In this document: positions 1 to 64,000 of the stretch, one piece after another
Numbering within the stretch: the first letter of the stretch is position 1
Layout: each line of letters begins with the position of its first letter
DNA from: Lichina pygmaea
Lineage: Eukaryota > Ascomycota > Lichinomycetes > Lichinales > Lichinaceae
DNA length: 64,000 nt
Reading direction: 5' to 3'
NCBI GenBank assembly: GCA_963422465.1
Contig: OY730169.1
Location: 4,526,001 to 4,590,000 of the forward strand
Translations under genes and position numbers: made by a program
Notes under the pieces: model-generated
What the model was told of the DNA's origin: nothing
Database searches by the model: none
What the model saw: the letters and a program-made list of their open reading frames with translations, nothing else

Positions 1-230
1 TTCGAGCTTGTGCAGGTGACGTGGACATCGGATGCAGGCACTACAATGAAGTAGAGGTCGACGCCGATGACTTTGAAGCGTGGGAAGGTGTGGCTCAATG
101 ACTCGGGCTGCACGGATCCACGGTATTCCGATGGCGCATAGAAGTTGGCGTATTCTACCCTGAGCAGAGAAGCGGCATCTTCGAGCTTCTCGGTTGGTAC
201 ACAAACCTCCCAATCCTTGCGGATCAAGAG
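1..230 (-). CDS. Hypothetical fungal protein, internal exon, cut by the left edge
   Basis: An open frame of about 76 codons on the minus strand runs off position 1 without a stop and is closed upstream by a TGA near 231. The translation is protein-like, with the segments KDWEVCVPTEKLEDA and SLSHTFPRFKVIG followed by a hydrophobic stretch LYFIVVPASD. The composition and the Pro-Arg-Phe motif recall a large set of uncharacterised ascomycete proteins (inference from memory, no database was searched). No start codon is visible, so the exon probably begins at a splice acceptor near 216-225 (minus-strand CGCAAG before GATTGG). The function is unknown. It could be part of an intact gene lying to the left or another fragment of the degraded neighbourhood. 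Confidence 0.5.
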
Positions 231-1141
231 TCAGTCAAGCAGCAAGATTTGTTGCGCAGCATGTTAGAACACAGCAGATCGGCTGGAGAAGGAACAAACA
301 AAGCGAACCCTCGAAGCGCCGTAGCACATCAAGGCCGAAACTCCAACACCACAGCAAGGGCCAACTCCTCCACCCTCCAATATCTGCATCAGACGAAGAA
401 TCTCGGTTATCCCATGGCCTCCGCACGAAGCCTCCTTGTCTCTTGACAGTCCGTAGATCGGCTTGTCGACATGTGAGCTGTCGTTACTGCCGCTCTTGAC
501 TCCGCTCATGGCTTGGACTCCCTCAATCATGTTCGGGGGAAATCGACATTGTCGACTGGCACGACTGTACAGTACCGGTAGTAGTACCCCGCCACGCCCG
601 CCTGAGGCGCTACACCCGCGGTGCCTGACTGACTTCGCGATGCGACTACGCTACCCACCCGGTTGGAGAGATTAGGGTGTTGTCGCCTGAGCTTAGCGGG
701 TCGTTGATGGTTGAGCCAGAGGTGAGTGACTGAGTGACCGCAGGTGGGCGACGCAGAGTCTGGCTGAGCATAAAAAGCCGGCTGGGTGCCTGGGTGAGAA
801 GGCGTCTGTCCGAGAGAAGTACAGAGAGAGTCTGTGGCTGTGTTTCTCGGAGAGCTTCGATCAGTTGCCCGGAAAGGCTGGTTAGCTATCTACTCAGTTG
901 TTTCTGCTACTTCTAGAGCGCTGGCCTACGGTACCGTACCGTACCGTACCGTATCGCCCTGTCAGCTGTTCTTGCCCCAGTACGTATGTAGAGATATCCC
1001 GGACGCCTCCCACCCTCGGTTGTCTGTTGGTTTGTCTTTTTGTGCATGGTGGCCTTGAGTCGAAGACACTTTTTAGAGCCTACCTTGACTGTCGACAGGC
1101 TACTCGTACTGCGAGCAGAGCTCTTAAAAAGCTCTCTTTGC
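231..1141. other. No supported gene; (GTACC)n micro-repeat inside
   Basis: Open frames here overlap on both strands, lack recognisable motifs and have no consistent codon pattern, so none is called. The only structure I see is a perfect tandem GTACC pentamer run at 931-953. Confidence 0.6.
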
Positions 1142-1417
1142 TTACGGTACCGGCAGAGTAGTTAATGGTTCTTTCCGGCTCGATATATCTCTAGGACAAA
1201 GAGCAGCCCAGCTCTGTAACTTACGGTAGTGCTCTGTGAATACGTGACAAGGTACTTCCGTATGCTCAAGCTCTGTTGGCTTCTCCGGGACTAATGAACA
1301 AACCCCGTTGTTTCTGTCGGCAAACTTGAATTGAAACATACCGTACATGACATCCTGGTCTTGATTCCAGATGACTGCACTACAATATCTATCCCCTACC
1401 GTAGGTAGCCGTTCCAA
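1142..1417 (-). pseudogene. Possible C-terminal fragment of the uncharacterised family also seen at 9476-10621
   Basis: The 91-codon frame contains AVIWNQDQDVMYGMFQF, which resembles GSILWNEDQDVVFMFQ in the interrupted gene at 9476-9766. Both segments sit near the C-terminus of their frames. Nothing upstream on the minus strand (1418-1640) continues the match, so this would be an isolated C-terminal piece. The first Met is not at a plausible start. Only the short core matches well, so a chance resemblance is not excluded. Confidence 0.4.
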
Positions 1418-1645
1418 GAAGACAGTTGAAGTACTAGAAAGCTGGTAGCGGGCCTAGGAATGATCTAGGCACATCTACGGCCCGGATTGTCAAGGCAGCG
1501 GGAAAGAGCTATCACGGGAGTCTCTAAGCATTCGACAAGATAACCATCGGACGCGGGCATTCGCCATTGCAAGTATGCAAAGAGCTGCAGCCCAGCGGAT
1601 ACCAGCCCGGATCTTCAAGGCGGCAGGAGCGCTCGGAGGCCTCAC

Positions 1646-1847
1646 CATCGTCAGACCCAAAGGCGCGTACGATTCTGGTGCGGGTGTAGACTCGAACGAT
1701 GACGGTGACACCGGCGAGGGACGTAAAGATGATAGATGAGATGATCAGCGACCGCACGGTGAACTCGGGATCATCGAAGTTGGGGATGCCCCCTGGCGGA
1801 GGCGGCATGGCCGGAAGCTGGGCATGAGGGTCTTGCGTGAATGCCAT
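1646..1847 (-). pseudogene. N-terminal exon of a rhodopsin-domain (PTH11-like) membrane protein, apparently truncated
   Basis: Starting at the ATG at 1847, 67 codons read MAFTQDPHAQLP, then a proline-rich PPPPGGIPNFDDP, a hydrophobic helix beginning SLIISSIIFTSLAGVTV, and VYTRTRIVRAFGSDDG. This order (proline-rich start, first membrane span, YT+x+I, FGxDD) is typical of the fungal rhodopsin-domain integral membrane family. The frame ends at a good donor, GTGAGG, at 1645. Downstream on the minus strand I find no second exon carrying the remaining six spans of the family (usual length about 350 residues). It is therefore probably a relic. A distant downstream exon cannot be excluded, but the fragment at 1142-1417 belongs to another family. 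Confidence 0.5.
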
Positions 1848-3863
1848 GACTGAACAGCTCACGTGGTATGTGCACTGCTCCAGTCACAAGTCCGAGAGGG
1901 CCGACATGATCCTCTCAGTATCGCTGAGAGGCCGGTTCTCCGGCGGTCTCGTGCGTGGGGAAGGCTCCTCTTATGGCAGCGACGCTCCCGTTCTTGTGCG
2001 CCAGTTGCGGGTGACCCACCACCGTTCGACTGCGAGGACGACAATGTTCTCAAGGAGAAGAACAAACATGTTGGGGGGGGGGGGGGGGGGGGGCCTGTGG
2101 AGGGCTTCTCCGCGGGCTGTTTTATCCCACGCAAGTCTATGATACTGGAGCAGTATGGGCCGGACCGAAGACCAGTCGTACACCCTCCCGCTGAGGTCCC
2201 AAAGGGAATATAAAAGAAAGAGTACTTCCGTAGATGCAGCACATCTGCGCGCTCCCCAGCGCCGCCCAAGAGCTCTCTGCAGGAAAAGCAAACTCGCAGT
2301 CTTGTTGCAGTACAATATGGTCTGGTAGGTCTGGATGCCACTGCCGCATCATCAGTACCTGTACGGTAGCGCTCACAATCGAGCGCGCTTCTTTGCCGGG
2401 GCGGAGCAGGTGAGGATCCGCCTTCCTATTCGACGAAAGTGAAGTCCACGGGGGCGGTGGTGGACCTGGTGGGGCTCGCCGGCCATTCCACTTGCTTCGA
2501 AGCACAAGCGTCGAAGGGGGTGATTCTCCGATATGCGCTCGGTACGTACTTACATACCTATTGTATGTAGACATGTCTCCATTCAAATACCATCTGATGG
2601 TACGTACTCCCGTACGTACTTTCCGTTGACTCCTCGGCGAGTACGAACGCGAGCCAATCCTCGATAGGGCTTGACGTACTGTAGACGGACCGGGACGATC
2701 CATCGACGGGGCCTGACATGTCGAGATGCAAGACAGCCGTCGACGCCATTGCCCGGCTCGCGCGGCGGATATGTCCGATGCCGGCTCGATCTCCCACGCT
2801 ACCGGAAGCGAGCGGGTCGGGAAGGGCTGGCACGGCCGGCCACGGCCGAGATGTGCTACATTCGTCTCCGAGTGTCACGATGCACTGAAGTTATGTAACA
2901 CTATTGAAGGCATGTAGGGATCGAAGCTTGGTACAGTACGTACTATATATCTAGACGTTGCAAGTGGCTCGTCAATGATGGTCCGCTGCTAAACCCTGCA
3001 ACGTGTACCGTATCAGAGAGCTGTCCAAGATACGGCGACGACTGCCGTTGTAGCTTCAGTTGAAAACGGACGCACAGATCGGCTTCCTCAATTCGACAGC
3101 ATGACTGAATCGCGGCTTGTAGGCTGAAGTAAGGACGACCGTCTACAAGTATGGCAAAGCTGTACAGCAGCACAAGGCTTTGAAAACGTCAACTTGCCTT
3201 GGAGTGGGTAGCTTGTAAGCTTCTCTCGAGACATCCCGCATGTTTTGAGCTGTCCCGGGGTCGAGGTTTCGATGACAGTCAGCAAATGGACAGGCCCGTC
3301 GGTGTCCAGTGCCACCGGATAGACTCTGCTCAGCCGCACTCGACGCGAACTGCCTCGACACAGAGCCGGCTGGTCTGCACTAACATCACGTTCGGCGGTA
3401 ACTTTGTGCTGTAGATAGTGCTGGTGAATGGACTGCATGATGATAGCAGAGAGGTTGGATGGATAGACGCAATCGTCTCGACGGTCTGTCCATGCCTTAT
3501 TTACCAATAGTCCACTGAGTTGCATGCCTAAATTTTCAAGGATGCTGGGCTCGGGTGAACATCATATTGCAGCAGACGAAAGAGGGATATTCCTGCAAGG
3601 TACGAGATTGGCACATTTGGATCAGGTCATCCATTTCCGGCATCTCCAGTACCAGTATGGCAATACTCCGAATAGGTGGAAGGAAAATTGAGATTGAAAA
3701 TAATGAAGCGGCCCCCGATACTTTCAAGAGATTGCCATACACCACGCCATCCCATTGCTCGAGAGCGGCAGAAACAATGCGATTCAGTCATTTCGGCGTA
3801 TCGCTGCCGAACAACATCCTGTTCCAGGCTCTTTGAAGGAAACCTTCCTGTGTCATTGCAGCA
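1848..3863. other. No supported gene; G21 tract and short TACGTA clusters
   Basis: Long overlapping frames exist on the minus strand (for example around 2137-2703 and 3088-3525) but they show no family motif, so I do not call them. A run of 21 G lies at 2073-2093. TACGTA-type words occur near 2540, 2600-2620 and 2935. Confidence 0.55.
2073..2093 (+). repeat. Homopolymer run of 21 G
   Basis: Uninterrupted G21 on the plus strand. It is one of several 17-21 nt G or C runs in the window (7249-7269, 14748-14764, 39055-39074, 56464-56480). Confidence 0.9.
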
Positions 3864-4501
3864 TCAACAAATCAGGCAGCTGTCCATATAGCCCAGCACG
3901 GGCCTGATCAAGTCCCTTGTAGGACTTCGCAGCACGTTCTTCGGAATGGAAGTGACACGTACCGGTTGCCGTTGCTTGCCAATGTTGTCTTGAAACCATG
4001 GACTGCCGACGTGCTTCTGTTGACACCCATCAGAATTTCAGTCACTTATCTTAGCAGCACACGGGGCACGCGGTAAGGGTCAATAGGACTGACTGGTACA
4101 CGCAGCGAAAACAAGATCACCACCACTGATCACTCGAACAGAGAGAGGATGAGACGAAGACGGCAAGAAGCTCTCACCTGTCCCAGGTCCCTGCCCGCAG
4201 CCTGCTCCGACGGTCTCTTGCGCGTGCCAGCAGCAGTGAGTCCTGTTGCCGTCCCGCCTCGTCGGGAGTACGCCTTTTCGATGTTCTGGACGCCTTCGGT
4301 GTGGAGCAACGACGATATCACGTTGCCTGGACTCAACTTGCCGACCACGTGGGGTCCCTGGCGGTTGGGATTGCTGCCGGGCGGTGCGTCCATGGCCTCG
4401 CTCGTGCGTAGAGAGTAAAGGAGGCTGGGTGCCCGCTTCGTCTGCTGGCCCGGGCTTGTCTCGGGCTCTGTCGACCCGGATGGCCTGGCTGCGGCGGCCA
4501 T
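3864..4501 (-). CDS. Small conserved fungal protein of unknown function (two exons)
   Basis: The model is exon 1 at 4501-4178 and exon 2 at 4016-3864, predicting 158 residues. I chose the ATG at 4501 (MAAAARPSG) because the longer frame above it has no ATG. Exon 1 ends at GTGAGA. The intron carries a CTGA-type branch sequence and ends in CAACAG. The joined frame contains GNVISSLLHTEGVQNIEKAY and, across the splice, RDLGQKHVGSPWFQDN. The pattern of a short NIEKAYSR segment followed by a Gly/Gln-rich tail recalls small uncharacterised ascomycete proteins. The function is unknown and there is no signal peptide or membrane span. A further GTACGT at about 3962 could be a second donor, so the last ~30 codons are the least certain part. 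Confidence 0.6.
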
Positions 4502-5420
4502 GAGTCCGTTGCAATTGGCCTCCCTGTTCGTCGGAGGACGAAAGTGGGTGTGTTCAGGGACTTCTTCAAGGAAGTGGGGCTTTTGCAAAGGTGAGCAACG
4601 GTTGGGTCGATGTTGCGATATGCAACAGTCGACTGATCATGGGCACATCACGCACGGCTATCGAGTCCTGGAGCGGTAGCAAAGCACCGAACAAGTACGG
4701 ACTAGGCACAGAACCAGGCCTAATTACAACAAAGCGGTACCCAAGCAGGTAGTAGCCCAAGAGCTACTACTACGGTACCTGTACCTTACGCTCGAAGTGT
4801 CCACCCGGATTCGCGATCGATGACAAAGAATGTAGGGCGTCATGACTTCGAGATCGATGTCATTGTCCGGTTCCTGCTGTATCCGGAGGGGGCTGTCGAT
4901 AAAAGAGGGTTACGTTACGTAAGGAGTCGAGGATGACTAAGTGTATGAATGTCACTACTGGTAATCTTAGGTACGTACGTTACGTACTGTATGGTAGAGT
5001 ACGGGGTACTCCGTACGTATCTACGTATGTACGGGGTGCTGTAAGTAGCCCTCTCGAGATTTCCAACCTGAGCGCAGGTGCTTTCAGTAAGAAGGGCAAG
5101 TACAAGTAAAGGACATGGTATCATAAAGAGACTTTTGACCTACGATGCGATCCTGGGTGAAATGGTGAACAATGATGAAAACGACCCCAGTAACGACGGC
5201 CGTTTCCGCCCGAAGATCTCCCAAGTCTGGCCTCGAACAGTTCCCCCTCACAAATGTCCGTTTCGGGCTGTGTGACGCTGGTTGTCACTGTAGCATGACT
5301 TCCGCCACATCTAAGCTGGATGGGCCAAGCGTAACCCTATAGATTGTGATGCGTCGGAATTGGTGAAAGTTTGGCGGCGGCGGCGGCGGCGGCGGCCAAG
5401 AGGCGGTGGGATGCAACCCC
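4502..5420. other. Intergenic, no gene; TACGTA cluster and GGC run
   Basis: This spacer lies between the small conserved gene and the 3' end of the Mak11 gene. It contains a dense cluster of TACGTA-type palindromes at about 4966-5040 and a (GGC)n run at about 5373-5397 just beyond the Mak11 stop codon. No credible coding frame was found. Confidence 0.6.
4966..5040. repeat. Cluster of TACGTA-type palindromes
   Basis: About 75 bp made largely of overlapping GTAC, TACG and ACGT words, including GTACGTACGTTACGTAC. Such a segment could fold back on itself. It is representative of similar clusters throughout the intergenic space of the window. Confidence 0.75.
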
Positions 5421-7050
5421 TCAGCCGACTGTTGCGCTGACCGGCCCCGTCATGACAAAGGCCACGAGGCACGTGATTCTGAGACCCGTCTCGGAGGCGC
5501 CGAGCAGTCGCCCAATCTGGGCCGCATGTGCCTTCCTGTGTCCAGCAGCCTTGTTCCTGGTGGAGCTTAGGTCGGGCGTTGCGTCGGTACTACCGTTGGC
5601 GATGGAGCCCTCTGCTTGCATGAGCTCGGACGGCTTGACATGCCAGAGCCGGATGCTGCCATCGCTGCTGCCCGTTACCACCAGCAAGGTGTCTTCTGCC
5701 TCGGTCTCGGACGGGTCGACCCTCAGCGGCAAAAGTACAAAGTCCTTGACTCGACCGGAAAGCCCGACACCGTTGCCTCCAAGCTCTCCCAAGATCCGAG
5801 CGTTGGGGATGGCGGCGTCCGATGGCGCCTCTCCGTCGACCGCTTGGCCCTCCTCGCCGGTCGAAAAGAAGACGACTCTCCCGTCTTCCGTCGAGGCCGC
5901 CAAGGTGGTCGTCGATGGATCGTGCCCAGACGCCGCCCCTGCTGGAAAGCCCGGCAGCGTCACGTACCGAACTTGACATAACTTCGACGGAGGCGAAGCC
6001 AACACCAGGCATCTTGGCCTGCAGTTCTGCCACGCAAATCACACGATCAGCTTTCGCCGATCGAGTGTGGCCTCCCAGAAACACGCTCACCGACTGATAC
6101 ACCACCGCACCGCGGTCGTGGCAGACGACGAACTGATCTCCGGTGCTGTTCCAGGCCATCTTCCTCGCCTCGCCCGTGCTCCATTTCGATCCCCCGACGG
6201 CCTGCAAGATGGTCTTGTCGAACCTGAGCACACCAGCCTTCCTTCCCGTCACCAGATTCCATAACCGCATACAGCGCTCGCCTTTGCTGACACTCAACAT
6301 CACCTTCCTGCTCGGGTGGACCGCGAAAGCATTGATGCCAGAGGGCACGGCCCCCGGGGGAGCCGTGTCGCCGCTTGGCCGCCCCTGAGTCCGAGGTAAA
6401 GGCGCCTTGATGGTCGACAAGGCCGTCCAGTCCCGCGTTCGTGTGATGGCGACGGTGTTGTCCTCGGCCGACGAGAGCAGCTTCGAGCGCGTCGGAAACT
6501 CGAGCGCCGTGACGGCTGCGGAGTGATGAAGCAGCGACCCCAATTCCCTGTTCTTCGGGTTCTCCACGGCCGGCGTCTCGGTCAGAGTCGGAAGGCTAGG
6601 CCAGCTTGCATCATCGGCCGGAGGGCCGGTCGACAGCTGATAGAGGTTGATGCGTTCGTCTGTACCTCCGCTGGCCAGAATGACCTTCGAGCCCGGCTTC
6701 GCGCCCTCCGCACGAGAGACCGGCGAGACGGCCAGACATCGGATGGCCGAGGAATGGGCATTGAAGAGAAAGGTGTCGGCGAAAAGGCAGCCCGGTTTCC
6801 CTTCGTTCGAGTTCGATCGCGGCGACGGTAAGGTTGCCGTGACGCCGTGTAGGATTCGCTCGTACGAACCCACAACGACCTGGATCGTCCGTCGTGGGCC
6901 ACTGTACTCTTGACACGACCGAGCCAGAGCGGTGACCGTGGAGCTATCTACTCCTCCATCGCGACTGTCGTCGGCATCGCCAGGTGACGGTGACGGTACC
7001 GATGGCCTGACGTCCCTGCCAGGGTTAGCGTTCCGTTTCCTCTTGCCCAT
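5421..7050 (-). CDS. mak11: Mak11/PAK1IP1-like WD-repeat protein, 60S ribosomal subunit assembly
   Basis: The model is exon 1 at 7050-6091 and exon 2 at 6026-5421, 521 residues. The 64-nt intron has donor GTGAGC, branch CTGAT and acceptor GGCAG, and is phase 0. The start MGKRKRNANPG is basic, as expected of a nucleolar protein. WD-type units are visible, for example ASGGTDERINLYQLS near residue 130, LSSAEDNTVAI, RCMRLWNLVTGRKAG and, in exon 2, VVTGSSDGSIRLWHV. In yeast Mak11 acts in pre-60S maturation; the human relative is PAK1IP1. Assignment rests on the order and wording of the repeats and on length (yeast protein about 470 residues). Another WD-repeat nucleolar protein is the main alternative. 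The gene stands alone between unrelated spacers. Confidence 0.8.
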
Positions 7051-7248
7051 CCTGGGTTCTGCGATGGGAGGAGGCCTTTTCTATTTTCAACCTAGCACGA
7101 TGCAGGAATGCCACGGATTCCCTGGGGGCCTTGCAAGATGGTTGAATAAATATGCCTCCTGTCCCCCTTGAAGTGATCCACCTGAAAAGTTGTTGTCATT
7201 ACTAATGAAAATATCGCTGAACCCCAATAGTAGGTTTTAGGGCAGGGC

Positions 7249-7269
7249 GGGGGGGGGGGGGGGGGGGGG
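7249..7269 (+). repeat. Homopolymer run of 21 G
   Basis: Uninterrupted G21, about 50 bp outside the left arm of the MITE-like element and close to the 5' end of the Mak11 gene. Confidence 0.85.
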
Positions 7270-7314
7270 TTTTGTGGGGGGGCCGTCTGATAGTGATGAG
7301 ACGGCATCAAGAAT

Positions 7315-7870
7315 TACGGACAACTAATGCGATGCCCCCCCCCCTCTATGCAACTTTTTGCTTACCATACCCCCCCACTGCCCCCTCGTTACTACCATGC
7401 CCCCCTCGCCTGCTGGTACGTACCTCAGTACGAAGTACACGCCCTACACCCAGCCGAGCCACCAAAATCTAAGTACTTTTCAAAGCCGACCAGGATCCAA
7501 GTGTCATAAGTTTTGGGGGCATCACACAGCACACATTTCTCAGTCGAACTTGTTTCCTAGTCACACCCAGTGTCCAGGTCTATGCTCCTGTAGTCTGACC
7601 TCAATTTTGATACTGCTTATGGCATGTTAGAGGGTGTGGAGATTCCGTCAGCTGCGTGGAGTCAAGCGGTCGGGGCATGAGCCGCTGACTTGTCAATAGT
7701 TCTAGGGTATTTATACTCTCCCGGGGATCTTTGCTGATTCCAAGGTACCAAGTTACGTACCGCTAAGTGGGGGGGGCATGGAAGCACGAAGGGGGGGCAT
7801 GGTAAGCAAACAGTTGCATAGAGGGGGGCATCGCATTCATTGCCCGCAAGAATTAATGGACAATTGCTCC
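7315..7870. mobile_element. MITE-like element with ~100-bp inverted arms
   Basis: The segment at about 7318-7440 reappears as an imperfect reverse complement at about 7745-7865. Shared words in order are AATGCGATGCCCCCC, TCTATGCAACT, TTGCTTACCAT followed by a C run, CCATGCCCCCC and GGTACGTA. The arms enclose about 300 bp with no open frame of note. This is the architecture of a non-autonomous DNA element (MITE) or a fold-back element. I could not identify a target-site duplication or the exact termini, and I see no transposase in the window to mobilise it. The arms differ mainly in the length of their C runs, which suggests the insertion is not very recent. Confidence 0.6.
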
Positions 7871-8070
7871 CGTACTGTACGGAGGGCCGCGCCAAAAGTA
7901 TTCGGAAAGATTTCTATATGAGTGACAAAACTCGTGAGACTATCCCTCCATTCCCTTCCCAGTTGTTATCATGATTCTTGTTGTTGTCCACTACCACCCC
8001 ACCACCCCAGTGGGTTGAGGTCCTCAAGTCTGAAGTCCTTGAGCATCTTCTCATAAAGCTCAGTCTTCTT

Positions 8071-8153
8071 CCCACTCTGAGCTGTCACTATTCTCATTAT
8101 TGTTATCATCACTGTTGCTGTTCTTGTCCACAGGGTTTATAGCACAACTACCG
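8071..8153 (-). other. Short coding-like relic, acidic/Asn-rich
   Basis: A minus-strand frame of about 27 codons reads CAINPVDKNSNSDDN followed by an Asn/Glu/Ser-rich acidic tail ending EWEED and a stop. It looks like a C-terminal tail of a larger protein, and the flanking frames are broken. I cannot name the family. A worn transposase tail is possible but not shown. Confidence 0.25.
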
Positions 8154-8609
8154 ACTAAAGCAACCGTCTATCAAGAAGAGGAGAAGTCTGTCTCATTAAG
8201 GTCCTCGAGGGCTCAGAGCTATATGGCCCTGCCTGACTAAGCTAGCTAGCCTGCGGGCCTATGGCCGCAACAGTTCATGACTGGATGGTAGCTACAGTGA
8301 AAACATGACTTGACAGATTTGATAGATTGTGCTGAAAGAAAAGTCTGCAAGATTACTGATATGCTTCACAGGTACACCTTCTTCAAGAAGAGCAAGCACA
8401 CATACTTTCTATGCAATGCTGATGCTTTTGATGGTTCTGGTTGAGCAGTGGTATGGGGTCGGGTGGGGTGGCTTTTGGTGGTGGGGATAGTCTCATCACT
8501 TTTTGGTGGGATTCCGAATACTTCTGTCGCCAGCTCCCGTACTTCCCTCGACGTAACGTACGTTACGTACCAGTACGCACATTTTCCCCCACAAATGTCC
8601 CTCATCCTA

Positions 8610-8655
8610 CGGAGTACTTCCATGCCCCCCTTGCCTACTCGTACGGTAGCATTTT
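8610..8655 (+). repeat. Solo arm related to the MITE-like element
   Basis: The word CTTCCATGCCCCCC followed by TACTCGTACGGTAG matches part of the arms at 7381-7440 and 7756-7790. It suggests a further, incomplete copy of the same element. Confidence 0.4.
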
Positions 8656-9475
8656 AGTTCCAAGAGAACCTCCAGATCACCAATAATTTAGACAGAGTAC
8701 GGGTACGCACACCCCAAGCATGCATCTCTTCTCCGAAGGGTGCGGAGCAGTCCCACACAAGTGCTAGGTCCAACGCAAAGCATCTCCTTCTTTGTTTACT
8801 TTATCGTTGCCACCAGACATGATCGTAGGCCAGAAAGATGGTCATGTTCAAAAAGTGGACGGTATGATTGTGCTGTTGATTTCCCAGCATACCCTGCCCA
8901 AATCTCGACTGATACCTCCATCCTCGTGTAGATATCCAGGCTGATTCAGAGATACATCTATAGGAAAAGGTGTATTTGAGTCGGCATTCTTCAGCGAAGA
9001 GTGCATGCTGGTAAAATAAGCTACCTGTTTTACGTTGGTAGAACTTTTACAGCCTGTAGTGGAACGATGACAAGTTGGCGAGATGGTCGATCTCATTCAG
9101 GAAGACTAGCTAATCAGCCATGTGCCCCTCGAGCCCGAAGTTCTATTGCTAGGGCGAACCCCAAGAGGAGGTACAGCGTCATCATCCTCCAGCGAACACT
9201 CACTTCCACGGTTGCCTACTTATCCTCATGTTAGATATAGTCAAATAGCAGGGACAGACCGGATATACTTTACCTTGCAACAAGCGATACAGACACCTTT
9301 CCCATCCAGACTGCTCGGAGCAACACGCACGCCTCAATAGCGACCTTTATCGCTTAGGAGCCAGATACCAAGTCAGTAGTGTTCAATGTTAGATGTACTT
9401 GCCAGACACATTTGCCGGACGATTCACTCTTGTGTTTCCAACTTCCAACAGGTAGCCCTTTGACAATTTTCGTGG

Positions 9476-10621
9476 CTACTCATCTGTGCCAATTTGCGAC
9501 AGTGTGTACCCGAGGTCGCTCAGCTCATCTAGCGGGGTTGAGTAGGGGAAGTTGTTGTTCGCAGACTGAAACATAAAAACCACATCTTGATCTTCATTCC
9601 ACAAGATCGATCCGCAGCAGCCAGCTCGAAGATAGCCCTTCCCGTTCCCAAAGTAAGTGATCTTCGCGGGGACAAATTGCCGTGTCAGGCCGGGCACAGG
9701 CTCGATCGATCCCCCCATGAAATGACCATCGGCGTGTCCATTGTCTCCCGTGTTGATGTTCGCCACGTTGTAGACTCGACACCTTCCACCCGCTTTGTGT
9801 CACGAAACGTGACATTGTCGTCTGACTTGGATGAGGACGTCTCTCGAGCATGGGTCCGACTGCCCATAAGCTTTCCCAAAGCTAGGTCAGACCTGGGCGA
9901 CCGCCACACCACAGTGCCAGCTTGGTTCCCCGACCTGTCTGGGTGATAGCCTGCGTCGGTGTTTTATGGGAAGCCATGAGAGGCGCACGTCATGTACTTC
10001 ACTCCGTTGTTGGTAACGCACACCCCGGACGTCGTGGGCGTCGTGGACATCGTGGACATCGTGGACATCGTCTAGTCATCCTTGTTCGCATCTGACATGA
10101 GAATGATGCCTGGTCGCATAGCCATCTCGTAGTCAATGTCATCGGCTTCGACATCGGTAGGCTTCTTCAGACACAAAGCGTCGAACTTTCTTCCCCTTGC
10201 ATTGAACGCGAAGCCTAAGCCCACACGTCCAACACATCGAGGAACTCGAGAGCGCCAGTCGGGTGGCACTTCTCCCCTTCACGTCCGCCACAAACCGGAC
10301 CGCAAGCCATTCCACACGCAAAACGTCCAGGCCTCTTTGCATAAGCTGTGTTGCCAAGTGTTTGATGTTGGACCAACTGGGGAAGATCCGCTGCTGCAGC
10401 GCCTGATATTGGCTGTCCACGACAAGATCGATGGGTTCTCCGTTCCCGGAGTCGCCGAAGTCCAGTGGATGGTAGAATCTGTCAGTGGTGAGGAAGACTG
10501 ATATACCAGCGATCGACAGAGGCCAGGGTTTGTCAGGTAGTTCTCGAAATCGCAGAACAAGTATCGGAGGTAGAAAGCCAGCGGCTACGCAATTGGCGAA
10601 CAGCGAAACTGTCGCCTCCAT
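9476..10621 (-). pseudogene. Interrupted copy of an uncharacterised fungal family
   Basis: Reading the minus strand from the ATG at 10621, one finds KPWPLSIAGISVFLTTDR and LDFGDSGNGEPIDLVVDSQ, then in a second frame (10269-10072) YEMAMRPGIILMSDANKDD, then TTSGVCV and CASHGFP, then GYHPDRSGNQAGTVV, then a third frame (from about 9800) with ANINTGDNGHADGH, LTRQFVPAKITYFGN and a terminal YLRAGCCGSILWN. That is the order of conserved blocks I associate with a common ascomycete family of unknown function. Between blocks there are at least two in-frame stops (TAG at 10074-10072, TAA at 9966-9964) and frame changes near 10270 and 9800. Some of these could be short introns, but the two stops lie in one continuous frame, so the copy is probably dead. 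CAG-to-TAG and CAA-to-TAA changes would fit RIP. The GxCGS-like C-terminal motif suggests a distant chymotrypsin-like fold (speculative). Confidence 0.6.
10036..10071 (+). repeat. 9-bp tandem repeat inside the interrupted gene
   Basis: Four units of the type CATCGTGGA/CGTCGTGGG in tandem. In the gene's frame on the minus strand the array encodes Thr-Met-Ser type triplets immediately after the TAG stop and before TTSGVCV. Confidence 0.8.
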
Positions 10622-12005
10622 CTGCCGAGTCGTGGGCGAAACCCATCCCGATACCGTCGCGGAGGCTGAAGCCTACGTCGTAATGAGGATCCACTGCATG
10701 CTCGCGCGCGGCCGGATGCTAATCATTCGGCCCGACATGGTGGTCAGGCGCCACCGGTTCCTTGCTTGCTGGTACAGTCCATTGTATGGTTGGCACCGGC
10801 GTGACAGGGGAGAGGTCTACGGCGAATGATTTGGACGGTGACGGGTCTTCGCCCTCAGGGCCCCACATGAAGATCTCACCAGATCGTTGCTGGGTGTTGA
10901 GACGCGCATCATCGATGCTGGGCAATCAGAAGGCTCGCGCACGAGCTGGAGGGAGTACCGGTATCGAAAAGGGCAGGGCGAAAGAGGAGAGGACGGGCAG
11001 ACGGAGCCGAGTGCTGGAAATGGGATTGGAAGAAGAGAAGTGGGTATGGAGGAGGGGACGATGTGCACTACGAACAGTACTTTTGGGGGGTTATCGAAGA
11101 GGGACACATTCTTGTACTCGTATGAGTCGTCGAGCTTCGTCACGTGTCGCAGATCTGCACGCACGTACGTTCCGTACGCCCCTATCAGGTACGTATGTAC
11201 CTTACGTACGTAACGTACATGCTCCTGGTTGCCGTGTTCATAAGTAATGCTACAGACTCTGTATTCTTGAATGTGTGCCGTGACACCTTTATTGATTAGC
11301 AAGCATGGTACGAGAGGTACGACCTTGGGCCTTAAAATGCTCAGGGAGTGTTGGACCGGCCAGTAGTACGTACGTATGTACGGAGGTACATCATCTGGAT
11401 CAGAACTTTTGCTACAGTCCGCCAGTCGACGTCAGATGCTACAAAAAAAACAAGACTGACTGAAGTAGTCATCGGTCCAGTACGAGGTTGGTCCGCACGA
11501 TGGCCGCCACCGTCAGTGGTGCGTCCGAGAGAGAGAGAGAGAAGCAGAGAGGGCTAATCATGATTTTACAACCTGGCGGTGCCTGGGTACTGTACGTATG
11601 TACGGAACGCACGTACTCGTATGTACTGTACCTCTTTTACCTCAACAGCAGGTATGGGGCAAGAAGTCGACCGCCCTCGGTCCGACCGCGCCCACGTCGG
11701 CCAAAGATTAAATGACCGCGAGGAAGTCGTCAAAAGTCACGAGGCAGAAATGACTTGTAGAATTTCACGACGGAAAACACGCCGGTCGGGAAGGAGAGCG
11801 AAAAATAGGACGCAAGTGGAGATAACACTGCCCGTAGAGAGCGACGTCCCTTCACCGACCGACCAACCTTCCACCATCGATATCTCGACCATCCGGTCGC
11901 TTTCATCTCAACTTCGCCCGGTTTTCGAGACCGTCGACCTCACTTTCCTCATCGCCCTCATTTTTTTTCTGTTTGACCGATGTCGCACGGTCGCGTTAGG
12001 TCTAT
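10622..12005. other. Intergenic, TACGTA-rich, ending in the Vid21 5' leader
   Basis: No gene could be supported. A frame at 10925-10719 (minus, MPSIDDARLNTQQRSGEIF) could be an upstream exon of the interrupted gene, but this is not demonstrable. TACGTA clusters occur at 11161-11220, 11366-11390 and 11590-11630. From about 11840 to 12000 the sequence becomes C/T-rich with CATC words, as expected for the 5' leader of the Vid21 gene. Confidence 0.5.
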
Positions 12006-15000
12006 ATGACGCTCGAGCCCATCCGCGAGCGACTGCTGTGGGCCAAGAAGAAGGAGCAAACGTACGTAGAAATTCACGCCGATCGCTGTGGATGGCAATG
12101 TCGTCGCCGCCGGAGAGAATGAGTCGCTGACATTGAGATTTGGTCGGTTGACGGCCTCGTTGTCGTCCATTGTAGACGCTCGGTGCTCTCTCGAAAGCGA
12201 AAGTTGCGTGAGCTTTACGCGGTCGCAACCTGTACCGACCCGGCCCCCGACCGTGCCAGCTCCAGCAACGATGCTCTGTCCTCCGACGTTGGCGAACCTG
12301 CCTTCCTCGACGCAAATGATATCCTCAAGTGAACTCTCCTTACCATTTGGCTCGGTCGGATCCGGTCAGAATGCCGATGCTTAACGCAGTTTGGCTGACA
12401 CGCCCCATCTGCTCAGGGGCCGATACTTCGACGAGTGCACTCTTCCGACCCGTCGAAGCTATGCCACCCAGACCGGCGAGGAATGGATTGCAATCCCGCC
12501 GGCATCCACGCCGGCACCCGCCGTATCTGAGTCGTCCAGATCTGTCGACGCTGCAGCGTTCGTGGGGCCACTTGAAGTCCGCGACGCAGAGCCAGCGACG
12601 ACGGAGCCGCAGTCCGCGGCCGCCGTCGGCCGTCCAGGAACGCCGAAACCCGCGGTCCCGGGCCCCGCCCTGGCCGAGACTTTAGAGACGCAAGAGCCTC
12701 CGGCCGTCAGCCCGCGGCGACCTCTGAGCCCCGTCGTCGCGAATGCGCCGCGCTCGCCCTCGATGCGTACCTCCCCGGAGCGGACGGCGCCGGCGGACCT
12801 GCCGGGGCCAGAGCTGGACGGGTCCGCGTCGAGAGCTGCCGAAGCGCCTCCCAAGAACACGCCAGGGCCAGGGCCAGGGCCAGGGCCAGGGCCAGGGCCA
12901 GGGCCAGGGCCAGCGTCAGCGCCACCGTCAGCGCCACCGTCATCCGCCGAGACCCCTCAGACCGTGAAGATACAGGTCAAGGAAGAGCCGACGGAGCAGA
13001 CGGAACGGATGGAACCGACGGAACCGACGACGCAGGTGAGCATCGACGGACCGTCGGCGGCAGCGCCGCGAGTAGGACGTGTCGAGGCCTCGCGGGAGGA
13101 GAAACGGCTGGCACGGGTGATCTTCGAGAAACGAGAGTGGCCGGCGGATGCGGAGGGAAAGCCTCCAGATGCTGGCGCTTGGGACTCGGACCGCAGCGGC
13201 GACTACACCCTGCCCCTCTTCGTCTCCCAGACGTACTCGCCTCCCCGCGCTCCCGTTCTCCACAATCTTCTCACCGCCGCCAGCAAGACGCTCACGACGG
13301 CCAATCACTTTGTCGATCTGTACGAGCAGCACGACTGCCGCATCCTGAAGCGCGTCTACCAGCTGCAACACGCCAACCGATGGTCGCTGCGCCAGAGCCA
13401 CCGCTCGGTCGAGCCACCGCGGCCGTCTACCCATTGGGACGCGCTCCTCAAGCAGGCCAAGTGGCTGCGGACAGATTTCCGGGAGGAGAGGAAGTGGAAG
13501 GTGACCGTCGCTCACGTGCTTGCCGGTTGGTGCGCCGAGTGGGTAGCCAGCGAGCCGGTCAAGCGCGCGACGCTGCAGGTGCGACCGAGACGTCCTCGAG
13601 TCCGACGGAAGGCCGACGCGGATGGCGCGCCGCCGTCGAGGATGCCTCGCGTCCACGATCGGATGGATCCGTCGTCGTCGCCGATCGACGATCCCCAGTC
13701 GATGCAGCCGACGCCGGATCTCGTCTCGTCCGTCGAGGATGAGGCAACGGCGTACGGCCATCGAGACGGGGACCGAGACCGGGACGAGGTCGAGACCCCA
13801 CCACCCGCCGCTCTGTTCTCGCTGGGCCCGCAGGACGTTGCCTTCTCGCTCCGGAAGACGTCGGCGAGCGGCAGGCTTCTGCTCGAGCTCCCATCGTACG
13901 AACCCGAGCGATGCGTGGCCGTGGACTTACCGTCCGAGAGCTCGTCGGGGGCGGATGCCACCTGGAAGCTGGCGGTCGCGCCCGTGAGCAAGTACGCCGC
14001 CGGAAAGATCATGCTGCCCGACCCGGTGAGACCGGCGGGGACGTCGCTCCTCGACCGGGCAGAAGGCCGTGCGGACGATGACCTCGACGACGCCGTCGGC
14101 CCTGACGCCGTAGAGGGACGCCGACCTCGCGAGCACACGGCACGGACCGGCGTCGCTCTGTTCGACCCGGAGAACAAGCACATCCTGGACCGAGTACACG
14201 CCGGCCACGCCTTCCGGCCGCCGTCGGAGTTCCCCATGCCTCCACAGAGCTTCTTCGAGAACCGTCCGGCGTCGCAATGGACGGCCGCCGAGGAGGATGA
14301 GCTCCGCGCGCTGGTCAAGCGGTACGCCTACAACTGGTCGCTCATCGCCGATCTACTGTCGTCCAGGTCGCTATACTCCTCGGGGGCCGAGCGCCGAACG
14401 CCATGGGAGTGCTTCGAGTGCTGGGTTGGCCTCGAAGGCCTGCCGGCGGACATGCAAAGAACGCAATACTTCCGCACCTACCACGCCCGGCTCGAGGCCG
14501 CTCAGCGCGGCGCGGTTCTGCACCAGCCGTCGACGCAGCCGTCGCAGCAAGACGGAAGCCACACCACGACCCCGCTCAGGAGGCGGTCGACCCAGCCGAT
14601 CAAGGTCGAACGGCGGAAGCAGACAAAACACCTCGCACTGATCGACGCGATGAGGAAGTTGGCCAAGCAACGGGAGATGGCATCACAGAAACAGCAGCAT
14701 GGTGAGCACCCTATCCTACGTCCGTTTCTTTTTTTTGTTTTTTTGTTGGGGGGGGGGGGGGGGGTTTAGACCCAATTCTCACAGCCGTATCACGATGTTC
14801 AGCGCGTTTTGGGTATTATCTTTTTGTGCCCCGACTGGCTTTGCTAACGTGTGTCTTCACGTCCAAGCCGCGAGCGTAGCAGCGACGCGGAAGATCACCG
14901 TCGATGCAGCACTGCCTCGAGGGTCTGCGTACACGCCCCAAGATCTGAGTCGGCTCAAGCACGAACGAGAGACCAAGATACAAGAGCGAGCCGAGGCGTA

Positions 15001-15595
15001 TCGCCAGCATGTGTATAATAGCCAACGGGTGAGTCCTATCATCTCTTTTACCCATGCCCTGAAGCATCGCTCACGTTTTGGGTCGTCGATGTCACTCTGC
15101 AGCGGCCGACTCAGCTACCGGTGCCGCATGTGGTGCCGCATGTGACGCCGGATGTGATGCCGCAACAAGCGCGCAACGGCAACATGTCTACATCAGGGAC
15201 TGTCTCTGTTGCGGTCTCTTCTGCCCTCTCGAACAGCCTCAGCACAAGCTCTTTCCCTGCTCCGCCAACACCACACTCGTCCCTTCAAGTACCACAATTC
15301 AATCTCCCCGTCTACGGGACAAGCGTTCCACCCCCTGCAGGACCCAATGTCAACGGTGCCATTGGCATCAAAACCATACCTCAACCCTACATGCACCCTC
15401 ATGTCGCTAATCACCCGAGGCCCGCACAGTCAGTATCCCACGACATGCGAATAGCGATAGAGAATACCCGAATCCACCAAGAGCAACGAAGGTATCTCCA
15501 GCAGCAGCACCAGCATCAGCAACAGCAGCAACAGCAGCAACAGCAGCAACAGCAGCAGCAGCAGCAGCAGCAACAACACCACAACCTCCTCCTCC

Positions 15596-15671
<76 letters not shown>

Positions 15672-16482
15672 TCAACAACATCAACATCAACATCAACATC
15701 AACAACATCAACAACATCAACAACATCAACAACATCAACATCAACATCAACAACAAAAACAACAACAGCTACAGCTACAACAGCTACAACAGCAACAGGC
15801 GGGCAGCCAGTTTCAGTTTGCCGGCCAGCAAAGTCATGCTCAAGCAGGCCCTCCTACATCACCTCTTGCCCACAACCTCAACGGCCTCGGACGTCAAGCG
15901 CCGCTCCAGAACAACGCGGCCATGCTGGCGGCGCTCCACGCGGCTTCCAATGCCCACGGCATGACGGCGGTGGTGAACAGTGTCCCTAACGTCACTGCCG
16001 GTCCGGCCCCCTCCCCCCGCATGGGTCAGATTCCCATGTCGCAGATGGGCCAGCCCCAGTCACTGTCTAGCGGTGTCATTCCCGCCATCAGCGCCATCTC
16101 GCATCAGATCAAAGCTCGCAACATCAATGCAAGTCCGGAGCAGATCAAGCGGATGACCAACGAGCAACTGGCCGCACAGTATCAGCAGCGGCTGTCCCAG
16201 TCCGCCATGAACGCCGCGGCCGGTGGCGGCAACGGTCAACTCTTGGGACTATCGAACGATGCGAACAGTCATGTCCATCAACGATACGCGCAGATGATCC
16301 GAGCTCAGCAGGCATCGCAGTCGCCGTCGCAGCCGAAGGGGGTTCCGCCGGTGCCGAATGGTGTTCGGGCGCCGTCGAGAGGCGCCACGCCACACACTCA
16401 GAGGCTTCCCAATATCCAAACCTCTCCCGCACCCAGCCAGAGTCCGCGACCTCCGCAGGCACAGATGGCACGAGGGCAATAA
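12006..16482 (+). CDS. vid21: Vid21/Eaf1-type HSA-SANT subunit of the NuA4 histone acetyltransferase complex
   Basis: Five exons: 12006-12061, 12176-12328, 12390-14701, 14868-15028 and 15103-16482, predicting 1353 residues with all junctions in frame. The N-terminus reads MTLEPIRERLLWAKKKEQ, then across the splice SRKRKLRELYAVAT, a conserved start block of the family. An HSA helix lies at about residues 418-455 (HWDALLKQAKWLRTDF, then AHVLAGWCAEWV), and a SANT/Myb domain at about 697-770 (SQWTAAEEDELRALVKRYAY, NWSLIADLL). The C-terminus is dominated by polyglutamine with interspersed His (about residues 1025-1125). In yeast Eaf1 scaffolds NuA4 in the nucleus; the HSA domain binds actin-related proteins. 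Oddities: a (Pro-Gly)n run near residue 235, a G17 run inside intron 3, and a short first exon of 56 nt. Closely related SANT/HSA proteins (Swr1, Ino80) carry a helicase domain, which is absent here. Confidence 0.85.
12861..12912 (+). repeat. Tandem hexamer CCAGGG/AGGGCC coding a Pro-Gly run
   Basis: About eight tandem hexamers within Vid21 exon 3, encoding alternating Pro and Gly in a disordered region ahead of the HSA domain. This is a slippage-prone coding microsatellite. Confidence 0.85.
14748..14764 (+). repeat. Run of 17 G inside Vid21 intron 3
   Basis: It follows a T-rich stretch and lies about 50 nt after the donor GTGAGC at 14702. The intron's branch site GCTAAC and acceptor CCAAG are near 14850-14867. 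Confidence 0.85.
15490..15800 (+). repeat. Coding CAG/CAA/CAT tract (polyGln with His) in Vid21
   Basis: The tract changes codon by block: CAG-rich at about 15498-15572, almost pure CAA at about 15596-15670, CAACAT-type Gln/His units at about 15671-15752, then mixed. The reverse strand gives a meaningless poly-Leu frame. Confidence 0.9.
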
Positions 16483-16883
16483 GGATGTCGGCGAACAGTT
16501 AGGGCTCGTCGGGTTCCCCTTCAGCTCGAATGTCACGAATTTCGACGACAGACTGTTGGTAGCGTTTTGCAATCCCCCGGTGGGGGAACGGGCTTTTGGG
16601 GCTGTTTTTACCGGCTCCCGGGCCAAATCGTGCCATCGTCCAGTTCTCTTTTCAGTTGTATATATTCATGTCCGTCACACGCCACGAAGCTCTTGTAAAT
16701 ACCTCATAATCACACTAATTATGGGCTCTGCCACTAGATCAATGCAGTAGCTCCCACGAACGCCATTAAGCTTGGTGAGTAAGCCATGAAGCGGGCGGTT
16801 TTGAGTCGCGTCATTGGAGTAATGGCGCACCGTGTCGCGGTCACAAACAGCACGTGCCAACGTCGAAGGGAAGCTCACCTTCC
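16483..16883. other. Vid21-Spp2 intergenic spacer
   Basis: About 400 bp separating two genes on the same strand. It must hold the Vid21 3' end and the Spp2 promoter. A TGTATATATT stretch at about 16658 could serve in 3' end formation (inference). No other feature was seen. Confidence 0.5.
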
Positions 16884-18568
16884 ATGGCTCAACGCCCACG
16901 CCAGGCCGCGAGCTCTGCAGGGAACGCCGCGCAGGCAGCTCAGCCTGCATCTCAGGCCTCGGATCAGCGGACAAGCTCCGGGTCTTTTTCTCTCAGCCTT
17001 GGTGGGCCAAAGTCCAAGTCGACGGCGTTGTCACTATCACATCGACCTTTTGCAAGTTTGAACGGACACAAAAGACCACATTCGTCACTCCGCGGATCTG
17101 ACAACGAAGACGACGAGTCTGAGCCACAGGCGCGGCTGGTCTCCGGATTCGACCACGCTGCTGGCGGTGCCATCTCCTTTGGGGAACCGCAAGCGCAGAA
17201 GGGGCCGCTGGTGATTGCGCCTCTCAGAAACCGAGACTGGAGAGACGAGAGTCGACGGAGACGAGCGGCAAGGTCATCGCCAACAGATGGCGAACAGAAC
17301 GGCAATGTCGAGGGCGGGTCAGCCCGACGCAGTAGGGAGCTGGAGGTCGTCTACGGGACACCACAACCATACGGGCTGAGCTTCGTGACGAAGGCCGACG
17401 AGAGCAGGAACGATGCGGAAGTTGACGGCACCCAGACGGCGGTTGCGCTATCTGCCGAAACCAGTGATGGCTTGAAAGAAAAGACAGTCGAAGAACTGGC
17501 TCTGGAGGCACTGACCAGCGGCAAGGCCAGCCGCAAGTCGAATATTGTGTTGCCGCTCGTCGACGATACAGCAGACAAGGACTCTACGCCACTTGTCTCC
17601 CGAGGAGCAACGTCGGGCGTTTCGGAGGACGTGGCGTTCCGAACCGATATCTCGTCGCGACCGGATTCGGCCTCGCTGGCCGATTACGCCGCCGTGCCCG
17701 TCGAGGAATTCGGCGCTGCTCTTTTACGGGGGATGGGCTGGAAGGAGGGGGACGTGGTGGGCAAGCGCAAAGACACGATCAGCAAGCCGCGCGTGGTTGA
17801 GCGACGACCGGCGCTACTCGGCATCGGAGCGAAGGAGATGCCCGGCGGCGTGGGCGACGAACTTGGCGCGTGGGGTAAGGGCGCAGCTGCAGGCAACAGA
17901 AAACACAGAAGAGTCGACAAGGTGTACAACCCGGTGGTGCTGAAGAACGCAAAGACGGGGGAAATGCTTACGGAGGATGAGTTGAAGGCGAAAGTGGAGG
18001 AGGATCAGAAGAGGAAGGGAGAGGACGATTGGCGGCAACGACGGGATCGCAATCTCCGATTGGATTCCGAGAGGAAGGAGCGGAAAGGCGGAGGAAGGGA
18101 TCGTGGACGATCGAGGTAGGTCCCGCCCATCTGGTCCCCTCCTTGCAATTTTTACTATGGGTGCAATCGACGCTGACTCGCTGTTGTGCTACAATAGAGA
18201 CGGCGGCTATGCGGATGACGATGACGATAAAGACCGTCGACGCTCTGGCCGTGACCAACGGCACCATCGTCAAGACCGCCATCGAGCAGAATTGTCGCCG
18301 TACGCGCTAGACGAAACGCGCTCGCTGTCCGAAGACGACAAGAGGGCCCGCAGCTCTCGGCGAGGCGACGGCGACCGACATCGCCGCAGACGGGATGAAG
18401 ACCGTGACGACGATGACTACGCCTCGCGCGGTTCGCACCAACGCCGTCCTGACCGTGCCGCTCACGATGATTACGACCGTCACTTCGACTCTGCGCCGTC
18501 TTCTCCAATGACGACGAGGAGGAACTATGGAGATGACGACTTGGATATGCATGGAGACAGACTAAGGA

Positions 18569-18606
<38 letters not shown>

Positions 18607-18867
18607 AGGGATAGGGACAGGGACAGGGGTTGGGACGCAGACAGAAGCAAAGAGAGAGTGCGACACCGCGATAAAGACAGAGACCGAGAAAGAACCAGAG
18701 ATGAGAATCGCGAGAGAGCCGCTCCGAGAGATCCCCCCCGAGACGCGGCCGACCGAGCTTACGATCGAGCAAGAGACAACGGCAGGGACAGACGGAAGGA
18801 GAGCTCACACACCTCGCCCTCGAATCCAACATCGTCGTCGTCGTCACGGGTATACGCACGACGATAA
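16884..18867 (+). CDS. spp2: Spp2-like G-patch pre-mRNA splicing factor
   Basis: Exons 16884-18115 and 18198-18867 give 633 residues. The intron has donor GTAGGT, a CTGAC branch and acceptor AATAG. The start is the ATG at 16884 (MAQRPRQAAS), since the frame above it has only GTG. The N-terminal part contains the Spp2 opening SFSLSLGGPKSK. The diagnostic core is at about residues 280-330: YAAVPVEEFGAALLRGMGWK then LGIGAKEMPG, which is the G-patch of the Spp2/MOS2/GPKOW family. The C-terminus is an arginine-aspartate/arginine-serine rich tail with a (Arg-Asp)n run. Spp2 recruits and activates the DEAH helicase Prp2 in the spliceosome through its G-patch (established). The protein is much longer than yeast Spp2 because of the RD tail. 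It is convergent with Utp13. Confidence 0.85.
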
Positions 18868-20163
18868 GAAGGAGGGAAGTGTGAAAGCTTTCCCCCTATA
18901 GGAAATGACAGTGTGGGGCAATGAAATGTTCTGCTCTTGTACGGTGTGATGTAGGTATTGAAGATCATCAGTGTCATTCGGGGCCTTCTTACTCAAAGTG
19001 CTTCATCTGGTCCAAGGCCTTTTCAGCTTGCGCAAGGATATTTGAGTCAGCACGAGGGCAATTCAGTCAGTGCAAGACTCTCTCTCCACATGTCCTCATG
19101 ATAGACTTTCAGTGAATGCATATGTAGTATTGCTAAAGCATGTCTATAGCATGTCTCCATCAAAGGTTCAGTACATCTCCAGCTACATCTGTCTCCAGTC
19201 ACATCTCTACAACACACCTCTCACATATCTCTAGCAAGTCTACAGCACATCTAAACCATACTGTACTTCTGTACAGTATCCAAGATAGAACAAGATCAAT
19301 CATTATAGACAACCAAAGATCATTGAGTGTATCAGAATCTAACAAACATTGTTGATCTGAGATGGACTTTTGAAATATTTGTTTGAGGTGGAAAGAAAAA
19401 AGTGTGGATGATGATGGGTGGGAGTAGTGGATGGTGTTTCTATGTACTGTACAGATTTGTGTAGTGTGTCGGCTGTAGGTGGGCTGTAGGTGGGCTGTGG
19501 GTGGGCCTCCGGGTGAGCTCTGAGTGGAGCAGATGGCAGGTGGATTGGGTAGAAAGTATTGGATAAGGCAAACAGTATTATGTCTGGCAGACAGCAGTAT
19601 AATTATTAGACAAACTGTGTGTTGGCCAGATAGCAGCGACCAGTACGTATACGTACAGCACTTCTGTACAGGATACAGTAGTGAACAACAAACTAGTGAG
19701 TTGAATACATCTGTTCCAGAATTAGTGAGTGGACAATCTTTCTCCCCCCCCCCCAAAAAAAATTTAAATAAAAAGACAGCACAGTACGGAGTACAGAGTA
19801 CACCTCCTACAGTACACGTGATATGTTTGGCTTGGTAGAAGATAGATGAAAGTAGTGGGTTTCTGAAGATATCAGTTGTCATGAGTGATTGTCAGTATGG
19901 GAGGGGGGGCGGGGTGGAAAAAGAGGAGAGTTCTGTGTTTACTAATCACTGTTACTTGAGCTGTGCAACGCTAGCGTCCACGATCTTGCGCTGTCACAGT
20001 GATATGTATCCATACGTATTGCGCCGTGTTCGAGATGGAAGATGGTATGTGAGAGGAAATGAAGAAGGAAGGGGGAAAGGAAAGAAGTAAGGAAAGAAGC
20101 AAGGCACAATAGCAGTAGACAGGTTTCCTCTTCTCTGTTTCGGCCTGTCGTGGCTCATGACAT
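18868..20163. other. Convergent Spp2/Utp13 spacer, no gene
   Basis: This 1.3-kb stretch includes a CATCTC/ACATCT-rich patch at about 19140-19260 and three GTAGGTGGGCT units at about 19475-19505. A 227-codon minus frame at 19199-19882 is compositionally odd and motif-free, so it is not called. Confidence 0.55.
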
Positions 20164-23100
20164 CTAGCTAGCGCCGTGCATGATCACGTCTCCGCCTTCC
20201 ACTTTGTGCCGTTCTGGAACAGTCTGCTGTGCCGAGATGAACTCGTCTAGAGACATTTTCTCTGTGGCTGTCTGCTTGCCGTGTTGGTGACCGCTGTCCC
20301 CGAGCGGCAGAGCACGAGGTCTGGACAAAGACTCGACGTGGTGTTTAATCCTGTGGCCGTCGTCATCGACCTCACCTGCATTGACGCCGACCTGGTCCAT
20401 CTCCCTCAGCGTATACTCGATCACGTAACTCTCGTCGACGAGATCGTCGACGCGCTCGTAGTGCCGCTGCGTGTACGCCTTGAGCGCGTCGAACAGGTCC
20501 AAGAGGTTGGCTGGGTGGGCTCCCTTGGCGGCGAATCGAGAAGCCGTGGTATCCATGTGACCAGCCGAATCACCGCCGGAGCCGGAGCCAGGTCGGCGCC
20601 AGCTCTTGCTCAGCTCGACGAATCTTGCCGCCGGATAGGACTTGACGAGCACCCAGAGGATCTGTTGCGCGACGGGCGCCGTGCGTGCGTTGGTGTTCCA
20701 GTCACGGACACGAAGGAGGAGGAGATACAGCTGGTCGTTGGCCAAGCTGGCCAGGACGTCGTCCACGGCGCGGACACCGCTCAGCGACCCTTCTTCCGGC
20801 GGGGACGTGTGCACAACGGATGTGAACAGCGCCAAGAGCCGCGCTGGGTGGTTCATCTGCAACGCGAGGGTGATGGCCTCGCGGTAGGCCTTCGCGTGGG
20901 TCAGGTTCTCCAGCTGCTGTTCCTGCTCGACGCGCTGCGAGGCCGCCGTCTGAGCGGCCGCAGCGGTCTTTGATGTGGTGTCCTTCCAGAACGTTATGAC
21001 GCCGTCTCCACCACCGGATACAAGGGTGCAGGTGTCAGGCTTCACGTCCAGGGCCCAGACGCGGTCTGTGTGGTTGTCCAGGGTGCAGACTACCTCACCG
21101 CCGGCGGCATCCCATACCTTTACAAGCCCGTCTCCGCCGGCTGAAGCAACCCGCGATGGTGCCTGCCGGCCTCCAGCGTCGTCGGCAGCCAGCGAGGGCA
21201 GCCATATCACTTTGAGTACGCTGTTCGTATGCCCTTCGAGGGTCCGCAGGCAGCTGTAATCCGAAAGATTCCAGATCTTGATTGTCTTGTCCCCACTGCC
21301 GGTAAGCACGACTCCGCGGTTACCGGAAGCCGATCCGGCTTGTCCCACGATACTGGGCGCATTCTTCGGTCCGAACTGCACCGACCAGACCCCGCGGCGA
21401 TGCCCACGCAGAACACCTTGGGCCTCGCCTCCTTCGACCGACCATAATTTGACCGTTCGATCTTGAGACGCCGATGCGAAGAGGGTGGCGTCATGGTTGA
21501 TATCCAGAGCGTTGATGTCTTTGTCGTGCGCCTTGCGCGTATACCGTGCTTGCGGCGATAGAGCGCCGCCCTTGCGCTCTGATCGGAGGGTGTCCCAGCA
21601 TTTTATGGTGAGGTCCTGGGAGCCGGATATAAGGAATGGGGGTGGTCGGTCCATTGCACCTATTTCCGGTACCGAGTCTTTAACTGGCTTGATCTTGGGA
21701 AGCGCTACGGCGCCCAGTGACTCAGCGTGCCCTGAACAGACAGCCATGCACGTGAATCGACCGGCTGGATTGGCGCGCCATAGTCGTGCCGTGTTGTCCT
21801 TGGCCCCAGTCGCGATCCAGGTCCCGGACCAGTCAGTGTCCACAGATATGATGATGTCCTCATGGCCCCTTAACGATACAACATCCGCGCCAAAATACTG
21901 ATCGGTCTGATGACCTTTCTTCGCACGCTCCCCGTCCCCGGAGGGTCCGACCACAGACACAATGCGGAGGTCTTCTGAATTGGTGGCTAGAGCGAGCAAA
22001 GAGCGATCCGGCAACAGGTATGCCAAGTCGATGACCTCGTCGTGGGTGCCAGATATTCGTCGAATGACGGGCAGCGGGGCCAAAGACCCCTCAGCGGGAT
22101 CTTGAGTTAGGGCCTCAGTTGAATGTAGCAGCAGAGATTGATCGCTGTGCACGGATAAAAAGAAGTTCAGCTTTGGATGGCAAACGAGCTGGACTATGCT
22201 ATCCCCTCCGCTGCGACTCTGTTGATCTGCCGTCGCTTCGCGTCCAGTCTTGGTGGCCCAAATCCGAATTGTTCCCTGCTCGCCAGCCGTGTAGACAAAC
22301 CTGCTCCCAGAGGTAAAGCCCGCAGCCTCGATTACTTCGAGTACGGGGATCACCCTAGTCGATTTCCAGAGCCTAGCATCCCATAGAATAACGGTTTTGT
22401 CCCTGCTGGCCGAAACGAGCAAGTTCTCTTCACGATTGAAGTCCAATCCTCGTACGATTGAGACATGGGAGGCCAGCACGGAAAGACAGCTGCGCCTTTG
22501 GAGGTCCCATATCCGAATTTTCCCGTCTTCGTCTCCAGATGCCAGCCTGAAGCCTTGTCCTCCAGCTCTACCGGCCGTCTCCCTTTTCTTGCTAGCCTTT
22601 CCTTTCTTAGCACGGGCTTCTCGGCGCTCTGGCGGTGCACTCTTCTTATGCGACCCATTGGGCAGGTCCGATGACTCCGTCTCGAAGAAGTGTAGAGCGG
22701 ACACAATACCGCCATGTCCCCGGAACGTGTGAGTTGTGTAGCCTCCTCTGATATCCCACACTTTGACCGAGCCATCGGCTCCACCCGTAGCAAGCAACGT
22801 GCCAGTCCGGTCAACCGTCGACGTGATCACAGGGGCTGTGTGGGGCTTGAACGTCCGCTCAAGCTGAGCTTCAATCAACCCATCGTCGAGTAGCAAGGTG
22901 AGCGAATATATGCGCGATGAAAGCGAGCGCGAGCAAATTATCAGATGGGAGGCGGACGGAGTAACTAGACGCAGTTAGAGAAGGAGAATAGGCCTGTATC
23001 GGCAACGCATTTGGCTCACGAGACAAGGAAGTGATGACTTCTCCATCCTACTGCTCCCACGGCATGTAAGTAGATGAAGCCTGGCAAGTCAAATGCAGCT

Positions 23101-23292
23101 CGAAAGAGAGCTTACTCCTTCTATCCTAGCCAACCGTCTTCCAGTGGTCAGGTCGGTGAGCAGTGCATCCTCGACGAGGCATGTGACTAATATACGGCCA
23201 CTCTCGTCAAGCGCGACAGTGCCGCCTGTGTATATTGGCTGAATAGATTGCTCGATATCAAAGGTAGTCCTGGTAACCACTCGAGCCGCCAT
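20164..23292 (-). CDS. utp13: Utp13 (TBL3), WD-repeat subunit of the SSU processome
   Basis: Exons 23292-23116, 23047-23020 and 22964-20164 code for 1001 residues. The 28-nt second exon restores the conserved DGEVITSLS-LTPSASHL junction; without it the frame breaks. Donors are GTAAGC and GTGAGC, and the second intron has CTAAC before its acceptor. At least a dozen WD units are visible, for example GGADGSVKVWDIRGGY, ASGDEDGKIRIWDLQ, ASASQDRTVKLWSVEG, LTGSGDKTIKIWNLS and SGGGDGVITFWKD. They are followed by the helical Utp13 domain (QLENLTHAKAYREAITLALQ). Utp13 belongs to the UtpB module that binds the U3/pre-rRNA particle in the nucleolus (established). It is longer than yeast Utp13 (about 820 residues). 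The promoter is shared with the membrane protein at 23846. Confidence 0.9.
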
Positions 23293-23845
23293 CTCTGCCT
23301 GTTTAGTGTGGAATCTGTTGCTGTTTTTCAGCGTGGGCCTGTCGCAAAGTAAAAGTGGACGTTCAGTGGCCGTGTGGCGTGGTAGGGCCGCTTACTCAGG
23401 TATGGCGTACTCCCGTACATACGCACGTTACGTACTGTACGTCTGTATGTCGTATGTCTAAATCTACGAGATGCGTACGAGTACGTAGGATACAGTGAGA
23501 AGACACGGCAAATGGTAAGTACATGGCTTGGACCTTCTTGACGTGGCGCAGGTGGCGCAGATGGCGCAGGGCTGTGGCGTTGAGGGGTATATGCGGGAAA
23601 GGGGGGGTACACCGAAGTATGCAGGGAAGAATCTACACAGCTGGGTTACACGCGAGGAATTGTCCGTTGAATAATTACGTAGCTCCATTTCTCAACTGCG
23701 ATCATACCTTGGCGTGCTTGGGATGGCACGGAAGGCTCCTGGCTGCTTCGCCCGCTGTCTCACCTTGTCTCGTCAGACCGTTGTATCGGCCAAGCGGTCA
23801 AGTTCGAGAATACTCCGACAGGAGCCTTCACTCCGAGATTGATTC
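23293..23845. promoter_or_regulatory. Divergent promoter region of utp13 and the membrane-protein gene
   Basis: About 550 bp separate the two start codons. It contains a TACGTA-type cluster at about 23417-23445. No specific factor site was recognised. Confidence 0.5.
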
Positions 23846-26016
23846 ATGGGTCGGCAAAACTACATCACCCTGCTAGCCCTGGTACGTTGACATGCAGCCA
23901 GACTTGAGGAGGCGTGGTTGACTCATCATCCCAGGGGCGTTCGGCGTACGAAGAACCGGATATCGATACGCAACTGCATCGTACAAGAGTCCAAGTGCTC
24001 GCCGCAGAAGATGACAGTCGACAAGATTCTCGGCGAGAAGCAGCTGTGTCTGGACGCTACGTCCACCTGTACGATTCTAGGGGCCATCCAGTCAATCAGG
24101 CGTCGCGAGCCCTGACCCGTCGCCTCATTCGGGCGCAAAATGACGTCCTTGCTACGATAGGAGTGTGCGTTGCGAATCCGCAGAGCAATGCCCTCACCAT
24201 CCAGAGAAGTGGGACCACAAATGTCTTCCCTGAAGATGGAGACTTCATCGACGGCCTCGACTGTACGAGCGCGACAGGACTAGGGCTTCTCGCTTCAGAC
24301 TTTGCTTGCCTGTTCCTGGCTACATGGTGGAACGCTGGGGTCAGGTATCGGTTGCAGGTAAGCAATGGCCCGGTGCGCTCTATACGAAATCACCAGGCTG
24401 ACGCGCAAACTGTATTCAGGCCTTTCCGTGGTTCGCGGGAAAGAACATCTTCAGAACCATCTGTTCGGATGTCCAAGCCCTTGGATGGAAAAGACTCTTC
24501 CTGGGAGGACTGTTGTCGTCGACCATACAGGTGCTCAGCAGCATTGGCCGAGATGGCGCAATTGCCTTGTTGCATCGCTTCCTCTATATGCAACTGGCGT
24601 ACAACGAAGAGAGCCTGAAACGAAGGAAAAGGTGGAACACTCTGCTAGGCTACCTGGATCGAGGGTAAGCTCTTCATCCTTTCGCCAGACCGGTTTCAAA
24701 GTCGGCCGTTGTAGGGACTGACGTATCTCTTCGCAAGTCTGATGATCGCTTGGTTTGTCCATCTCGCTCCGTTTGGAGCATGGAGCATACTGCAACACCT
24801 GGGTTTGATTGCACCATATGCGCCAGTCCCAACTCGCGATTTCTGCGCTTGGTTCTTCTCCATGCCCGGCTACCAACACACTTCTCTTTGGACGGCATTC
24901 ACACATCAATCGTGGACCAGTCTGGCCCACGCCCTCCTTCGGTGGCCACTCTTCTGGTTCTTCGCAAACAGCATGTCAAAGTTCGTACTGGACTACTTCC
25001 TCTTCACCAAGATCAGACCCTGTTTTGTTGAGTGGGTAGATGCCGAGGCCGCCGCGGCTAGAATGGTTCTTCACGGCCGTTCTGGACCCAGGATCGGTCT
25101 GCTGCACAACGGCGGCGGTGCCCAGCCGCGCATGGTCAACTGGTGGACTGCAACTCGGGGATGGTTAGTACGAAAACTGTTCTACCGACCGGTCTCGACC
25201 TCGGAGCTCTTCAGCCATGTATATACAGAGCAGCAGCGGCAGCAGCAGCAGACTCATTCGCTGAATCCGCTGGCTCCTTCGGTTACTTTGGAGGTGACGG
25301 AAACGGCAATGGCCGCAGACGGTACAGCTTCTACCGGTCAGGCGAATGCAGCAGGTGGCGAGGCCTCACAACAACCAATGGCGGTTCCAGAGGATGGCGA
25401 GTCAGCGGGCGTTTCCCCGGTCGAACCACCCGTCAGCGGTGTCAGGGTAGCTCACCATCGAGGCGATCATCCGGGGTCGGCGATGCTTGAAGTGGAAGTG
25501 TCACGAGCCAGACAGGCTCTCATGCATGCCGCGACGAGCCCCAACTCCAACTCAAATGTCGGCGGAGCTACCTTGCAACATCACGCGCAGCCTAGACTGG
25601 GTGCACTCGATCCCCCCGTTTGCGTGTCCACCTATCCGGTTCTTTCCTATTCGTCTCGGCTCTCCGAGACCATCGCGACCTTGCTCACCCTTCCTCTGGA
25701 GACATACATGGTGCGAGTTCTCGTACGGTCATACCTGGAGACGACGCAAAGTCGGATGCAGGTACCTATAGCGCCGCCAGTTCCTTGGCCATTCCGTTGG
25801 TCTGAACCTCGCCCTGAACTGTTTGGTACGACGTACCTGCTTCAGCCCTTCTCCCGTCAATGGGTCTTGAATATGTGGGGTTGGCAAGCCATAGATGCAG
25901 TCATTAGTTTTGGCCTCTGCGAGATCGTGTGCCAAGTTGCATGGTGGTATGCTCAACGGCAGACCAGGCGGGGAAGGACGTCACTCTGGAGTCCAGCTGT
26001 TCTAAGGGACCTCTGA
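23846..26016 (+). CDS. Multi-span membrane protein of unknown function, conserved in filamentous fungi
   Basis: Exons 23846-23881, 23935-24357, 24420-24664 and 24738-26016 give 660 residues in frame (donors GTACGT, GTAAGC, GTAAGC). The first exon codes only MGRQNYITLLAL and is the weakest part of the model. Hydrophobic segments include GLLASDFACLFLATWW, LFLGGLLSSTIQVL, MIAWFVHLAPFGAWSIL and, near the C-terminus, IDAVISFGLCEIVCQVAWW. A Gln/His and low-complexity insertion occupies about residues 390-500. The C-terminal block LTLPLETYMVRVLVRSYL has a Pro-x-Glu motif reminiscent of mitochondrial carrier repeats, but three clear carrier signatures are not present. I therefore leave it as an unassigned membrane protein, possibly mitochondrial. 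Confidence 0.65.
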
Positions 26017-26428
26017 GGATCTTTGCTCTATATCTGTCTGTTCAGATGCAAGATCAGCAACAACTGTTAATGGTACTGTACGAAGGTATCCATTCCTTTG
26101 CCGCACAAGATATTATGCAGTATTGAAACATGTCGAAGCAAGCTTAACCAGAGCTAGTAGAGGACACCCCTCAATGGCCCTCGCAGTAGCCGTGAGATAG
26201 CTGTAGCGCCACCTGAAAATAGGCGTCTGGTGCCTAGAAATTTACGGTAATCGTGCACCTTCTTAGCTTCCCATGCACTAACGGACACCTACCGTACTTC
26301 TTTTCCGTAACTCCAGGGCAAGTTTGCGATACGGCCACCCAGCACCCTTTCGACAATCTTCAAAGACCCGACTTTAGCAGAATTTAACTTCAACTGGACT
26401 TGCCGTTGCTATCAGACAGCCCTTTCGA
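26017..26428. other. Intergenic spacer upstream of sad1
   Basis: About 410 bp with no coding content. It must contain the sad1 promoter. No site was recognised. Confidence 0.5.
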
Positions 26429-28229
26429 ATGTCGAAGCGCCATGCTGAGGAAGACCTCGACGCGGTCACGGCGGTGGACTCTCCAGCGTCCAAACGGCCA
26501 CGGGTATCGGATGACACCGACCACCCGCCCTCGAACGAGGAGCGCCAAGCACGACCTGATGACATGACAAACGGCCACAGTCCCAGCAACGAGGCTACGA
26601 ACGGAGGAGCTGCTCAGCATGCAGCGGTCGAAAGTGCCGATGTAAGCGTTGATGCACTTGTTGACGATGAGGATCAACGATCCGCCTTGACGTCACATCG
26701 GCGGCAAGAGGCGCCAGCCGAGGGCTACACAGATCTATATCTGGACACGATCGATCGTTCTGTTCTGGACTTCGACTTCGAGAAGCTGTGCTCGGTGACG
26801 TTGTCGAACATCAACGTCTACGCGTGTCTGGTGTGCGGCAGGTACTACCAGGGTCGAGGTCCCAAGTCGCATGCGTACTTCCACTCGCTCGAGGTAGGCC
26901 ACCATGTCTTCGTTAACATGGAGACGAAACGGGTCTACGTGCTTCCCGAGGGGTACGAGGTCAAGAGCAAGAGTCTGGAGGACATCAAGTTCGTCGTCGA
27001 TCCACGATACTCGAAGGAAGCGGTCGCCAAGCTTGATACAGAGCCTGGAGCCACCAGGGATCTGGCTGGAAAGAAGTACACCCCAGGTACGAGATCCGAT
27101 GATGTGTAGCGGAACCCGCGCAGAAATAGCTAACGGGAAGCAGGATTCGTCGGGCTCAACAACATCAAAGAGAACGACTACCTCAACGTCATCGTGCACA
27201 GTCTAGCGCACGTTCCTCCACTGAGAAACTTCTTCATGCTAGAGGATCTATCATCGGCGCCTCAACTAGCCCAACGCTTCTCCATCCTTGTCCGCAAGAT
27301 ATGGAATCCTCGGGCGTTCAAGTCGCACGTCTCTCCGCACGAGCTTTTGCAGGAGGTCTCGCTGCGCTCCAACAAACGCTTCAGCCTCCTCGAACAAGCC
27401 GATCCGGTCGAGTTCCTCAGCTGGTTCTTGAACCACCTGCATCTGGCGCTCGGTGGCAGCAAGACGAAAGCGGGCACTAGCATCGTCCAGAAAGTGTTTC
27501 AAGGGAGGCTGAAGGTCGAGAGTCAACAGATCACGGCGAAGGCAGACGCCGGTGACCGATTGCGCTTCGAGGAGGCAGCCGAGGTCAAGGTCGATGTCAG
27601 CAGGTTCTTGATGCTGACGTTGGATCTACCTGCGGCACCTTTGTTTCAGGACGAGCTGGACCGAAATATCATTCCTCAGGTACGATACTCCCCCCCTCGG
27701 TCCGACCGCTTCCCGAGAGTCTTCCTCTGATTCGATCGCTCACGCGCGGCAGGTCCCCCTCATCAACATCCTCTCCAAGTACGACGGTATCCGGTCTCAA
27801 GAGCATCTGAACCACCGACGACGCTACCGTCTCCTGCACCCTCTGCCTCCGTACCTCGTCTTCCACATCAAGCGCTTCTCGAGGAACAAGTTCGTGACGG
27901 AGCGCAACCCGACGATCGTGACCTTCCCCGTGCGCTCGCTCGACATGTCTCCGTACGTCGAGCCGGCCCCGGCAGCGGCCGGCTACGCCCAGGGCGAGCC
28001 GATCTGGTACGACCTCGTGGCGAACGTCACGCACGAGGCCATCCGCAGCCGCGACGACAGCGTCGAGGGCGAGACGCCGCGCAAGGTCTGGCGCGTCCAG
28101 CTCCGCGACAAGGCCCGCGACGAGTGGATCCAGGTGCAGGACCTCTTCGTCGAGGAGGTACGCAAGGAGATTCTGTTCCTCGGCGAGAGTTACGTGCAGG
28201 TCTGGGAACGGCGGCGGCGGAGGGGATGA
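26429..28229 (+). CDS. sad1: Sad1/USP39, inactive ubiquitin-hydrolase-like tri-snRNP factor
   Basis: Exons 26429-27086, 27144-27679 and 27753-28229 give 556 residues. Donors are GTACGA in both introns. After a charged N-terminus, the ZnF-UBP domain is visible (LCSVTLSNINVYACLVCGRY, GPKSHAYFHSLEVGHHVFVN). The peptidase C19-like domain follows, beginning FVGLNNIKENDYLNVIVHSL and ending in FLGESYVQVWERRRR. In active USPs the first of these motifs carries the nucleophilic Cys; here an Asn stands in its place, which agrees with the known loss of catalysis in Sad1/USP39. The protein is needed to load the U4/U6.U5 tri-snRNP (established for yeast and human). With Spp2, it is the second splicing factor in this window. 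It is convergent with pre1. Confidence 0.9.
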
Positions 28230-29346
28230 AATGGGGCTGTAGGTGGCGGCAGATGGGGATGAATACGGAGAGGGGATCTGTGCATGAGCGGATAGTCGTG
28301 AGATGCATGCATTTGAGTGATGTGACAGGCATGGTGTCGTCCGAACCAAGTCGATCTCTCTTCAGAAACCGTAGGTCATTCTCTTTCAAAACATGATCGT
28401 TCCTAGGGGACACTCGATTATATCCAGCAAAGGCTTCATCTCCTTGGGCTGACCTATCAGATGTACGATGCGTACTTGTAGTACTGCACAGTGTGACTTT
28501 AGACTGTGATCATTCAGTAGCATCTATTGTAGCCCAACTACAGCTACTGCGAGAGGTGTTCATTGTACTTGTGCTACTTCTTGTGGTGGGAAGGCAGAGA
28601 GGAGAGAAAGGAGGGGTCTGACCTTTTTGGAAATATGGCAGATGTTCTTCCCCCCTCCAGTTTGATAGAGGGTGTTTTCAAGCCACATATTCTCTTGTAT
28701 TTCTTCTTCTTCTTATCGAACTATGGGCTGGATTGATTACAGCATTACAGTTACCGTACACAGTCACAGGCAGACAGAGCTATTGCTTTCCGGGCTGCGC
28801 TACAGACTGCACTACAGTACATACGTACGGAAGTACTACATGTATACATCAGACTCACATACACGAGACAGTATCAGGGAGAAAACAGAGAAATCGAAGG
28901 TACGGACTCGAGCCCAAATCCACAGACTGATTAAGAGATAATCTATACAGCCTTGCAGGTAATACTCAGACTGCGGTCTACCTACATTACATACACTACT
29001 TGCACATTTGATATCTCACTCCCTTCTTGCCTCCCTCTCCTTCCCTCTCCCTCCTTCTCCCTCCCTCAGTTCCACCCTCAGTTCCTCCCTTATTCACAAC
29101 CTACCAAGTAGCCTACCAAACAAGTCAAGCAGCCAAACGAACCAAGCAACCAAACCTACCAAGCAGCCAACCCAATCGAAAGCAGCTATGAATCATCCAT
29201 AGTCCCGATTTCAGTCCCCATCAAACTACCCAGCGTCCAAAAAAGACGGACCCGCCAGAAAAGACGATACGGAAGGGTCACAGAAAAGAGCACGGAGCCG
29301 GGACGAGAGAAGAATATCTGGGTTCGAGTTTCAAAATTTCCACGTT
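28230..29346. other. Convergent sad1/pre1 spacer, no gene
   Basis: Contains a CTT microsatellite near 28700, a CT-rich tract at about 29010-29090 and a run of CCAAAC/CCAAGC words at about 29100-29190. No coding frame was recognised. Confidence 0.55.
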
Positions 29347-30449
29347 CTATGCAGCTTTAACGGGTTTATCATCCTCGTAGTCAATCTCGCGAATGCCTTC
29401 TTCGGTGATGACCTTGACGAGCATGCCCTTGAAGTCGATGGGCATCCGCCTCTTGAGCTCGTCCGTGCACATGCGCAGAATCTTGAGGCCCTGCTCAAAG
29501 TCAATGTCCCGGTGATGGTGCTTGTCGAGGATCGATAGGCAGTAGTACCTATAGCGCCGGGAGCACAGGCCGCGGGTTTTGGTTAGTTGAGAGAGGTATT
29601 GCCTTGAAGGGGTTGACCTGAATAGACTTGGGATTGGAATTGGGCTGAGGCTTGAGGGGGACCCGCAGGTGCCGTGTGCTGTCATGGTACGCCGAATGAT
29701 GGGCAATGCAAACCTAGCTCAATGGAATGTCGATGCGGGCAGGTCGTTGGGGAGCAGAATGAAATTCGTGAGACGTACTGCGCATAGCCATGAGCGGCGT
29801 ACGGCACCGGAGCTAACGCCGCCAAGTAGTCCAGCCAGTACAACGACGGTCGATGCGTGATCGGGTCGACGCCTCCGAGCAGGAGGTTGACCGAGTATGG
29901 TTTTCTCGAGCGCAAGCTGGTTGCTAGTTCTTGGCGCACGAAATTCGCCACGGCGGACGGCGACAGATCGGTCTCGTTGCGCATTGAGTACAGCTGCACG
30001 TTGGCTTGAATGTATTCGGCGAATTGCACTGCGTTGAGTCAGACATATATCAGCAACGACACACCACTCAATAGCGAGGGCAAAAAGTAGACCCAAACCG
30101 GCTCAACGGTGACAGATAAGTAGAATCGCCATTCGGCAAGAGCAGCCAGTTACCAAGAGCTCACGGACAGGGATGCGGAGCTTCAGAGCAATGGGTGGAA
30201 GGGAGACAGCACCGGTATCACCAGCCTCGCCCGAGAAGGCCATCATGGTATGGGAGTTCAGCTGGCGCGTCTTGTCGTCTTCGGTCTTGAGGATGGTCGC
30301 CCCGCGCATCGCGGCTTTGGACGCCGCGACCAGAGTGAAGTCGCGGCCGGTGAGTCCAAGGAGGACTTCCCTGCATAGTTCCACCAAGTAGCGATCAGTA
30401 AAGGGAGCTCGGCCGAAGGTACGGAGCTCGAGATATTGAGAACATACAT
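29347..30449 (-). CDS. pre1: Proteasome subunit beta type-4 (Pre1/PSMB2), start codon split by an intron
   Basis: The model is exons 30449-30448 (AT), 30370-30213, 30028-29779 and 29548-29347, predicting 203 residues, against about 198-201 in the family. Joining AT to the G after the acceptor TATGCAG yields [20 protein letters not shown], the expected beta-4 N-terminus. The 77-nt intron has donor GTATGT, branch ACTGAT and a good acceptor. No other in-frame ATG gives this N-terminus. Further markers are [38 protein letters not shown] and [20 protein letters not shown]. Beta-4 is a non-catalytic subunit of the 20S core ring: no propeptide and no active Thr1, as expected. Exon phases agree throughout. 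The alternative is that translation begins at a contiguous ATG at 30449-30447 on unspliced RNA, which would not reach this frame. Confidence 0.85.
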
Positions 30450-31077
30450 GTCGCTACGATATGGAGATATGAACGACTGGGAGGGTTCTGGACGTTGTGT
30501 CGGTGATGGAGCTTGCCGCAAACGACGCGATAGCTGCACTGCTGCCTCCGACCGCTGAACGTGCTCGCCGAAGCTTACCCGTACGAAGTACGTACGTACT
30601 AGGTACCGTACGTACAGAGCTACAGTAGGTTACGTAATTCGCCCTTCCGTACGGAAGTACATACGTACCTCCCGTACTTCCAGCGCGTAAGACTCTCTTG
30701 ATTTGTCTGTGTCGCTAGCTAGGCATCTACCGTAATATACAGAGAAAATTCTCTTCTCTCACGTGACCTCAGCTCTGGCAGCGAGCGAGGACTGGTCTCT
30801 CCCAACCCCCAGGTCAACAGAAATTAATTAATTAATTACTACGAGGAACGCAACCTCGACATCTTCCATCTTGAAGGCCATGTTTCCAATAGTAGAAGAA
30901 TAGCCTGACATGATGCACCCGAATCTTGATGAAGAACGAATGCGTGGTGCCTCCCGACGTTCAGACAACCAGCAGAGCAGCGCAGTGTAGATCTTCCACA
31001 TTGACGGTGCATAAGTCCGTCGTAAAGGCTTTCTCAGGCCAGACATCAGAATGGCTGACGGAGACGTTTGCTCTCCT
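30450..31077. other. pre1 upstream region / RTA1-like 3' flank
   Basis: It contains dense TACGTA palindromes at 30580-30680, including GTACGGAAGTAC. No gene was seen. Confidence 0.5.
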
Positions 31078-32527
31078 TCATCCGCGCTGCTGAGACCGTG
31101 GCTGGTTGACGTATGCGTCGGGCTGAGTGCTACCCGGCACCGTCGTCTGAGGAGGCCACTTGTTTTCCAGACTTCCCATTCCCAGCTCCACCCATGATGT
31201 GTTGCGATTTGCACTCGGCCGGACGCCGCTTGCCATGGCCGAGCGGTTCGCTGGGGGATCGTGATCGGCAGAGACGTCCTTTAATCGAACTTTCAAAGAA
31301 CGTGCTGGCAAATATCCTCCCGGGTGGACCCAAAGAAATATGATAAAGACCACTGTGGGGGTCACCCAAGAATCAGCAAGTGAAATCGAAACATGTGAGT
31401 GTGAACAGAACCTGACGTACTCAACGTTGGTAAAGCGTGGAAGAGGGAAAATGGCCATTCTTGACTTTTCAGGTAGTTGCGCTTTGGCAAGTCGATCGAA
31501 ACATGAATGATACGATACAGCATGCGGGACTGCTTCAACGTTAGCCACATCACAACGTCTGAGAAGCAACAAGATAGAAATCAGTCACCGGAAGCTCACC
31601 GTCATCAAAATGGACGAAGCCACAGTGGCCCATCCAAGGTACCTCCAATTTCTTGTTTGACGGACAGGCCACTGTTGTCTCCATCTCTTGCTCACAAACA
31701 TGAACCGGATCGCGAAAAGTGTGAAAAGGGTGAGTCCAAGAAGTTGAAATGCAGTTGCAGCTTTCTGTACGACCTCTCCACGACTGCTTTCATACTTTTT
31801 CTGACTGGGGATACCACTGTAAACATTGCGGTCTATGAACAACACGACATAGGAGCCTAGATCAAATGACACGAACACAAGCACGATCCAGCGAGCAGGT
31901 ACCCAGAGCGTTTGGAGTTGTCGCTCCGCTTCTGGGGTGACCCACCAAACCAGTCGTCCAAATGTCATGTACCATGCTGCAGCTACAAGAGAAGATGCGA
32001 AGCTACGCAGAGACTGTAATCAGATACGGCATACAAGCAAATAGTCATGCCATCGCGGATAAGGGACTGGGTTCAATCAAGAAACATACGTACTGAGTGA
32101 TAAGGACACTGACTAGCGCCACAAAGGTCACTGGGAACAGCATCTTCGAGTCATACACAAAGTTCTGCGCTGACTTAGACACCGAGTAAGCTCTCGCAGT
32201 GTAGATCAAGGCTTCCACTGCGAGTACTAGTATCAGCCAACATCCGGACAAAGTTTTTTCGGGTTTGAGTACTTACAGCCAGCTCCCATCGTCATGCACC
32301 AGAAAAACCATGTTTTAAGCCTGTGATGTAGAAACACGAGCAGTATCGAAATGATGCTAAAGCATACAGCTCCGCTCACGGCGAGAGCGGAGGAGAACCT
32401 GTAGACGTAGAAGGTATTGAAGTTCTTGTATGCTGCGACTGATCATTGAGAAGGTGGTTAGCAGTCGTGTTCTCGGGGATCAGATGTCTTGAAGGGGGAA
32501 TGTCTTACCTGTAGTATTGTGATTCAT
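31078..32527 (-). CDS. RTA1-like seven-span membrane protein
   Basis: Six exons: 32527-32509, 32438-32277, 32217-32090, 32013-31600, 31529-31421 and 31352-31078, for 368 residues, all phases consistent. Hydrophobic spans follow one another from residue ~20: SSALAVSGAVCFSIIS, LEALIYTARAYSVSK, MLFPVTFVALVSVLI, then WYMTFGRLVWWVTPEAE, ARWIVLVFVSFDLGSY and FQLLGLTLFTLFAIRFM. The Gly-Arg-x-x-Trp and Phe-Asp blocks and the late motif RMLYRIIHVSID with HPGGYLP match the RTA1 family (yeast Rsb1/Rta1, implicated in lipid translocation and azole or 7-aminocholesterol resistance). The acceptor of exon 5 is the least certain, because CTAAC lies only about 10 nt before the chosen CAG. The substrate is unknown. 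It shares a promoter region with rrp9. Confidence 0.75.
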
Positions 32528-33215
32528 TGCTATCTGTGCAACAGGGAAGCGTATCAATGAATCTCGAACAAGATGTTCAGCGCTTTGCAGTATATGTTGA
32601 AGTTCTAGCCTGCGAAGAATATCTCGTGAAAGGATAGGAGGAAACACGCTGCTAGTAACTCTAGCGGTGGGATAATAGTGCTCAGAAAAGGGGTAGTCTG
32701 ACCGAGGCCGAATAGGGATATGATAAGCCATGCCCTAGCCTGCACGTATGTACTGTACGTAACATACGTGTTGGGGCGAATGCTAGGGAAAGACTTTATC
32801 ATGTGAATCGTACGTAGAACTTATAGTTCTAAGCACGTAACGTATCTCTAGTACAACCAGTAGCGATCACATACGGTACTGTACGCTCAGGTTAGCGTAT
32901 ATACCGTATACCGGTATCGGTAGAGTTCCACAGTGATAGTAGGTGTTATGCTTACGTATCATACTGCGGGGGCTTATGTGGTTCACTGGCCCTACGCAGG
33001 GTAGGACTTCAAGTGGCTCTGTAGTCCTACTCCGGACCTTCGCAGTCTGGGGAGGGGGGATTTACTGTACTTCGTATGTGGTCGTGCCTACCCACAGTCA
33101 TTTCCTGCACACCGACCTAGTGCTGGTACGTACATTGCCGTTTGCGTGCTCAAATCCGAGCCCACAACAGCGGAGGAAAATATTCGTTGAAATTCAAACG
33201 GACGGCATCGCTACA
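32528..33215. promoter_or_regulatory. Divergent promoter region of the RTA1-like gene and rrp9
   Basis: About 690 bp with TACGTA words at about 32743-32770 and ATACCGTATACCGGTATCGG palindromes near 32900. No factor site was recognised. Confidence 0.5.
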
Positions 33216-35330
33216 ATGTCGTCCTTCTTCACCCTTCCGAGCTCTCAGCGCAAGCGTAAGCGGGCGGAGGCCGGAGGACCAACATCGTTCAAGAGGAAGG
33301 ATAACAACAAGAGGCACAGGCCCACACAGGTCGCCTCGAGACCACAGCGAGACGACTCTATTTCAGGTAGCGGCAGCGAAGACGAAGAGGACGATGGACG
33401 GCGCCGGGCAGAGACACCAGAAGACGAGGACGACAAGGCCAGCTCCGATGACGAAGGAGAGACGGCGGCCGAGAAGAGGTTACGGCTCGCTGAGCGGTAT
33501 CTGGACAACATCAGGGACGAGATCGATGAGACCGGCTTTGATGCCGAGCAGATAGACAGAGATCTCATTGCCGAGCGGTTGAAGGATGATCTGGTACGGG
33601 ACTCGTTGTAAGATCGACATGAGCCACCGCGCACACACTAACTGCAGCCATAGGCCGAGTCGAAAGGCAGGCTGTACCGTCGGATTGCTTCGAGTCTGGC
33701 CTTTGAGGGGGCCAGCCAGGTGCTGTTCCGTGCCGACACTCAGGCTACAACTTCTGTCGCCGCCTGTCCGCCCTCTGTCTACACCGTCTCAAAGGATCTG
33801 ACGCTCGTCAAGTGGGAAATACAACCCGCCCCTACAAGGACCGCAGCATCCAATGGACGGCCACCAAGAGCGGGAGGTCCAAGCCCAGGAGAGATGCGTG
33901 CTGGCCATCGCCGTCGACCCAAGCAGAAGGCGTTCGTGCGCGGACGACGGAAGGCCGGATCATCTGACTACATCGGGCACATCGATCACATTCTTACCGT
34001 GGCCGCGTCCGAAGATGGCAGATTCGTCGTCACAGGGGGCCGCGATCGACGCATAGTGGTGTGGAACGCAGCCGACCTTAAACCGCTTCGGATGTTCACA
34101 CAGCATCGGGACGCCGTCACGGGTCTCGCGTTCCGGAGGGGCACGAATCAGCTCTATTCGGCCTCGAAGGATCGGACGATCAAGCTCTGGAGTCTCGACG
34201 AGCTGGCATACGTCGAGACGCTCTTCGGCCACCAAGACGATGTGGTCGACATTGCGGCCTTGGCGCAGGAGCGATGTATCAGCGTCGGGGCTCGTGACCG
34301 AACCGCTCGTCTGTGGAAGGTCGCCGACGAGACGCAGCTGGTCTTCCGTGGAGGCGGGGGGGCGTTCAGAGAGCGGAAGAGGGGCGGCAGGGACAAAGCA
34401 GCCGAGGTCAAGGGCCACGGTCCGAGCGTGTCACATGCCGAGGGCAGCATGGACCGCATCGCGCTCATCGACGAGGAGGCGTTCGTGACGGGGAGCGACA
34501 ACGGGTCGATCTGTCTGTGGAACCTGCACAAGAAGAAGCCCGTCTTCACGATCCCTGTCGCACACGGCCTCGACCCGGCCCCTCTGGCGACGGACAGCTG
34601 GGCCGAGGCGGATCCCGCGAGGGAGGCGCCCTGTGGGCCTCGGCCGCGCTGGATCACCGCGCTGGCCACGGTGCCACACTCTGATCTGGTGCTCAGCGGG
34701 AGCTGGGACGGCTATGTTCGCGTCTGGCGCGTGGCTGCCGATAAGCGATCGCTGGAGCCTCTGGGCTCTCTTGGCGGCAGCAGCGCCGCTGCTCGGGCGA
34801 TCACGGTCAACGGACACCATCAATCGGTCTCGACTTCTGAGATCGCGTCTCTGGGTCTCGGCCACACAGACAACGGCGAAGCTAACGAGCAGGCGAGCAA
34901 CGATGGCGGGGAAAACACGACATCCCACACGATCAGTCCCGCCGAACCGGCGACGCAAGGAATCAGAGGCATCGTTAACGATCTGACCGTGATCGACCGG
35001 CACGAGCACAGCAGGACCAGCATTCACACCAACGCCAACAGCGCCAATAGAAGCGACAATCAGCCCAACAGCAAAACAGAAGGAGGTGTCTGCGTCATTG
35101 CAGCAATCGGCAACGAACACCGTCTCGGACGGTGGAAGATGGTGCAAGACAAGAAGGTCAAGAACGGGGCCGTTCTTTTCGAGGTACCTTTCAAGACGAG
35201 TCTGGCTCCTTCTTCTTCTTCTGCTGTTGCTATTGCTGCTGCTACTGTTGCTGTGTCTCCTGCAAGGGAGGCCGAGTCTTCTTCCCATACGAGGTCGAGC
35301 GGGATGGTGATGGAGGTGGAGGAAGAATAA
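33216..35330 (+). CDS. rrp9: Rrp9 (U3-55K), WD-repeat protein of the U3 snoRNP
   Basis: Exons 33216-33593 and 33654-35330 give 684 residues. The intron has donor GTACGG, branch CTAAC and acceptor CATAG. The N-terminus is basic then acidic (MSSFFTLPSSQRKRKR, then a Ser/Asp/Glu-rich part). The family block AEKRLRLAERYLDNIRDEID precedes the propeller. The splice joins LKDDL to AESKGRLYRRIASSL, as in Rrp9. WD units include VTGGRDRRIVVWNAADLK, YSASKDRTIKLWSLDEL, SVGARDRTARLWKVAD, FVTGSDNGSICLWNLHKKK and LSGSWDGYVRVWRVA. Rrp9 binds box B/C RNA of U3 in the SSU processome (established), the same machine as Utp13. It is longer than the yeast protein because of insertions at about residues 385-470 and a Ser/Ala-rich tail. 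Confidence 0.9.
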
Positions 35331-36448
35331 GTTGGTGGGGCAAGCTGGACGATGCCAAGCTAGACAAGCCTGATCTGGAGGTGTAAGTGAAGGTCGAGAA
35401 CGTACTGTAGCCGCGGCACGAGATGTGCTCTGCACCGTATGTCCATATCCAGAGCGAACTCTCCATGAGTGAAAAAGGTTGTCTGGCAGGAATTGCGAGT
35501 ATAAATTATGGTCCGCATCATCATCATCACCATCATCATCATCAATTTCACACGATGCCCATCACGCTTCACATACTTCCGTACCTCCGTACCGTAGTAT
35601 GTTTTACGCGATGTATTTCATGACTCCAAGTACGTACGTAGCGTATGATACGTACGTACCGGTACCGTCCGTCCTAAGCATCTTAGATACTGTACTAGAG
35701 AAGTGAACCGCCCTTTTTAGTTTCCCCTTCAGAACTGCGCTTCTTGCAAGCCCTCTGCTTATTTTTTAAAATTTTTTTTTTCTCGAACCGGTCCTCCTTT
35801 CCAAAGCCTCGGCCTATTTTTCCGAACCGGTCCGCTTCTTCGAACCCGTTTTCTGCTTTTCCAAACGTCCTGCTTTCTTTCCTTTTTTTTTCTTTCAGAC
35901 CTCGGCTTTTTTTTTTTTTTTTTTTTGGGGGGGGGTTTGTTTCGACTGCTCTGCTCTCTCTTCCAGACCTCGGCCTTTCTCCAGGCCTTGGGTCAGTCTC
36001 TTCTCTTTCCGGAACATCTGCTCACTGGTAGGTACAAAAGTACGTAGGTAAGTTACGTACAGCACGGTAGAGTAGGAAGATGAGCCTCCAGGTTACGTAC
36101 CTCGTACATCGAACAAAGGTTGGAAGTACAAGCCGTTGGGACAACTACGTATCAGAGACGATCAGAAACCGTCAGAGATTGACAGAAGAACGTATTGGGT
36201 CCGAGTGTGCCAAATGCAAATTATAGTCTCCGTTTGCTCGTCTTCCTTTTCGAACCCGACATGCGCCAAACCCTCAAAATAACATGCAGCTGCTCTTCCC
36301 CAAAGCTCTGCCAAATCCTTCCTGAACCGTCCTTGAATCGACTATGAGTTCCTTGTGCCAAAAATGTCCACCCCGTTGCTGAGGATGATGTTACTGCCAG
36401 TAGAAGTGTCCAAAGATGGACGGTCTGGGGGTGGCCTACGGCGATCGC
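35331..36448. other. Convergent rrp9/CFEM spacer, no gene
   Basis: Contains a (CAT)n run at about 35516-35545, TACGTA words at 35632-35665 and a T-rich then G9 stretch at about 35908-35936. Repeated CGAACC(GGT/CGT) words lie between 35785 and 35850. No coding frame was recognised. Confidence 0.55.
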
Positions 36449-37518
36449 TCAGAGTAGAGCGAAGAGGGCGGCGGCGGCGGCGCCGAAGAGACCGAGTCCT
36501 TGTCCCGCGGAGGAGAGACCGTTGGCGGCATTTTCGGTTACCGTAGCGACGGTGGCCGAGGCCGAGGTGCTGCTGTCAGACGGCGAAGCTAAAGAGGGTG
36601 GTTTGTTAGCAGCAGCACAACGTCTGACCTGAAAGGGATAAGAGGGTTCGATCAGGGCGGTCTGGTAGACGCTCTGGCAGACTCATCGGGAGTCAAGATG
36701 TGGCGAGGTAATCGAGAAGTTACGTACCATCGGTGGAGCTGGCCGCGGTCGGCGACGCCGTTCCGGCTGCGGTCGACGTCTCATCCGCCGAAGCAGAAGT
36801 CGACTCATCATCAGCGGTGGATTCGGTGGATGTTTCACCCTCGGAATCCGAAGCCGACTCATCGTCGGTGGCGGGTTCGGTGGATGTTTCATCCTCGGAA
36901 TCGGAAGACGACTCGTCACCGGTGGCGGACTCGGTCTCATCCTCCGAAGCCGAAGACGCCTCGTCAGACGAGCCAGGTTCGGCAGCCGTCGAGCAGATGA
37001 CGTCGTCGGAGATTTCGACGCCGGCGCTGGAAGGAGAAAGCCAAGATCAGCTTCCACCCGAGAGCCCATGTCCAAGCCGGACGGGTACCTACGTAGCGCA
37101 GATGCCACGAGCAAACTCCAGCGTCTCTGTACGCGACACGGATCAGCATCGAGAAGCGGGGGAAGACTGGTAGGGAAACGATAGAAGCGGACACGTACTG
37201 TCCTGGCCTTCCTGCGGGCAAGCCTCGGCCACGCAGCAGGCGATGTTGACGAGGAAGTCGTTGTTCGAGCAGATGCACTCGACGTCAAGGCCGGTGCACC
37301 CCTCAACGTTGAGGGACGAGCCGACGCAGGATTGCTACGACTTGTCAGCGGAAGGAGCGTTGCATACGATGGGCCGTACGCCGAGTAACAGGCCACGACA
37401 GACGGGGAGAGTTTTGGAAGCAACGTACAGCACACGTGGGGAGGTCTGCGACGTCCGGCATCTGCGCCGAAGCGAGCGCGACGAGGCCAGCGACGAGAGA
37501 GATGGAAGATAGCCTCAT
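36449..37518 (-). CDS. CFEM-domain GPI-anchored surface protein
   Basis: Five exons: 37518-37429, 37334-37199, 37126-37093, 37026-36728 and 36588-36449, for 232 residues, with all phases consistent. The signal peptide is MRLSSISLVAGLVALASAQ. The CFEM module follows the consensus: PTCAQSC, nine residues, C, then Asp, CIC, ten residues, CC, AC, and a further C fifteen residues on (TLEFARGICA). A Ser/Thr/Glu/Asp-rich stalk with three imperfect repeats of the SDSEDETSTEPATDDE type lies at about residues 100-180. The last residues, from about 218 (GLFGAAAAALFALL), form a hydrophobic GPI-anchor signal. CFEM proteins act at the cell surface or wall, some in haem uptake (established); the ligand here is unknown. 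Exon 3 is only 34 nt. Three of four donors are GTACGT. Confidence 0.85.
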
Positions 37519-38474
37519 GATTGCGATATCGATAAAGGTAGCTTTCGTCTTTTACGACGTTGGCCGACCGAAGAGACTGTTGTTTGGTAGGGGTGAAAGA
37601 CTGGTCTGTCGTTGCGTTGGGCGTCGTGCGTGCGTGCGTGCGTGCGTGCGTGCGTGAGTTTGTGTGAAAGCGGGGAAAGGTGTTTTGCGAAGAGGAAAAG
37701 AAAGGATCTTCGTTATAAGGAGCCTCGCCAATCTGAGGGACGAATGGAACGCAAACGGTGGCTAATTAGCTCCAAGACAAAACACCCGGCGCTCATCAAC
37801 TGGGCCGGAGGAGGACGGGATCAACCAAGAAAAAAACGACTGGATTTTTTCGGTTCCTTCAGGGAGATGACAACCACTCTGGAATCTAGATCCCACAAGA
37901 CCGAAGGCCGGCCTTCCTCTCCCCCTATATGTCAGGCTCTCGATCTGACGCGGGGACGAGATACGGCGGCGTGAGAGCTCCGTGCGCCGATGGTGGCCCT
38001 TCGAAGCGCCTGTGCCATGCCGTTTCTGGACGGTGTCCTTGCTACAAGATATGCAGCTCTGCGGCAGGACGTCGTACGAGTACAGTCCTACGTATGTACT
38101 ACGTACGTACGTACCGTCTGCTGTACTGGCACATTCCTGGGCATCAGCAACAGTTTGGTCCCCGTCGTCGAGGATCGACCATGTCGCTCTGGGCCCCCTT
38201 AGACAGCGTGTCAAGGAAGCTCGAGCCAGGCAGTACTTCCGTAGCTTGTACCTCCGTACGTACAGTACGAGTACGGAAGTACTCGTAAGGCAAAGGGCCA
38301 AGTGACGATCCAAGGACAGAGTTTAGCCGAACTGAGCGAAGCGCCGATGTCAAACTGCCGCGTCTCGATGCGGGAGCGGAGACGAAAAGAGAAAACGTCG
38401 CCCTGGGTTGATACGGGCGTCAAATCTTGCGTGCTGTGTGTAAGATGCTACTCCATACGAACAGTAGCAGCAGA

Positions 38475-38545
38475 CGCTACGTATGCACGTATGTACATAG
38501 TACCCGCACGTACGTATGTACAGTACGTGCATACGTACTCCGTAG
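38475..38545. repeat. TACGTA palindrome cluster
   Basis: Overlapping CTACGTATGCACGTATGTAC and ACGTACGTATGTACAGTACG words form an imperfect fold-back. Confidence 0.75.
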
Positions 38546-39054
38546 GTGCTGTAGCTTTCTGACAAATCGCCACCTGGAAAAATTATCTCTTGACAGAGGA
38601 TGAAGACGAGCCGGATACTGGCATAGAGCTCTGATCGTGGAAGATGGATATATACTATACGTACTTGTGGCAGCCCATGCAATGTCAGAGGCTGCATCAA
38701 AAGTGGTGTGACCCATTTAGTGTGACAAATGGTTCTTTATGACTTTAGAGACACCTTTATTTATTGTACAGTAAGACAGTGGCTCTGCAGAAACATTTTC
38801 AAGAGTGATGATAAGGACTGTTTGGGACTTGACACTGTAATAAGTACGTACCGTACAGCTCACATGGGTGAGTGCTCAACAACATTCTTGCAGATATGGC
38901 TGGAGGCTCGGTCATTGTACAGTAGAATCAATCCGCTCATCTCTTGTCTTTGGCAAAACATCATTGCTCCAGCAGGCAGAGCCCCAGGTCTGACAAATGT
39001 TTTGATGTGTTGCTTTGTACCGTACGGTATAGGTCTCGTCTCGTCTCCCCTTGC

Positions 39055-39074
39055 CCCCCCCCCCCCCCCCCCCC
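39055..39074 (+). repeat. Homopolymer run of 20 C
   Basis: Uninterrupted C20 on the plus strand, in gene-free DNA. Confidence 0.85.
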
Positions 39075-42000
39075 TTCAAGCGACTGTCTCCCGACGAAGA
39101 TAGAAGCTGCCTGGCGAAGGTTTCAATTTCGTCGTACGTATGTACACACGCACCATATGGAAGGACGGAAGTACACACGGGGTACTTACAGTTTTATCGT
39201 CAAGGGGGACCTGTCATGGCCTAATACGTACCCATACGTACCGTGCCTGCATAGGCTATACCACCTCTTACAGACACGGCTTTCTCTTCGATGTTGAGGG
39301 GGGGGGCGAGTTTCATGCCTCTTCGTCAAAGCGCCGCCCGTTGCAGTACCGGTAATGTAGGACCGCTGCTTCTCTTGCATGTTCTAAGCGCCGGCTCCGC
39401 CTTGGACTCGAATACAGTACGTTACGTACGTAGCGGACCGAGCCAGCGGTGCAGCGGCAGACTTGGTCGCCGCCAGCCAATGACATCGTCAGCGTGGCGC
39501 GGCGCTAACGGTGCTCTTTCTCAACCTCGGCACCCTCGGCTCATCAGGCAGAGAGACGTTTGGGGAAGGACGCACAGCAGCCTGGTAATGCCGTGTGTAC
39601 CCACATACCAGTACAGTACGGACGTCTTCAAGAGTCCCCGTCTATCGGAAATGGAAGGAGCTGGTATATACGTACCTCGTACGTACGTACGACTGCAGAT
39701 CCTAGGAGTGAGATGAGGCAGGCTTGGATAGTCATGCAGAGTCCTAAAGTGAGGGGGGTTGTTTCCTACACACCACTTCTCCCAATCCCATTTCTAAAAA
39801 GATCTTTGATTTGCAATCTTCAGTCCAGTCTGGCTTTCCAAGAACCTGTAGGCACATACTATACCTTACGTACTTTAGCAGGCAAGGCAGAAAGTGCAAT
39901 ATCGATAGTATCTCGGGTTCAGTGGTCCATGACAGAACTCATCTTCTGAAGCTGTCTCTTCGAAGTTCATCGCATGACCATAGCCCTGTAGCCTCCAAGA
40001 AGCAAGTGCTATCTCCGAATGCATTGCAGCGTGTTTGGTCAAACAAAGGACAAGATCTGTTGCTGCTGAGAGATTGCGAAAACACTGAGTTGAGAGCAAG
40101 CATGTGTTTGTGAGGTCCAGCTACGTATGTACCTGCCGTACGTAGAAAAATCTCGTACATCCAACATGTTTCAGTCCAACATAAACAGACAAGGACCCTT
40201 GTCGGAGAGCATGACCTGGGAGGACCCTGGATTTCTGCGTACCTCCTCGCAGACAGCGACACCAGTTGTCTTGCCACATCACGGAAGCCTCGGGTGGACC
40301 CACTCTCGATATCAAGAGATCCACATGAAGGCATCTGATCAATTTGCCCGTGCCCAGATGTACATGATGCTGAGTACAAGGCACAGATGCAGGACAAGCA
40401 TTGCGCCTGTGTTGCGCTTGCGAGTGATCTCCCACCTCTGGCACTAAGATATACCGGTACAGTACCCGTAGGAAGCAATGTCAAGCTGAGAAACACCCTC
40501 AAGCTTGCTTGTCATAATCTTGCCATGAACCTGTAGACTGCACGAGCAGATCTGTGCCTTTTCTTCACACTTGTGGACAGGTCCAGTCAGGGCAAGTCTC
40601 TTTTGCTGGGCTAAACAATCGTAACCCTTGGTGCTGCTTCAATGGCATGGTACCGGTACGGTATGGTCCTCATGACCACATAGCTGATCGCTGCGCTTGC
40701 TCACAAACAGTTGCTGAATCAGAAACAAGACATTCAAATGAGATACTCATATGAGTACCTCAAAGAGGATCGATCACCTCTTGCTCCTTGACGAGAGAAA
40801 CTGAGCAGGAGACGTCTACTGGTACCGGTACTGGTACCGTACCGTAGTGAATAGCAAGAAAAGTCAACAAAGCCGAACTCCAACGTCATGGAATACGGTA
40901 CCGGTACGGTACAATGCTGTGCGGTACTGTACTGTATGGAATGAGAAAAACAATGACATGGCTGTTGCTCATGTTGATATCTACTGTCCACTGTACTCCG
41001 TACTCACTGTACGTACAGTACATTTCAGCCTTATGATACCATCTTCACCAGGCCCAATAGCCGCAGCAACATCAGAGACAACTCATGATACTCACAATAC
41101 CCATGAGACCCGACATCAAAAAACACCGTGTATGGATAAGATCATACAGACTCCGAGAAGATATTGTAGCCGGCATGAGAACCAACAGCAACATGGACAC
41201 CGACATGGAACCATGTAGACCTGCATAGAACCGCGTAGAAGGATGGGGTGCTGCAGAGTGGCAGGCCTGCCTCTACTCAACGTCTGGAGTAATGTAATGT
41301 AATGTATTTGAGCATCGTAGCATGGCCGTGATATCTCTTCTTGATCGTGATACTGCGAGGACCACCCTGCACAAGGACAGTGCACACCAGCCCTGTAGAC
41401 GGTCTCTTGGCTGCCTTTGGCTTTGGCACACCGAAAGATACATGGCGTGGTACGGTATGTCGTGAGATATCAGCCGCTCAGACTGATGTCTGAGAGATAT
41501 CCAGCGGGATGAGGCTTGCTGTGGTACGGTACAGTAGAGTGCAGGACGACATGTTGGGGCGCAGTACATGGTATAGCATCATGCCCCCGCCGTGGCAGCA
41601 GTTCGCCGTTCACAGGGATCGACGTCGACCTAGCATGGCGAGGCAGGCGCTGCGGCCGCCGCACGCCGTAGCAGCGGACAAGGGCTCGAGGACATATTGC
41701 TCGTCTAGCCTACGACAGTGACTTGGCTCCTGGATCGAATCACGAAGACATGGCGGGCAGCAAGCGCAGAACAAGCGGCAGACTACATCCGCAGTGTCAT
41801 GGTTGGTGTTGGTGTCGATGTTGTGGAGGTGATGGTGATCGTAGGGGAGAAAAAAGGGGATGGCCCCTGGTTTGTAGATAGAAAGAAAAACTGCCATCTC
41901 TCAGTGTTGATAGACACACAGAAACTCTCTCTCCATCTCGCTCCGAGCAACCCCGCAAACGCATTCGATAGATGTCACTCTGACAGAAAACCCCCCAGCC

Positions 42001-42090
42001 CAATCGTCGTTTCCCGCACCGTCGCCGGCTTTCCATGGAAATGACGCCCGGGGTGAATCGAACAAAGGGACATCCAGAGCTGGAACCAAA

Positions 42091-43456
42091 TCAAGTCTGT
42101 TGCGCAGCAGGCGCGGCCGAGGTCTCGGGCGCTTCAGTCTTGCCCTCGGCCGGGGCGTCGGCGGTCTTGGACGACTCGGCCTGAGCCTGGCCGGCTGGCT
42201 TCTCCTCCTCCTTGGCTGCGGCGGGCTCGGCGGAAGCGGCGGCGGCTGCGCCACCGGCGCCACCGGCGCCACCGGCGCCGCTCTCGCCCTCGTTTCCGTC
42301 GGCGGAGGTCCAGAGGGTCAGATTGTCTCGAAGAAGCTGCATGATCAGGGTGCTGTCACGGTAGGACTCCTCGGACAGCGAGTCGAGTTCGGCGATAGCG
42401 TCATCGAAGGCGGACTTGGCGAGATGGCAGGCTCGGTCCGGGGAGTTCAGGATCTCGTAGTAGAAAACCGAGAAGTTGAGCGCCAGACCAAGTCGGATCG
42501 GGTGAGTCGGGGTCAGCTCGGTCTGAGCGACCTCGGTAGCGTTCTGGTGGAAGCGGCGTCAGCGTCCCATCACCGTCACGATCTCGGAGCCCATCTACCT
42601 TGTAGGCCTCGTGGGCAGCCGTAGCAGCATTCTTACGCTTCTCGCCCGAGGCGAACTCGGCCAGGTAGCGATGATAGTCACCTTTCCTGTACAAGAGCCA
42701 GGTGAGCAAGGGGACAAAGCGGTCCGACGCCACGGAGCGTGTTGACGAGCCACGCACATCTTGTGGTAAAAAACCTTGGACTCGCCCGATTCGGCCTTGG
42801 GGATCAAAGAATCGTCCAGCACATCGAGAACATCTTGGCAGACGCGCTCGAGTTCCGCTTCGATCTTGGAACGGTAGTCCCTGATGGTGGAGACGTGCTT
42901 CTCCGATCCCTTAGACTCTTCCTTCTGCTCGATAGACGAGATGATCCGCCAGGAGGCACGTCGGGTGCCGACTACGTTCTTATACGCTACGGAGAGTAGG
43001 TTGCGCTCGTCCACGCTCAGTTCCCCACCAAGCTGCGACACGAATTGTCAGGTTCCTTGGCGCTTGCTGGCGCGGTCGACCGTGGCCTGGCCACATACCT
43101 TCGCGACCTCCTGCGGATCAAGTCAGGACTCAGCGTCAGCATCGCGTGTCAACGCTTTGAAGACGAACCTTCATGTACGTGACCATCTCTAGAGTCGGGG
43201 GGGGGTCAGCTATCTGTCCAACGCAAGATCAGGGATCCGTCCATCGGGCTCACCGTCATAGCGCTCGGCCTGCTCGCAAAGCCTCGCGAGGAAGGTTTTG
43301 CTGTCACCAGCAGTCAACAATCAAGCCCAAACAGTCGAAATCAGCGTCCGACGTACTTTTCGCGCTGTGAGCAAAGCCACGGTCAGCCAGTTCGATTGAG
43401 TGACGGAAAATGAGGTCCTCGCCACACGGTGGAGGAAGACGTACCTCGTTTGACAT
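42091..43456 (-). CDS. bmh1: 14-3-3 protein (eight exons, one of 8 nt)
   Basis: Exons 43456-43445, 43364-43357 (8 nt), 43300-43254, 43188-43169, 43110-43099, 43032-42758, 42686-42599 and 42543-42091 give 304 residues with every phase consistent. The joined N-terminus reads [20 protein letters not shown], then YDEMVTYMKEVAKLGGELS, which is exactly the family's helix 1-2 layout. Signature 1 is [11 protein letters not shown]; signature 2 is [17 protein letters not shown]. 14-3-3 proteins are cytosolic dimers that bind phospho-Ser/Thr motifs in signalling and cell-cycle proteins. Oddity: the acidic tail after LTLWTS is extended to about 68 residues and holds a GAGGAG repeat and an Ala/Glu/Lys-rich stretch, so the protein is about 40 residues longer than usual. 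It is divergent from the SAP-like gene. Confidence 0.9.
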
Positions 43457-44301
43457 CTTGGCGTGAATAAAGGTGGAGTCCCAAAAGTGGCACCAGGCAG
43501 AGCCGATCGAGGTGAAACTGGAACGAACAAGTGACACACGAGATATCAACGCCCGATGACGTGAGAAAAACGTCCGGTTGTGTTTCTATCGCAGCTCACA
43601 CTAGATGTGCAGAGACAAAAGTCGATGCTGTTTCTTGGTGACGATGACGGTGGAGGTGGAGGTGGAGGTGGAGGTTGATTTGATTGTGTGGTGGTACGTA
43701 GAACGAGGTTGAATTTGACGGGGACGGGTGATTGCCTCACGAAAGGCAGAGCCGCTTCAAAAGGAGGCGATACTATAAGTTACGTACAGAGGTACACAGT
43801 ACATATGGTGGCACGACACAAGTCTATGTACAGCCACATACATAATTGACTTTGAGTAGATCCATCTAGTCTTTAGTGATGTGACTGCAGTATCGAGAAG
43901 GGTTGTTGATGATGTCTCATTACTTATGACTAAGACGAACAAAAACTTGTAAGGATGCACACAGACTTTTGTCGTGACTCTGTACGTATGTACTCCGTAC
44001 GGAAGTACGTACGGCGGCTATGATCAGATTCCTGGCAGATACCCATACGTACCGGTGTTATTGAATTCGCTAGGGCAATCACGCCCGGGCACAAAACAAA
44101 TGATCTGCTTCCGGAGGGTGCACAGAAGCAGTCTTGATCATGTGCGTCCGAAGCTAAGCGATCAGCAGGTCACGTCACCCCACTTCCTCACTTCCCCACT
44201 CTCTTCCTTTTTCGCGTCACCAACGTCTTCCTTTTCTCACTTTATCCTCACTTCTTCGTCTCACGATCCGCTCAAAGGCAAGGTCATCTAGTTAAGAAAG
44301 A
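43457..44301. promoter_or_regulatory. Divergent promoter region of 14-3-3 and the SAP-like gene
   Basis: It contains a (GGAGGT)n hexamer run at about 43651-43677 close to the 14-3-3 start, and a TACGTA cluster at about 43980-44012 (with GTACGGAAGTACG). C/T-rich leader DNA at 44170-44280 precedes the SAP-like gene. Confidence 0.5.
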
Positions 44302-45300
44302 ATGCCTTCACGAACCAAGTTAAATTCAAGACTCCGGATCCGGTGCAAGGCGTTAGGCTTGGCGGCGAGCGGAAGTAACCAGGAACTTCAAGACCGTATC
44401 CGACGACGAGAACAAGAGCTGAAAGCCGAGCTAGACCAGGCGGGTGAAAAGAGCACAGAAGATGGATCCGTGGAAGCAATTCTCGTTGACATGCCAGACA
44501 TGCCTCCTGATGACGTTGGCATTCTTTGTCAAAACGAGCTGTTCCGAGAGAGTGAACACGCGAGTCCTGTTGACGATCATGAGCCCCCTCGATGGGGAAA
44601 TTCCCGCGGACTGACCGCGCTTGAAAAGCTCGATTATAGCCTGAACAAGGTCAGCGTCATTGAGCCCAAGCTCGCACAGGCCGAGGAAGAGATCGAGATC
44701 CTTCGCAGGAAGGTCGACGTGCTGAGTATGTCGAGCGAAGCCTATCTCAGCGTTCGGAGTCGATTTTTCTCGGTGTACCGTCGCGACATAGCCTGCGATG
44801 CGACGGCGAATGACCAGAAGATCATCGCCGAAGGCAACGGCGTCGCCCACGATGGAGATCCCCTTGTGGATAGCGAGCTCGTCCGGTTAGGACGCCGTCA
44901 AGATGACGATTATTTCGAGGAATTGTACGGGCTGCCCTGGGTTAGAGTCCCAATCTACAGTTAGTTACCCCTCTTGGTTTCCCTTTGCAGAATAGTGACA
45001 TGACAAGAAGCTGATTTATTAATATCTGCAGAGGATAACGGAGACTTGTTACACCTCCTGCGCGTCCACGCGACCGCAAAGGCCGACGGGAGCAGGCCCG
45101 TCGAGCCGGAGATCGAAGCCGCATTCCGAAAGCTCATCAAGGCCCTGCGGCACGGCGGGTACCCGACAGATTTCATGGGCGATGAAGGCTCAGTAGAGAA
45201 GAGACTGTACTGGGGATTCTGGGACGCTTGGGTGAAATCCGGCCGAAGGACGGCGCCGAGGTACGCATGCTCGTTGTTCGGGACCAGAAGGGAGATCTAA
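44302..45300 (+). CDS. SAP-like, coiled-coil fungal protein of unknown function
   Basis: Exons 44302-44959 and 45032-45300 give 308 residues. The intron has donor GTTAGT, a CTGAT branch and acceptor CTGCAG. Residues about 7-36 (LRIRCKALGLAASGSNQEL) look like a SAP motif, a DNA- or RNA-binding helix-extension-helix, although it is short and degenerate. A predicted coiled coil follows at about 112-155 (LAQAEEEIEILRRKVDVL). The C-terminal part has the block DYFEELYGLPWVRV and, in exon 2, LYWGFWDAWVKSGR, which I associate with uncharacterised ascomycete proteins. The role could be in chromatin or a transposon-derived regulator; neither is shown. No paralogue was seen in the window. Confidence 0.65.
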
Positions 45301-46156
45301 TTCGAGCGGCAGGTGAGAGCGCCCGCAAGCCTCGCAGTCGCCGCGTTGGAGATCCTGGCCGGTGTTCAAGCTATCCGTTGGATGCCTAGGCCGACAATGG
45401 CTCCCTATTCAGTCCAGTGATGAGGGTCTCTCCCACCCAAATGGTGAGTCCTTGAGCAGCCAATGCGAAGTTGACATAGGTCGCACAGGCGGTTTAAACA
45501 AAGGCAACAAATAACTTCGTGCTGATAGCTCCAGGCCCTATCAGAAAATCGCTCGCCCTAGTCGATCGTTTCTATCCGGGACGTTTTGGGGGAATTGTGC
45601 TATGATCGAACTGAATCGATAGGGAAAGTGGCTACTCAAAGCACCGTCTAATTAGTCTGCGCTGGAGGAAGCCAAGGGGGTCGTGGGGGTCTACTTTCGC
45701 CCTAGGGTTATGCGACTGGAGCTGGTCCCTTGCTCGAAAATGTGCATCGATGCGGGAAAGCACAGATGTCGAAGTTGTCGCATCTACCGCGTGGCTTCTA
45801 GTAGAGCCAGTGCGTCGTCGTTTCGGCCTTTTCGTCCTAAGCTTTGACACTACCGTGACTATTCAAGTGTGTGGGTCATATGAGTACGAGTTACGAACGT
45901 ACCGGTACTTTAGTAGCGAGACTTTCTCCCCGTGTAGATGTGGCCACGGTGGTCTCCGATACGTACGGCAACGGCCCCGAGTTCACGATATCCATTGACG
46001 TAGTAGACTTTAAATCTCACCAAGTCGCTCCTTACTGAGCCGTTTCTGTCGCTTTCCTTGTGGGCTCTCCCATCTCGATGCTGTGACGGTTTTCTTCGCA
46101 AGCTTCCGTCCTTGAGATAGTCCTCCCCTTGGCCTTTGCAACCTGGTGTCGGCGTC
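45301..46156. other. Intergenic spacer upstream of the Ca2+-ATPase
   Basis: About 850 bp. No coding frame or RNA gene was recognised. One TACCGGTAC word is near 45899. Confidence 0.5.
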
Positions 46157-49100
46157 ATGGAGCATCCCTACGCCCTTTCAAGAGACAAGGTCCTTCAGTA
46201 TTTTCAGGTCTCCGAGGACCAAGGCTTGTCGGACGAACAGGTATCGTCAGCCAGGTCAAGATATGGCCCAAATGGTACGGTATCGTTCGGATGTCTCTGA
46301 GCGTTCACGCAGCTCCTTGCGCTGACATCGAGAACAGCTTTACCCGAGGAGCCTCCAACGCCCATATGGCGGCTCGTTTTAGACCAGTTCAAAGATCAGC
46401 TCGTCGTCATCCTGCTTGGCTCCGCCGCGCTGTCGTTTGTCCTGGCGCTCTTTGAGGAGGGTGATGGCTGGACCGCCTTCGTGGACCCAGTCGTGGTACG
46501 TCGTCCTCCCTCCATACCGTACGCTCTGCCGATGATCGAGCTCTGACTGGCGGTCGACGGCGACAGATCCTGGCGATTCTGATACTCAACGCGATAGTGG
46601 GCGTGTCGCAGGAGACGAGCGCGGAAAAGGCCATCGCGGCCTTGCAAGAGTATGCGGCCAACGAAGCGAAGGTGGTCCGTCATGGCCAGACGATGCTTGT
46701 CCGCGCCGAGGAGCTTGTTCCGGGGGACATCCTTACCGTCGCCGTGGGAGATAGGATACCGGCCGACTGCCGGGTCCTGTCCATACAGAGCAATACCTTC
46801 CGGGTCGACCAGGCCATCTTGACGGGAGAGAGCGAGAGCGTTGGGAAAGGGGTCGACGCCGTCAACGATGTACATGCCGTGAAGCAGGATCAGACCAACA
46901 TGCTCTTCTCCGGAACGACGGTCGTCAACGGCCATGCCGTCGCCGCCGTCGTCTTGACCGGCCCTCTGACCGCGATTGGAGACATCCACGAGAGCATCAC
47001 CTCCCAGATCTCCGAGCCGACACCGCTGAAGCAGAAGCTCAACGATTTCGGCGATGCGCTCGCCAAGGTCATCAGCTTGATATGCGTCTTGGTGTGGCTG
47101 ATCAACATCAGGCACTTCAACGACCCAACACACGGAGGCTGGGCCCGGGGTGCCATCTACTACCTCAAGGTACGCAGCAGGTCTACCCCTCCGAATCGAC
47201 CGACGCAAGACTGAGCGCCTCCTTCCAGATTGCTGTGTCCCTGGGTGTCGCTGCGATACCGGAAGGGCTGGCGGTCGTCATCACGACATGCCTTGCGCTG
47301 GGAACACGCAGGATGGCGGCCAAGAACGCCGTTGTCCGGAACCTCGCCTCCGTCGAGACACTTGGAAGCTGCAGCGTCATCTGCTCCGACAAGACCGGCA
47401 CCCTGACTACGAATCAGATGAGCGTCAGCACAGTGATGTACTTGAATCGATCGGCCACGGACGTCGAGCAGATTGACATCGAGGGCACCACCTTCGCGCC
47501 CGAAGGAAAGCTTAGCCGGAACGGAAAGACCGTCGTCGATCTCGCGGCTTCGTCGGCCCTCGTCTGCCAGGCTGCAGAGATTTCGGCCCTGTGCAACGAC
47601 GCCCAGATCACCTACGACGCGAAATCTGGCGCCTTCCACCGCGTCGGTGAGCCGACGGAGGGTGCGCTGAGTACAATGGTCGAGAAGATCGGGACGCCCG
47701 ATCGATCTTACAACCGGGCCACTCGAGAGGCGCCTCCCGTCGAGCGAGCCCAGCGCGCGAGTCGCTTCTACGCCGGCCTCTCCCGGAAGCTGGCCACGTT
47801 CGAGTTCTCCAGAGACCGCAAGAGCATGTCCGTGCTCGTGAGGCAAGGCCGCCGGGAGCGCCTGCTGGTCAAAGGCGCCCCCGAGTCCATCATCGAGCGC
47901 TGTTCGCACGTGCTGGCGGGCGACGAAGGCAGGGCCGTCTCGCTGAACGACAGGCTACGCGCTCTCCTTCATGGCCAGGTCGCCGAGAAGGGAAACCGAG
48001 GATTGCGTGTCGTCGCGCTGGCCACCAAGGATCCTCGTTCTTCCGACGCGCGCTCGGCCAGATCCGCGGAGGATTACGCCCGGCTCGAGGACGACATGAC
48101 GCTGGTCGGTCTGGTCGGCATGCTCGACCCGCCGCGGCCCGAGGTGGCCGACTCGATCCGGGCCTGCCGCCAGGCCGGCATCCGCGTCGTCGTCGTCACC
48201 GGCGACAACAAGAACACGGCCGAGACCGTCTGCCGCCAGATCGGCATCTTCTCCGCGCGCGACAAGGACCTCCGGGGCCTGAGCTACACCGGCCGCGAGT
48301 TCGACGCCCTGAGCGAGCACGAGAGGCTCGAGGTGGCCAAGACGGCCTCGCTCTTCTCCCGCACCGAGCCGGCGCACAAGTCGAGGCTCGTGGATCTGCT
48401 GCAGAGCTCGGGCGAGGTGGTGGCCATGACGGGCGACGGCGTCAACGACGCACCGGCGCTCAAGAAGGCCGACATCGGCGTGGCCATGGGCACCGGGACG
48501 GACGTGGCCAAGCTCGCCGCCGACATGGTCCTCGCCGACGACAACTTCGCCACGATCCGCGTCGCCGTCGAGGAGGGTCGATCGATCTTCAACAACACGC
48601 AGCAGTTCATCCGCTACCTGATCTCGTCCAACATCGGCGAGGTCGTGTCGATCTTCCTGACGGCCGCGGCCGGGATGCCCGAGGCTCTGATCCCCGTGCA
48701 GCTGCTCTGGGTCAACCTCGTCACGGACGGCCTACCGGCGACGGCGCTCTCGTTCAACGCGCCCGACCACGACGTCATGCGGCGGCGGCCGAGGGGGCGT
48801 GACGAGGCCTTGGTCGGTCGCTGGCTGTTCTTCCGGTACATGGTCATTGGCATCTACGTCGGGCTCGCGACGGTGTTCGGTTACGCGTGGTGGTTCATGT
48901 TCAACCCCGAGGGGCCCATGATATCTTTTTGGGAGCTGGTATGTTCTGCGAACAAGAAGAATGTAGTCCTTCGTGCGCGTCTGACCGCGGAACCTCCACT
49001 TCTGCAGACTCACTACCACCGTTGCGCGTCGGACTTCCCAGAGACTGGGTGCGAGATGTTCTCGAACGACATGGCCAAGTCCGGCTCGACCATGTCCCTG

Positions 49101-49584
49101 TCGATGTAAGTCGTGGTGCCAATCTGGAGACGCTCATCTGCGGAGTGGAGGCTGACAACGTCGCCTCAGCCTGGTCGTCATCGAGATGTTCAACGCCATG
49201 AACGCGCTGTCGTCCAGCGAATCGCTCCTGTCGCTGCCGGTCTGGAAGAACATGATCCTGATCTACGCCATCACGCTGTCGATGATCCTGCATCTCATCC
49301 TCCTCTACGTGCCTCTCTTCCAGACGCTCTTCTCGGTGCTACCGCTGAACTGGAACGAATGGCAGGCTGTACTCTTGATTAGTTTACCTGTCATGTAAGC
49401 TTGTCCTTGTCTTGGTTCCCTCTCGCAGTCGTTCTTACTTGGTGGTGTATTTTTTGTGGGCTCCTCCTCTTCACCCATGCTAACTCGTCATATCACCGCT
49501 AGCTTCATCGATGAGATGCTCAAGTACTTTGAACGCCAGATCTATCTGCCCAAGGCAACATCATATCACATGAAGAAGGAATAG
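46157..49584 (+). CDS. nca-1: SERCA-type P-type Ca2+-ATPase (endoplasmic reticulum)
   Basis: Seven exons: 46157-46274, 46338-46495, 46567-47169, 47229-48938, 49008-49105, 49170-49394 and 49503-49584, for 997 residues, matching the usual SERCA length. The start is [16 protein letters not shown]. Landmarks: actuator loop [12 protein letters not shown]; Ca2+-site helix 4 [20 protein letters not shown]; phosphorylation motif CSDKTGTLT with Asp347; nucleotide-binding [11 protein letters not shown]; hinge [17 protein letters not shown]; helix 6 [18 protein letters not shown]. The pump moves cytosolic Ca2+ into the ER lumen at the cost of ATP. PEGLA rather than the animal PEGLP is a small difference next to a Ca2+-coordinating Glu. 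Golgi PMR1-type pumps differ at the helix 5-6 motifs, so SERCA is preferred. It is convergent with pup3. Confidence 0.9.
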
Positions 49585-50755
49585 ACAGGCTATAGGTTTA
49601 GTGATCCCCCCCCCTTCCCTTCTCTCTTGCCTCTCTCTCCTTGTCTCCTCCCTTTGCCAGAAGGGAGCCATTGAACAAGTGCCCCACCACCCCAGCTATA
49701 CGCGTTACACCCATCCATCCATCCATCCATCCATCCTCGCTGTGAGCACGCTGACAGATATGGGAGACCAAGGTGAATTAGACCTATCACACCTACTTAG
49801 AGCAGATCAGATCAGATCCGACTAGATTAGAGCTAGATCTTTTGTAACTAGTATCCCCAAAGGGCTGTTGGAAATCTTTTTGCGCAAGATAGTGTTTCAT
49901 AACAGCATTCAGCTGAGGCGTGCATCACAGTACTCCTCGTCCTGTGAGCCGAAGACTCAACATTCAAGTACTACCTCCACACCACACTCAGAGACAGACA
50001 GCATATTCATTTCGTACTCCGCAACTTGCATCGAGCATCTAGCCGTTTCCACCGCACAGCCGTTTCCACCATCTAGCTACTTCCGCCACGCAGCTATCTC
50101 CACCATCGCCCACTCCTCCGACCCAGCATTTCAAGAAATCATTCCATCATACATCCGACACGATATCCCAACACCCCGAGCGTTCAGACTCTTCGGGCAC
50201 TCACGACACCCTTACCTGTCCATCGGGCAAAGTAGGACAGCGCAGGCAGCCAATACGTAAGCTCAAGTCAGGTGTGCCAGCAAGCAAGCAAGCTTATCAC
50301 TAGCCGAAGCTTCATGTCTGTGTGTCCTACTACTCCAGACCTGGTGGTTTTTGTGGTCTGTGGATTGGGTTTGATGTACAGATGTATAGGTGTACGATGA
50401 AGGGGTCTTTACCTACAGTACCCTTCGGGTTAACTAATAGCTAGTATCCATTGTACTGGAGATGAGCTCTGCAGATACTGTACATAGTGATGTCAGGTAC
50501 TTTTCACACACGTGTTCTGGATATCGTGCATGTATTCACGGTGGAGTCTGGAAGCATAAGAAGGTAAGAAGGGGAGGGGGGGAGGGAGGAGCAGAGAACG
50601 AAAGAAGATACTTTAGAAGCACGCTTGGGCTACTATAGTTACATATGGCACTGCTTGTTCTTGACGTCTCTTGTACTATACCTCGTTGTATCTCTGACCC
50701 CAGACCACCCCAACCAAAACCCCCCTGCACTTCCCCCCGCCACCGTACCTGGCCA
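49585..50755. other. Convergent Ca2+-ATPase/pup3 spacer, no gene
   Basis: Contains a (CATC)n microsatellite at about 49710-49735 and CT-rich DNA at about 49604-49650. No gene was recognised. Confidence 0.55.
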
Positions 50756-51623
50756 TCAATCCTGTCGGCCTTTTAGTAACCGCTTCGTGACCTTGTCCTT
50801 CTCGATAATGTAAACATGCGCGCCCCATCCAGACAGTGCGTCTCGATCGACGGCGTTCAGCAGCGCCTGTGATATCGTCTCGAAGAGGTCTTCGGCGGGC
50901 TGCAGCATGCTCGAGTGTCAGTGAAAACCGTTCTAGGGATAGTTGGAGAGGGGCGACAAGGAATACGGTTGGTCAACGGGGGGGGCGGTGGTGACAAGGC
51001 ATGAACCCACCAGATCCGGTTCCCACAGCCCTTCACACGTCCCAAACAGCTGATCGCTGGCGGTGCCGGAGACAATGAAATCCTTGGCAAAGTCGATGCA
51101 GCCGATGCTGTCGAAGCCGCAGATAAAAGGCTTGCCCGTCTTCTGGCTGATGCCAGCAATGACGGGGCTCACAAAGTACGGTCCGAAGCGGCGCTCGTAC
51201 AAACTCGAGCTGACCAGGTTGGCCAGCGTCTGCGGCGACGGCGACCGCTCCTCGCGCAGCCGGTACATGTTGACCTTGTATCGCAGCAGATCCGACACAG
51301 TCGACACGTCCGTGGCCAGGCCCGTCAGGCCCAGGTGCACGTCGCCGTACGAGAAGATCTTTGGGAAGTTGTTCGAGATTGTCAGGGCTTGCATGCCGAG
51401 CCGCAGGTCGCACGCGATCGCGACGCAATCTTTGCCGACCATCGCCACGCAGGCGCCGCCATCTGGGAGACGGCGGTGGTTAGCGTCGACGGCGGAGCAC
51501 CAGTTTCCCTCCAGAGGAGGCGGTTGGTCTTCAGGGAAGCAACGTACTGATGGAGAACGGATTACTCTGTGACCGCAGTTAGTGAGAGTGTCTGCCTGAC
51601 CGTAGACATTGAGAACATACCAT
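50756..51623 (-). CDS. pup3: Proteasome subunit beta type-3 (Pup3/PSMB3); first coding exon is the ATG alone
   Basis: Exons 51623-51621 (ATG only), 51566-51548, 51462-51011 and 50899-50756 give 205 residues, the typical length of Pup3. The joined start is [19 protein letters not shown], as in the family. Donors are GTATGT, GTACGT and GTGGGT; the acceptors are CACAG, CCCAG and TGCAG. Other markers are [60 protein letters not shown] and the C-terminal [20 protein letters not shown]. Beta-3 is a structural, non-catalytic subunit of the 20S proteasome ring, with no propeptide. The gene therefore has an intron directly after its start codon, much like pre1 in this window, where the intron splits it. 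It is divergent from rpl39. Confidence 0.88.
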
Positions 51624-51881
51624 TTTCGTAGGGTGTGGCCGGTCCGAACAGGGACGTCGGGAGTTCGGCGCCAGATGGAGATGCCAGAAGTACTCGTACA
51701 GTACGCGTTTCTCACGCCGCCTGGAGCTTTGAGCTCGGGCAAACTTGCTCACGGCTCCAGTAGGACTCGGCTATACTTGCTGTCGCAGCTTACTAAGTCG
51801 CCACTGGCTCCCATGACAAAGCAGATTTGCAAAGCTTTTTGTCATCGCCACACACAGTACTTACGTAATCCAGGCGTTGCT

Positions 51882-51894
51882 CACGTGCCACGTG
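51882..51894. promoter_or_regulatory. Two tandem CACGTG boxes (candidate Cbf1-type sites)
   Basis: CACGTG at 51882-51887 and again at 51889-51894, about 150 bp upstream of the rpl39 ATG. CACGTG is the core bound by Cbf1-type bHLH factors (established). Occupancy here is inference. Confidence 0.55.
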
Positions 51895-51924
51895 GCTTCT
51901 CGTAGAACTCTTTAGATCATGTGA

Positions 51925-51940
51925 TTAGGGCAAAGCCCTA
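51925..51940. promoter_or_regulatory. TTAGGG site within a TAGGGC-AAA-GCCCTA palindrome (candidate Tbf1 site)
   Basis: TTAGGG at 51925-51930 overlaps a perfect inverted repeat at 51926-51940, about 105-115 bp upstream of the rpl39 ATG. Tbf1 binds TTAGGG-like DNA and drives ribosomal protein genes in several ascomycetes (established). Its use here is inferred. Confidence 0.5.
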
Positions 51941-52042
51941 GCCCGGCATATCAACTCGCTGAGCCTCATCATCAAACCTCCACCAAACCAACAGGAGATC
52001 CTCACATCTCGATCTTGGTCTGCAACGCAAAGATTGCCCAGC

Positions 52043-52415
52043 ATGCCGGTACGTCAAATGTTCTCTATTCGTAGCTGTTCTGATCTACTGCCCTTCCCAA
52101 TGTACTCTCGTCTCGACGTTCCATCGATCAGACAGCTGACACTTCACTGCGCCTTCCACCGACAGAGTCACAAATCGTTCGGCACCAAGCGCAAGCTTGC
52201 CAAAGCCAAGCGTCAGAACCGGCCTATTCCGCAGTGGATTCGGCTCCGAACAGGTAACACCATCCGGTAAGCGTCTCATACCTTCTCCCCATCTTGTGGG
52301 CTTTCTACGCCGGCCGGACAATATGTGAAACTAGGCTTCGAACGACAGCTAAAATTGGTCTGGCAGATATAACGCCAAACGAAGACACTGGCGGAAGACC
52401 CGTCTTGGCATTTAG
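52043..52415 (+). CDS. rpl39: 60S ribosomal protein eL39
   Basis: Exons 52043-52048 (ATGCCG), 52166-52266 and 52367-52415 give 51 residues, exactly the eL39 length. The sequence starts [20 protein letters not shown] and ends [15 protein letters not shown]. Donors are GTACGT and GTAAGC; acceptors are GACAG and GGCAG. eL39 is a small basic protein lining the exit tunnel of the large subunit. The first exon is only two codons, a common arrangement for fungal ribosomal protein genes, and the ORFs in this region are otherwise too short to be noticed. The promoter carries CACGTG and TTAGGG motifs shared with rpl36. Confidence 0.95.
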
Positions 52416-52832
52416 ATCTGCGCGGATGGCGTACCTAACTTTTCGAGGTCGGGTATGGAGACTGGGTGATGGAGATGGCGAAACTATCGAGAGGGTGTAC
52501 GTGAGGTCGACCTGAGCGGGACAACGACTCCACGGTGCAGAACGAATGGGAGTGTCTATATCAAGCAACACGGACAAGATTCACCTGCAAGATATCTGTG
52601 ATCGTAGCTGTTGTCCAGAGTGATCTTGAGGAGATAATCGCTGTTGCTCGCCAATTTTGACCATAGAAACCGCCCCCTGACCTTGTTCTTTACGCAGCTC
52701 AGTCACACTGGATTAATAATAGACCAGTTTACACCTGAAGGATCCGTAACATCTCAATCTGTGGAACAGGGCAGCTCAGAATTGCCAACTGTCAGGACCA
52801 CCACCGCCGTTACCACCACATCACACCGAGCC
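52416..52832. other. rpl39/UBX-protein spacer
   Basis: About 415 bp on the way to the UBX-protein start, with no coding content. A C/A-rich leader (CCACCACCGCCGTTACCACC) ends just before the ATG at 52833. Confidence 0.5.
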
Positions 52833-54733
52833 ATGTCCGCATCTCATGTCGTTGTTCTCGATTCGCGGTTTCGCAAAACAGTAGTCAAGGTCACACCCAG
52901 CACGCAGCTGACCGATGTGCTCCATGAGGCTTGCACAAAGCTCGATCTAGACCCTGAGCAGCATGCACTTCGGTAGGCTCCACTTGCTGTCACTCTACTG
53001 TCCCGGAGCAACAAATCGACGATGCACGTACTGATCCGACCCGACATGGCAGAAGCAACAAAAGACCGCTGGACCTCTCCCGCACGATCCGATTGTCCGG
53101 CCTCTCGTCGGGGGCCAAGCTCGAACTCATCGTCCAGTCCAGGTCTCCTTCGGTCGTCACGGTTGCCCTGCAGCTGCCCGAGTCCGAAAGCAAAGATGCG
53201 CTGGGCAGGCGACTGGTGGAGAAGCTTCCAAGCACGACCACGCTGTGGCTCATGCTGCGGAGGTTCGAGACCGGTTCGGATGACGGCGCACCCAGGCCGT
53301 CGAGAAACTTCACGGCCAGAGGGATAACGCGGCTGAACGACGGCAGCTCAGGCGCTGGCAGACTGTACTACGAGACCCCCGTGCTGCAGTACATGCAGCG
53401 GGAGCTGTCGTCGTTCGTGGACCTGCAGAAGACCCTGGCCCAGCTGGGGTTCAACTCCGGCAGCGCGCTCTTCCGGCTGAGTTTCGGGGCAACAGATCAG
53501 CCGCTGGAAGAGGCCATGGCCGAGATCGACCGGTACTTCCTGTCGTTCGAGACAGACGCCAAGGCCGGCGCGCACTCTGAAGGCGCGGGACATCTAGAAT
53601 CCGCACCAGATCCGCACAAGCCGGATGCCGTGATGGAAGACGTCGGCGGGACAACTGCGCCGGACACTTTGGCCGATGCAACGGAGACTGTCGAGGCCTA
53701 CGCTGAAACCACCCCGGCTGCAGACGCATTTGTCGCGGCTGATGCGTCGAAGGTCGACGAACAGGTGCCCAGTGATCAGGCGGTGATGGGCCCAGACCAG
53801 CGACTGATATCAGTTTTTGCGGCGCCAAGCAGCACCACTCCGCAGGCTGCTCGACGTAGGTCCCAAAACTTTCTTCCCGCGTCACCTCGGGAGAGTACAC
53901 TCGAAAGCCAACGACAGACCACTGACAGCTCTACAGACGAATTCAACGAGGCCGACTACGAGCCGACCATCGACCACGCCAAGCACCATCAATCCCGACT
54001 GTCCAAGAGCGGACAGAACCGACGACTTCCCAGCGAGGCCGAGATCAAAGAGCAAGCCGAGGCGGTCTGCCGCCGACTGTCCAGCGTCCGCGAGGTGGAG
54101 CTGAAGATCCGCTTCCCGAACCAGACACAGGTCGTCAGCAAGTTCGGCGCCGCAGACACGGCGAAGAGCCTGTACGGCTTTGTTCGATCGATGATACGCT
54201 ATCCGGACGAGCCTTTTACGCTGTCTCATCCTTCGAGCAAAGGCGGTGCACGCATCATCCCTGCCCCTGCCCCAGCCACCTTTCCATTCTCATCATCGAC
54301 CTTCACTTCCAGCCCCGCACACAACGCGCGATCCTCCCATCCTCCCTCGGAAGCCGCAGACCCACCGTCCTCCTCTTTCTCCTCCCCACCCCCCTCTTCA
54401 CCACGCCTGATTCTCGATCTGGGACTCAGCGGACGCATGCTCATCAACTTTGCATGGGAAACCGGAGCCAGCACGGAGGCCCGTCTCGCGTCGACCGTCC
54501 TGAAGCCACAGTTCGCCGCGGCCGCCCAAGAGCTGCGAATCGACGACGTCAGTCGAATCGGCGCCTTCAAAGACGCCGCCGCAGCCAAGAATAAGGGCAA
54601 AGGAGAAGCGGGAGGGGGAGCATCGTCCGCGGACGCTAGCACCGATGCTCGAGCAACCGACCGCGGCAAACACAGAGGTGCCGTCGCCGTGCCCAGGTGG
54701 CTGAAGTTACCGGGAAGCAAGAAAACTTCGTGA
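52833..54733 (+). CDS. ubx4: TUG/ASPSCR1-like (Ubx4-type) protein with N-terminal UBL and UBX-like domains
   Basis: Exons 52833-52972 and 53053-54733 give 606 residues (with the CAG acceptor; AAG three bases on would remove one residue). The N-terminus MSASHVVVLDSRFRKTVVKV, then TPSTQLTDVLHEACTKLDLD and, across the intron, KRPLDLSRTIRLSGLSSGAK is the TUG-UBL1 domain. A second ubiquitin-like segment follows (LYYETPVLQYMQRELSSFVD). After a low-complexity region, the UBX-like part is at about residues 340-460 (VELKIRFPNQTQVVSKFGAA, SLYGFVRSMIRYPDEPFTLS). In yeast and mammals these proteins bind the Cdc48/p97 ATPase and affect membrane traffic or ERAD (established). The start ATG has a reasonable context. 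The C-terminus is Lys/Gly-rich, without a membrane span. Confidence 0.8.
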
Positions 54734-55088
54734 TGAGACGACCTGTGTTCGTGACATGATCTGCCTCGATGATGTTGACCTTGCCTTGGACGTACTCTGC
54801 CAATTACCCCTTTTTCCTCTCCTACTCCCGCGGGGGAGAGGAGGTTTCTTTGCTTGTCACTTACAGTACTGCACGCTACATTACCGTATCCATAGTCATG
54901 CAAAGAGAAAAAGAAGGGGGGGAGGGTGTCTACAATAAGTTGGTAATGTGAATACAAGCGTGATCTTAACACATTATTCCAAGTACGCTGTCATCGGTCT
55001 ATAGACCTCAGCTGGTAGTAAGGGATGATTGATGGCCACACGATCCTGCTATTCCAAAAGAAATATTGAAAAAAAAATATTAATGTAT

Positions 55089-55229
55089 GAACGATGTGGG
55101 AATCGAACCCACGCCCCTCATCTATCAGTGAGCGGATCAGCCGCCCAGCTGGGCAGACTCTGTGCCCACGGATCAACCGTCTGACACAGTGCCCACCGAC
55201 GAGTGCTCTTTCCACTAAGCTAATCGTTC
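55089..55229 (-). tRNA. tRNA-like gene, copy 1, with long internal insertion
   Basis: On the minus strand the ends pair perfectly over 7 bp (GAACGAT with ATCGTTC) and are followed by A, like a discriminator base. A box-like TAGCTTAGTGG and B box GGTTCGATTCC are present. The D stem (GCTT/GAGC, 4 bp with one wobble) and T stem (GTGGG/CCCAC) form. A helix CTCGTC/GATGAG stands where the anticodon arm should be, but it encloses about 75 nt instead of a 7-nt loop, as if holding a large intron. The base after this stem is not the invariant U33, so I cannot assign an anticodon. It may be an unusual intron-containing tRNA, a tRNA pseudogene or a tRNA-derived transcript. Confidence 0.5.
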
Positions 55230-55336
55230 AGAAATAGAGGCAGAAAGAGGAATATACATAGCAAACTAGCAAGGGATAGCTAATGGTCACATGATTTCTA
55301 GAGTCCAAACAAAAATTAAAAAAAATCTTAGTGTAT

Positions 55337-55477
55337 GAACGATGTGGGAATCGAACCCACGCCCCTCATCTGTCAGTGAGCGGATCAACCGCCCAGCTGG
55401 GCAGACTCTGTGCCCACGGATCAACCGTCTGACACAGTGCCCACCGACAAGTGCTCTTTCCACTAAGCTAATCGTTC
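55337..55477 (-). tRNA. tRNA-like gene, copy 2, with long internal insertion
   Basis: It has the same length (141 nt) as copy 1, from which I count three differences, all G/A transitions. One, in the anticodon-arm helix, exchanges a C-G pair for a U-G pair and keeps the stem. The acceptor, D and T stems, A box and B box are unchanged. The flanks match copy 1 less well than the body. The anticodon is unresolved, as for copy 1. Confidence 0.5.
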
Positions 55478-56463
55478 GGAAATAGGGGCAGGAAGAGGAA
55501 TACATATACCAAACGAACATCCAGAGGGTATGAGCGTAGGCCGATGACATAAGCAGACCTCCCCAGGAGAACTTACTCAAGCCAGGCAGCTGCCTACTTT
55601 GATTACTTACTGGTTAGTGCGCCCAGTACAGCGGCTTCTTCTTCTTCTTCCGATTGATGTAATTACAGCACTTGGGCCGGCGCCGAATCGGCTTTGGCGT
55701 CGACAATCCGGTTCTAGCAGCAGTCGCAGAGCGGACAATTAACGTAACCCAGGCAGACCCTACTGTTCACGGCACTGTAGAGCTACGGTAGTGCTTGAAT
55801 TAGTAGACAACATGAGCAGTGGCCGTCTCCCGACCGGGAGAGAAGTAAGTTGGTTGTTGTACTTACGTATTGCGGTGGTCTTGGACGAGTAGCCCCTTAC
55901 TCCGGATCTTCGGCCCTCCCGAGACGGTGCAGGTTGCCGACTCGGGATTGTCACGGCTGATACTGGTACGAGTAGACCTCTTAAGATCATCATACTTGTA
56001 TCAAAGGTTTTAAGAAGTACTGCCTTCTATTGGAGGCCACCTCGAGAAGTATGATCTTTGAAGTTCTCCTGTTGGGACCGTACTCTTGATCTACTTACCT
56101 AGTCCAGATGTTGATGGCTGACTAAAGGGACTGATCAATGAGATTGCAAACAATGTAGGAAGTGCAGATTAGGCCTACGGTAGCGTAGATAGCAAGACAG
56201 TTAATTATAGAGAGAACATCTTTAGACGTGGAAGTACTCGTATACTGCGACCCACGAAGACGCCATGATTCTTCTTCTAGCCTCGTGCCGTCAAGTTCAG
56301 TCCTACTTACCATCTATCATAGCCCTCCTTACTTACCATCCATCACACCTCTCCATACTTACTATCCCATCACCTCATCTGCGCGTTCCCCGGATAGACA
56401 ACAGACGATCGAAACTGCAATCTATAAAAGCTGATGGAAGATAAACTGGCTTTTGGGGAGAGA

Positions 56464-56480
56464 GGGGGGGGGGGGGGGGG
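56464..56480 (+). repeat. Homopolymer run of 17 G
   Basis: Uninterrupted G17 in gene-free DNA. Confidence 0.85.
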
Positions 56481-57058
56481 AGTTCTGGTTTACGGGACTT
56501 TGATGGAAGTGGGATAGAGGATAGAGAGGGGTTCATTGAAGCTGCCTGATGGAGGATGCTTGGAGCGGGTAGACGGATGTGCGTGATATGGTGGATGTTG
56601 AACGGTGGATTTTGGGTGGCTGATCTCGTTGGCGTTGCTGGGGAGTGAGAGGCATATCGAGATATCGAGGGTCGATGGATACACGAGTTGGAGCACAGCG
56701 GTGTGTATGTATGTTGTCGTTGCAGTGCAGGTACATATTCTCTACCTAAAGTGTCTACTTAGTAAAGCTACCACGTGCCGAGGGGAGGCAAGTGCCCGAG
56801 CTAATTAAGTGAGTAGCGCGCGTTCGTTTCGAGTGCCTCGATTTAGTGACGCATTGTGAGTTCATATATGGAGCTGACGGGAGCGAGAGAGCGAGGACTA
56901 GACGGTAGCAAGAACGGAGAGGGCGAGGCTTGCTACAGGAGCAATGCATGTGAGTGGCAGATCTCGATTCCTAGTTTTGTCGCCTGGTCCGTCGCCGTAG
57001 ATGCAGAGCAATCGTTTCGACTCAGTCTGGAAGAAAGAATAAAAACATGTAGCTCCGC

Positions 57059-57742
57059 TCAGTGACCCGCCCTCCTGGAATCGTCGATGACTCTCTGAAG
57101 TTCCTCGACTTTCTTCTTTGCCCGCCCAAATGTGCCGAGCTGTTGCCGAACCCGCCAGCGAGACTGTCAGCATTGAGCCTGAACGAAGCTTCACGAGTGG
57201 ACAGAGTGAAGGAAATGTGTTGCAAGATCACAGATTATACGGACCCTCTTCTTGGCCAGCTTCCTTGCTCGCTTGTCCTTGCTGTTTCGCAACAGCTCGA
57301 CGACACGGCGCTCATACGGAGCCAGACTAAAAGAACCCAAGCCAAGTCATGCCCCGGAGGAACGGACGAGAACAGTCAGCCCAAGGGTATCCCACCTGTA
57401 GCAGCCAAATCGGAGCAACGAAAACATGGTCGGCTAGGCCGGCGGTATCTTGAACCGCCGAGGCTCGTTGCATCGAGCAACAAGGCAAGAATAGGAAAGA
57501 CGGAGTCACATACCCAGACACCTCTTTGACGATCTCTCGCACAAAGGCAGTTCGTCGCGAGAGACGTCCTTTGGACCGCGAGATGCGAGGCTTCAGTTCT
57601 CGTCGTGTGGTTTTCTGGGACATGGAGAGATTCAGTATCAGCGACTCCGTCCGGTCTGAGACAATTGAAGTTGAGCATAGAGAGGACTTACGTGGCCTCG
57701 ATTTACGCCAACGGCGATACCGCTCCTCTCGACTGGCGCCAT
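57059..57742 (-). CDS. rpl36: 60S ribosomal protein eL36
   Basis: Exons 57742-57692, 57614-57514, 57326-57245 and 57139-57059 give 104 residues (105 if the adjacent upstream ATG at 57745 is used). The joined protein reads [20 protein letters not shown], then [40 protein letters not shown] and [20 protein letters not shown], ending RRAGH, all family hallmarks. Donors are GTAAGT, GTATGT and an unusual GTCCGT. eL36 is a peripheral protein of the large ribosomal subunit. Introns fall at the conserved GHK-T and R-LGTFG points. The promoter carries TTAGGG and ATCACGTGAT within 105 bp of the start. Confidence 0.93.
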
Positions 57743-60700
57743 CATGAAGTAATGCTGACGACGGTATTTGCGAGTTCTACGTCGGTTGCGTCCAGGGCCG
57801 ATGGTGAGTAGGTGGAGTATTGGGGTTAGGGCTTATCACGTGATGTTGGTCGTCTTTATCGGTGTGACTGTTATTTAACACAAGCGTCTCTTCGACGAAA
57901 AAGGAATTTGGACCAATGGTAACCTCTTCGAAAGTACTCCCGTAGCCAGGAAATCCCAAGCTGGAAAGTTATGATCGCACATACTACGTACGGAGTACGT
58001 AGGGAACGTACGTACGTACAGGTGTAAACCTCTCATACAAGCATTCACGGCATTGTTGAACACCACTGCATTTTTATGTTTCAGTAGCTGGATTGCATTT
58101 TCATCATTCGTGCTCACATCAGCGTCGAGGCTCGTCATGGAAAGGAATAAGAATCAGAATATCTCAACCAAGTCAAAGACGAGGATTGCATTCTCTTCGC
58201 TCAACCTCCTAGCTTCTCCCCTGTACGTTACTGTCAGCCGGAGGGGTGAGAAGACCAGTCCTCGCTCGCTGCTAGAGCCAAGTTCACGTGAGAGAAGAGA
58301 ATTCTCACTGAATATTGGTGTCAACCAGGGACTCGACAGGGAGTCGATAGCCCGAGGATTTGCAGGGGTTCAGAGATCAGCCTCCCCCTGAGTGACGGCT
58401 AAATTGTTTGTCTGCACGTGACGGTGTGCAGAGTTTTCTCCTTGGTCGTCGCTCCTAGATTTTAGAGGAAGAGAGAGATCGATGAAGACACTCATTCCCC
58501 GGCCAGGCGCCGGTTCATAGTTACATAACCAAGGATGAAACGCTCCTTGTCTTTCCAAGATTGTAGCTTTCTACAATCGATCTAGAGAAGCCATCTTTAC
58601 TCTGTACCGTACGGTAAGGTATAACATCTCGGGGATTTCTATCGCCTTCCAGAGTCATTCAATGTCAGCGGAGCGTCAGACAACGATATGCAGACGTATA
58701 AGGTGAGAATAACGATCGGGCTCCAATCAAGGACAGCGTCGTTGCTCAGGCCGGTCTGACGGAGAACCATATCACAGTCATATGGACAGGACGTCGTTCA
58801 ACCCCTTCTCCTTCACTCATTTTTGGTGCCATTGCCCGTGGCTGACTGGCGCTAGCAGCGCATCTGCGCGGCATCCACCCGCTCCTGCAGTTGGTAGGCT
58901 GGGCGCAAGTTCGTCTACAAGAGCAGCGGAAGCGACAAAGTCCAATCGGGTCCAGACTCGTGCACATCACGACATCAGCCACATGCTCGTTACAGCAGTG
59001 CGTCCCATGGTCTAACTCGCGAGTTCTGGACATACGGTCTGCCCGCGGGTTCAAGTGCCATTGGACGTTCCTCAAATGAGAAGATGCCGGGAAGGGTCTG
59101 CTTCTACGCGCATCCCTTCCGCGGTACGTATGTACCTATCGTGAGCATGTATGTAAGTACAGCACCTGCTCATGAACATGCGAGTATCTACGTACCACGT
59201 ACATTCGTACGTACGTACAACAGTCTGACATTCTGGTGGAAAGCCCCATGCGTGCCACCTCGAGGCTGACGATCGAGTCATCAGGGCCCTCTCCAACTTG
59301 TCGCTTGTTGGCACCCACTACGGTACGTCTTTGTGGGATATTTGTCCATCCACAGTCCGACAGCAGAGGTGCAACGACGGCGCGATCGACGGCGTGGTCG
59401 ACGGCGACATGCCGTCAACTTCTGTTCGAAGTTCCCGCGGCTTCTTCGCGATCGGACCCTCTTCGACCCGAAAGCTGGCAGCTGGCGGCTGAGCTGCCAC
59501 GGTTGCATCACGTGACTCGCTGCAATCGATGCATGCAGGCCGACAAACCGATTGCAGTGCACCTGCCTAACGCCGCATCGTACACGTACACGCTGCGAAC
59601 GAGTCCCGGGACCCACAAGGCCGCCCGTCGCAGGGGGGCCAATGCCCTTGTTGTTATGACTTGGCACGGCCTGCAGGCCGGGAATTTCGGCTGGACGGGT
59701 CGGCACCAGTCCGGAAGCCGAAGCCAGGCGCAGAGAGGGAAACAAGTCACCGCACGCCGACACTAGGCATCAAGCTCGCTGATATCTAGGTGTTTCTCAC
59801 CTGCCGCTGCAGGGGTGCAAAGCCCCAAGTACAGTAGATTTGCACGGAAGCCTGTGTTCAGCGAAAGCCTGATTCGATGCGCCAACCTGCCGTGCCTGCT
59901 TACTTCGCGCAGCACCTTGCTCGGTTGCTTGCAACCGCCGGACACAGTCCCGGTCAGCTGGTCGGCAAGTCAGGACCCCAGTCCGCTCGCAAGCACTTTT
60001 GCAAAAGTACACGTTGAGCACGGCGACGGCATGCGATACTACGTGTACGTTTACGTACCTATCGTACATCCATGCACCCATACCAGGCGGTGGGCCAGCC
60101 GGACGTTCTAGAATCGCGGAGGCCCACGATAGCACTACACCGAAAACAGTTAAGCCCAAGGGTTGTCCGATCGGTCTGACTATCCCGAAGACGACGACGA
60201 CGGCAGCGGCGGCGACGACAGCGCAGCCGGAGCAGAGCCGCATAGGCCGGGCCCTCCGTGGTTCGCCGAACTCGGGCGATTCAGACGGAGCCAGTGCGGT
60301 CATCGGCTGACGAGCACACATCATCCTGGACTCGTTCATCGTCGCAGTTCGAGGTCAGGACTTCGTCGGTGGCGCCGCATGCCGATGGCGCCGGATCGTC
60401 ACAGGCAGCAACGGCAGCAACGACGGCAACAACAAGGGCATCGACAGCTGTCGACCGTTGCCTTCGACCGTCGGCTGGGAGGGGCCGGTGGAGAGAACCG
60501 GCGCACAGCAAGGGCGCTCCAACAAGGAGAAAGAGACGGCGGCCTCGTCGGTCGTACGAGTTTGCGCCGCACAAGAACAGAAGCACAGGGACGGTCTTTC
60601 CGCCAGGCACGGCAGATATGTCCCATGCCCGTCCTGCGCTCCCGCACGACCGTACGATACGTACCCACGGTGCCGTATCGAACTCCAACGAAAGCGTTCG

Positions 60701-61266
60701 GGTCCGGGAAGCGACCGTCGGACGTAGGTACGTGGGTTAGGTGAGTACAGTACGTAGGTACGTTACGTGCGTTACGTACGTCGTACTACGACCATTCCGG
60801 TACTAACTTCAAACGCTACTGTAGCCACCGCCGCGATCTGTTGCGCGCTTCCCGTGCCGAGATCCAGACCCTACCGAGCCTACCGTGCCTACCACGTAGG
60901 GCCGAGCCTTGGGCGCAAACCCCCCACACCCACCCACCCGGCTCCCGTGCCAGTGTGACGACAGAACCGGCCCTTGTGCGCCTTGTCCGAGGCCACCGTT
61001 CACTCGTCCATGACCCAGGTCGTGTGGCACCGCTGTCGAGGCGGAGAGCCGTGTCAGCAATCCAGCAGAAAAGCGGCGGGGATATAGTCTCTTCGTCGAC
61101 GCTCGTCGTCGGCCCTGCTCCTCGACCGACAGAGCAGCAGCACCGCCCCCGCGACCGACAAGTACCGTAAAACCGACGAAGACCGGCCGACAGCCTGGCC
61201 GAACCGCGAGAAGGCCGGCGCGACAGAAAGCCGGCGACGTGACGGCGGCCGGTGCCAGGCTCCGAC
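57743..61266. other. 3.5-kb gene-poor region upstream of the histidine kinase
   Basis: It contains the rpl36 promoter, TACGTA clusters at about 57984-58020, 59124-59215, 60045-60065 and 60725-60785, and a stretch at 60160-60740 with overlapping long frames in several registers that I cannot resolve. No certain gene was found. The part from about 60800 to 61266 is the likely kinase promoter and 5' leader. Confidence 0.5.
57826..57842. promoter_or_regulatory. TTAGGG next to palindromic ATCACGTGAT (candidate Tbf1/Cbf1 module)
   Basis: TTAGGG at 57826-57831 and CACGTG at 57837-57842 lie 84-100 bp upstream of the rpl36 ATG (minus strand). The same two motifs occur upstream of rpl39. Cbf1 prefers RTCACRTG, as here. 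Confidence 0.6.
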
Positions 61267-62660
61267 ATGGATTCGGCCGGCGCCTTCGTGGAGAAGCTGA
61301 GGCGCGCCGAGATGGTCGAGCGCACGACGCTCTGCCTGCCCGACTTCGAGACCGGAATCGCGATGCACGGCGGGGACAGAAAGTTCCGGGACGAGACGGG
61401 CCGGTGCTTCGACGCTGCCGAGAACGACGCGGCCGAACGGACGATGAAGCTCAAGGCCCGGCTGCGGGACGCCTCGACGACGGACTTCTGGCGCTGGCTC
61501 ATGGAAGGCATGACCGACGTCATGGACGCCCAGTACGGCTTCGTCTCGAAGCGAATGCTCCTCGACGACCAGTCCTCGGCCGTCGAGATGCCCCCGATCG
61601 GCGAGCCTGGCTCGTGCATCTGCCTCGAGGCCTTCTACTGGAACGACGGCCGTGGCGCCACCGACTTCGTCCGGGACCTGGTCATCCAGGCCTACGGCGC
61701 GCCCTGCGGCCACATGAAGCACGACAAGGTCTTCGTCATCCCGGAGCGCATGGGCGACTTCATCACCCGGAACCCGAACGAGATGCCCTTCCCGGCCGAC
61801 GCCTACATGGCCGTGCCGCTCTTCGCCGACGGCAAGTGCTTCGCTCACGTCGGCGTCATGTGGACGCGCGACGCGCTCGAGCGCCGACGCCTCTCGTGGG
61901 GCTTCCTCGAGATGTTCATGCACACGCTCGAGGATCTCGTCCTCGACCGCCTCCTCACCGGCCGCGGCTTCACCGCCGCCGGCGCGACCGGGCCCGACGC
62001 CGACGCCGGCTCGGACGCACCGGCCCGCCGCTACATCCCCCACGACGCCGTCCTCGCGTCGCAGTCGCTGAAGCCCTACGCCCGCAGCCTGTCCCACGAG
62101 CTGCGGACGCCGATGCAGGGCGTCGTCGGCATGCTCGACGTCATGCACGTCACCATCCAGGAGGCCGCCGACGGCCAACCGACCTCGGAGCTGCGCAAGA
62201 TGTTCGACACCCTACGGGAGAACATCGAGGTGCTTCAAGGTGCGTAGGAGAGGGCCTGTCGTCGCGACGATCGCCACTCCCCCCCTCCCTGCCCTCCCCT
62301 TCTCGGACCGCCGTTCCGGCGCGATGCTCACTCTCGTCCCCGATCTAGACAGCTCGAGGAGAGCCGTTGAGGCGGCCGACAACGTCGTTCATGCCTACGA
62401 CTTCGACCTGGGGGTGCCCGACACGCCCGAGCCTGGGTCGGACGAGGCGGAGTCGAATCGTGGCGGACACCGGCAGGGCGTAGACCAGCCTTCGGACGAC
62501 CCTGGGGCCTCGAGGGAACCTACCCGGAAACGACGTCGCGAGGCCGACGCGGCGGACGAGCGGCCAGATCAGCGCGTCAAGCACCGGTCCCGGGAGAGCG
62601 CTGCCGGGGGGCCATCCTCGATTGATCGCGTCGATCCAGAATCTGCGAGGAGGGATGCCT

Positions 62661-62705
<45 letters not shown>

Positions 62706-63528
62706 ATTTCACGACGGCCGCGTCGTCGCACGCCGATTGGCCCGTCACGACGCCGCGAGCGTCTCGTCTCGCGACGCCCGAGCGAGGATCGAGGCTCGCC
62801 GTTGAATGTCCGGTCACGCCCGGCCAGAGACTGACCCGGCCGAGGGCGCTGTTGCCGAGCGTCGTCCAGGAGTGCCTCCAGCACGGCGGTCGACCGGACT
62901 CGGTCGTCACGACCGAGACCGAGCTCGGCGAGGACGTCGTCGTGCACTCGCGCGACGCCCAGGGCAAGCTCAAGGGGAAGCTGATCCGCTGGACGGTCGA
63001 TCCCAGCGTGCCCGCCGTTCTGTCCGGTGCGTAGACGGGGCCACGTCCTATTCTCGATCGACCTCGCTGACCCGAAGTGCAGTCGACGAGCGCGACATGT
63101 CGAAACTGATATCGTGTCTGGTGCTGAACGCGATCAAGTTCACCGAAGAGGGTCTCATCACCGTGGCCGTCACCTGGGGTCCGAACGCGCGGCACGTCGT
63201 GGTCAGCGTCGAGGACACCGGGTCGGGCATCCCTCGGGGCTTCCAGCCGTCGCTGTTCAAGGCCTTCTCGCGCGAGGACGACTCGCTCACGCGTCGACAG
63301 GACGGTCTCGGGCTCGGCCTGCTCGTGGCCAAGGGCATCGCGAGGAATATCCGAGGAGACGTGCTCTGCGTGCGTTCGGAGACGGATGGTCCGCTTAAGG
63401 GATCGTTGTTCGAGATTCGGATCCCGACGTCGTCGAGAGACGTTTTCAGCGCCCCCGGCTCGCCTTTGTCCACTCCTACTGCTTTCGAACAGCGTCGGGG
63501 AGACGAAGAAGAAGAAGAAGACGAAGAC

Positions 63529-63566
<38 letters not shown>

Positions 63567-64000
63567 ACCCGCCTCGAAGCGGGCGGCGGCAGCGGCGATG
63601 GAGATCAGTATCGGAGACGGACCATCGCCGGACCGGCCGGGGTCACGGCTGTCTGTCTCGTCCAGTCGCGTTCCGGCTGCACCGAATGGTCAATATTCAA
63701 ATGGATACGAACGGCCGCCGGTTAGCGTGCCCGACGGTGGCGCTGGAACGAGACTGCAACGCAGCGCCCCCGCCCGTGTCGATCCGTGGAAGAGCCTCAA
63801 CTTCGACCGGGGCCTCGCGAAGAGATACCCGCTAACCTTCCTGGTCGTCGAAGACAACCACATCAACCGGAAGCTGCTCGTGAACATGCTCTCGAAGCTG
63901 GGCTACACGGACGTGTACGAAGCCTTTGACGGGCTCGAGGCGATCCGACAGATGAACGAGCCTCGGGATCCGGCCGTCGACGTCGTCCTCATGGACCTTT
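61267..64000 (+). CDS. Hybrid histidine kinase, cut by the right edge
   Basis: Exons 61267-62239, 62349-63026 and 63083 to beyond 64000. The start MDSAGAFVEKLRRAEMVERT uses the ATG at 61267. A GAF-like sensor region lies at about residues 75-240 (DFWRWLMEGMTDVMDAQYGF, MAVPLFADGKCFAHVGVMW). The H box is ARSLSHELRTPMQG with the phospho-accepting His277. The splice joins VLQ to DSSRRAVEAADNVVHAYDFD. The ATPase domain has the N box LNAIKFTEEG, G1 VEDTGSGIP and G2 GLGLGLLVAKG. A receiver domain begins LTFLVVEDNHINRKLL and ends at the window edge within VVLMDL, which includes the likely phospho-Asp. It is a His-to-Asp phosphorelay sensor, probably feeding Ypd1. Low-complexity insertions (poly-Ala, poly-Asp) lie between domains. 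The stimulus is unknown. Confidence 0.85.
62663..62704 (+). repeat. (GCC)n run encoding poly-Ala in the histidine kinase
   Basis: About 14 tandem GCC codons, in frame, in the linker between the dimerisation helix and the ATPase domain. Confidence 0.85.
63505..63567 (+). repeat. (GAAGAA/GACGAC)n run encoding a Glu/Asp tract in the histidine kinase
   Basis: In-frame acidic microsatellite between the ATPase and receiver domains. Confidence 0.85.

Follow-up and report, generated by a model that had tools for sequence, protein, structure and literature searches.

Does an intron lying between the letters of a start codon control whether a housekeeping protein is made? This question is raised by pre1, the proteasome beta-4 gene of the fungus Lichina pygmaea, as an earlier note on this DNA had proposed that splicing of its first intron acts as an on/off switch for a proteasome subunit. 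We examined the gene within a window of 64,000 nucleotides, the whole stretch of DNA analysed here (C1:4526001-4590000), taken from a 32.5-Mb genome in 8 contigs. On the minus strand, joining a coding exon of just two bases to exons 2-4 predicts a complete proteasome beta-4 subunit (Pre1/PSMB2) of 203 aa, which ends in ...DKPVKAA and whose spliced start reads AUG GAA GUC (Table 1). The predicted product matches the Pfam Proteasome family (PF00227) with 135.2 bits, and among solved chains the best match was yeast beta type-4, with residues 1-193 aligned to residues 1-193, while mammalian beta type-2 also aligned from residue 1. Given this splice model, Met1 of the product corresponds to Met1 of the yeast and mammalian beta-4 chains and there is no propeptide. 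Comparison of the beta-4 protein with viral contigs and with prokaryotic genome contigs gave 5 and 34 pattern matches, respectively, with no relative among them.

The donor of intron 2, GTGCTG, is unusual, yet it is needed to keep the conserved GEAGDTVQFAEY, and use of the better-looking donors GTGAGC (30164) or GTAACT (30153) would insert non-conserved residues. The possibility that this weak donor marks a stwintron was judged by eye and was unsupported.

Table 1. Features of pre1 and of the start-codon introns compared with it. Positions are those of the window unless a contig is named.
Feature	Position	Strand	Details
pre1 exon 4	29347..29548	-	includes stop codon
pre1 intron 3	29549..29778	-	230 nt; donor GTACGT, acceptor TAG
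pre1 exon 3	29779..30028	-	
pre1 intron 2	30029..30212	-	184 nt; weak donor GTGCTG; demanded by conserved residues
pre1 exon 2	30213..30370	-	first base is the G finishing ATG
pre1 intron 1	30371..30447	-	77 nt; phase 2 of codon 1; GTATGT...CAG
pre1 intron 1 motifs	30447-30442; 30398-30394; 30373-30371	-	donor GTATGT; branch-like CTGAT; acceptor CAG
First 17 bases of pre1 intron 1	30431..30447	-	GTATGTTCTCAATATCT; 16/17 as in pup3 intron
pre1 exon 1, coding part	30448..30449	-	AT of start codon
In-frame TAG directly upstream of pre1 start	30454..30456	-	closes beta-4 frame
Frame opened by AUG of retained-intron RNA	30258..30449	-	63 aa; stop in exon 2 (30260-30258)
pup3 (beta-3) start-codon intron	51567..51620	-	54 nt; phase 0; ATG^GTATGT; ATG at 51623-51621
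First 17 bases of pup3 start-codon intron	51604-51620	-	GTATGTTCTCAATGTCT
Start-codon intron of alpha-7 gene (L020; gene position given)	C1:4382757		69 nt; phase 0; straight after ATG

The start region of pre1 reads AT^GTATGT...CTGAT...TATGCAG^G on the minus strand, which places a GT-AG intron between the letters of the initiating ATG, with the A of the branch-like CTGAT 24 nt before the final intron base. The earlier note had described this arrangement, and its donor, branch-like motif, intron length and acceptor were all present, as was the AT at 30449-30448, with the full beta-4 protein resulting from the join; however, the G that completes the ATG lies at 30370, and 30371, the position given for it, is the last base of the intron. 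We then looked for any other ATG in the beta-4 frame upstream of exon 2, and there was none in the segment, intron 1 included. As the frame is also shut by the upstream TAG, the beta-4 start must arise by splicing, for which the AT^G join is the evident route. The intron-like pattern ATGTRNGT-CTRAY-YAGG was found at 224 sites on both strands of the genome, or ~3e-6 per position, while a reversed-pattern control gave 92 sites, and at the former rate it is very unlikely that chance would place a site with its end at just the required base. We conclude that the split ATG of pre1 is confirmed as a gene model, read from the DNA sequence.

Unspliced pre1 RNA keeps an AUG at 30449, formed by AT and the G of the GT donor, and the frame that it opens would encode MYVLNISSS...TTRRAS, with a stop that precedes introns 2 and 3. 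The idea that translation depends entirely on the splicing of intron 1 therefore stands in part: beta-4 is unobtainable from unspliced RNA, but the AUG stays at the same A and leads into the wrong frame. Nor is this dependence special to the first intron, because introns 2 and 3 likewise break the frame and the gene relies no more on intron 1 than on those. On the predicted gene model, intron 1 picks the reading frame, and neither creates nor destroys the start codon.

Introns of this kind have been described before. The available text of a survey of genes in GenBank describes start-codon-disrupting introns, which fall within codon 1 in phase 1 or 2, as relatively rare, and start-codon introns proper (phase 0, ATG^) as common (Nielsen and Wernersson 2006, PMC1626468). 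The start-disrupting introns of that text are, as in pre1, spliceosomal introns within ATG, pre1 being an AT^G case in a fungal beta-4 gene. Likewise, the available text on Yarrowia lipolytica reports 47 genes in which the first coding exon is just the A of ATG, and intron-retaining transcripts that mostly carry premature stops (PMC2911113). These genes resemble pre1 in having a fungal split start codon and early stops on retention, but as far as that text goes the split is A^TG there and AT^G in pre1. Reasoning from the letters, unspliced RNA with A^GT would lose its AUG, whereas with AT^GT, as in pre1, the AUG is kept and opens another frame. The ATG^ introns of the survey text (PMC1626468), like those of pup3 and alpha-7 in the present genome, also lie where the coding sequences of conserved housekeeping proteins have only just begun, although they leave the codon unsplit and are one base off the pre1 position. 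Literature searches using split or interrupted start codons as phrases gave unrelated matches or none, among the matches listed, and the available text of a stwintron paper held nothing on split start codons. The rarity that had been claimed for introns inside an ATG is thus relative, given the Yarrowia genes in the text cited and AT^G in two more genes here, and the split start codon of pre1 is an already described gene layout, common to other housekeeping genes of this genome.

Those two genes came from a survey of the 224 pattern sites, in which repeat families were left out by eye and 104 loci were looked at besides pre1. There was no in-frame upstream Met before a stop at 70 of the 104, and in 40 of those 70 the joined frame was 25 aa or longer. 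Two of the AT^G loci, ribosomal eS10 and AP-3 delta, were picked by eye for their conserved N-terminal motifs and were then checked with phmmer. For eS10 (L108; C6:1404108-1404170, minus strand), the conserved N-terminus MLIPKADRKKIHEYLFK falls exactly at the join, and the peptide's residues 1-17 pair with the same residues of fungal eS10 chains of solved structure (best E 0.00092). For AP-3 delta (L047; C1:4415437-4415497, plus strand), MFEKSLYDLIRGLRNH lies at the join (best E 5.2e-6), where the Met corresponds to residue 13, and not residue 1, of the solved chain. Pfam gave no match to these two short N-terminal peptides, and no convincing match to three further AT^G candidate peptides. The genome holds at least three AT^G genes including pre1. 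Furthermore, 25 Pfam matches grouped by hand gave 14 core-particle genes, and their starts (that of the beta-5 gene, L018, excepted) included AT^G in pre1 and ATG^ introns in pup3 and alpha-7.

Five of these 14 core-particle genes (alpha-7, beta-7, beta-6, beta-4 and beta-3) lie within 195 kb (C1:4382757-4577623), a stretch that takes in window positions 29347-30449 (beta-4) and about 51000-51623 (beta-3). When the genes were placed at random over the seven largest contigs, 195 kb held five or more of them in 5 of 200,000 trials, for a span that was chosen post hoc. Separately, the window is strongly enriched, for example at 30589-30667, in TACGTA (90 occurrences where 6.7 would be expected) and in GTACGTAC (25 where 0.5 would be), and five TACGTA copies lie in the pre1 leader region.

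In pre1 and pup3, which lie 21 kb apart on one strand, the start-codon introns begin almost identically (Table 1). The whole genome has two copies of the 13-mer GTATGTTCTCAAT, one in each of these introns, and for the 17-mer there is no third genome site with fewer than two mismatches; 10 sites differ from it at two bases, and several of those look like repeat copies. Within the window, the 13-mer allowing up to two mismatches had two matches, which is not unusual (19 of 100 shuffles), though both are exact. When the two introns alone were compared, none of 1000 resampled pairs reached their score; beyond the shared start, however, the likeness between the introns was not significant, and neither was that between the two leaders, where 45 of 1000 resampled pairs scored as high. 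GTATGT sites from part of the genome sequence were compared in 34,980 pairs; 37 of these agree in at least 10 of the 11 bases that follow, and 35 of the 37 are GTAC/TACG repeats. This pair comparison was picked after the match had been seen, although such a match is rare nonetheless. The common element GTATGTTCTCAATRTCT might reflect a functional link, as a joint splicing or transcription element that coordinates the two neighbouring beta subunits, or a historical one, in which the 5' end of one intron was recently copied to the other and the splice site slid by one base. We consider such a link unlikely and rate it no higher because the comparison was chosen post hoc. We also suggest that an AT^G could arise from an ATG^ intron by a one-base shift.

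Very probably, intron 1 of pre1 is a GT-AG intron of the ordinary sort, removed constitutively, whose location in the start codon of a housekeeping beta-4 gene is incidental and reflects the strong tendency of fungal introns to lie near the 5' end. Its removal would bring AT and G together and yield normal beta-4 from Met1. Were it retained, ribosomes could start at the same A in the other frame and would read 63 codons before meeting a stop in exon 2, and since this stop lies upstream of two further introns such RNA would be expected to undergo nonsense-mediated decay. What a plain housekeeping intron leaves unaccounted for is the 17-base donor region that beta-4 and beta-3 have in common in their start introns. 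That near-identity would fit joint control, and the frame-shifted product makes it possible in principle that intron 1 is a regulated switch, with retention shutting off beta-4 in some condition via frame selection. However, retaining intron 2 or 3 would abolish beta-4 as well, the donor GTATGT matches GTRNGT with no need for special regulation, and, while the 20S subunits are required together, the shared element is present at only two of the 14 core-particle genes. A literature search on split-start introns and on proteasome intron retention in fungi likewise returned no report of such control among the matches listed. As the start is not lost on retention and nothing was seen that points to regulated splicing, the switch that had been proposed is unsupported, and we regard it as very improbable.

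The split itself could also be only apparent. The real mRNA might link an upstream exon to 30370, leaving the start codon unsplit, as the acceptor at 30371 would accept any donor of the same phase. Nevertheless, the yeast and mammalian beta-4 chains start at the aligned Met with no extension, the remaining ATGs in 30900-30450 give frames of only 3 to 17 aa, and the AT^GTATGT donor stands at an ordinary distance from the acceptor, which makes a different first exon improbable. As for a mistake in the assembly or the sequence close to the start, one assembly was examined and it reads ATGTATGT at 30449-30442, where a single extra G (ATGGTATGT) would yield an ATG^ intron like that of pup3. Such an intron would, however, need an acceptor one base further on (CAGG^), which does not end in AG, whereas the existing CAG^G fits AT^G; eS10 and AP-3 delta independently display the same layout, and an error of this kind is extremely unlikely.

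The finding bears chiefly on annotation, as gene finders requiring an intact ATG would miss or truncate genes like pre1. The tempting inference that an intron within the ATG must remove the start codon from unspliced RNA also needs mending, in that AT^G introns shift the frame of such RNA while the start codon stays, and A^TG introns remove the start. The pre1 intron itself is ordinary in kind, and the remaining interest lies in the donor element common to the start introns of pre1 and pup3, which, if functional, would mean joint control of two proteasome subunits via their start-codon introns.
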